38,217 nt of DNA from the IMG/VR virus record IMGVR_UViG_3300035698_013896, positions 1-38,217 of that record; one strand, given 5' to 3'. Below are positions 1 through 38,217 of the stretch, piece by piece; position 1 is the stretch's first letter; each line of letters begins with the position of its first letter. The notes under the pieces are model-generated. The model saw only the letters and a list, made by a program, of their open reading frames with translations, was not told where the DNA came from and did no database searches. The stretch is from a virus. The position numbers and the translations under genes were made by a program.

Positions 1-78
1 CCAGATAAGGCATCGTCCGATATTGTTTCGGCAAATTCCATTGATAACAAGGGTGTTCAATTTGTTTACCGAAACTAA
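1..78 (+). CDS. 3' end of an upstream gene, possibly terminase large subunit (partial)
   Basis: Frame 1 is open from the window edge to a TAA at 76-78 and gives a 25-residue C-terminus ending in QFVYRN. It is too short for a family match. The terminase call rests only on position, because the large terminase normally lies just upstream of the portal in this type of cluster. Frame 2 is also open at the edge and stops at 88, so even the frame is not certain; frame 1 has the more ordinary hydrophilic composition. Confidence 0.4.
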   Translation, partial: PDKASSDIVSANSIDNKGVQFVYRN

Positions 79-230
79 TATTTTGTAATTCAACTTACAA
101 TCCGTTGGGCTATCATTGCCCTTCGGACTATGTTTGGTTTGCAATCAAGGGAGTAAACGATGCAACCAATTTTGTTATGAGATTTGGAAACTCTTCTTTA
201 CATAAACTTTAAACTGATTGGATAAATAAC
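79..230. other. intergenic gap with a weak hairpin
   Basis: This non-coding stretch separates the upstream gene from the small membrane-protein gene. It contains an imperfect hairpin at 101-127 (TCCG-TT-GGGC, loop TATCATT, GCCC-TT-CGGA) with an internal 2x2 mismatch and no following run of T, so it is at best a weak terminator or a structured leader. Nothing else convincing is visible. Confidence 0.4.
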
Positions 231-617
231 ATGCCTGTCAATGAACAGTTGTGGACTATAGAACAATATGAAGAGTACACAGTCAAAATGCGAGCATTGA
301 CGAAGGCGAATGAAGCATATAAAGACTATGTTGCTTCAATGTCTAATCTTAGTATTATTGAAAACAAGCAGCTTGATTACTATAATGAAAATTCCCTTGA
401 AAGCACTGAAATATCGGTTGGCCTTGACGGTTTCAACATGCGGGTTGAAGACGTGTCCTTTGGTCTAATATTCATGATTGCAATTTTATGCTTTACCATG
501 TTATCAATATGTTGGATGAAATACATAGGACCAAAACGAAAACAAGCTAAATTAAAAAAAACAATGACTGATATGCAGGCTGTTATAGACGATGACAAGG
601 ATGGAAAACATGAGTAA
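231..617 (+). CDS. small single-TM protein of unknown function
   Basis: This 128-residue protein is not recognised. Residues 1-65 are hydrophilic and probably helical, rich in E, Y and N. Residues 76-96 form one strongly hydrophobic segment (GLIFMIAILCF...), followed by a basic stretch (PKRKQAKLKK) and a polar tail, consistent with an N-out, C-in membrane anchor by the positive-inside rule. The ribosome binding site is weak (GGA about 9 nt upstream), and an internal ATG at residue 20 is an alternative start. The 3' end overlaps the portal start and carries the portal ribosome binding site. With one TM in a head operon it could be a membrane-associated morphogenesis factor or a misplaced holin- or spanin-like gene; none of these is supported by a motif. 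Confidence 0.75.
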   Translation: MPVNEQLWTIEQYEEYTVKMRALTKANEAYKDYVASMSNLSIIENKQLDYYNENSLESTEISVGLDGFNMRVEDVSFGLIFMIAILCFTMLSICWMKYIGPKRKQAKLKKTMTDMQAVIDDDKDGKHE

Positions 618-2469
618 AAAAAGCAGAAGTCAAAAAGGTGGTGAGTTTGTAGCAAAAGCTCTCGGTGGCAAGGATGAGGGATCGGCCAAATCGTCAAATC
701 AGCCCTTCATCGGTCAGGAGTCTGCCGACAAATGGTTTCACGAACATGGTGCCATTCCAATACCCTATGCACCAAAGCAGCTTGTGGCAACGTTTGAAAA
801 ATCAAACTGTCTAAGACAGATGGTGGATGCGTATGCTGTCAATATCTACGGTACTGGCTGGATAATTGAACCGGCGATTGATATTGATGCGGAGGGTATA
901 AACCAAATCATATCAGATGCTATGTGGGCAGAGAGCCTTGATATGTGGGTAACAGAAGGTTCCGTGGGTGATATGCCCACAGAACCAGAGGACAAGGATG
1001 TCGAGGATAAAACTGAGGCTATTAGATTGCAAATGAAAAGGGAGACATTTGTTGCAGAAGCATTCTTTAAATCATGTACGTCCGATCAATCATTTGTATC
1101 ACTATGCAGACTGACTGGAAGTGATAAGGAAATCACTGGTAACGCATACTGGGAAATACTGAGAGATAATTCAGGCAGGGCATCAAAACTTGAATTCATG
1201 CCATCTGTCCAGACAAGGGTTTGTTCTATAATCAGACAACCCGTGATGGTGAATGAGAAAAGATGGATTTCACCAATTCATTTTGAAGAAATTCAAGAAC
1301 AAAAAATGTTTCACAAATACCTTGTAGAGGTTGATAACGATGTTGTTTATTTCAAGGAATTCGGCGATCCTCGGGTAATGTCGAAACAGACTGGCAGAGT
1401 ATTTGAAACCGAAAAACATATGATGAAAGCCGATGGAATACGTGACAATGATTCTCCGGCTACTGAGGTTATTCATTTCAAGGTTCCGTCCGTTCGTTCT
1501 GTTTATGGCATACCACGTTGGATAGGCGTACTGTTGGAGATTATGGGTTCACGGGCTGCCGGTGAAGTCAATTTTGATTATTTTGATCAAAAAGCAATCC
1601 CGCCTGCAATACTCATGATGTCCGGTGGTCAGTTAACAGCAGAGTCAAAAAACGTATTACAAGATTTCTTCTCCGAGAGGGTAAAGGGACGTAAGAATTT
1701 CCATTCGGCAGTGCTGTTACAAGGTAATCCAAACATAGGACCTGACGGAAAAGCATCTGAGGTCAAGCTACAGATAGAGAGACTTACATCTGAGATAAAC
1801 AAGGAAGGTCATTTCCAGACATATGATGATAATAACATTGGCAAGATAGGTGCTACGTTTAGATTGCCGCAATTGTTACGTGGTGTTGTAAAAGATGTAA
1901 ACAAGGCCAGTGCAAAGGCTACATTGCAGTTTGCGGAAGAACAGGTATTCGGACCAGAACGACTCGACTTCGATTGGATTATGAACCACAAAATTATTAG
2001 TGACATGGGATTGTATTTGGTTAAGTTTAAGTCCAATGGAATCCAGACTACCGATCCGCTGTCGATTACCGATATGATTGCAAAAATATCAGGTGTTGCT
2101 GGCCTGAGTCCAAATGAAGCAAGATCGTTATTGTCACAGGTCTTTAAAAAACAATATCCGTCAAGTGATGAGTTTTGGGCAAACCAGCCGCTTGAAATAA
2201 CTAAACTGGGAATACTACCAAGTGGTATGAGTCCTATTATGCTAGATGACGAGCAAGACACAGCTTTAAACAGCGATAAAGATGATGACATTGAACAGGA
2301 TAAGGATACCGAGCAAAATTCAGATGATAGCAGTCTGTCGGATGCAGTTAATTCTTTAAGCGATCTTATTGAGGGATTGAAAAACACTACTGCGAAAGTA
2401 AGACAGGACGATCAATTAAAAATATCACAACAGGTTGATGGTATGAATATTGACGGAACAATTGAATGA
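610..2469 (+). CDS. phage portal protein (PBSX-type)
   Basis: The portal forms the dodecameric ring at the unique capsid vertex through which DNA is packaged and ejected. The 619-residue product shows the phage_portal/PBSX pattern: an N-terminal YAVNIYGTGW segment, and a central block with the GSRAAGEVNFDYFDQKAIPP helix and AILMMSGG strand (about residues 310-345) followed by the crown and stem region. The C-terminal 80 residues are low-complexity and acidic (DDDIEQDKDTEQNSDD). I chose the ATG at 610 because AAGGA lies 8 nt upstream, whereas in-frame ATGs at 592 and 601 have no good site. The gene overlaps the preceding one by 8 nt and the next one by 4 nt (ATGA), which suggests translational coupling. 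Confidence 0.93.
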   Translation: MSKKSRSQKGGEFVAKALGGKDEGSAKSSNQPFIGQESADKWFHEHGAIPIPYAPKQLVATFEKSNCLRQMVDAYAVNIYGTGWIIEPAIDIDAEGINQIISDAMWAESLDMWVTEGSVGDMPTEPEDKDVEDKTEAIRLQMKRETFVAEAFFKSCTSDQSFVSLCRLTGSDKEITGNAYWEILRDNSGRASKLEFMPSVQTRVCSIIRQPVMVNEKRWISPIHFEEIQEQKMFHKYLVEVDNDVVYFKEFGDPRVMSKQTGRVFETEKHMMKADGIRDNDSPATEVIHFKVPSVRSVYGIPRWIGVLLEIMGSRAAGEVNFDYFDQKAIPPAILMMSGGQLTAESKNVLQDFFSERVKGRKNFHSAVLLQGNPNIGPDGKASEVKLQIERLTSEINKEGHFQTYDDNNIGKIGATFRLPQLLRGVVKDVNKASAKATLQFAEEQVFGPERLDFDWIMNHKIISDMGLYLVKFKSNGIQTTDPLSITDMIAKISGVAGLSPNEARSLLSQVFKKQYPSSDEFWANQPLEITKLGILPSGMSPIMLDDEQDTALNSDKDDDIEQDKDTEQNSDDSSLSDAVNSLSDLIEGLKNTTAKVRQDDQLKISQQVDGMNIDGTIE

Positions 2470-2861
2470 GCTTGAAACTTTCAAGAAAAACCGATTGCGG
2501 TTCTGGTATATCAAGCACAGTTGCAAACTCCATGTTGGACAATACTGGAATTCCACAGGCAAATACAGAGATACCGGGAAGGAAATTACTGTTTGATACT
2601 GTTACTGTAAGTGATGTGATAAATCATGAAAATTTCAATGGAATACCATTGCCCGGAATAATAACCAGAATTAGAACTAGCCATGCTATTGTAGCAGTAG
2701 GCACATGTCCATTGTGTGGCGTTATGGCAATGTGGCCTAAAATAACTTTTCGTGGTGATAATGATAATCCATCGGTAGACCAAGAGCTAAGTTGCAATTG
2801 CAATAAATGTGGTTTTTCGTGGAATGTGATTGATGGAAAGATTGTAGAAAAAACAAAATGA
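2466..2861 (+). CDS. zinc-ribbon-like small protein of the head cluster
   Basis: This 131-residue protein begins inside the portal stop codon (ATGA overlap). Residues 81-84 are CPLC and residues 110-115 are CNCNKC, a C-x2-C...C-x2-C arrangement typical of a structural zinc ribbon, within a C-terminal domain of about 60 residues. The N-terminal half has no recognisable domain. Its place between portal and MuF genes and the coupled overlaps on both sides suggest a head-assembly accessory role, but that is inference; the family is not recognised. Confidence 0.8.
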   Translation: MSLKLSRKTDCGSGISSTVANSMLDNTGIPQANTEIPGRKLLFDTVTVSDVINHENFNGIPLPGIITRIRTSHAIVAVGTCPLCGVMAMWPKITFRGDNDNPSVDQELSCNCNKCGFSWNVIDGKIVEKTK

Positions 2862-4264
2862 ATCATATTTTATCACAATCAGCTCTAGTATCAATCAATC
2901 CAGTTATTTCTAAAAAGGAAACCTCTGGATTTTTTACATCGCTGCCATATAACGAACTCGGTAATGATATCAATACTGCTATCATCAAACTAGGTGCTAC
3001 CAGTGCCAATATGCCAACCGCTTTCTATCATGGAGTTATTGCGGAAAGTGGTGGGCAAATACTTAAATATTATCCAGTTAAATCTGTTGATGATTCGTCT
3101 ATTAAAAAATCTGTTGAATCTATTGCCAAAATATACGGTGAAATAAATCTAGCAACGCCTGTATGCAAGGTTAAAGAGCTTGTGGTATGGAAAAGGGTAC
3201 AGGCCGTTCAAGTGCAATCGGCAGAAGAGGCACTTGAAAAAATTATTGCCGATATGGAAGAAATTTACGAAATAAAATATTCCAATCTAAACAAAGGATA
3301 TTCTAGGATAACAAAGGCCAATCCAATGACTCCAGCCGGGTTAACCAGTATTCAGAATCAGTTGCGTAGACAATTGGAAAAAACAACATTACCGGCAGAT
3401 GCCTCTCAGTTGACTAAAATTATTAGGGCTACCGCTGGTACCGATTGGCTAAAGTCCCAATCCACAATTGATGCGGTAATGAAGGAAATCAGGACTGCAA
3501 TGCCCGGCAGTTCAATTCTGTCAAAAACCTTACCAAAATATAATAAGAATATTGAGGGTAGTTCAATCAATGTATTTGAGGGCGTTAGGGAAAATTTCAA
3601 ATCAACTCAAAAGGTTTCCATTGATCTTGACCTAAGTTTAAAGGACGAAGAGGCAATCAAGGCCCTGTCTGACACTGGAGGGCTATATCTAAGAGATTCG
3701 TATGGTAACAGGTCTGAATCGTTGTCAAACAAGGCAAACAAGATTGTACAGAAAGGTCTTGAAGACGGACTTGGAAGAGGTGAGATAACTTCAATTCTAC
3801 AAAACAGTCTTGAAGGAACTTATGAGAGTTACCGCAAGGGGTATTTGAATGTAGTTGCATCAACCTATGTTTCTCGTGCAAGGTCACGGTCAATGGCTAA
3901 TGGATATGCGGAGGCAACAATTGAAGAGGCCGAAGTTCTTTCAATGATGGATGATGCAACTACTGAAATCTGTAAGTTTCTTGATGGTCAAATTATTTCC
4001 GTTGGTGATACTATCAAGATGATGGATGCTGTTGACTCCAATCCAGATCATGAATATGTTAAGACTGCAATGCCTTGGATGAAGCAAAATAAGAGTGAAA
4101 TAAGCATTCCCGGTGTTGGAGTACTGGCAACAAAAAACACTGATGGAACGTGGAAACAAAAAATACCAGCGTCAAAGTTTGGTAAAAGCAAGATCGGATT
4201 CCCCCCATATCATGGCAATTGTAGGACAACTACAATCGGTGTGATTCGCACTATCCAAGTGTGA
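2858..4264 (+). CDS. minor head protein, phage Mu gpF-like (MuF)
   Basis: MuF proteins sit inside or at the portal vertex and are needed for head morphogenesis. In this 468-residue product the C-terminal domain carries the family hallmarks: an YVSRARSRSMANGYAEA helix, the DDATTEICKFLDGQ motif (equivalent to the DERTCPxCxxLDG of relatives) and the terminal FPPYHGNCRTTT segment (usual PPxHPNCRC). The Cys and His residues of this zinc-like cluster are present. The N-terminal 330 residues are helical and divergent. The start overlaps the upstream stop by 4 nt (ATGA) and has only a poor ribosome binding site, so translation is probably coupled. A promoter lies just downstream of the stop. Confidence 0.88.
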   Translation: MNHILSQSALVSINPVISKKETSGFFTSLPYNELGNDINTAIIKLGATSANMPTAFYHGVIAESGGQILKYYPVKSVDDSSIKKSVESIAKIYGEINLATPVCKVKELVVWKRVQAVQVQSAEEALEKIIADMEEIYEIKYSNLNKGYSRITKANPMTPAGLTSIQNQLRRQLEKTTLPADASQLTKIIRATAGTDWLKSQSTIDAVMKEIRTAMPGSSILSKTLPKYNKNIEGSSINVFEGVRENFKSTQKVSIDLDLSLKDEEAIKALSDTGGLYLRDSYGNRSESLSNKANKIVQKGLEDGLGRGEITSILQNSLEGTYESYRKGYLNVVASTYVSRARSRSMANGYAEATIEEAEVLSMMDDATTEICKFLDGQIISVGDTIKMMDAVDSNPDHEYVKTAMPWMKQNKSEISIPGVGVLATKNTDGTWKQKIPASKFGKSKIGFPPYHGNCRTTTIGVIRTIQV

Positions 4265-4292
4265 TTCTGTAATATATTCAAAATAAAAATTC

Positions 4293-4322
4293 TTGACACA
4301 ATATTTTTTTGAGTGTTATCAT
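4293..4322 (+). promoter_or_regulatory. sigma70-like promoter inside the head operon
   Basis: TTGACA at 4293-4298 is a perfect -35 hexamer. TATCAT at 4317-4322 is a good -10, and the spacer is 18 nt and mostly A/T. Transcription would begin near 4329, about 43 nt before the ATG at 4372. The gap between MuF and the next gene is one of the few of any size in the window. The promoter would add transcripts for scaffold, protease and capsid genes. Confidence 0.7.
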
Positions 4323-4353
4323 TTTATTAGATAGTGATATTTGAGTGTTACCA
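4308..4353 (+). repeat. duplicated 14-bp element around the promoter -10 and start site
   Basis: TTTGAGTGTTATCA at 4308-4321 and TTTGAGTGTTACCA at 4340-4353 match at 13 of 14 positions. They are direct repeats 32 bp apart, close to three helical turns. The first overlaps the spacer and -10 hexamer; the second lies just after the expected start site. This is the layout of paired operator half-sites, but no binding protein is identified. Confidence 0.5.
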
Positions 4354-4371
4354 AAGATCAAGGAAGATAGA

Positions 4372-4743
4372 ATGATTGATAAAGCTAAGACAAAACAATT
4401 GAAAGAAATGTTTTCAGCACATGGTTCTTTTGAGACATTGGCTGCAAGAATTCTTGAAACTGTCAACTTGTCATTCTGGGGCGATCTTGATTATAAAAAA
4501 GCAGAAGCCCGTTCGATGGTAGCAATCAAAATGGTTCCACCAGTTAATTATAAAACAGAGAAAGAAATATCCAGAAGGGTCAATATCTGTATTGATTGGA
4601 TCATGAAATTTCGTTGCGATCTAAAATGGTCATTGTCAAGAATATCAGATACCCTGTCAATAGCACTGCGTAAGAGTCTCGATGGTTCTAACTGGGAGCC
4701 GAATGAAGACAAGGGTACTTGGTTCAAACCTGAAATGATTTAA
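4372..4743 (+). CDS. unknown protein, first gene after the internal promoter
   Basis: This 123-residue mixed-charge protein is predicted to be mostly helical, with a central region ICIDWIMKFRCDLKWSLSRISDTLSIALRKSL. I do not recognise a family. The ATG at 4372 is preferred over an upstream in-frame GTG at 4345 because AAGGAAG lies 5 nt upstream of the ATG, and because the GTG would fall within the second copy of the promoter-associated repeat. It follows its own promoter and precedes the scaffold-like and protease genes by 11 nt. It could be a capsid assembly factor or a small accessory (moron) gene; the absence of a terminator after it favours simple membership of the head operon. Confidence 0.8.
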   Translation: MIDKAKTKQLKEMFSAHGSFETLAARILETVNLSFWGDLDYKKAEARSMVAIKMVPPVNYKTEKEISRRVNICIDWIMKFRCDLKWSLSRISDTLSIALRKSLDGSNWEPNEDKGTWFKPEMI

Positions 4744-4754
4744 GGAAAAATATC

Positions 4755-5390
4755 ATGTCCAAAAAAATAAAGTTAGTGAAAAAATCTCAGCAAATTACGG
4801 ATACCTTAAAATCTCTCGAAAAAGAATCCGCTACACTTGCCGAGCAGATAACCGGTGGTTCCATAGCAAAGGATGAAATGATTTCCAGTGTTATTGCACT
4901 TGGAGATCGTCTTGAAACTATTATTGATTCCCCAGAATTGGAATCAGAAAATGAACAAAAAACTCAGGAGGATACTATGACTAAAGTTCGCAAAGCACTA
5001 AATTCTTTTCTTATCAAAGTTACCAGTTTGGTTGAAAAAATCAAAGCAGACGAAGACAATTTTACCGATGAGCAGGTTGAAAAGATGACCGATATCGAAA
5101 AAGATATTGACACTCTTCTCGATACCGAAGTCGATCCGCTTGCATCACTCACAGCAGCCGTAAAAGGCTTGGAAGATGCATCGAATAGCATTGACAAAGA
5201 CGACAATGCTGATGAGTCCGATGAGGACAAGAAAAAAAGAGAAGAGTCCGAAAAAGCCGAAAAGGATAAGGCCGATGAAGAGGCTGCAAACGATGAAGAG
5301 GCTGCAAACAAGGTGAAAGCAGATGACTTGGAAAAATCCAGAACCGATGACACTGATTGGTCTGGGGATTTGAATACCCGTAAAGAATAA
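4755..5390 (+). CDS. acidic coiled-coil protein, probable scaffold component
   Basis: The 211-residue product is highly charged. It has a basic N-terminus (MSKKIKLVKK), long predicted helices with coiled-coil character through residues 10-145, an E/D/K/A-rich low-complexity tract at about 150-195, and the C-terminus DDTDWSGDLNTRKE. Heptad-rich, acidic, helical proteins next to a prohead protease and capsid gene are typical of internal scaffolds. The DWSGDLN heptapeptide recurs at the C-terminus of the protein encoded at 6822-7547. AAGGAA precedes the ATG by about 7 nt. The scaffold role is inferred from composition and position, not from a sequence family. Confidence 0.8.
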   Translation: MSKKIKLVKKSQQITDTLKSLEKESATLAEQITGGSIAKDEMISSVIALGDRLETIIDSPELESENEQKTQEDTMTKVRKALNSFLIKVTSLVEKIKADEDNFTDEQVEKMTDIEKDIDTLLDTEVDPLASLTAAVKGLEDASNSIDKDDNADESDEDKKKREESEKAEKDKADEEAANDEEAANKVKADDLEKSRTDDTDWSGDLNTRKE

Positions 5391-5404
5391 AAGGGGCGTA
5401 AGCC

Positions 5405-6820
5405 ATGTCAAGATCACTTGAGTCAATGAAAAAAAAGCTAGCCAAGAAACTGGACGACTTAAAGAAAATCTCTACGGCTAGCACTACTGAACCGATTAAG
5501 GTTTCATTACAACGAAAATCGCTTGGTCTGGTTTTTGATGTTCAGAATATATCTGACCATTTGCTGAAAGTCGATTCTGAATCTGACTTAACTCCTCTTG
5601 TTCAATCGGTATCTGACTTCTTTTCAAACTTTGATTTATTGGGCAAGGGCACCGTTAACGATCTGTGCGTTTCTCTTGAAAGTTTAAAGAATGTTTTGCC
5701 AGATGGTGAGTTCAAGAAACAAGTAGAATTACTATCAGACAATCTTGTGAAAGAATCTGGATATCTCGAACTCGTATCGAAACCAGACTGGGATGAAGTT
5801 GATACCCAATGGCGTTACCAAGTTCGTGCGCCGGAAGAGTTTGAAGCAAATTCACTTACTACAATTTCAGTTTCAGACGGTGTATCTGCTGTCACTGGCA
5901 CTCTTGTCGGTTCAGAGAATGATACTAAAATTCAATCACTGCGGTTTTCAAAAGAATCATTTACCGAGCTTGAAGAGGCTAAGACGTGGATGGTTGAACA
6001 TCCTGATATTACAAAGTCCATGCCAGATGACAACCAGGCTGGATGGACTATTCAGAGAATGTCCGGGGTTGCCAAACATTTCAAGTCAAAGTCACCAATT
6101 GAGAAAGCGTTACTGAATGATGGCGAGGATGTTGGTGAATTCAGAGATGCACTAAGTAGTGCCATTCAAGCGTACACATCCAGCACTGGGAAGTTCGGTC
6201 CTATTGATACCGATGGATACAGTCCCGTCTATGCAGAATATGTGTATGATGGATGGGCAGTAGTATGCAACTATCGTTCCGATCAGTGGTTTAAATTTAA
6301 TTGGAAAAGAACTGAAAACGGTGGTTTTGATTTTACCGATATACAAGAGGTAAAACGAGAAGTTTCGTTTACTCCAATGACAGTCGGTAAAAATCAAAAA
6401 CTTGAAATTACCATTAAGAGCCATTACACGAAAACCGTAAAAAAAGGCGTTGAGGAACGGTTTGTAATTGGTGGTGTGCTTGAGCCTAACGATGGTGTTG
6501 ACGGTGATTTAAAGCCGGACTTTGACAACGATATTTATTCTGCTGATGATATTAGAAAAGCTGCTCATGGTTGGGCAATGAAAGGATTTTCACCCGGCAT
6601 AAATCATATTACAAATGCGGAAAGTAAAATATCTACAGTCGAATCGTTTATTGCCCCGGATGACATAACTATCGGCAAAGTAGATTACAAAAAAGGCACT
6701 TGGATTATGGCTGCCAAAATTCATGATGATGATTTATGGGAGTCGGTCAAAAAGGGTGAACTTGCCGCATGGTCAATTGAGGGTCTTGGTATAAGAGAGT
6801 CTGTAGAGGTTGGAGAATAG
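5405..6820 (+). CDS. prohead protease, XkdF-like (serine peptidase S78 type)
   Basis: It should cleave scaffold and capsid proteins during prohead maturation. The last 130 residues match the XkdF-type peptidase: VIGGVLEPNDGVDGD, SADDIRKAAHGW, NH (His401), the VESFIAPDD segment, KKGTWIMAAKIHDDDLWESVKKGELAAWSIEG with candidate nucleophile Ser457. His401 and Ser457 fit the His/Ser pair of the family. At 471 residues it is much longer than a lone protease. Residues 1-120 are helical, and residues 125-330 hold two further regions (WRYQVRAPEEFEANSLTTI... and YSPVYAEYVYDGWAVVCNYRSD...) that look like separate small domains. GGGG lies about 7 nt upstream of the ATG. The next gene starts one base after its stop. 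Confidence 0.85.
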   Translation: MSRSLESMKKKLAKKLDDLKKISTASTTEPIKVSLQRKSLGLVFDVQNISDHLLKVDSESDLTPLVQSVSDFFSNFDLLGKGTVNDLCVSLESLKNVLPDGEFKKQVELLSDNLVKESGYLELVSKPDWDEVDTQWRYQVRAPEEFEANSLTTISVSDGVSAVTGTLVGSENDTKIQSLRFSKESFTELEEAKTWMVEHPDITKSMPDDNQAGWTIQRMSGVAKHFKSKSPIEKALLNDGEDVGEFRDALSSAIQAYTSSTGKFGPIDTDGYSPVYAEYVYDGWAVVCNYRSDQWFKFNWKRTENGGFDFTDIQEVKREVSFTPMTVGKNQKLEITIKSHYTKTVKKGVEERFVIGGVLEPNDGVDGDLKPDFDNDIYSADDIRKAAHGWAMKGFSPGINHITNAESKISTVESFIAPDDITIGKVDYKKGTWIMAAKIHDDDLWESVKKGELAAWSIEGLGIRESVEVGE

Positions 6821-6821
6821 C

Positions 6822-7547
6822 ATGTCAATTAAAAAAAACAAAATTAGCAAGGCAAAATCCGATCCGGCAAAAAAGACCGCTACCCGTTTGAGCCAGATGG
6901 ATATCGACGAGGTTCATCTGGTTAGTGCCGGTGCCAATGGTATGAATTTTGCCATCGTTAAATCAAAAAAATCATTTGCAAGCGATAAAGATATTATCCC
7001 AATTCTTGAATTGGTCAACGAACTGACAGAATGTGACATTGACAAGCGTGAAGAATTTGCAATGGGCATTATGGAGCAATTGGCACCATTGGCAGGTATT
7101 GAAATTATCAAGGATGATGATACCGATGAACCGGTGAAATCCCATTGGATGACCCAGATGTCCGAAATGATGGGGTTGATGACAAATGCACTTACAACTA
7201 TCACTGATACAAAGCAAGAACAGGCAAAGGCACAGGATGACCCGGAGCATATAAAAGCTATCTTTAAAAATACCGGGATTGATTTGGATTCCTTGAAACA
7301 GGTCTTGAAGTTAAAAAATGACCTTGACTCAAAAATTAAGGTGTTGAATGAAACACTTAACAAGGTGGCAGATTTAGGTAAGGCAATGGCAGAGAATGCG
7401 GAAAAGATTTCTGGTTTTTCAAAGAGACTTGCCAAATTTGAACGGTCGCCTTTGACAAAGCACAGTCAGGTAAACGATGCGAAAGATAATCATAATGAAA
7501 ATGATTCTACTGACTGGTCTGGCGACTTAAACGAAGCCACTAGATAA
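6822..7547 (+). CDS. scaffold-like protein with XkdF N-terminal motif and DWSGDLN tail
   Basis: The 241-residue product starts with a K-rich segment, then MDIDEVHLVSAGANGMNFAIVKS (about residues 26-48). This is the 'VxxVdxgANxxxFxxxK' motif that in PBSX XkdF proteins stands at the N-terminus of the protease. The rest is helical with coiled-coil potential, especially residues 140-210 (KQVLKLKNDLDSKIKVLNETLNKVADL), and ends STDWSGDLNEATR. I use the ATG at 6822 with GGAG 6 nt upstream; a TTG at 6810 lies inside the protease gene without support. Position between protease and capsid genes suggests an internal scaffold or protease-targeting subunit. Confidence 0.8.
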   Translation: MSIKKNKISKAKSDPAKKTATRLSQMDIDEVHLVSAGANGMNFAIVKSKKSFASDKDIIPILELVNELTECDIDKREEFAMGIMEQLAPLAGIEIIKDDDTDEPVKSHWMTQMSEMMGLMTNALTTITDTKQEQAKAQDDPEHIKAIFKNTGIDLDSLKQVLKLKNDLDSKIKVLNETLNKVADLGKAMAENAEKISGFSKRLAKFERSPLTKHSQVNDAKDNHNENDSTDWSGDLNEATR

Positions 7548-7582
7548 TAAATTTACAATAACGGAACTCAAAGGAGGAACAC

Positions 7583-8518
7583 ATGTCCTACAGTAATCAG
7601 CAGCTTTTATCGAAAGCTCAAATTAGCATTGATGACCTGACAACCGATGGTGGTTATCTTGTCCCAGAGCAAGCAAAAAAATTCATCGTTGGTGTCGTAG
7701 ATGAATCGGTATTGTTACGACAAATCATGGTAATCGGAATGAAGGCTCCGCAAACCAAAATGGAAAAGATCGCCTTTGGTGACCGTATTATGCATACGGC
7801 ATCCGGTGGTGAAGCACTACCTGAAGCGAAGCGTTCAAAGCCCACGACAAGCAGTGTTCAATTGGATGCCAAGGAGTTTAAAGCCGAGGTGAGATTGCCC
7901 TATGATGTAATCGAGGACAACATTGAAGGCGATGGTATGAAACGCACCGTCATGGCAATGATGAAGGATCGTTTCGGTATTGATATGGAAGATATTGTTG
8001 TCAATGCAGATACCACGTCCACCGATCCTGATTATGCTGTCTTGGATGGTATTCGCAAGCAGGCCGTATCCAATATCGTTGATGCTGGTGGCGCAAGTAT
8101 TTCCAAAGACTTGCTACTCGCAACACAGAAAACCATGCCGAACAAATATATCAGGAATCCCAAAAAATTGATGTTCCTGACTTCGATTAACACCGAACGT
8201 GATTACCGTGATTCATTAGCAGAACGTGCCACTCTCGGTGGTGACAAGTGGTTGGTAGAAGACAATGTTGTCGGTTATGGCGGCAGTGTGTTGAAGACCA
8301 TTCCATTGATTCCAGAGAATCTTGGTGTTGGCAATGATGAGACTGAGATGATCTACTGCGACCCGAAAAACGTCCGTCTTGGTATCTGGAGACAGGTCAA
8401 GTTTGAAACCGATGTTGATATTTCAGCCGGCGTGTTCGTGGTTGTCGCCCGTGTTCGTTTCGATGTGAAATACACCGAAGAAGAGGCTGTTGTTAAAACT
8501 CATTCAATCGCAGCATAG
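7583..8518 (+). CDS. major capsid protein, HK97 fold (XkdG-like)
   Basis: This is the main shell subunit. The 311-residue product has the layout of HK97-fold capsid proteins of the PBSX/XkdG type: an N-arm with LTTDGGYLVPEQAKKFI, a spine region (SVLLRQIMVIGMKAPQTKMEKIAFGDRI), an E-loop-like GEALPEAKRSKPTTSSVQL, the P-domain LPYDVIEDNIEG and RFGIDMEDIVVNADT, and a C-terminal A-domain closing with FVVVARVRFDVKYTEE. A very strong ribosome binding site (AAAGGAGG) precedes the ATG, as expected for the most abundant virion protein. It directly follows the protease and scaffold-like genes. Confidence 0.9.
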   Translation: MSYSNQQLLSKAQISIDDLTTDGGYLVPEQAKKFIVGVVDESVLLRQIMVIGMKAPQTKMEKIAFGDRIMHTASGGEALPEAKRSKPTTSSVQLDAKEFKAEVRLPYDVIEDNIEGDGMKRTVMAMMKDRFGIDMEDIVVNADTTSTDPDYAVLDGIRKQAVSNIVDAGGASISKDLLLATQKTMPNKYIRNPKKLMFLTSINTERDYRDSLAERATLGGDKWLVEDNVVGYGGSVLKTIPLIPENLGVGNDETEMIYCDPKNVRLGIWRQVKFETDVDISAGVFVVVARVRFDVKYTEEEAVVKTHSIAA

Positions 8519-8551
8519 TTTAGCAGCGATTAAAAAGAAAAGGAGATAGAT

Positions 8552-8875
8552 ATGACTATGGCTCTTGTAAGTGATAATAAATATGGGAATGCGGCCAGTG
8601 CTGCAATTTACTATCGTAAGTTCACAATCACTTGTGATGACTCGTATCCCACTGATGGTTATGCAGTTGATTTTTCCGACGACATCCCTGCCGGTGCGGT
8701 ATTGATCCCCGGTGAATTTGTTTTAATGGGACCGAAAAGTCAGATTACATACATTCCGCAATACGACTCAGTAAACGACAAGATGAAGATCGTGACGCTT
8801 GCTGATGGTCTTGAGGTTGTCAACGCAGTCGATTTGACCGGTCTGACCTTTACACTGTTTGGCATTTACGGCTAG
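8552..8875 (+). CDS. small head protein, candidate capsid decoration protein
   Basis: This 107-residue, beta-rich protein (ITCDDSYPTDGYAVDFSDDIPAGAVLIPGEFVLMG) lies 33 nt after the capsid gene and has a strong AAAGGAG ribosome binding site. No coiled coil, TM segment or cysteine cluster is seen beyond a single Cys. Small beta proteins directly after the capsid gene are often decoration or cement proteins, so that is the leading guess. The family is not recognised from sequence alone. Confidence 0.75.
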   Translation: MTMALVSDNKYGNAASAAIYYRKFTITCDDSYPTDGYAVDFSDDIPAGAVLIPGEFVLMGPKSQITYIPQYDSVNDKMKIVTLADGLEVVNAVDLTGLTFTLFGIYG

Positions 8876-8890
8876 AAAGGAGCGTTCCAG

Positions 8891-9250
8891 ATGGCAACAT
8901 TGAATGTGATTAACAGGCGGAAATTATCGGGAACCGGGATTGCAGAAATCCATGCAAAAGATTTCCTTGATAAAATGGATGCCATAATTGCCGAAGTTAA
9001 CGGGCGAAAAACGTTCGTATCCGATGAGATTGTTGGCGATGGTGGCGAGGCTGAAATTGCTCATAGCCTTGGTGCAATTCCAAGCAATACGGCAATTCAT
9101 GTACACTATGTCCCGAACAGCGAGGGATATGTTACAGGTTCTGCAATTGCATTTTCTGTCGTTGAAGGCGTACATACTGCATCAGTCCTGAAGGTGACTG
9201 CAACTTCCGGTATCAAGTTCAAAATCTCAGCGAACTTAGTACCCGCATAA
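8891..9250 (+). CDS. small beta-rich head protein, unknown
   Basis: The product has 119 residues: a short helix (AKDFLDKMDAIIAEV) followed by an alternating beta pattern with EIAHSLGAIPSNTAIHVHYVPNSEG and a C-terminal KVTATSGIKFKISANLV. It is preceded by GAAAGGAG and lies 15 nt after the previous gene. The beta-sandwich-like second half resembles domains found in phage fibres or head surface proteins, but I recognise no family. Its position suggests a head surface or decoration protein and a possible substrate for the downstream glycosyltransferase; both are inference. Confidence 0.7.
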   Translation: MATLNVINRRKLSGTGIAEIHAKDFLDKMDAIIAEVNGRKTFVSDEIVGDGGEAEIAHSLGAIPSNTAIHVHYVPNSEGYVTGSAIAFSVVEGVHTASVLKVTATSGIKFKISANLVPA

Positions 9251-9279
9251 TCACCTGTTGGATGGTTGGATAATGAAGG

Positions 9280-11292
9280 ATGAAAAAACGAATCCAGTTA
9301 ACAGCCGACATAGCACTATCTATGACCACGGCTATAATTCCAGTAATGGACAAGAGAGATTTGGAAAACGTAACCAAAACTCTTCGTTCATTATTCGACT
9401 CTGGAATTATGGCCGTGATCGTTATAGATTCGGCAGACTTGGAAATTTCAATACTTCGTTCTTTCATGGAAGTACCTTGGAAGAAAGCATCATATTTTAA
9501 GGTTGATCCCCTCCCCGGTACAGAGGTGTCAAGAGCACGTCTAATCAATTACGGTTCTGCTAGAGTTAAGACAGATTTTATACTAGCAACAGAACCCGGT
9601 TTTATATTCTCCCCAAAAACAATAAAATCGCTGTTTAAACCGCTTTCGATAGAGAAGTCCATACTAGTAGTCCCAAAAACTTATTACCTGTGTGACAGGG
9701 CATCAGAGTCGATTATTTCTGACAATATTGCACCATCATTACAACTAGAATCTGATAAGAATATACCAAACTCAGAAAAACCGTTAAATCTCCCCGGTGG
9801 TGTTTTTATCTGTGACAGGTTTTCATTTTATTCCAGTGGCGGGATGGATCAGGAAATATATGATTCACAAGTCGAGTCAATTGATCTTGCGGAAAGATGG
9901 ATAACTCACGGTAAACGTATTGATTCCAGCGAGTCACTTTGTCGCCTGTGGAAGGATAGAACAAATCAGATACAAATACAAGTCAGGCAACCGGACAAAA
10001 AAGGCATATTACAGTTTGCTTCAAGTGGTTTAACCAATAGGATTGACCCGGTGGTAATAGTCCGGCAAAAGGTTGTTTCAGGCGATGCCAAAGGCATTAC
10101 AAGAGAGCTTGCAATCAAGCCATTAAAGAGCACAAGAAAACGTGTGATGATAATTGGTGAAAGTTTGGCTCTCGGTGGAGCTGAGAAAATGACTGTAGAT
10201 ATTGCGAACGCACTGGTAATGGATTCTGGAATTGAAGTGTCGGTCGTATTGACAGTGGATGCAGAAGGCGTGTTTAGAAAGGACTTTCATTCAAATGTTA
10301 AGGTGAGCTTGGCAAGTACTATTGATAAAATTGTTGAAACTATCAAGGCCGATTTACCCTATGCTGTTCTGATAAACAATTCAAAACTTGCGTCACTATG
10401 TCTCCCGCAAATTGTCGAACAAGCTGCTCCACCGTATATCACAATTCTATTACACGGGTATAGTGAGTTCTCCGTCAGACTTATACCAAAGGAGATTGAG
10501 GGTATCTTAGACGAGGTTATCACCATCTCCGGTCATGCGAGAAACGGAATTGTCGGTCGTAGGCCACATTGGAAAAACAGAATCAAGGTCATTGACAATT
10601 ATGTCGACGTTGAAAAGTTCAAACCACGAAAAGAGGCCAAGAAACTTATCAGCAGCTATGGTTGGAAAAGCACTGATCCAATCTACGGGTATCTGGGAAG
10701 GATATCTGGTGAAAAAGGTTTGATTACAATGATTGATATCTTCTCACGCAGTCTGCGATGGGAACCAAATGGAAGACTTTTAATTATCGGTGGCGTTGAC
10801 GAGAAAGCAACTGCACTGAGTAAGTACTATCAAGATCAGATGGATACGTTTGTAAAATATATTGACCAGAAAAATCTTGCTCACCGGGTAGCGATTACAG
10901 GGCTAGTGAAAGACCCGTGGAATTACATCCCTGCCATTGACGTTTTTATGATGACATCGCTAACAGAAGGAACCCCATTAGCATTGTTAGAGGCGATGGC
11001 TTGTGAGGTGCCTTGTATTAGTACCGATGTCGGCAATGTGTCAGAAATATTGAATATTAGCATGGGTCGCATCATTGGCCGTGGCGGAGTGGAAATGAAT
11101 CAAGATGACCGGGATACATATTCACGGGCTTTGGTTGATATGGTCAGGGATTCTGAATTAAAACAAAAGGGAAAGAATTGCAGAAGGTTTATTCAGCGAT
11201 TTCATTCATTACAAAGATTTCAGGCGGATGTTAGGACTCACTTTAAAAAGATTCTGTCCAACGTCCAAGACAAGGCGGCTGATGCCGCATAA
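9280..11292 (+). CDS. two-domain glycosyltransferase (GT2-like plus GT4)
   Basis: The 670-residue product joins two glycosyltransferase domains. Residues 14-225 look like a GT-A/GT2 fold (TTAIIPVMDKRDLENVTKTLRSL, later LPGGVFICDRFSFYSSGGMDQEIYDSQVESIDLAERW), but the place of the metal-binding DxD reads ATEP (103-106), so this domain may be inactive. Residues 288-660 form a GT-B/GT4 domain: LGGAEKM (298-304), LLHGYSEF (391-398), YLGRISGEKG (471-480) and EGTPLALLEAMACEVPCISTDVG (563-585), with the usual acidic EX7E-type element. It would transfer a sugar from a nucleotide sugar to an unknown acceptor in the cytoplasm. Its place between capsid and neck genes points to virion-protein glycosylation. 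The start has only a distant GGA. Confidence 0.87.
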   Translation: MKKRIQLTADIALSMTTAIIPVMDKRDLENVTKTLRSLFDSGIMAVIVIDSADLEISILRSFMEVPWKKASYFKVDPLPGTEVSRARLINYGSARVKTDFILATEPGFIFSPKTIKSLFKPLSIEKSILVVPKTYYLCDRASESIISDNIAPSLQLESDKNIPNSEKPLNLPGGVFICDRFSFYSSGGMDQEIYDSQVESIDLAERWITHGKRIDSSESLCRLWKDRTNQIQIQVRQPDKKGILQFASSGLTNRIDPVVIVRQKVVSGDAKGITRELAIKPLKSTRKRVMIIGESLALGGAEKMTVDIANALVMDSGIEVSVVLTVDAEGVFRKDFHSNVKVSLASTIDKIVETIKADLPYAVLINNSKLASLCLPQIVEQAAPPYITILLHGYSEFSVRLIPKEIEGILDEVITISGHARNGIVGRRPHWKNRIKVIDNYVDVEKFKPRKEAKKLISSYGWKSTDPIYGYLGRISGEKGLITMIDIFSRSLRWEPNGRLLIIGGVDEKATALSKYYQDQMDTFVKYIDQKNLAHRVAITGLVKDPWNYIPAIDVFMMTSLTEGTPLALLEAMACEVPCISTDVGNVSEILNISMGRIIGRGGVEMNQDDRDTYSRALVDMVRDSELKQKGKNCRRFIQRFHSLQRFQADVRTHFKKILSNVQDKAADAA

Positions 11293-11313
11293 CAGATTAG
11301 GAAAGGTTTAGAA

Positions 11314-11985
11314 ATGTCACAACAAAACGCATTAGTTAGATTGAAGCAGTTGAACAAAAAAAGAGGCAATGTTATCAAGAGGTATACCATTTTCGGTATG
11401 ACATTTAATGTTGACGATGGATGGACGGTTATTCCATCTGAGTATGCGGAAATGCTTGAGGAAAAAACCATTGACCCACAAGATTTTGAATCATCGGCGG
11501 TGTTTGATGTTTGTTATTCCCGGGAAGATGCAGAAGCCATTGAACGTAAGGATCGTAAGCTCGCTATGATTACCAAACGACAACGGAATTATCGTGGTCC
11601 GAGGAAGGCCAAGATTGCCAAGCGTGGTTTGTTGGTGCCAGAGAAAAAGAAATCCCGTGAGATGGAGACAATAAGTGCCACTCATGTTGGCAATCTTACC
11701 GATGATGTTCTTGAGGATGAGGATTTGGATGGAGTGGAACAAGACGAATTGACTAATGGCATCGAAGATTTCAGCAGCAATGCAAATGATGTTAATAACC
11801 ACTTCCTTGATCCGACAATTGATCCTGACGATGGGGAATTAGTTGACGATAATGAATTTGCCGACCCTGTGGTTAAAAGACCAAGGGTGCCGAGTCGTAA
11901 ACCTGCCACAAAAGCTGGCAAAAAACCTGCAAAAAAAGCCGGGGTAAAAGCGGCTGGCAAAAAGGCAAAAAAAGGCGATAAATAA
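11314..11985 (+). CDS. head-cluster protein with acidic middle and histone-H1-like lysine tail
   Basis: In this 223-residue protein, residues 1-85 form a compact domain (RYTIFGMTFNVDDGWTVIPSEYAEML...FDVCYSREDAEAIERKDRK). Residues 85-115 are basic (KRQRNYRGPRKAKIAKRG), residues 125-187 are strongly acidic and probably disordered, and the last 37 residues are a K/A/P repeat tail (SRKPATKAGKKPAKKAG...). Such tails bind DNA or RNA in H1-like bacterial and phage proteins. The N-terminal family is not recognised. AGGAAAGG lies upstream of the ATG. Its stop overlaps the next start by one base. It could be an internal head protein contacting packaged DNA. Confidence 0.78.
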   Translation: MSQQNALVRLKQLNKKRGNVIKRYTIFGMTFNVDDGWTVIPSEYAEMLEEKTIDPQDFESSAVFDVCYSREDAEAIERKDRKLAMITKRQRNYRGPRKAKIAKRGLLVPEKKKSREMETISATHVGNLTDDVLEDEDLDGVEQDELTNGIEDFSSNANDVNNHFLDPTIDPDDGELVDDNEFADPVVKRPRVPSRKPATKAGKKPAKKAGVKAAGKKAKKGDK

Positions 11986-12242
11986 TGGACAATCATATTG
12001 GAGAAAAAAAAGAGACTAGAGTTTCAGAACTGTCCTTTGCCGCTTTTTTGAAAATAAATGGCTTGGAAATGATTTCAATGAAAAAGCCAAGTAGCAATAG
12101 GAGCGATGATTATTACTTTATTTTTGATGACTCTGACAACAGAATATCTCGTTTGAAAATTGATTTTTACAATTCGGATTTTCGCAAATTTGATGACGAG
12201 ATAAGGGCATTGAAAAAAATGCTGAAAGAGTCCCGGAGGTAA
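11985..12242 (+). CDS. DUF5659-like small protein
   Basis: The product has 85 residues. The pattern SELSFAAFLKINGLEMISMKKPS, YYFIFDDSDNRISRLKIDFYNSDF and a terminal DDEIRALKKMLKE matches what I recall of DUF5659 proteins, small alpha/beta proteins that occur in phage structural clusters with no known function. The assignment rests on pattern memory only. It starts on the last base of the upstream stop (TAATG), so it is translationally coupled. Confidence 0.7.
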   Translation: MDNHIGEKKETRVSELSFAAFLKINGLEMISMKKPSSNRSDDYYFIFDDSDNRISRLKIDFYNSDFRKFDDEIRALKKMLKESRR

Positions 12243-12244
12243 TC

Positions 12245-12538
12245 ATGGACAATAAAACTTTGACCAATCTTTACTCATCTGCTGCACTGTGTAGCGGGGC
12301 AATCAAGACATCGAATGCACTGATAAATATGCCAAAGGATGTTGCGGTAGATGTTGCCCAGAAAGCAATATCAAATTTTCCAGATGATATTCCATTGCCA
12401 AAGGATTCAACAGATACATTGTCAGAATTTTTACGATTGTCGTTTAAAATCATTGGTGAATCATCTTCAAAACAGTGGTCAAAAAAACTGTTGGAAATAA
12501 CAAATCAATTACAGTCAGAGGAAAAGGTTAATGATTAG
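12245..12538 (+). CDS. small helical protein, unknown
   Basis: This 97-residue, probably all-helical protein has no recognised domain (DVAVDVAQKAISNFPDD, LSEFLRLSFKIIGESSSKQWSKKLLEITNQL). A good GGAGG lies 7 nt upstream of the ATG, and the 3' end overlaps the connector gene by 8 nt, so expression is linked to neck genes. It could be a small head-completion or assembly factor; nothing in the sequence proves this. Confidence 0.7.
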   Translation: MDNKTLTNLYSSAALCSGAIKTSNALINMPKDVAVDVAQKAISNFPDDIPLPKDSTDTLSEFLRLSFKIIGESSSKQWSKKLLEITNQLQSEEKVND

Positions 12539-13538
12539 CCTATACCGAAATCAGGTTATTGGTGTAAACAATCCTTCACTTGTCGCAATGATAATCGACC
12601 GTGAGGGATTGTTTGTTGATCCAGATTCAATTCTGTATAGCATTATCTCAATTGACAGTGACGGTGTTATTGAAACTGTCAAGGCCGAAGAAGATTTGAA
12701 TTTGGAGACATATTTTTTGTCTACCGGCAGGTATGTTTGTCCTTGGACTGTACCAGCAGATGCCGATATTGATCTGGTTTACAGATTTAAACTCACAATC
12801 ACTGTAGATGAGGTTGCAACATCTGGATGGGAGGAGTTTGAAGTATTGCCCTATGATTTGGGATTAGACGGTTCTCATTATTGTTTTTTGCGGGACTTGA
12901 GATCAGAGGGAATTATGACTGACACTGACGATCCCAATCGCATGGCAATGCTAATAAACGAGGCATCGAACCTAATCCGCAAAGTAACTGGTCGTGCGTT
13001 TCATCCACAATACAAGATGATTGATGTCGATCATATTGTAGTGTCAAAAGTAATCTTTCTCGATGAGCCGATTATCGGTATTCAGCAGGTCATTATACCA
13101 GAATTATACTCGACTGAGATTGACGATGACGGATACGAGGTTTACGCCCGTCACTTATCGCAAAATTTAATGTTCCCGGATGACCGTGAGCATTCACATA
13201 TCAGATTTGATGCTGATGTCGGTGGTGGTGCAGGTGGTCAGGGCATTCAAATTATTGGAACATTCGGATACACAGACCATTCAAATTTATGTCAGGGAGC
13301 AATTCCATATCCTATCCGAAAGGTTTGTCAAAAATTGGTCTACAGGGAAACACCGCAAATTACAGAAATAGACGATAGGGAAGAATTAAACAAACGGGTA
13401 TTTCTCACAAGCGAAAAAACTCATAGTCAGAGTTACACACTTGATGCGGCTGCGGTATCGCAGGGTTTTACGGGTGATCGGGATATTGATAGTGTTCTGT
13501 CGAGATATCAAAGATCGTTCGGTATTGGGAGTCTTTAG
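12531..13538 (+). CDS. head-tail connector/adaptor protein with N-terminal Ig-like domain
   Basis: The 335-residue product has two parts. Residues 1-110 are a beta-rich, Ig-like domain (YRNQVIGVNNPSLVAMIIDREGLFVDPDSI...WTVPADADIDLVYRFKLTI). Residues 115-335 resemble gp6/gp15-type head-tail adaptors: the helical start FLRDLRSEGIMTDTDDPNRMAMLINEASNLIRKVTGRAF (the TGRxF motif is characteristic), then a beta section and a C-terminal helical tail. Such adaptors form a ring under the portal. The gene begins within the preceding one and ends one base before the next ATG region. Confidence 0.72.
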   Translation: MISLYRNQVIGVNNPSLVAMIIDREGLFVDPDSILYSIISIDSDGVIETVKAEEDLNLETYFLSTGRYVCPWTVPADADIDLVYRFKLTITVDEVATSGWEEFEVLPYDLGLDGSHYCFLRDLRSEGIMTDTDDPNRMAMLINEASNLIRKVTGRAFHPQYKMIDVDHIVVSKVIFLDEPIIGIQQVIIPELYSTEIDDDGYEVYARHLSQNLMFPDDREHSHIRFDADVGGGAGGQGIQIIGTFGYTDHSNLCQGAIPYPIRKVCQKLVYRETPQITEIDDREELNKRVFLTSEKTHSQSYTLDAAAVSQGFTGDRDIDSVLSRYQRSFGIGSL

Positions 13539-13540
13539 TG

Positions 13541-14059
13541 ATGCGAGGTAGATTGATAAATAAATTCACGGCAGTTATTTACAGATATGATCCTGTCACT
13601 ACGGCCAGTCAAACAGCACATGGTCGCAGTGCGTTAGACGATGTATTCCGTGAGATACTTGACGCTCCCGATCCAGACGAGGGAGCTGTCGGTATCTCAT
13701 TGCGGAAAGAGATGGACCCGATAAACCTGACTTGTCAGATTGAGCCTTTGAGTTGGAAAGAAACCCAGTTGGTTCCCGATGGTGACGATCCTAGTTCAAT
13801 GATTAAAATAATCTTTTTCCGCAAAGACCTTGAAACTCTTGGCCTGATTGGAAGTGACGGACTTCCAATGTTGCGGAAGGGTGACAGGCTTGATTCGTTT
13901 GTAAGTAAGAAGGGCGAGACAGTACAAAAATTCGAGGGAAGCGGAACTATGTACCTGAGTAACATCAAGCCAGATTCGTTCGGTCTTAATATGGCAAGCC
14001 CGACCGTGAATCTATTGGTTGCAATATTTAAACCACGTCCACAGGGTACGAGAGGATAG
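13541..14059 (+). CDS. neck/head-closure-type protein (tentative)
   Basis: The product has 172 residues with mixed beta pattern: LINKFTAVIYRYDPVTTASQT, INLTCQIEPLSWKETQLVPDGDDPSSMIKIIF, RKGDRLDSF, and a final LNMASPTVNLLVAIFKPRP. The barrel-like 'conversion plus KGDRL' pattern is reminiscent of head-closure (stopper) proteins, and the place between adaptor and gpG-like gene fits. A GTG at 13538 overlapping the upstream TAG is an equally possible start; GGGAG lies 9 nt from the ATG and 6 nt from the GTG. The function call is inference from order. Confidence 0.65.
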   Translation: MRGRLINKFTAVIYRYDPVTTASQTAHGRSALDDVFREILDAPDPDEGAVGISLRKEMDPINLTCQIEPLSWKETQLVPDGDDPSSMIKIIFFRKDLETLGLIGSDGLPMLRKGDRLDSFVSKKGETVQKFEGSGTMYLSNIKPDSFGLNMASPTVNLLVAIFKPRPQGTRG

Positions 14060-14060
14060 C

Positions 14061-14663
14061 ATGGCTCAATCTGTCTTAGTCGGACAATGGAACACGGCAC
14101 ACAGGGTTCTTGGCAATTTTGAAAAAGACCTTAACCGTGCTGTTGAGAGTGCTATGAGAATCGAGCTTGTAGATTTAACTGGCCGTATTAAAAAGGGCAT
14201 AAGAAGTCAGTCGCCCGGTGGAAAGGCATTTACCGAACTTTCAGAATTAACATTGGCATCAAGGGAGTTTGCGGGCAAGAAGGGCAGAAATAAAATATTG
14301 ATGGTTGACGGTGATCTGCTTGGTTCTATTACATGGAAATTGTCTGGTGATGCAGGATGGGTCGGCGTAAATAAAAAAGCCCAATCCGAGGACGGTACCT
14401 CAATGTCCAATATTGCTGCTGTCCATGAATTTGGTTACGAGCCGATTGTAATACCGTACACAGATAGCGTGAGAAAATATCTAATGGCAATGATGACATC
14501 GTATGGCATTGAACCGACAATGGAGTCGGGCGATAAAAAAGATGTATTGATAATTTCAATTCCAGCACGTCCATTTCTTAAACCAGTTTTCAAGGTTTGG
14601 AAAAAGGGACTTGATGCTAGGTGGAAAGATCATATTGGCAATGTAATGAAAGAGTTTGGATAA
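14061..14663 (+). CDS. virion morphogenesis / tail completion protein (Mu gpG / HK97 gp10-like)
   Basis: The 200-residue product contains an N-terminal helix (RAVESAMRIELVDLTGRIKKGIR), a core with LMVDGDLLGSITWKLSG and NIAAVHEFGYEPIVIP, and the terminal IPARPFLKPVFKVWKKGL. The HExG and IPxRPFLxP motifs are the signature of the phage virion morphogenesis (Mu gpG, P2 gpS) and HK97-gp10 families, which finish the tail end that meets the head. I use the ATG at 14061 with AGAGGA 7 nt upstream; a TTG at 14019 would lie in the preceding gene without support. Confidence 0.83.
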   Translation: MAQSVLVGQWNTAHRVLGNFEKDLNRAVESAMRIELVDLTGRIKKGIRSQSPGGKAFTELSELTLASREFAGKKGRNKILMVDGDLLGSITWKLSGDAGWVGVNKKAQSEDGTSMSNIAAVHEFGYEPIVIPYTDSVRKYLMAMMTSYGIEPTMESGDKKDVLIISIPARPFLKPVFKVWKKGLDARWKDHIGNVMKEFG

Positions 14664-14664
14664 C

Positions 14665-15678
14665 ATGGCAGTACCTACTATCACAGCAATAGCACCGTCA
14701 GCAGGGCTTACAATGGGACGGTATACAACACATATTCAAGGCACTGGATTTGCCCTGTCTCCAGAAGAATACCCAGACCCTTCCGGTGGTGGCCTGATAG
14801 AAGCCGATTGTCCAGAGAGTGTTAAAATTGAGATCAACGGTGTCCGGGTCAATACTGTCGAAGTTATTTCCGACCAGATGATAAGATTTCAGATGCCCGC
14901 ATATCGTGATGATCCTAAGAATCTGCCAATGTCGGTAGATGTAAGAGTGGCAAACCTTAATACTGAGGGCGGCGAAGTAGCTGGTGAAAATGTAACTCAG
15001 GAAGATTTTTTCAAATACAAACAAAAAGATATTACTAGCCGAAGTCATATGGCGGGGCTGGTTGCTAATTTTATACTGTGTTTACAAAGGGCAATATTCC
15101 CCAATGTATCAATCGGCACGTCAATTGATTACGATCCGAATCCAGATGCATTGAAAGTTTCAAGACCTGCACCAGAAGCAAGATTTCCTGCAATATATGT
15201 GCGTGGACCGATGTTGTCCGAGATTAAGGATGATATGTCGGTTAGCAATGATGAAAAGGAAAGTGCGTCAAGTATTGATGAAACCAAGTGGCAGAGAACT
15301 ATTGATCCACAGACCACAACTGTGAGATTTCAGGTGATCGGTGCTTCGGATAAGATTCACGAAACAATAAATCTAATGCAGGTGTTTCTTGAATGGACGA
15401 AGGGTGTAAACGATATTACAACAGAGATCAATCCAGAGAACCCGGACGCAGGAAACAGGGTGTATGAAATGCAGTTGTTGAGAAGCGGATACCCTGTGGC
15501 AAAGCGTGTTGGGATAGTGCATCAGTGGATTGCAACGATACAGATTGATAGGGTTCTAATAGCACCAGAAGAACCATTGGCAGTCACAGAAGATTATACG
15601 GTATTTGCGGGAACCGATAGCGAATGGAGCTTTGGTTTACCCGCTGATTGGCTTAACAAGGAAAGAATATCTAAATGA
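14665..15678 (+). CDS. tail-terminator-like protein with N-terminal IPT/TIG domain (tentative)
   Basis: The 337-residue product begins with an IPT/TIG-like Ig fold, residues 3-115 (PTITAIAPSAGLTMGRYTTHIQGTGFA...VDVRVANLN). Residues 125-310 contain a helix-strand pattern (AGLVANFILCLQRAI, VRFQVIGASDKIHETINLMQVFLEW, YPVAKRVGIVHQWIATIQIDRV) like tail terminator or sheath terminator proteins. Order (after the gpG-like gene, before the sheath) supports that. The ATG at 14665 has only a weak GGA upstream, so translation may be coupled to the preceding gene, which ends one base before. A TTG at 14656 is less likely. Confidence 0.65.
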   Translation: MAVPTITAIAPSAGLTMGRYTTHIQGTGFALSPEEYPDPSGGGLIEADCPESVKIEINGVRVNTVEVISDQMIRFQMPAYRDDPKNLPMSVDVRVANLNTEGGEVAGENVTQEDFFKYKQKDITSRSHMAGLVANFILCLQRAIFPNVSIGTSIDYDPNPDALKVSRPAPEARFPAIYVRGPMLSEIKDDMSVSNDEKESASSIDETKWQRTIDPQTTTVRFQVIGASDKIHETINLMQVFLEWTKGVNDITTEINPENPDAGNRVYEMQLLRSGYPVAKRVGIVHQWIATIQIDRVLIAPEEPLAVTEDYTVFAGTDSEWSFGLPADWLNKERISK

Positions 15679-15691
15679 GAAAGGGCTTATT

Positions 15692-16033
15692 ATGATTATC
15701 TTTAACGATGGAAAAGCACCGATTACAATTACTTTGCTACATAACATTTATTGTAAAAAGGCAGGTATCTGTACGTGCAAAATACAATCACGCAAGATGT
15801 ACAATGTTGACAAGGTTTCAGGTGAAAGAAAAGTTCAGGAAAAGATAGCCAAAGTGCCTAAGACTTTGATTCTGCCGGTCGGCTGTAGGGCTACTGTCCA
15901 TGAATCTATCAGGATGTTGCCGGATTTTAAAAAGGTGATAAGAGGAAAGGGCAACAGAAGGTTGAAGATCATGACTGAGAAAAAAGACCCAGTTGTTCAG
16001 CCGAAAAAGAAAAGGAATCAAGGAAAAAAATAA
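15692..16033 (+). CDS. small basic protein upstream of the tail sheath, unknown
   Basis: The 113-residue product has a beta-rich beginning (MIIFNDGKAPITITLLHNIYCKKAGICTCKI), three cysteines near residues 22-30, a middle KTLILPVGCRATVHESIRMLPDFKKVIRGKG, and a strongly basic tail (KKDPVVQPKKKRNQGKK). The ATG at 15692 has AAAGGG 6 nt upstream; longer in-frame versions would read through the end of the previous gene. I do not recognise a family. The lysine tail is a second, shorter example of the basic C-terminus seen in the gene at 11314-11985. Confidence 0.72.
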   Translation: MIIFNDGKAPITITLLHNIYCKKAGICTCKIQSRKMYNVDKVSGERKVQEKIAKVPKTLILPVGCRATVHESIRMLPDFKKVIRGKGNRRLKIMTEKKDPVVQPKKKRNQGKK

Positions 16034-16072
16034 TGAAACAACAATTACCTGAATTTTAAGGAGGAATCACCA

Positions 16073-18352
16073 ATGTCACAAGAATTGCTTTCGAGCAAAT
16101 GGATTACCAAAAGAGAAGCCCCGGGCGTGGTTAACATTAACAAGGAATCGTTTGACCTGCCAACGTTTGTCGGTATAACAGAACGTGGAGAGATTGGACA
16201 GTGGACACAGCTAGCGTCATGGCCTGATTACATTGATACATTCGGTGACGTAACTGTAAATTCCGATCTGTCAATTGCCATCTATCTCTTTTTTAAAGAG
16301 GGAGGCTCTAAGTGTGGTGTTATCAGGACGGTGCATTATACAAACATTGACAGTGCAGCATCACTTACGGCAGTAAAGGGTGATCTTGATCTTTCGACAG
16401 ATACAGTAGCACCTTCAAAGGCCAGTCTGGTCAATACCGAGTCGGAACCATTTGTACTCACCACCGGGGATACTTTGGTAACAGAGATTGTTAATGATGC
16501 AGTGTCGTCCGGTGACAAGACATTAACAATCACTGGATTGCCGGCAACAGTTGAATCAGTGGCGGAAACATTCGATCTTGAAGACGAACAAACGATCATT
16601 GTCAAGGTGGATCAAGGACCCGCCCAAACGATTGAAATATTGGCAACTGAAGTCGTGGATATTGACGCTTGCACTGCCCTTGAAATTGTCAATATAATTA
16701 ACGAAAAGGGTAGCGGCTTGCGAGCTACAGTAAGTGCAAGCAAGATTCAGATTCGCTCCGACAAGGCTGGCACAGGCTCTTATATTGAAGTCACTGGTGG
16801 AACTGCCAATGCCGCACTACAATTCTCGACTGTAGAAGTACAGGGAACTGGAACCGTGTCTGATATCAATGCTGTTGATGCTGATGAGATTGCAGACCTG
16901 TTGGATACCCTGTTGGACACAGAGGGAAGTGCTTCTGCTGTTGGCTCCGTTATTACCATTGAGTCCATTGGGACAGGAACCGACTCTACTGTACAGATAA
17001 AAGCAGCATCTACCGCAGATACTAAAATTGGATTTGTCAATGTCATTCAAACTGGTGGAGCAGGCGGTGTCGATGTAACTGCTACTGTCGAGACAAAAAC
17101 AGCGGGAGCTTATGGTACAAATTTGCAGATCAAAATATCTGCCGCTTCGTCTGGTGTCGCATCTGAATTTAACCTTACCGTTATTGATAACGGTTACTCA
17201 AAAGAGGTGTTTCCCAATCTTACTATGGATGAAGATGAAACCAGATATGCCACAGATATTATTTCTGCGACAATTGGCGGATCGAATTTCATTGCATTCG
17301 TCGATAATGAAACATCCGGTACGGTATTGCAGAGAAGACCAGTCAACGGTACATTCGGTGGCCTCACTGGTGGAGATGATGGTCTTGATGATATTGCGGA
17401 AACTGATTTTATTGGAAGTTCTGCTGCTGAGAATGGGATATATGCACTGACCGGGAATAACACTTCTGACCTTCTACTCGTTCCACATTATTCAAGCCTT
17501 CCGTCGGTATCTGCGGCAATGGTCGAATACTGTGAAGAAGTAAAATATGGTAACATGTTCTTCGTAATTGATCCACCTGCATCCATGTCTGCTACAGGTA
17601 TTGTTGACTGGTTGGCAAATACTGCATTGCTGACAAATATTTCAGAGCTTGGTGCAGTCTATTGGCCGAGGACAAGAATTACAAATATGTGGAAATCTGT
17701 TTTCGGAAACGATGATACTACTGTTGCTGCTCCAAGCGGTCAGATTGCCGGATTGTATGCCCGTGTCGGTGCAGACGGAGAAGGTGGAATTTACAAGACT
17801 CCGGCTGGAACTGATAAACAAGGGATTCTCTATACCGCAAAAGGTTTTGAGGATGTTATTGACGGTAAGCACGATTGCGAGAAAGAGGGCAAGAAGGATA
17901 TCGTTGATCCGAAACGCATTAACATTATCACTCGTGATGATGGACCGATATATGTCGATGGTTCTTATTGCCTAAAATCGGACGGTTCATTCCCGTTCGT
18001 TGCCCAAAGTCGTGGAACAATCTTTATCGGAAGATCGTTAATATCTGGTCTGCAATGGGTACGACACAAAAGAAATTCAATCATCCTCAGACGCAGGGTA
18101 CAAAGATCGGTACAGAAATTCCTTGTAGATCAAATGAATGTTGATGCATTTTCTGGTAAAGACCCGGCTACCGCATTTTTCCTCGACGTATCGGATCAGT
18201 TGAATAAAGCGTCTGTCAGGGCACAGGGAAAACTATTGATAAGAATTGGACTGTCGTATGACGATCCAATCATTCATGGTGTTCTGCTCATAACCAAGGA
18301 TACGAGAGTTCTTGAAAACGAGCTTTCTGCATCTGAAACCACGGAAGGATAA
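16073..18352 (+). CDS. tail sheath protein with inserted repeat domains
   Basis: The sheath is the contractile outer tube. The 759-residue product starts with APGVVNINKESFDLPTFVGITERGEIG (the usual sheath N-arm and first strand) and ends with RTIFIGRSLISGLQWVRHKRNSIILRRRVQRSVQKFLVDQMNVDAFSGKDP... and LLIRIGLSYDDPIIHGVLL, the conserved C-terminal domain of phage_sheath proteins. Between about residues 110 and 335 lies an insertion with at least two related beta modules: 163-253 (TIIVKVDQGPAQTIEIL...TGGTANAALQF) and 254-330 (DADEIADLLDTLL...STADTKIGF). They would project from the sheath surface. AAGGAGG precedes the ATG. Followed 11 nt later by the tube gene. Confidence 0.9.
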   Translation: MSQELLSSKWITKREAPGVVNINKESFDLPTFVGITERGEIGQWTQLASWPDYIDTFGDVTVNSDLSIAIYLFFKEGGSKCGVIRTVHYTNIDSAASLTAVKGDLDLSTDTVAPSKASLVNTESEPFVLTTGDTLVTEIVNDAVSSGDKTLTITGLPATVESVAETFDLEDEQTIIVKVDQGPAQTIEILATEVVDIDACTALEIVNIINEKGSGLRATVSASKIQIRSDKAGTGSYIEVTGGTANAALQFSTVEVQGTGTVSDINAVDADEIADLLDTLLDTEGSASAVGSVITIESIGTGTDSTVQIKAASTADTKIGFVNVIQTGGAGGVDVTATVETKTAGAYGTNLQIKISAASSGVASEFNLTVIDNGYSKEVFPNLTMDEDETRYATDIISATIGGSNFIAFVDNETSGTVLQRRPVNGTFGGLTGGDDGLDDIAETDFIGSSAAENGIYALTGNNTSDLLLVPHYSSLPSVSAAMVEYCEEVKYGNMFFVIDPPASMSATGIVDWLANTALLTNISELGAVYWPRTRITNMWKSVFGNDDTTVAAPSGQIAGLYARVGADGEGGIYKTPAGTDKQGILYTAKGFEDVIDGKHDCEKEGKKDIVDPKRINIITRDDGPIYVDGSYCLKSDGSFPFVAQSRGTIFIGRSLISGLQWVRHKRNSIILRRRVQRSVQKFLVDQMNVDAFSGKDPATAFFLDVSDQLNKASVRAQGKLLIRIGLSYDDPIIHGVLLITKDTRVLENELSASETTEG

Positions 18353-18363
18353 GGAGGCTTTAA

Positions 18364-18822
18364 ATGAGTAATAAATATTCACATAAATACGCATTCGCCA
18401 TTGAAATTGATGGCGTGGAAGAAGCAGAGTTTGAGAGTTGTTCTGATCTTGGCATGGAGGTCGGAGGTGTGGAATATTGGGGTGGCGGTACATTGGTTGC
18501 ACATGAAGAACCGGGCAGGTTAACGGTAGATGATGTGACGTTGACAGTCGGTAAATCATCCAGCTTGGAACTCCATGAGCTTTTTAAGAAAACTCTTAAT
18601 CCTGCAATCGGCATTGGCACACAACAGGGTGTTGGAGACAATGATCCTTCGTTTACAATGGATGTTGTCGAAAAGAACAGAGATGGTTCCGAGAGAGCTA
18701 GAACTCGCCTGAATGTCAATTACACCAAGCGATATGTTCACGGGCAATGGGATAACAAAGCAGATGAGGTCGTGATACAAACGATTGTCCTCAACGTTAA
18801 GTATCCAGAACCAATCACCTAA
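18364..18822 (+). CDS. tail tube protein (T4 gp19-like)
   Basis: The 152-residue product matches the T4-like tail tube/gp19 family in length and pattern: YAFAIEIDGVEEAEFESCSDLGMEVGGVEYWGGG near the N-terminus, then the L-x-V-D-DVTLTVGKSSSLELHELFKKTL segment, and a final VLNVKYPEPI. The protein stacks as hexamer rings to form the inner tube that the sheath encloses. AAGGAGG precedes the ATG. The sheath-tube order and the next two genes (chaperone, tape measure) are canonical. Confidence 0.9.
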   Translation: MSNKYSHKYAFAIEIDGVEEAEFESCSDLGMEVGGVEYWGGGTLVAHEEPGRLTVDDVTLTVGKSSSLELHELFKKTLNPAIGIGTQQGVGDNDPSFTMDVVEKNRDGSERARTRLNVNYTKRYVHGQWDNKADEVVIQTIVLNVKYPEPIT

Positions 18823-18832
18823 CAGTTTTTCT

Positions 18833-18856
18833 GTCGGGCGGGAAGTCCCGTCCGGC
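18833..18856 (+). terminator. strong hairpin after the tail tube gene
   Basis: GTCGGGCGGG (18833-18842), loop AAGT, CCCGTCCGGC (18847-18856) form a 10-bp stem with two G-U pairs. Only ATTT follows, so it is a poor intrinsic terminator. It could instead partly end transcription, or stabilise the 3' end of the sheath-tube mRNA, which must be abundant compared with the chaperone and tape measure. Confidence 0.45.
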
Positions 18857-18908
18857 ATTTAAGGTTTCAGACAGGTAATATTTTAGATTAGAAAGAAAAG
18901 GCTAAATT

Positions 18909-19766
18909 ATGGTAGACACAGAAAAAAAGATAGTTGAAGAAAATGCTGAGGAACGTGTTAACAAGGGAAAGTTTACAGAATTTTCCTTGGTGTCCGGTCT
19001 GGTTTTAACGGCACGAAAATTCACACTCGGTGATGAGGATATAATAAGTGATGAAAGTCGTATGCGTAAGGGAATGGCTGTAATACTGGACAGGATTGTA
19101 AAGGATATTGTTGATCCTGGCATGTACGGTGATCTTGGAATTATCAAGAAAGTTGGAGATAAATGGCAGATTGATTGGAACAATATATTATCCGGTGACC
19201 GGGTAGACCTGTTACTTTCAAACAGAATAAGCACTTACGGTCCTGAATTTTCATTCCTCTGGAAATGCCCACAGTGCGATGCGACTAAGTATATTGATGT
19301 GGACTTAGAGGAAATGTTGGCACTTAAACAATTTCTTTCACAAGAATCAAAACAGAAACTTGCTAATAACCAGCCATTCATATGCAGGTTGGAAGATGCC
19401 GATACATCCGTTGAATTTTCATTGCAAAACGGTGCTCACGAAAAAGCGGTTATGCATATGCAACGTACTGGACAGATCACACAGGGTCGTCAGTCGTTGA
19501 GCATCATGCCAAGAATTAAAAGAATATCCGGTATAGACGATGCCAAGAAAAAACGTTTTTTACAAAAAGAAATGACTTCATCCGATGCATCTTTACTACG
19601 AGATGCAATGGACGAGGTTGATTGCGGTGTAGATACGTCACTAATTGTTAGTTGCAATGTTTGTAATTATGTTGGAGAAACAGAACTCCCTTTCGGGCGG
19701 GGCTTCTTATCGCCTCAGAAGAAGATTCAGGCGAAACGCAGGAAGAGGGTAGAGGCGAACCTGTAA
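18909..19766 (+). CDS. tail assembly chaperone, short product (zinc-binding, T4_baseplate-like)
   Basis: The product has 285 residues and lies between tail tube and tape measure, the usual place of the chaperone (lambda gpG). Cysteine pairs CPQC (120-123) and CNVC (249-252) could hold zinc, and the C-terminal VDCGVDTSLIVSCNVCNYVGETELPFGRGFLSP resembles the 'C..C...lPF..FF.P' end of the T4_baseplate protein family. The mid region GRQSLSIMPRIKRISGIDDAKKKRFLQ is helical. A CCCTTTC heptamer at codons 261-262 should send a fraction of ribosomes into the -1 frame, making a 357-residue protein. AAAAGG precedes the ATG by about 9 nt. Confidence 0.82.
   Translation: MVDTEKKIVEENAEERVNKGKFTEFSLVSGLVLTARKFTLGDEDIISDESRMRKGMAVILDRIVKDIVDPGMYGDLGIIKKVGDKWQIDWNNILSGDRVDLLLSNRISTYGPEFSFLWKCPQCDATKYIDVDLEEMLALKQFLSQESKQKLANNQPFICRLEDADTSVEFSLQNGAHEKAVMHMQRTGQITQGRQSLSIMPRIKRISGIDDAKKKRFLQKEMTSSDASLLRDAMDEVDCGVDTSLIVSCNVCNYVGETELPFGRGFLSPQKKIQAKRRKRVEANL
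19674..19724 (+). promoter_or_regulatory. -1 programmed frameshift signal (slippery site, upstream SD, downstream hairpin)
   Basis: The heptamer C CCT TTC (19688-19694) is in the X-XXY-YYZ register of the zero frame, and both tRNAs (Pro, Phe) can re-pair after a -1 slip. GGAG (19674-19677) stands 10 nt upstream, the spacing of the stimulatory Shine-Dalgarno in dnaX. Downstream, CTTCTT (19703-19708) pairs with AAGAAG (19719-19724), beginning 8 nt after the heptamer. GGGCG/CGCCT (19695-19699/19711-19715) interleaves with that stem and could give a pseudoknot. Confidence 0.78.
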
Positions 19767-19981
19767 GTGGTATTCATCTGATCTTACCAAGATATAAAAG
19801 ATCAGATATTTACAGAAAGGCTTTTGAATTGTGTTGGAAGGATCACGGTGGATCAGGTTTAAATATTGATTGGAAATCGGTTTTTAATTTAACACAAGAT
19901 GAGGCTGATTTGATGTTGGAAATGATATCTGATAGGCGAAAACGTGAAGCACAAAACATAAGCAAACAATATAACCATTGA
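19694..19981 (+). CDS. tail assembly chaperone, -1 frame extension (long product, gpGT-like)
   Basis: This is the -1 reading frame joined to the preceding gene by slippage at 19688-19694. It adds 95 residues after codon 262 and ends at a TGA at 19979-19981, just before the tape measure ribosome binding site. The frame is open from 19667. Its content is protein-like (YKRSDIYRKAFELCWKDHGG, then WKSVFNLTQDEADLMLEMI, then a KREAQNISKQ tail), and it fills a 227-nt gap that has no other gene. It has no start codon with a ribosome binding site near its beginning. By analogy with lambda gpGT, the extension should bind the tape measure protein while the common N-terminal part recruits tube subunits. 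Confidence 0.78.
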   Translation, partial: RAGLLIASEEDSGETQEEGRGEPVSGIHLILPRYKRSDIYRKAFELCWKDHGGSGLNIDWKSVFNLTQDEADLMLEMISDRRKREAQNISKQYNH

Positions 19982-19993
19982 GAAGGAAATAGC

Positions 19994-22201
19994 ATGGCAC
20001 TCAATAATCTTGGACTAGGATTTGTTTTTACTGCCAAGGATATGGCTAGCGGGGCAGTTCGTGGTATCAGGAATAATATTGAAGGTCTTGGATCATCTTC
20101 CGAGCAGGCTCAAACCAAGATAGATAGTGCATCAGCTTCAATGGGCAGGGGCTTGAAAATGATGGGTGGTGGTGCTGCGATATTAGGAGCAGTTGCCGCA
20201 CCAATGATGGTGTCAGCTTCATGGGAATCTGGAATGTCTGAGGTCTGGACGGTCGCAGATATTACGAAAGAAAAATTAACCATAATGGGTGATGAAGCCC
20301 TTGGCGTGATGGCCAAGTATGGTGGTGAGCTTGGTAACACCACAAAAGCCCTTTACAACACTCTCAGTGCGTCTATCCCGGTAGAGGAATCAATAGCATT
20401 CTTGAACACTGCAATGATGGCCGCCACTGCTGGCGTGAGTGATGCCAATACCGCTGTTGACGGTCTTACAAATGTCTTGAATGCATATACGAACCAGTCG
20501 TATACAGCAACACAGGCTAGCGATATGATGTTTGCGGCAATCAAGGGCGGAAAGACCACGTTTGGTGAGATGTCTCATTCTATCGGTGAGGTGAACGGAC
20601 TTGCCAATTCATTGGGACTTGGATTTGACCAGATTGCCGCTGGTTTCGCCACGATGACAAAGGGCGGTAACAATACTGCCAAGAGTGCCACCATGTTGAA
20701 AGCAGCTCTAATGGGCGTATTGCAACAGCAGAAAATAGCGAAGAAGATGGGACCCGAAGTTGAAGCGGCATTCAGTCTTGAAAATCTCAAGGCGAAAGGT
20801 CTTCAGCAGTGGATGGTAGAAGTAACCGAATCTGTCGATGGCAGCAAATTAAAATTAAAAGAACTCATTGGCTCTGGAGAGGCATTGAACGCAATATTGG
20901 CAATGACTGGCAAAAACGCAGAAACTGCCGCTGCCGATCTGTGGGCGGTCAAGCATTCGACTGGTGCGACCAAAGAGGCGTTTGATAAAGTTGCCCAATC
21001 GTTCTCATTCCAATCAGATAAGGCCACCGCTGCAATCAAGGTGCTAATGGTTCATGTAGGCAAGGGGCTGATGGAGGCTATCACGCCCGTCATTGGTGTT
21101 ATTGGCGATCTGGTTATGGGTATGGCAGATTTTGCAAAAGAGAATCCGGGCTTGACTTCTGCGATTATGAAAACGGTTGCAGTACTAGGAATGTTATTGT
21201 TTGCTATTGGAACCGTGACGTTGGCAATGGGAGCATTCGGTATTGCCAAAATATTCTTCGTCAAGGCAATTACAAATATGACGATTAGTGCAATTGGTGC
21301 AATGTTTAAATTTAAAGTAAGTGTATTGGGGAGTATGAAAGCAGCTACGATTGCTGTCTATAAATTTGTGGCTAAAAGTACTGCTTCAATGGTGAAATGG
21401 GCTGCACGACAGGCCGTATTGATGGCAGGTGCATTAAAACGAGTAATTGTTACGATGGCGGGATATATGTTCTGGGGTGCGGTTGGAATGATATCATGGG
21501 CAGGTTCAGCAGTCGCAGCAGCAGCAACATTTATGACAAGCATGATTCCAGCATTGATCGCCGGAACTACTGCTGTCTGGTCGTTTACAGCCGCATTATT
21601 GGCAAACCCGCTTACATGGATTGTTGTGGGAATAATGGCTCTAATTGCTGGCCTTGTATTGCTAGTCGTATATTGGGATGAGGTAAAGGTGATGGCCTCG
21701 AATGCGATTAGTTATATTTCAGAAGCGGTGTCAGGTTTTGCAAGTTTATTTATGGGTGTAATGTCGAGTGCGTGGGATTTTGTCTCTGGATTATTCAGAC
21801 GTGGTGCTGCATTTTTACTCGAAATGATGACAATGCCGTTACGTGCAATATTGAGTATGGCATCAAAAATACCCGGTGTTGGAAAGTATGCAGAACAATT
21901 GGAAAGTTCTATCAATACTGGCATAGAGGTCGTCCGGGGCGATACTGGTACAGGTAACGAAACCGATGTTGCACCTGCCGCTAGTGCTACTGCTGCCGGT
22001 CAGGTTCAGATAACACAAGAGGCGGCTCAGACTTCAAGCTCCGGTGATACAGAGGCTATCAGGGACGCTACTGTGGCGATGAAACAAGCAAGTGATCGAC
22101 CGATTGAAACGGTGGTGGTACTCGATGGTGAGAAGATTGCAAAAGCAGTTGCCAAACAGAACAATAAAACTGCCGACAGGCAATATTCGCCGGGAGAATA
22201 A
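19994..22201 (+). CDS. tail tape measure protein (TP901-type)
   Basis: The 735-residue product sets tail length; by the usual rule of about 1.5 angstrom per residue it would give a tail near 110 nm. The N-terminal region (FTAKDMASGAVRGIRNNIEGL...) and the block with ASWESGMSEVWTVADITKEKL, LYNTLSASIPVEESIAFLNTAMMAATAG and GEVNGLANSLGLGFDQIAAGFATMTKGG are the TP901 core domain. Several hydrophobic segments follow between residues 390 and 590 (VAVLGMLLFAIGTVTLAMGAFG, later AGTTAVWSFTAALLANPLTWIVVGIMALIAGLVLLVVYW). The C-terminus is low-complexity and ends in a small helical part. AGAAGGAA lies 7 nt upstream. Confidence 0.92.
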   Translation: MALNNLGLGFVFTAKDMASGAVRGIRNNIEGLGSSSEQAQTKIDSASASMGRGLKMMGGGAAILGAVAAPMMVSASWESGMSEVWTVADITKEKLTIMGDEALGVMAKYGGELGNTTKALYNTLSASIPVEESIAFLNTAMMAATAGVSDANTAVDGLTNVLNAYTNQSYTATQASDMMFAAIKGGKTTFGEMSHSIGEVNGLANSLGLGFDQIAAGFATMTKGGNNTAKSATMLKAALMGVLQQQKIAKKMGPEVEAAFSLENLKAKGLQQWMVEVTESVDGSKLKLKELIGSGEALNAILAMTGKNAETAAADLWAVKHSTGATKEAFDKVAQSFSFQSDKATAAIKVLMVHVGKGLMEAITPVIGVIGDLVMGMADFAKENPGLTSAIMKTVAVLGMLLFAIGTVTLAMGAFGIAKIFFVKAITNMTISAIGAMFKFKVSVLGSMKAATIAVYKFVAKSTASMVKWAARQAVLMAGALKRVIVTMAGYMFWGAVGMISWAGSAVAAAATFMTSMIPALIAGTTAVWSFTAALLANPLTWIVVGIMALIAGLVLLVVYWDEVKVMASNAISYISEAVSGFASLFMGVMSSAWDFVSGLFRRGAAFLLEMMTMPLRAILSMASKIPGVGKYAEQLESSINTGIEVVRGDTGTGNETDVAPAASATAAGQVQITQEAAQTSSSGDTEAIRDATVAMKQASDRPIETVVVLDGEKIAKAVAKQNNKTADRQYSPGE

Positions 22202-22203
22202 TA

Positions 22204-22737
22204 ATGTCGAATCCAATGCAAGAGGCAGTAAGGGGATTGATTCAAAACAGAACCACTGGTGAAGAATGGCAAATGCCGTTCAATCCCACAACACTCGAAG
22301 AGGGTGTGGTGGCAAATTATGAGCAACGGTTGAATTATACCATGTCGCAAGAGTTTCCAGTCTATAAGGGAACCAGCTCTACAAAAAGACCAATTCAATT
22401 ATGGGTATCCAGATTATCGGTTATGAAAATGCGACAACAGGGACAGGACGATGCAGCTCAATATATTGATGATTTCAAGAGATTTCTTCAATCACTTGCG
22501 TTTGCCGATGGAAGGTTTTTAAAAGAAAACATGGTAGGGGCAACACCACCGGATGTAATGCTATCTTGTCCCGGTATTTACACTGGTCTTGTCAGGGTAA
22601 ATTCAATCAAAGTCTCATATGGAAGGCGTGATCCACTTGGCAGACCAATGGTGATGTCGTTTGATTTGAGTTGTTCTGAAATAAGAACCGCTAGAAAATG
22701 GAGTGATGATGTGCGTAGACATGGATTCCATTGGTGA
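22204..22737 (+). CDS. tube-baseplate junction protein (CIS tube / Afp7-like N-terminal type)
   Basis: The 177-residue product has the opening MPFNPTTLEEGVVANYEQRLNYTMSQEFPVYKGTSS, which fits the 'FNPxxLxxxxxAxYxxxxxxGxSxxxxxFxG' pattern of contractile injection system tube-initiator proteins. The rest (LWVSRLSVMKMRQQ, FLQSLAFADGRFL, PGIYTGLVRVNSIKVSYGRRDPLGRPMVMSFDL) also follows that family. It would link the inner tube to the baseplate hub. The next gene is the LysM/gp53-like protein that normally partners it. GGGAG lies 7 nt upstream of the ATG, and the tape measure stop is 2 nt away. Confidence 0.8.
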   Translation: MSNPMQEAVRGLIQNRTTGEEWQMPFNPTTLEEGVVANYEQRLNYTMSQEFPVYKGTSSTKRPIQLWVSRLSVMKMRQQGQDDAAQYIDDFKRFLQSLAFADGRFLKENMVGATPPDVMLSCPGIYTGLVRVNSIKVSYGRRDPLGRPMVMSFDLSCSEIRTARKWSDDVRRHGFHW

Positions 22738-22745
22738 GGTGAAAA

Positions 22746-23075
22746 ATGCCACCAAGAAAAAATAGTAGATATCAATTCTGTTTGGCCGTGCGCAGAACGG
22801 GAAAGTTGTTTTTATCAACTCCCGTTCCTTTTCGCTTTGAAGAACATGCGGATACGGTAATTCATTACACCACAGAAGGGCAAACTATTGACCAGATTGC
22901 GGAATACTATTATGGTGATAATGGATGGCGTTATTGGTGGGCAATTGCTCAGTTTCAGCCTAATCCAATAGTCGATCCGACACTATCATTTCAGGCTAAT
23001 ACAGAAATACTCATTCCATCAAAAAGGGTATTGACTCAAATTATCCAGAACCCCGATAGGAGAAAACAATTCTGA
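22746..23075 (+). CDS. baseplate protein, T4 gp53 / LysM-like
   Basis: The 109-residue product has a single small domain: FEEHADTVIHYTTEGQTIDQIAEYYYGDNGWRYWWAIAQFQPNPIVDPTLSFQANTEILIPSKRVL. The 'G-x-T-x-x-x-I-A-x-x-x-Y-G-x-x-x-x-W-x-x-I-A...N...D...I..G..I.IP' sequence is a LysM-like fold, used in gp53-type baseplate proteins and tail protein X to bind the hub or peptidoglycan. GAGGTG precedes the ATG. The stop overlaps the hub start (TGATG). Confidence 0.8.
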   Translation: MPPRKNSRYQFCLAVRRTGKLFLSTPVPFRFEEHADTVIHYTTEGQTIDQIAEYYYGDNGWRYWWAIAQFQPNPIVDPTLSFQANTEILIPSKRVLTQIIQNPDRRKQF

Positions 23076-24511
23076 TGAGCAGCATGTGGAAAAATTATGG
23101 TGCAATTGAAACCAATGCTGGCGAAGGAATTTTTTTTTCTATCAAAGTTCTTTACTCAAAACAAGCTGGATTTATAGACCTGACAGACAGGTTTATGAGT
23201 TTTTCTTTTGATGACGATGATACTAAAGCAGACGAATTTGAACTAGTGGTTGATAATAGAGATTTGAAATTTCTTGATGATCCAAGATTCTCACAAGGTC
23301 AAAAAATAGAAGTGTCGTGGGGATATCGCAATGATATGACACCACAACAAAAATGTATTATTAAAAATGTAAAGGGCTGGTCTGTACTTACTGTTAACGG
23401 TCGTTCGATTTCTGATACTTTGAACAATATTGGAAAATCAATGCTTTGGGAATGGGTAACTGTAGCCGAAGTGGTTGAAGAGATTGCACACGACAACGGT
23501 TATTACGGTTCGATGCTTCACATTGACGAGACTGGGAGCATTTATCCAAGTATTCACCAATCGGAAACAGATGCACAATTTGTGTCAAGAATGGCAAAAA
23601 AAGCAGGGGTGCAATTTTATATTGACCATACTGGTTTTCATTTCCACAAAAGAAGATTTTCCACAAAACCAATTCGAGCCTATTCGTGGGGATTTGAAGT
23701 ACCCGGTTCAAGTATCGGTGGTGATATTCTTAGTGAGCCGAATTTTGAAAGTAATTTTTCACGCAGAAAACCGGGTAAGATAAAACTAAGCGGGAAGGAC
23801 TCCAAGACTGGTAAGAAGTTTGAGGTAGTTGCATCAAATGATGATACTGAGAGAGAAGGACTTGGACAATCTCAGGAAGTTTTTAGTCCAGATACTTTTT
23901 CATCAAATCCGGTCATACAGAGTATAGCAAATTCCGTTGCTGAAAATACATCTGCACCAAATAAAGATATTGCAAAAAAAGAAGTTGATGGAAAGTTTTT
24001 CAGAAAATCATCTGGTATAGCAAAATTATCATTCCCGGCTGTTGGTGATACTAGGATTCGTGCCAAGGAATTGATTACATTTGTGTGTGCTTCTGAGTAT
24101 GCATCGGGACCGTATTATATCAAAAAATGTAAGACCACTATTGGTGCTGATTTTGTTCAAGACCTAGAATTTATCAGGGATGCGGGCAGAAAGACACCGC
24201 TAGAAATACCCTTGCCCGGTGCCATTATTCCACTGGCATACTTGGATGAGGGTGTTGAAGAAAGCTATAAGACGATTGATTCGATTGATGCATCCGAGCG
24301 TGTTGAATCAAAGGCTAACGTTAATATTGAAACTATCAATGATCCAAACACCGGGTCTGTTGAAGAGATAGAAGATGAATTATCTGACGGTACTAAGGAC
24401 ACTGCATATCAGTATCATTTCGACCGTCCGACTATCGGCGGTGGTTCTGTTTTTGGGACAGTGAATGCAAGTGCAACAAAGGTTAGCAAAACTATTAAGG
24501 CAGGTCTGTAA
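23075..24511 (+). CDS. baseplate hub protein (gpD / T4 gp27-like)
   Basis: The 478-residue product matches phage late control D/hub proteins, the trimer under the tube to which the spike attaches. Visible are DLTDRFMSFSFDDDDTKADEFELVVDNRDLKFLDDPRFSQGQKIEVSWGY (first barrel), TVAEVVEEIAHDNGYYGSMLHID, HQSETDAQFVSRMAKKAGVQFYIDHTGFHFHKR (the classic 'QSxxDxxFLxxLAxxxGxxxxV' motif) and ITFVCASEYASGPYYIKKCKTTIGADF (second barrel). A C-terminal acidic extension of about 100 residues (EESYKTIDSIDASERVESKANVNIE...) is unusual and may be flexible. It starts on TGATG of the previous gene, and its stop overlaps the next start (TAATG). Confidence 0.88.
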   Translation: MSSMWKNYGAIETNAGEGIFFSIKVLYSKQAGFIDLTDRFMSFSFDDDDTKADEFELVVDNRDLKFLDDPRFSQGQKIEVSWGYRNDMTPQQKCIIKNVKGWSVLTVNGRSISDTLNNIGKSMLWEWVTVAEVVEEIAHDNGYYGSMLHIDETGSIYPSIHQSETDAQFVSRMAKKAGVQFYIDHTGFHFHKRRFSTKPIRAYSWGFEVPGSSIGGDILSEPNFESNFSRRKPGKIKLSGKDSKTGKKFEVVASNDDTEREGLGQSQEVFSPDTFSSNPVIQSIANSVAENTSAPNKDIAKKEVDGKFFRKSSGIAKLSFPAVGDTRIRAKELITFVCASEYASGPYYIKKCKTTIGADFVQDLEFIRDAGRKTPLEIPLPGAIIPLAYLDEGVEESYKTIDSIDASERVESKANVNIETINDPNTGSVEEIEDELSDGTKDTAYQYHFDRPTIGGGSVFGTVNASATKVSKTIKAGL

Positions 24512-25092
24512 TGGGATTGATTGATCCAGATGGAAAGATAAGGGTTCCCACGGAGGGAACTGTTGTTAATGTAAACGACCCTGAAAACAGATGGCGTGTG
24601 AAGGTCGAGGTTCCCGGTCACTTTGAACCTGAGTCTGGTTGGATTAGGCCATGGGGTACTATTGGTGGTGGTAGTGCTAACAGGGGTGGCTTTCTAGTAC
24701 CCGCAAAAGATTCTACTGTAGGGATATTTTTTGTAAATGGCGATCCAGATCAACCGAGATATATTTGCGGGGATAATCCTAACGGTGGATTACCAACAGA
24801 TTCCCATAATGGTGATCCCGATACGTTTTCATTTCAATTGGGAGGTCTTAGATTTGAAATGAGTAAGGGTACTGTTGATGAACAATTCCCGGATGGTAGA
24901 GGTTATTTCAAGGTATATACAGTACCCGGTAATAATGATTGCTATGTTGAAATTGATGGTGCAAAAAATCAGGTAGTTGTAGCTGGCACAAAGGCGGTTA
25001 AGATACTCGCCATTGGCAAGGTTGCAATCAAAGGTAATTGTGGAACAATCATACAGGATCGTTCTGTTCAACCAGTAAACAAGCCAATATAG
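24511..25092 (+). CDS. baseplate spike protein, gpV / gp5 OB-fold type
   Basis: The 193-residue product begins with an OB-fold domain (DGKIRVPTEGTVVNVNDPENRWRVKVEVPG...GWIRPWGTIGGGSANRGGFLVPAKDSTVGIFFVNGDPDQPRYICG), as in P2 gpV, Mu gp45 and T4 gp5. A short C-terminal beta section follows (NDCYVEIDGAKNQVVVAGTKAVKILAIGKVAIKG) with spacing that suits a trimeric beta-helix needle. No lysozyme domain is present. It is the cell-puncturing tip. The start is one base into the hub stop (TAATG). Confidence 0.88.
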   Translation: MGLIDPDGKIRVPTEGTVVNVNDPENRWRVKVEVPGHFEPESGWIRPWGTIGGGSANRGGFLVPAKDSTVGIFFVNGDPDQPRYICGDNPNGGLPTDSHNGDPDTFSFQLGGLRFEMSKGTVDEQFPDGRGYFKVYTVPGNNDCYVEIDGAKNQVVVAGTKAVKILAIGKVAIKGNCGTIIQDRSVQPVNKPI

Positions 25093-25099
25093 GTGCAAT

Positions 25100-25915
25100 A
25101 TGAGTATAGATTACGATTTAGAAAATTGCGGTACGTTAACCGAACCCGGAGAAGAGGGAGAATGTCCCCATATGACTCCGGCAGAAGGAACTTATGATTG
25201 CAAGTTGGCATTTGCAGGGATAGAAATTCCAAATTTTCCTTCAATGAGTTTTGATCCGCTGGAACCACTGAATTTAATGCTGAAAAGTTTAATGGGAATA
25301 ATGGCACCAATGATGCCTGTATTCGACTTAATGGGATTGTCATTGAAAACAATAGATTGCTTGAAGGCAATTCCAAAAGCGATATTTTCACTCAATCCAA
25401 AGGAATTAATGGATTGTATGATAGATTTGATAAAACTTTCTGTCAACATAGTTGGCTATCTACCTCCATTATCATTACCAGCGTTTATTGCGGGAATCGT
25501 TTGCATTACCGTATCAATATTATCTGCTATAGTTCAATTTTTAAAATTCTTAGCCTGCAAAATAGAAGATTTAAGAAAGGCGTTTATTCTAAATCTTGAA
25601 TTGTTTGATGTTGAATTTTCATCAATTATTTCTTGTGAAGAGGGCAATGTAAGACAATCAATCACCCTGATTGAAAAAATACTTAATACAATAAAACCAC
25701 CATTGGATATAGTAAACACATTATTAGAACTTGCAAAATTGCCAACAATTGATATCCCCGATTTGAGTGAGATTGAATCATCGGCACAAAACGCAAGCTC
25801 AGAACCATCGGCTGATTTCTTGCAAGCTCCAATTGATGCACTCAATATAGTTGTAAAAGCGTTGCATAATGTTTTGTTAATACTTCCAACAGGCTCTTCA
25901 ATGGTAGTCTCGTAA
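25100..25915 (+). CDS. hydrophobic baseplate-cluster protein, unknown
   Basis: The 271-residue product is unlike its neighbours: residues 1-35 are polar with Cys at 10, 22 and 34, and residues 50-95 are amphipathic and methionine-rich (NLMLKSLMGIMAPMMPVFDLMGLSL). Residues 120-152 form one or two TM-like segments (LPAFIAGIVCITVSILSAIVQFLKFLAC); the rest is helical with an acidic, serine-rich section at 225-245. I recognise no family. Its place between spike and gp25 suggests a tail-tip component that is released into or inserts in the host membrane, or a chaperone for the spike. AGGTG precedes the ATG. Confidence 0.75.
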   Translation: MSIDYDLENCGTLTEPGEEGECPHMTPAEGTYDCKLAFAGIEIPNFPSMSFDPLEPLNLMLKSLMGIMAPMMPVFDLMGLSLKTIDCLKAIPKAIFSLNPKELMDCMIDLIKLSVNIVGYLPPLSLPAFIAGIVCITVSILSAIVQFLKFLACKIEDLRKAFILNLELFDVEFSSIISCEEGNVRQSITLIEKILNTIKPPLDIVNTLLELAKLPTIDIPDLSEIESSAQNASSEPSADFLQAPIDALNIVVKALHNVLLILPTGSSMVVS

Positions 25916-25925
25916 GGAGTTTTAT

Positions 25926-26345
25926 ATGTCGCTATACGAAAATAAATGGAAAGGGCTGGTTATACCGTTCGAGAGGGACGGGGCTGGTGATTTTAGAAAT
26001 GGAGCCGGGGAGACTTCAATTGAATCTGCTTTGCTGAATATTGTTGCAACAAGGGCAAAGAGTGCAACTAATCCGGGTGAACTTAGATGGAATCAAAATT
26101 TCGGAACATTGATAGATTACATGAGGCACAAAAGTTATTCCAAGGAAATTATAAACGACTTAGGAAAACATGATATTCTAGCGGCGATGGACAAATATGA
26201 GCCGAGGGCAAGTATTACCAAAATTGATTTGACAATTGAGGATAGGGATAGCGGTCGTGGCAGAAAAATTAAAATAACAGTTTTTTATGTCGTGAACCCA
26301 TTGTCGCAAGATGACAGGGAACGATCTAAAACTTTTGAATTTTGA
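25926..26345 (+). CDS. baseplate wedge protein gp25-like (GPW_gp25)
   Basis: The 139-residue product follows the gp25/gpW pattern: GAGDFRNGAGETSIESALLNIVATRAKSATNPGELRWNQNFGTLIDYMRHK, with the conserved EXR-type 'R-G-E-x-x-x-x-x-x-G' region, then DILAAMDKYEPRASITKIDLTIEDRD and a final strand KIKITVFYVV. In T4 this protein starts sheath polymerisation from the baseplate. AAGGAG lies 9 nt upstream. It directly precedes gpJ, as in P2 and related phages. Confidence 0.88.
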   Translation: MSLYENKWKGLVIPFERDGAGDFRNGAGETSIESALLNIVATRAKSATNPGELRWNQNFGTLIDYMRHKSYSKEIINDLGKHDILAAMDKYEPRASITKIDLTIEDRDSGRGRKIKITVFYVVNPLSQDDRERSKTFEF

Positions 26346-26353
26346 GGTAGATA

Positions 26354-27892
26354 ATGTCTAATGCAAATGATGTACTAAGAGAAAATCTCGATTATACGGA
26401 TAAGGATTTTGATAGCATTAACTCCAGAATGCTTGACCTACTTGGTTCTGTGTTCCCAGAATGGACGGACGACTCGCCAGGAGCATTTGGCCTTATGTTG
26501 ATTGACATGTTTTCGTTCGTCTTAGATATTGTTACCGGGTATCAAGACCATCAGGCAATGGAGGGGAAGATATCTACAGTCACATTGCGGAAAGAGGCGA
26601 TAGCATTATTGCAATTGATTGACTATAGAATGTCTGGACAAACGGCTGCAACTGCATTCGAGACAATGACGTTAATTAACGGTGTAGTTTCAGAGCCTAT
26701 CCCAATAGCACCACATACAATTTTTCGGACGAAAGACCCACAGAGTACAATTGTATATCAGACAATGAATGACGAAACTGTTTTACTAGAAGTGGGGGAA
26801 ACTGAAATAACACTTGCTATTGAAAATTCTCAAACATATGAAGAATCATACGAAACAACTAAATTACCTTATCAGGAATTTGCTTTACAAAAAACTCCAT
26901 TTTTGGAATCTCAGGATGAAGAGTGGATAATAGGTATTAACATTGAAGGTAACTGGATTGTAAAGGACACCTTACTTGAATCGGAACCAACTGATTTGCA
27001 TGTAATGTTATTGGTAGATCAATACGACCGTGCAACATTGTATTTCGGAAATGGTATTAACGGTGCGATTCCACAATCAACATTAACATTTGAGTATAAG
27101 TACGGTGGTGGTACGGGTGGCAGGGTTGCAGAGAATTCATTGACTGTTGTCGATGGTTCTTTTGTCACCTACCCATCCCGTAATCCGGTTTTATTCTCAG
27201 TAACAAATCCAAGTAAATCAAGTGGTGGTTTTGATCGTGAGACTATCAATTCTGCGAGAATCAAGGGTCCGGCAAGTTTACGGGCATTGAGTCGTACAAT
27301 CGCTGATGAGGATTATGAGATAAGGGCAATAAACAGGGGGGCTGGTAGGGCATTGATGTTGACTGCCGATAGAGATAGTGCAATTGAGGAAAACACTGGC
27401 AGGCTTTATACTATAGATTCAGATGGCGAACAGATGAACCAAACTGACAAGGATTTGATTTATAACGATTGCAAAGTCGTATATCCATGTCCACCGACTT
27501 TCGTTCTGTCATTGCGTGATACTGTTTTTCGGACGATAAATATTTATTCTGTTGTTTATTTTAAGTCCGGTTATTCTGCTGCTGTAGTTGCGGCCAGTAT
27601 ACGGGCAAATCTTGTAACTTTCTTTTTGCCCACGAATACAGATGGTACTCCGAACGACAAGGTTGATTACGGTTACAACATGAAAGACGTGGATGGTAAT
27701 CCAATCCCTGAAATAGCATTGAGCGATATAAGGGATGTCATTGGAGATACCACTGGTGTTAGAAAAATATCACCGAATGTTGGTGACATGACATTAAACG
27801 GGGCGCAGAAAGATCAAACAATTCTAATGAACGAATTTCCAAAACTCGGAACTGTCACTCTTGTTGATGGTGATACAAGTGTAAGTCTGTGA
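26354..27892 (+). CDS. baseplate J / gp6-like wedge protein
   Basis: The 512-residue product has the typical baseplate_J features: DYTDKDFDSINSRMLDLLGSVFPEWTDDSPGAFGLMLIDMFSFVLDIVTGYQDHQAMEGKISTVTLRKEAIALLQLIDYR at the N-terminus, the GGGTGGRVAENSLT turn, NAVRPx-equivalent RIKGPASLRALSRTIADEDYEIRAINRGAGRAL and a C-terminal YGYNMKDVDGNPIPEIALSDIRDVI. It builds the hexagonal ring of the baseplate. GAGGT precedes the ATG. The next gene follows after 7 nt. Confidence 0.88.
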   Translation: MSNANDVLRENLDYTDKDFDSINSRMLDLLGSVFPEWTDDSPGAFGLMLIDMFSFVLDIVTGYQDHQAMEGKISTVTLRKEAIALLQLIDYRMSGQTAATAFETMTLINGVVSEPIPIAPHTIFRTKDPQSTIVYQTMNDETVLLEVGETEITLAIENSQTYEESYETTKLPYQEFALQKTPFLESQDEEWIIGINIEGNWIVKDTLLESEPTDLHVMLLVDQYDRATLYFGNGINGAIPQSTLTFEYKYGGGTGGRVAENSLTVVDGSFVTYPSRNPVLFSVTNPSKSSGGFDRETINSARIKGPASLRALSRTIADEDYEIRAINRGAGRALMLTADRDSAIEENTGRLYTIDSDGEQMNQTDKDLIYNDCKVVYPCPPTFVLSLRDTVFRTINIYSVVYFKSGYSAAVVAASIRANLVTFFLPTNTDGTPNDKVDYGYNMKDVDGNPIPEIALSDIRDVIGDTTGVRKISPNVGDMTLNGAQKDQTILMNEFPKLGTVTLVDGDTSVSL

Positions 27893-27899
27893 GGGTAAA

Positions 27900-29822
27900 A
27901 TGAGTACTGCTAAAATATTGATAAATGGAGCGGCTGGATCAAATACTTCAATTGAATTGGATTCGATTGTTAATCTGACAAATGAAGATAACACCGGGGT
28001 TCTGACATGGGAATGGAATATTGTTTCCGCACCACCTGATTCGGTTGCAGTATTATCCGATGCGGATATTGAAAATCCAACATTTGTTGCTGATTTGGTC
28101 GGATCGTACTTATTGTCATTAAATGTAAATGATGGTGAGAGCATTCATTATGAGATTGCTACCGTTCTTACCCAGAGAATTCAGTCAAGAATACCGGCAT
28201 ACAAAGAACAGCAAGAGTTTGGTGGTCAAGGTTGGGCAGAATCAAGGTATTTGGATATCAGATTACTTGATCGTATGGTAGGAGCCGGCGCACCTGTTAT
28301 TTGTCGAAATAATTCTGGTTCATTATTAACCGCCGGATTGGCCGTTAAACTGCTTGAAACAGGTGAAGGTGGACTTATACCCATCCCAACCATAGAAAAG
28401 GCCTCAGATGTTGATATTGGCTATATTTACGGCATAATTGCAGGTGATTTAAACGGCGAATTATCAGTTCCAGATGGTGAACGATGTCATGTGGTGGTAA
28501 TAGGTCCCGTGAAGTGCAATACGGTTGGCATGGATTTATTTGCCAATGTTTATGTTGGTACAAATGGAAGTGTGTTAAGTGAGGGTACTATTGCAATCGG
28601 TCAAGTCCTTAGCGTTGGAGTAAGCGGTAGCATATTCATGTTCCCACCGAACGCCGCCGAATCACCTGTTACTACATATGAGGCCGCAACATATCCAAGA
28701 TTTTCGTTATCTGGTGGTCCATTGGATATTTATCCGATATCTACACCGATTGATGGAAAATTTCCAGTGCCAGAAGATGGCGTATTGAGATTGGTTGTCG
28801 TCTATCGTGGTGCTGCCGGTGATGCCGGTGAGACAATTGTAAATGTGGCCTTGAATGACTCAACTATATTATCTGGTAGTAATCGTATTTCATTCACACC
28901 GGGAATGGGGAGTGAAATCGTTGGCACCGCTGTAATCAATCGTGCTGTATCCGAGGGGGACACCCTTGATATCAGGTTTGATTCAATTGAGTCGGGCAAT
29001 GCAGAAGATTTATTTGCGGTGATATACCTGCATCATCCGAATCCAAGTGGCAGGCAGCTTTCACATAATTCATTGATTGGAGAGTTGTCAGTAATATCAG
29101 CAGAATTACCATTGGCAATAGATACATTCATTGGCATGGAGGCAATGGATTTAAAAGCATTTGCACTATGGAGAAATGTTGGCGGTACATCTGGTGATAC
29201 AAAAATAAGTCTTAAAAAAATATGGCCTTCAACCGCCGTATTGGTCACTGATACAGATCGTCCGTCAATTTCATTCGGTGATGGCAATGACGAAGTTGAT
29301 GTAAAGAATCCAGAAGGTGTTGCGATTGAGGAAGATTCTGTATATTCGGTATTTTTAGACGAGATTGAAGGTGGCGATCCGGAAGATGTTTGTTCATCAA
29401 TTACCTTTGAAAAATCAGGTGAATCAATATCTAATTTTAAGTTTACACTTGGTGGCGATTTATCGGTAATAGATTCAAGTGATTTGCCATTTTCTATTGA
29501 TGGAAAAATAATCATTCCCGAAGGTCTTGAAATTATCAAGGTATACGCTTGGAGACGAGTACAGGGAACCGGTGGCACTACTATTATTGATATTCAGTTG
29601 AATGGTGTCAGTATAATGGGTGATGGATATCCGTATTATTACTATGGTGGTGAAGGATTTCCAGAACAAGCTCTTCAAATTGCTTACGATGCAATGTTTG
29701 ATTCCAGAATACCGGTTACACAAGACGCAAGTAAAAACGATATTCTAGAAGCAGTATTGTTGCAAATTGAAGACGGTAGCCCGGAAGATATTTATATTAC
29801 AATCAAAACAAGAGTGGTATAG
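27900..29822 (+). CDS. tail surface protein with Ig/PKD-like domain and three tandem repeats
   Basis: The 640-residue product starts with a PKD/Ig-like domain, residues 1-90 (LTWEWNIVSAPPDSVAVLSD...FVADLVGSYLLSLNVNDG). Residues 100-250 have a beta-rich capsid-decoration-like segment (GAGAPVICRNNSG...CHVVVIGPVKCNTVG...GQVLSVGVSGSI). Residues 266-637 are three diverged copies of a unit of 110-125 residues with the end motif IEx-G-x-(A/P)-E-D (363-377, 489-503, 623-637). It would face outward from the baseplate and bind the host surface. No enzyme motif is seen. GAGGG precedes the ATG. Confidence 0.78.
   Translation: MSTAKILINGAAGSNTSIELDSIVNLTNEDNTGVLTWEWNIVSAPPDSVAVLSDADIENPTFVADLVGSYLLSLNVNDGESIHYEIATVLTQRIQSRIPAYKEQQEFGGQGWAESRYLDIRLLDRMVGAGAPVICRNNSGSLLTAGLAVKLLETGEGGLIPIPTIEKASDVDIGYIYGIIAGDLNGELSVPDGERCHVVVIGPVKCNTVGMDLFANVYVGTNGSVLSEGTIAIGQVLSVGVSGSIFMFPPNAAESPVTTYEAATYPRFSLSGGPLDIYPISTPIDGKFPVPEDGVLRLVVVYRGAAGDAGETIVNVALNDSTILSGSNRISFTPGMGSEIVGTAVINRAVSEGDTLDIRFDSIESGNAEDLFAVIYLHHPNPSGRQLSHNSLIGELSVISAELPLAIDTFIGMEAMDLKAFALWRNVGGTSGDTKISLKKIWPSTAVLVTDTDRPSISFGDGNDEVDVKNPEGVAIEEDSVYSVFLDEIEGGDPEDVCSSITFEKSGESISNFKFTLGGDLSVIDSSDLPFSIDGKIIIPEGLEIIKVYAWRRVQGTGGTTIIDIQLNGVSIMGDGYPYYYYGGEGFPEQALQIAYDAMFDSRIPVTQDASKNDILEAVLLQIEDGSPEDIYITIKTRVV
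28695..29810 (+). repeat. three tandem protein repeats of 110-125 residues
   Basis: In protein coordinates the copies are 266-377, 392-503 and 513-637. Each contains a start of the type L(P/S)-x-x-IDG-x-x-x-(V/I)-P-E-x-(G), an inner WRN/WRR/YRG turn before GT(S)G-x-T-x-I, and the end IESGNAED, IEGGDPED or IEDGSPED. Copies 2 and 3 keep LWRN and AWRRV. Identity is low, so the copies are old. Confidence 0.65.
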
Positions 29823-29842
29823 TCACAAAAAGGAGTTTTATT

Positions 29843-32497
29843 ATGGCATCAATAATTGGAACAATTTTACAGAATACTGCGGTTAGAGTACTTGACAGAT
29901 TACGACCACTCGCAGTAAGGCCTTTTGTCGGATATGAAGAGTACACCGAACCGCATGAAAAGTTTTTACAAAACAGAATGGGTGGTACAAACAATTGTGT
30001 TGAAAAAACATTTCCATTGGGAGTGCCAGTAAGGTTGTCGAATAAACTTGCAGATGATGTCAGACAACAGAAAGAAAATGTTGTCCAGATGACCCACGAC
30101 AAAGAGCAGCTTATTGGCAATAATTACCAGTTTGCGTCTGATACAATGGCTGTGCAATTATTGCAACCGAAAGGCACAAGGTTTGGCAATATGCAATTGC
30201 AAGTATCTGTTGGATTGGATGACGATCTTGCGGATCAGGAGTTTGGTGAACCGGAATATACTAAACTTACTGATCAAAATTTTAGAGTAGGTGAAAATTA
30301 TGCTTCGTATCTTAAGTTCAATGGTGAGAACCTTGCATTGGAGCTTATTGGTTTTGGAAAAACACTTGACAATTTACAATCTGTTACTTTTACAAGCACA
30401 ACGGTAATTCCGCACACATCAATATTGACCAAGGTTGGCGCATTGTACCCTGCTGATGACATAGTTGATACTGGAAATGACGAATATGAGGACGCTTTTA
30501 AAGTAGCACGTGATGATGCTGACGTTCTTGAGTCAATGGAATTATTTGCAACGATTGGAGTTCATACACATACGCTTTTAACTGGAAATACTGGCACGTT
30601 AAGGGATGTACTTGATTCAGCACTTGCGGGTGGTATACTTGCAGATGATTTTTATTTAACCTTTATTGGCGAGTTTGGAGATGGTTGTAGCGGTGAAAGC
30701 TACGCAACATTTTTAGATAATGCACTTTCTGTGAATTCCTATATTACACTAGACCTTGGTGGTGGCGATGAGATAATTATTGAATCGTTTATCTCAAATG
30801 TACAGATAATCGAGCAAATATCAGATTTCTGGAATGATGAGAAATTTTTCGTGCAAACATTTGAAGACTTTGAAGAAGTTGATTGCATTTCAAATAAATG
30901 GTTTGGTTCAATAAATATTAGCGATGTAATTGAATTAGTGTCTGGCTTTGATCCTGATACAACTCCATTAAACTGCGATGCTACACTTTTGAGAGATACA
31001 GTTGTCTACAAGGAAGGGACTGCGGCGTTAAAAGTTTCCGCAAATACATTTCGGGAAAATGATTTAATAACAATAGCACGTAAAATTGGTGAGGACGAGA
31101 GAGATTTGATTTTCTTGCAAGAGGATGTAATTATCACAGCATGGATTAAAAATCCAAGCTCTGTAATAAGAAGTCTTGATCATAATTTCGAGGAAATCAT
31201 TTTTCAGAATAAAAAAATACAGAGTTTTGAAAATACCAGTCCGCAACTGGTTATGCATTTTAATGAAGGTTCTGAATTTACGGATTTGCGACAATTGGTA
31301 ATTGATGGTGTGTTTCTCGAACAGGACGACAATGGATGGTCATTGTATGGATTTCCGATTTCTGAATGTTATAGTCCGAATATGCAGATGTCTGAGTATC
31401 TATCCAGTATACTAGATTCTGATATTGAAGATTATTTGTATGCCATGCAATTTATTTTCAAGTCCGGCGCATGTTCTTCTAATGTTGATATATGGATTGA
31501 TAAAATTAGGTTTTGGTTTGGTGGAGAATTTGCCGGATTACTTCATACGTCGCTATATGAATACACTGGTGATGATTTTCCAGAAAAAGGCGAGTCACTT
31601 CCAGATGGACCGTTAACAGAAGGTTCCCCGTGGACACTGGTTACTGCTCACGATGCCGGTGACGATCAAATATGTGATGCCGGATATTTTGAAAACTCAT
31701 TTAAAGCAAAAATAGTTTCAAAAAACCTTGGAAAAACAAACTTGAAATTTTCAACAGTTTGGGGTGCTATGCCGAATCAATTTAGGACAACAGTAGATTA
31801 TATCGGTGAGGGTGATACGATTGATATGGATAAAATTTATGTACTGGTAATCGGAGGTGAGATTTTTCCTGGATTTAAAATGAACATTCTTGGATTTGAA
31901 AAATCATCTGGTGCGGATGAAAATAGCAGGGCATTGGTATCAGCAGATTTTGGCGAAACTCTTGCTGAAATAGGCGAATCATTGGCCGGTACTGCTATTT
32001 GCGATATTGATTACGAAGTGTTTGACCAGCCGTTAATTATTGATGATTTTGAAGCATGGTTGGAACTTATGCCATCTGGAAAATATGCGTACTTATTTGA
32101 TTCTGAGTGGCTTTACAGAAGAATGTATCTGACTCTTATGTCTAGTATGAGTTCAGGCGATATATCAGCCGCAATTACAGAAATAACATCAACAGTAGAA
32201 AAGACTATTAAGTATTTCCCTGAAATTGAGGCACTGATTGTTGATCCAGATGGAAATATTGTATATTCAAATGTTGCTACTTTTGATAAAAATGATTTCT
32301 TTTTTCCAGTACATAATAGAACTCGCAGGGTAAATACAGAAGGTCAACAAAGGGCTGGTGTCCCAATCCATTGTCCGGCTGGATCATTGCTTTATCTCAG
32401 AGTCAGGTCTGTTGGGTCTGAATTCAAAAGACTTGCACTCTATGATTGGAATTGTAAAATGAATTTACGATTTGATAATCGTTATCCACAGGAGTAG
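29843..32497 (+). CDS. large tail protein with CBM-like central domain
   Basis: The 884-residue product has no catalytic motif that I can recognise. Residues 1-175 form a mixed section with GYEEYTEPHEKFLQNRMGG. Residues 340-560 resemble a carbohydrate-binding jelly roll: FEDFEEVDCISNKWFG, then YKEGTAALKVSANTFRENDLITIARKI, WIKN, and DIWIDKIRFWFGG, the 'EGxxALKV...W...D.....' order of CBM4/9-type folds. Residues 820-884 end the protein with KRLALYDWNCKMNLRFDNR. It probably attaches to the baseplate and carries a binding domain. AAAAAGGAG lies upstream of the ATG. Confidence 0.75.
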   Translation: MASIIGTILQNTAVRVLDRLRPLAVRPFVGYEEYTEPHEKFLQNRMGGTNNCVEKTFPLGVPVRLSNKLADDVRQQKENVVQMTHDKEQLIGNNYQFASDTMAVQLLQPKGTRFGNMQLQVSVGLDDDLADQEFGEPEYTKLTDQNFRVGENYASYLKFNGENLALELIGFGKTLDNLQSVTFTSTTVIPHTSILTKVGALYPADDIVDTGNDEYEDAFKVARDDADVLESMELFATIGVHTHTLLTGNTGTLRDVLDSALAGGILADDFYLTFIGEFGDGCSGESYATFLDNALSVNSYITLDLGGGDEIIIESFISNVQIIEQISDFWNDEKFFVQTFEDFEEVDCISNKWFGSINISDVIELVSGFDPDTTPLNCDATLLRDTVVYKEGTAALKVSANTFRENDLITIARKIGEDERDLIFLQEDVIITAWIKNPSSVIRSLDHNFEEIIFQNKKIQSFENTSPQLVMHFNEGSEFTDLRQLVIDGVFLEQDDNGWSLYGFPISECYSPNMQMSEYLSSILDSDIEDYLYAMQFIFKSGACSSNVDIWIDKIRFWFGGEFAGLLHTSLYEYTGDDFPEKGESLPDGPLTEGSPWTLVTAHDAGDDQICDAGYFENSFKAKIVSKNLGKTNLKFSTVWGAMPNQFRTTVDYIGEGDTIDMDKIYVLVIGGEIFPGFKMNILGFEKSSGADENSRALVSADFGETLAEIGESLAGTAICDIDYEVFDQPLIIDDFEAWLELMPSGKYAYLFDSEWLYRRMYLTLMSSMSSGDISAAITEITSTVEKTIKYFPEIEALIVDPDGNIVYSNVATFDKNDFFFPVHNRTRRVNTEGQQRAGVPIHCPAGSLLYLRVRSVGSEFKRLALYDWNCKMNLRFDNRYPQE

Positions 32498-32500
32498 GTA

Positions 32501-33652
32501 ATGACTGACGAAAACAGAACTGGTTACGGCAACACCCCATGGGGAACTTCCTCATGGGGCGGTTTTGTACCAGCAGACACACCCGATATAAACTGGTCAT
32601 TTGAAGAATCAGATTTGGAAGACCCTGCCGGTGCAGAACAATGGACAAGATCATTTCTTGACATCGGGTATTACATTGCTCTTTTTTCGTTGCAATATGA
32701 AATAGAACAGTGGCTGATAGCCGAATACAAGTTTAGCCTTGGCAGTGGTTATTATGTTGCGGATTTTAATGTTCCAGCCGGTCGCAAAAGTGCATTAGAA
32801 AGTTTCGAGCAAGGATGGTACGATAATGCGGATTATCTGTATTCCACTCCAGATGGTTCTATTTCGGCAATTATGGAAGATGGTTCAGAACTTGAAATTT
32901 TCAATGGCTGGTGGATTGATGAAGGTAACGAATTATGGAAAGTTTTCCAGTCTACTTTCGATCTTGATTTTCAGTCAAAAAGATTTGAAATTGAGCAAGA
33001 GGATGCCGATACGTCAATTTCATTTTTATCGCAAACTGTTTTTACAATAGGTAAGTTTTTAACCAATGTGGATAGTCAGGATATAGAGAGACGAGAATTC
33101 ACTATTGACGAAGGATCATATACGCTTGACGAGTTAAAAGACGAACTTCAAACATGGTTTGATTCAAGTTCATTTTTTACAGGTTGGACAATTACGGTAC
33201 AGCAATCTAAAAGAGTATTTTCAGAAGATTCCACTGACGATATTTGGTTTAAAAGATTAAAAATATCATTACCGGAAGTTTCTGATACTACATCTGTATT
33301 TCTAAAACCTGCTGACAGTGCGGATCGTGATGGCTGGAATTTGATTGGAGTATGGTCTGGATACATTGCCAGAATCAATCAACAGATACAATATAGCCGT
33401 GGGGTTTTTGGAAATTGGGAAGAACCTGCAAATCCACAAGACATAGAAATGTTCGATCAAAATTGGAATCTCAGTCCTGAATACACTTGGGAGGAAATGT
33501 TGCCAAACGGTTTTGATTGGCAGTTTGACGACCCTGATTATCAAGCTGAATTTGGTAACGATAGTCCTATAGGATGTACAACCATTGGATATAGTGAGAC
33601 ATTTGTGCCAGATTGTTGGCCTGATTATCCTGATCCAATTTCAACAGTTTAG
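32501..33652 (+). CDS. tail protein with GYGNTPWGTSSWGG motif, unknown
   Basis: The 383-residue product begins TGYGNTPWGTSSWGG, a Gly/Trp motif seen at the N-terminus of some phage tail proteins. Two FE/FD..W segments (ESFEQGW at 100-106 and EMFDQNW at 316-322) look like related short motifs. Residues 198-285 (REFTIDEGSYTLDELKDELQTWF...DGWNLIGVW) have the beta-helix-beta 'G-x-Y-T-x-x-x-L' pattern of small virion domains. It is rich in W, Y, D and E. No family is firmly recognised. The order within the adhesin block suggests a baseplate-periphery part. AGGAG lies about 6 nt upstream. Confidence 0.75.
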   Translation: MTDENRTGYGNTPWGTSSWGGFVPADTPDINWSFEESDLEDPAGAEQWTRSFLDIGYYIALFSLQYEIEQWLIAEYKFSLGSGYYVADFNVPAGRKSALESFEQGWYDNADYLYSTPDGSISAIMEDGSELEIFNGWWIDEGNELWKVFQSTFDLDFQSKRFEIEQEDADTSISFLSQTVFTIGKFLTNVDSQDIERREFTIDEGSYTLDELKDELQTWFDSSSFFTGWTITVQQSKRVFSEDSTDDIWFKRLKISLPEVSDTTSVFLKPADSADRDGWNLIGVWSGYIARINQQIQYSRGVFGNWEEPANPQDIEMFDQNWNLSPEYTWEEMLPNGFDWQFDDPDYQAEFGNDSPIGCTTIGYSETFVPDCWPDYPDPISTV

Positions 33653-33661
33653 GAGAATATT

Positions 33662-34447
33662 ATGGCACAAACAGATTGGGCAGTAATGGAAGATTCAATT
33701 GACGGTACTGACATGGAGGGTATAACAGTCAAGCGTGGTCCTAGTCATGGCTATCCTTCTCCGGTCGGTGGAAATGATTTTGTTTTCGCAATGAATTCAA
33801 TACAATCAGTAGCCGGGGCGGTAGCATTGTATTGTACTATTGAAGGTTATTCACCAATTTTGCCAAGAGTTGCAACTGAATCTGGTGGTGGTGGTTATGT
33901 ATCTGCTGCGATAAAAAAAGGTGCATCTGGTGGGAAAACAAATTACTCACCGTTTATCTTTATTGGCGCACAAGGTAATTCGGTTAATGACGATGGCTAT
34001 TTGCTTGGATTAGAGAATGCAGTTCCGCATCGAATTGTATTGGCAAAGGGCAAGATCGTTAACGGTATTCCCTCAATATCTGAGGAAAGCGATACTACGA
34101 TATTGAGATATTCACAAGATGCCTTTGACGATAACGTGTGGCATCAATTACGACTGGATATGGTTGTCAATGATAATGACGATGTTGTGTTATGGGCATT
34201 CAAATCTGATATTGCGGAAAGTGTTGGAGCAGGTGATGTCACTGATCCTGTATGGGAGCCAATTCAGTTTAATGATGCCCTTGAATTTCCAGACGGTGTT
34301 TTTGTTGATGATCGTAATGAGATAAATTCTGGTAGCGCACCATTGTTATTTGGTTACGTTGGTTTTGGTGCAATGATAAGAGACTCTACTAGAAGGGTTT
34401 ACTTTGACGCACTTGAAGTGATTAGACAATTGGCACCAACTGTTTAA
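33662..34447 (+). CDS. tail lectin-like protein (concanavalin A-type fold, tentative)
   Basis: The 261-residue product resembles a laminin G/ConA-like beta-sandwich: FVFAMNSIQSVAGAVALYCTIEG, SPFIFIGAQGNSVNDDGYLLGLENAVPHRIVLAKGKI, then DDNVWHQLRLDMVVNDNDDVVLWAFKSD, which is the typical 'W-H-x-x-x-x-x-V-...-D' end of such domains, and YVGFGAMIRDSTRRVYFDALEV. It would bind polysaccharide at the host surface. There is no catalytic acid pair of a glucanase that I can identify. AGGAG lies 7 nt upstream of the ATG. Confidence 0.75.
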   Translation: MAQTDWAVMEDSIDGTDMEGITVKRGPSHGYPSPVGGNDFVFAMNSIQSVAGAVALYCTIEGYSPILPRVATESGGGGYVSAAIKKGASGGKTNYSPFIFIGAQGNSVNDDGYLLGLENAVPHRIVLAKGKIVNGIPSISEESDTTILRYSQDAFDDNVWHQLRLDMVVNDNDDVVLWAFKSDIAESVGAGDVTDPVWEPIQFNDALEFPDGVFVDDRNEINSGSAPLLFGYVGFGAMIRDSTRRVYFDALEVIRQLAPTV

Positions 34448-34458
34448 GCGGGTAAAAA

Positions 34459-36909
34459 ATGGCAGAAAAAACAGTATTTGAAATAGGCACAAAGGGTATC
34501 AATTGGGGCAGGATAGAACCAGATTCCTGGACTCCAGTTCATGGCGACTGGGTGTTCTGTCTTGGACTTGATAAGAAAAATACTATTTTCCCGTATTATC
34601 ATGAAGCCACTTATGATGGTGGTACAGAAGAATTACCTACCTCTTGGACTGTTGATATTCCTTACGGTCTAAAAACTGGAGACAGACAGCAAGTATCACA
34701 AGACATTGACCTTACGACTATCAATTACGTTCGTGCTGCTTTTTTTATGGAACTACCAACAGAAGCACCTCCGCTGCATGGATGGGAATTATCAATCCTG
34801 ATAGATGGTGTTAAAAAATCAAGAATGGTAATGAATAGGGCTAGGGCTAGAACCCGTTATGATCTGGCCGCTAATGTCTCAAAAATCGCCGGAGAGCATT
34901 CGGTTGCGTTTAGACTTACACTTGTATCGGATTTGACGTGGATAACCACATCCATTGACACCATAGGCTATCAGATACCGTTTGTAGGCGTTGATACCGT
35001 TGTACTAGATAGAGATCAATCTAAACCGGCGTTAATAAACCGTGACCCGGAGCCTTATGAACATGAGGTTCCAGTTGATTCAAGCGTTTATCTTGAAATT
35101 ATCAATCCAGATAATGACAGTATTTCAATCGAAAAAACAAAAGTCTGGATTGATAAAATATTGGTATTTGATGGATCATTATATTCCGGTGATGCAAGTG
35201 AAGTTTGGAAACCGGGGTTTTCAGGCGACTGGTCATTAAATAACGATACTCTGACAATAGATATAAATCCTGAAAAAGACTTCGTGAGTCTTAATAGAAC
35301 AAATGTCAGAGTGATATCCGAATCAGATGGTGTCCATGTTGGTACAATTGATACCAATTATTCGTTCTGGATAGAAGACTTAACACTACCAATGGTTTCA
35401 TATGCCGAAGCGTGGGGACAGACTAAGATAAGATTGCATTTTGGTCAATCTCTTGTGGAAAATGATTTATCGCCACAGACTGTGCAGGCATTGTTTCCAT
35501 GGGGATTGGAGACGCTTGAATATGATACTGTATTGCGGAGATGGATAAAAGATGATTTCACCTATCCATATGTTGCATCCGGGACAGAGCTTTTTTTCAT
35601 CAAGCACTTGGATACTCTGGTAATAAAAGTTGATAATGACGATCCAGTTGAAATAAGATTTTTATCATCATGGTTCTTGGATAATGAAAATGCTACAGCG
35701 GTTGAAGTGGCTGCTTTTCTTGATGCTGAGTTAGATACCGCTACGGCATGGGAAAAAAATAACAGGGTTTATATTAAATCTAATGACAGCGGTGGTTCAA
35801 TCCAAGTGGTGTCTGGTACGGCAAATACTGTGCTTGGATTTCCAACACAAAAATCTAGTAGGAAACTTCCGTACAATACTTCGTCTGGTGAACATGCGGT
35901 TGCTGCATTTTCCACATATTTGGATGGTAGAACAGGTGAAAGAAGAAAACTGTATGATTTGTACAATTCAGACGAGAGGTTTATTTTAGAACCTGAGTCT
36001 GAAATAATAATGCCCACAGAGGCATTGAATCATCTTAACTATACTATCACAAGGGAGAACGATACTTTAACGCCCACTGTGTCGCTAACGCCCATTTCCG
36101 CACAATTTATTGATACTCAAACTGTGGAAATAACAACAAACACTCAGATGACCCCATTATCACCATACAAGATTTCATGTACTGAAATAAAGGACATGGA
36201 TGGTAACGTCATTGATGAGAATAATAATTATGCAGATTTTTTAGGCTGGCAACCACCTGTACCAGCAAAAAGAACACTGGAATTGTATGACATGATTCCG
36301 CAAGTTAATCGGACAATGGACGAGTCAAAAGATGCATACAGGATATTGCGAACATTGCAGGAACCACTGGATTTAGTTTTATATGATGTTGATAAATTTC
36401 CATCAACTTGGAATCCAGAAACAGCTCAAATGATATTTGTAGAAGCAATGTTACAAGACTTGGGAAATCCGTTTGACTGGCTTGATCTTGACGAAACTAT
36501 GATGCGGAGACTTGTATATAATCTGGTGCCGCTATACAAATTGAAGGGTACTGGTCCCGGTATTGAAGCAGCATTAAGTTTCTTTCTTAAAATTGATTCC
36601 AATGTTATCGCCTATTCGCAGGAAGATTACTGGATATTAGGACAATCAGAACTTGGAGTTGACACCGTGCTGGGAATGGATAACAGAAGATTGAAATTTA
36701 CATTTAATATAGAAGTATTTTCGGTTGACGGTGTTGTCCGGGTAATGACAGGTAATGAAGAAGCAAGTGCCAGAAAACTGATAGCATATATGAAAGCATC
36801 ACAAGAGCATTTTGGAGAATTTATCCAGATTACCAGTGATGTAACTACTGATTATTGGGTATTAGGAGTGTCACAATTAGGCACTACAACAGTATTAGCG
36901 GAAGGATAG
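34459..36909 (+). CDS. large baseplate-fibre adaptor with C-terminal P2 gpI-like domain
   Basis: In this 816-residue protein, the C-terminal third has the tail_P2_I pattern: LYDVDKFPSTWNPETAQMIFVEAMLQDLGNPFDWLDLDETMMRRLVYNLVPLYKLKGTGPGIEAALSFFLKID (about residues 640-715), the gpI signature with its LYxxKGTxxGI. Residues 175-310 are Ig-like. Residues 378-462 form a module shared with the tail sheath (DTLVIKVDNDDPVEI...GTANTVLGF). The tail of the protein has a 17-residue motif twice (723-739 and 798-814). gpI-type proteins join baseplate and tail fibre, and here a fibre-like gene follows. GGG lies 7 nt upstream. Confidence 0.82.
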   Translation: MAEKTVFEIGTKGINWGRIEPDSWTPVHGDWVFCLGLDKKNTIFPYYHEATYDGGTEELPTSWTVDIPYGLKTGDRQQVSQDIDLTTINYVRAAFFMELPTEAPPLHGWELSILIDGVKKSRMVMNRARARTRYDLAANVSKIAGEHSVAFRLTLVSDLTWITTSIDTIGYQIPFVGVDTVVLDRDQSKPALINRDPEPYEHEVPVDSSVYLEIINPDNDSISIEKTKVWIDKILVFDGSLYSGDASEVWKPGFSGDWSLNNDTLTIDINPEKDFVSLNRTNVRVISESDGVHVGTIDTNYSFWIEDLTLPMVSYAEAWGQTKIRLHFGQSLVENDLSPQTVQALFPWGLETLEYDTVLRRWIKDDFTYPYVASGTELFFIKHLDTLVIKVDNDDPVEIRFLSSWFLDNENATAVEVAAFLDAELDTATAWEKNNRVYIKSNDSGGSIQVVSGTANTVLGFPTQKSSRKLPYNTSSGEHAVAAFSTYLDGRTGERRKLYDLYNSDERFILEPESEIIMPTEALNHLNYTITRENDTLTPTVSLTPISAQFIDTQTVEITTNTQMTPLSPYKISCTEIKDMDGNVIDENNNYADFLGWQPPVPAKRTLELYDMIPQVNRTMDESKDAYRILRTLQEPLDLVLYDVDKFPSTWNPETAQMIFVEAMLQDLGNPFDWLDLDETMMRRLVYNLVPLYKLKGTGPGIEAALSFFLKIDSNVIAYSQEDYWILGQSELGVDTVLGMDNRRLKFTFNIEVFSVDGVVRVMTGNEEASARKLIAYMKASQEHFGEFIQITSDVTTDYWVLGVSQLGTTTVLAEG

Positions 36910-36913
36910 AGAT

Positions 36914-38217
36914 ATGGATAAGCTAGATTTTTATTACAAACAAGTTGTCAGTGATACCGACTTAAATGATGCATTTGACGGTGCCGAAGATGCAATTTCA
37001 AACAATATGCGGTTTGCCTATGGCACTGGTATTATTAGCGGTGCTGATCTGTGTGAGGTTCCTGTATCTGCCGAAGAGGCGGTTATGATATCAGATTTTC
37101 GTTATGTTGATAATCTGGGTAGAATGGTCAAAAGACTTGCTACTGAATTGCTGAAAATCCGCTGTGATATTGATTACGAGGGTACTTCTGTAACCGATGA
37201 TCTTGGTACCGGTCAAGGCCGCTGGATAGCAGTATGGGGTGCATTCAAAAGAGAATTATCAGACCCCGTGAAGGATGGTCACGACCAAGATGTATTTTCA
37301 AAGCTGTACGATGATTATGAAATATATGTTACTCGTGGTCCGGTTGGATATGAAAACGGTGGACAACTTTGGACGGATGGTACTTTTACCGTATTATTGG
37401 ACAGGGCAGAGAAACCGACTGAATATATTGGCAGTGAGGATTATAAACCAGATGCCATTAAAATTGGCGATATTATGATCGTACATGGTGCAACCGTAAT
37501 CATAGATTCTGATATTGATATTTCAGAACGTGAGGACTGGATTCGGGAAACCGGATTTGAACACATTGCTCCAGAGGCATTGATAGCCGGTACTCCAAAG
37601 GAAGGTTTGATTGCGTTTGCCACTTGGCTAAATGATTATCTTGCTGGAATGGATGTTGAAGGATTTTGGGCAAATATCGGGGCTGAAGATGGTCAATCGT
37701 GGAACGGCTCAAATACACTGACAGTTTCCGGTGACGCAACTATTAAAAAAGTAGTTGAAAAAATCATTGAAGACCTTGCTTCACAGGTTACTACTGTTGG
37801 TGCAGACTTGATTGGTGTTGATGCATTTACGTCTCCTAATGGATTAGCTGATTTTGTCGTAGGAAGTATCAGGGCTGCAATGAGGTCTTTAGCTACCAGT
37901 GCCGATGCTTCTGTACTGGCAGAATCAATTGCAAGGGCTGGTGCGGATAGTGCTCATGCAAGTGCTTCACCTGCCCATGCTGCTGTTGATCTGTCTGTAA
38001 GTATAGCTGGTTTTTCTGCAACCAATATCAAGCAAGCGATTGTTGATGTAAATGGACCATTGGAAGATGGACATATTACAATTAACAGTCCTGAATATTC
38101 TGCTCTCCATCCGAATAAGGGTAATCATCTTCCACCAATTGAAATTGAGGAAACAGAAGCGGTAACTTCTGGAAATATGGTGTTAATTGCCAATACAAAT
38201 AATCCGAGTGGTTCTCC
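36914..38217 (+). CDS. tail fibre-like protein, 3' end outside the window (partial)
   Basis: The frame is open from the ATG at 36914 to the window edge, 434 codons without stop. It starts MDKLDFYYKQVVSDTDLNDAFDGAEDAI, like many fibre or baseplate-attached proteins. Residues 80-160 (FKRELSDPVKDGHDQDVFSKLYDDYEIYVTRG) are mixed, and after residue 300 a fibre-like repetitive section follows (LAESIARAGADSAHASASPAHAAVDLSVSIAGFSATNIKQAI). GGATAGAG lies before the ATG. Its place after the gpI-like gene fits a tail fibre or its attachment part. The missing C-terminus would hold any receptor domain. Confidence 0.78.
   Translation, partial: MDKLDFYYKQVVSDTDLNDAFDGAEDAISNNMRFAYGTGIISGADLCEVPVSAEEAVMISDFRYVDNLGRMVKRLATELLKIRCDIDYEGTSVTDDLGTGQGRWIAVWGAFKRELSDPVKDGHDQDVFSKLYDDYEIYVTRGPVGYENGGQLWTDGTFTVLLDRAEKPTEYIGSEDYKPDAIKIGDIMIVHGATVIIDSDIDISEREDWIRETGFEHIAPEALIAGTPKEGLIAFATWLNDYLAGMDVEGFWANIGAEDGQSWNGSNTLTVSGDATIKKVVEKIIEDLASQVTTVGADLIGVDAFTSPNGLADFVVGSIRAAMRSLATSADASVLAESIARAGADSAHASASPAHAAVDLSVSIAGFSATNIKQAIVDVNGPLEDGHITINSPEYSALHPNKGNHLPPIEIEETEAVTSGNMVLIANTNNPSGS

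Follow-up and report, generated by a model that had tools for sequence, protein, structure and literature searches.

Slippery heptamers of phages include GGGAAAG in lambda and TTTTTTG in P2, and frameshifting in the tail assembly chaperone genes of long-tailed phages was reportedly described by Xu, Hendrix and Duda in 2004. Among long-tailed phages this frameshift is represented by gpG and gpGT of lambda, and T4 has been described as an exception to this otherwise widespread arrangement (PMC5009743). The lambda G/GT kind of frameshift mechanism is thus already known. What is new in the locus described here is the protein family, a near-invariant CCCTTTN heptamer, a shift direction that differs between branches of the family and a link to T4; no earlier description of these points was found in the literature searched, outside of which many subscription papers fell.

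Tail module of the window and its relatives

The window, that is, the whole stretch of DNA that was analysed, is a 38,217-base IMG/VR virus record. It contains genes for portal, protease, HK97-type capsid, sheath, tube, tape measure and baseplate proteins, a gene content that identifies the phage as contractile-tailed. A single gene lies between those of the tail tube and the tape measure protein, which is the gene order of the lambda G/GT kind:

16073-18352, + strand: tail sheath (phrog_17610 tail sheath, E 8e-33; phrog_15814, E 4e-135)
18364-18822, + strand: tail tube (PF06841, E 3e-12)
18909-19766, + strand: 285-aa short form of the tail assembly chaperone, a member of the T4 gp26/gp51 family with a zinc ribbon (phrog_150, PF12322, AlphaFold2)
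19994-22201, + strand: tape measure protein, ATG at 19994 (PF10145, E 4.5e-19; phrog_23013, E 8e-44)

A group 1 glycosyltransferase domain (E 1e-22) was found in a 670-aa protein that is encoded at 9280-11292, within the structural module and between the capsid and tail genes.

The protein encoded at 18909-19766 matched phrog_150, annotated as baseplate hub (E 3e-8), and PF12322 (E 1e-4, with 22.2 bits, under the curated cut-off of 24.5 bits). PF12322 was also matched at E <= 0.01 by 31 of 35 chaperone relatives, the best value being 2e-16. By these profile matches the window chaperone belongs to the PF12322/phrog_150 family of T4 gp26 and gp51. The AlphaFold2 model of the short form had a pLDDT of 92.7; its best viral fold match was the SP-15 baseplate hub (E 5e-13), and no solved structure resembling it was found by fold comparison.

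Used as a single-protein query against IMG/VR, the window chaperone gave no match. Relatives were gathered instead by means of alignments of the sheath and of the tape measure N-terminus, which yielded about 60 IMG/VR loci, and two further loci (L066 and L067) came from metagenome-assembled genomes labelled Myxococcales and Deltaproteobacteria. An iterative HMM located the chaperone in 61 loci, 49 of them with distinct ends. The set with a -1 extension comprised 44 relatives, equivalent to 35 clusters at 70% identity, with a median pairwise identity of 32%; L024 was excluded because its contig stops before the shift site. The nearest relative of the window chaperone (L004) is 40% identical. 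When the heptamer context was used as an exact DNA pattern, 22 contigs were retrieved, some of which had been collected before; all 20 loci newly read from them showed the chaperone followed by the same -1 extension layout. This layout was observed in the Myxococcota metagenome-assembled genomes (L066 and L067) and in viral contigs such as L172, L180 and L182, whose names suggest isolate genomes, so that cultured hosts may be available.

Slippery heptamer, open -1 frame and extension

The first-pass annotation of this DNA had proposed that a 227-nt gap between the chaperone and tape measure genes is filled by the -1 frame of the chaperone gene, entered at a CCCTTTC heptamer. The gap was reproduced base by base, and the -1 frame was found open from 19667 to 19981, bounded by a TAA (19664-19666) and a TGA (19979-19981). 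Translation across the shift gave a product of 260 + 97 residues, the 357-residue long form that had been predicted. The relevant features are:

19667-19981, + strand: open -1 frame, TGA stop included (translation; open in all 44 same-layout relatives)
19674-19677, + strand: GGAG, candidate SD-like stimulator (anti-SD energy in the 3rd percentile of the window gene)
19688-19694, + strand: putative slippery heptamer C_CCT_TTC, the sole in-register XXXYYYZ in the overlap (30 of 35 clusters have CCCTTTN, and the other 5 have TTTTTTN close by)
19688-19978, + strand: frameshift extension, 97 aa, predicted helical C-terminal domain with an HGGSGL motif (35-cluster alignment; phrog_20255, E 2.7e-9; pLDDT >90 in the C-terminal part)
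19703-19745, + strand: candidate downstream RNA stem, 8 nt after the heptamer, with inner pairing 19710-19715/19729-19734 and outer pairing 19703-19708/19740-19745 (fold -13.6 kcal/mol)

That CCCTTTC at 19688-19694 is the only perfect in-register heptamer of the overlap was likewise borne out when the region was checked base by base. Read in frame 0, the site encodes Leu-Pro-Phe/Leu and follows the last CxxC of the zinc ribbon. CCCTTTN was present in register at these same codons in 30 of the 35 clusters, mostly as CTC CCT TTC, compared with two occurrences in a background of 111,279 codons taken from other large frames, and its conservation is therefore far above chance. The remaining five clusters all have an in-register T_TTT_TTN: TTTTTTG in L014, TTTTTTT in L037, TTTTTTC in L046 and L057, and TTTTTTA in the distant L042. 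In the first four of these it lies a few codons downstream, at an aromatic pair. The rows with TTTTTTN are scattered over the tree, and well-supported branches force at least three changes, a rough count given the long branches and unsettled bootstrap. One or the other heptamer thus accompanies an open -1 frame in 35 of 35 clusters. CCCTTTC had been regarded as rarer than A- or G-rich heptamers; it is unusual in general, but within this lineage CCCTTTN is the rule. The literature searched described no bacterial use of CCCTTTN or CCCUUUC, a weak negative since most subscription papers fell outside the search; in phage 9g, CCCUUUUUUU has been reported for a -2 shift (PMC4276943).

The extension frame was not broken by stops in any of the 44 same-layout relatives and runs in each to just before the tape measure gene. 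In the 35-cluster alignment, features common to the extension are the HGGSGL motif and, towards the C-terminus, a helix with R..EA; phrog_20255 was matched in 22 of the 35 members, and the predicted structure consists of helices. Neither a tblastn search of the extension against phage records nor a search with its fold gave a significant match; the best fold hit had an E of 1.7, and the fourth was gp51 of Acinetobacter phage ZZ1 (E 2.3). The distance from the opening of the -1 frame to the heptamer is only 3 nt in five clusters (L004, L011, L023, L042 and L053), 6 nt in L037 and 9 nt in L002, so that in these seven clusters the frame change cannot take place any earlier.

A conserved stimulator was sought across the 35 clusters through SD-like energy and downstream folding, and none was found. 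The GGAG noted 10 nt upstream of the heptamer is present in the window but not conserved, its energy falling at or below the 10th percentile in only 12 of the 35 clusters; the element differs by lineage, some members having a full AGGAGGT a few nt upstream and others nothing. The proposed CTTCTT/AAGAAG hairpin (19703-19724) can form, but it is weak alone (-3.0 kcal/mol) and an overlapping fold is preferred. This fold pairs TCGCCT (19710-19715) with AGGCGA (19729-19734) at -8.6 kcal/mol, and is extended by pairing of CTTCTT (19703-19708) with 19740-19745 to reach -13.6 kcal/mol over 60 nt. Downstream folding was in the 6th percentile within the window gene, and at or below the 10th percentile in 10 of the 35 clusters. 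By chance, 3.5 of 35 clusters would be expected at this threshold for either element. The SD-like and stem elements thus look optional, and the conserved upstream SD and downstream hairpin of dnaX-type stimulated frameshifting are not seen here, since both occur only in the window and some of the clusters.

The comparison of these loci makes it very probable that two forms of a tail assembly chaperone are made from the gene between tube and tape measure, by -1 slippage on C_CCT_TTC. Heptamer, open frame and extension are all conserved among the relatives, which strongly supports the functional -1 signal of the first-pass annotation; from this conservation we infer that slippage occurs, and with an efficiency that yields both products. 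The 285-residue short form would come from the majority of ribosomes, which would read CTC CCT TTC GGG and terminate at 19766. In a minority, tRNA-Pro and tRNA-Phe would move one base back on C_CCT_TTC and pair with CCC TTT; translation would then proceed to 19981 and yield the 357-residue form with its predicted helical domain at the C-terminus. If the division of labour resembles that of lambda G/GT, the tape measure protein may be bound by many short forms, and tube subunits recruited by a few long ones.

Alternatively, no frameshift might be involved, and the extension might be a small gene of its own whose translation re-initiates at, or is coupled to, the chaperone stop codon. The frames do overlap, an ATG, GTG or TTG precedes the domain in the extension frame in 12 of the 35 clusters, the locus of Atu_ph07 (L083) has an ATGA overlap, and a 63-aa stand-alone version is listed in phrog_20255. 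In the other 23 clusters, however, no such codon is found before the domain, and nine of the 35 have none even before the HGGSG column; the first possible start in the window is a TTG inside the domain. Since re-initiation would also leave unexplained an in-register heptamer kept through synonymous positions, we regard it as improbable. A frame change made by transcriptional slippage and not by the ribosome is more improbable still: the run of eight T in L037 could support it, but the runs in CCCTTTC are only three long, and the codon register that tandem tRNA slippage requires is kept in 30 of the 35 clusters.

Hardly any credence can be given to the remaining explanation, in which the heptamer is kept only for the needed Leu-Pro-Phe residues and the -1 frame is due to chance or is a decaying relic. 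Leu-Pro-Phe/Leu is indeed conserved in the family, and in most members frame-0 residues run past it (GFFLP). Yet CCT is the Pro codon at the site in 30 of 30 clusters of the CCC type, some of them from genomes of about 68% GC, whereas CCT accounts for 44 of 347 other Pro codons in the same genes. Under independence, the log10 P for this is about -26, and the C at the third position preceding CCT contributes a further -13 or so, both values being rough because related sequences are not independent. Moreover, CCCTTT occurs in only 2 of 495 other Pro-Phe/Leu pairs, and a decaying frame would show stops, which no relative of this layout does.

A sister group with a +1 extension, and T4 gp26 and gp51

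Four distant relatives (L038-L041) lack the -1 extension and have a homologous one in the +1 frame that continues past the stop. A scan with their proteins gave 80 loci (L084-L163), 59 of which have distinct ends. All 59 have a +1 frame that stays open for another 43-50 residues and offers no start codon ahead of its conserved segment (CF.Y...DYE.LLDQ.E.L.R...GWTL.DIRSLS.RER.NW); the two frames overlap by 14-26 nt in 49 of 59. At the frame change, 58 of the 59 loci have TTT_CGN, which precedes the stop by 9 nt in 57 of them and by 12 nt in the other, while the remaining locus has TTT_CAA; among 177 other TTT codons of these genes, none is followed by CG. A +1 slip on UUU_CGN would call for just this pattern, and the site is a candidate +1 frameshift. 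According to the literature, UUU_Y is prone to +1 shifts in bacteria, and influenza PA-X has the site UCC_UUU_CGU (PMC5009743). Profile comparison indicated that the -1 and +1 extensions are homologous (E 7e-7; E 8e-36 over 287 columns for the full long forms).

Frame continuations were also observed in cultured phages. A +1-frame continuation fills the gap after the hub gene in SP-15 (L069), LIS04 (L070), GXN1 (L068) and Mel-JY01 (L082); in Atu_ph07 (L083) it is the -1 frame that fills the gap, and TTTTTTC and an ATGA overlap are present. In the annotations of these five phages the gap is empty or holds a separate small protein. In a huge phage of 595 kb (L072; LR756511.1), the hub homologue ends near locus position 3130 in GGT TTT TTC, with TTTTTTC in register, beyond which the -1 frame goes on to encode an extension of helical appearance.

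Two T4 proteins gave strong matches to both PF12322 and phrog_150:

L073:7803-8429, - strand: T4 gp26, 208 aa
L073:8480-9229: T4 gp51, 249 aa

These matches, together with that of gp26 to gp51 in a profile comparison (E 4e-13), identify the two as paralogues. In an alignment to a profile built from all long forms, gp26 was matched over residues 10-198, ending before the extension, and gp51 over residues 4-249, through the extension. The C-terminal end of gp51 resembles GWTLSDIRSLSVRERQNWLERA. Compared alone with the extension, the gp51 tail reached an hhalign probability of 10-27%, which is not significant, the tail being too short for significance; the link of gp51 to the extension therefore rests on the full-length alignment and on the contrast between gp26 and gp51. 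We infer that T4 makes a short chaperone (gp26) and a long one (gp51) from two genes. With little more than even confidence, we favour an ancestrally frameshifted gp26/gp51 family, with -1 shifting on CCCUUUN/UUUUUUN in one branch and +1 shifting on UUU_CGN in another, in which T4 has two paralogous genes instead.

Comparison with known frameshift systems

The locus has in common with the lambda G/GT kind one gene placed just before the tape measure gene, an XXXYYYZ near its 3' end, probable low-level -1 slippage and a long form with an extra C-terminal domain. Unlike the lambda protein, the window protein is a zinc-ribbon member of a T4 gp26/gp51-like family, and its lineage has CCCTTTN where phage sites are usually G/A-rich or T-rich. 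The hub assembly chaperones gp26 and gp51 of T4 (PF12322, phrog_150) are of the same family as the window chaperone by profile; they differ from it in being encoded by two separate genes, with no frameshift, that are not between the T4 tube and tape measure genes. The lambda-type chaperone frameshift would thereby extend to the gp26/gp51 family, which suggests why T4 itself is without one. Annotation can also be corrected, the extension being currently listed as an unrelated small protein (phrog_20255).

Outside phages, the flavivirus frameshift site CCCUUUU of West Nile and Japanese encephalitis viruses is of the same C_CCU_UUN heptamer class as that of the window (PMC3835772, PMC11507841), and some Flaviviridae have U_UUU_UUU at the site, in parallel with the CCCTTTN/TTTTTTN alternatives of the chaperone relatives. 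Flavivirus shifting, however, involves eukaryotic ribosomes and strong downstream structure, in genes unrelated to the window chaperone. The +1 sister group (L084-L163) shares the core TTT_CGN with the influenza PA-X site UCC_UUU_CGU (PMC5009743); here the gene is that of a phage tail chaperone and UUU is usually preceded by UUG where PA-X has UCC, so that the core site alone is alike. The family would thus offer two naturally conserved candidate bacterial shift sites for homologous domains, CCCUUUN (-1) and UUU_CGN (+1), useful for comparing mechanisms.
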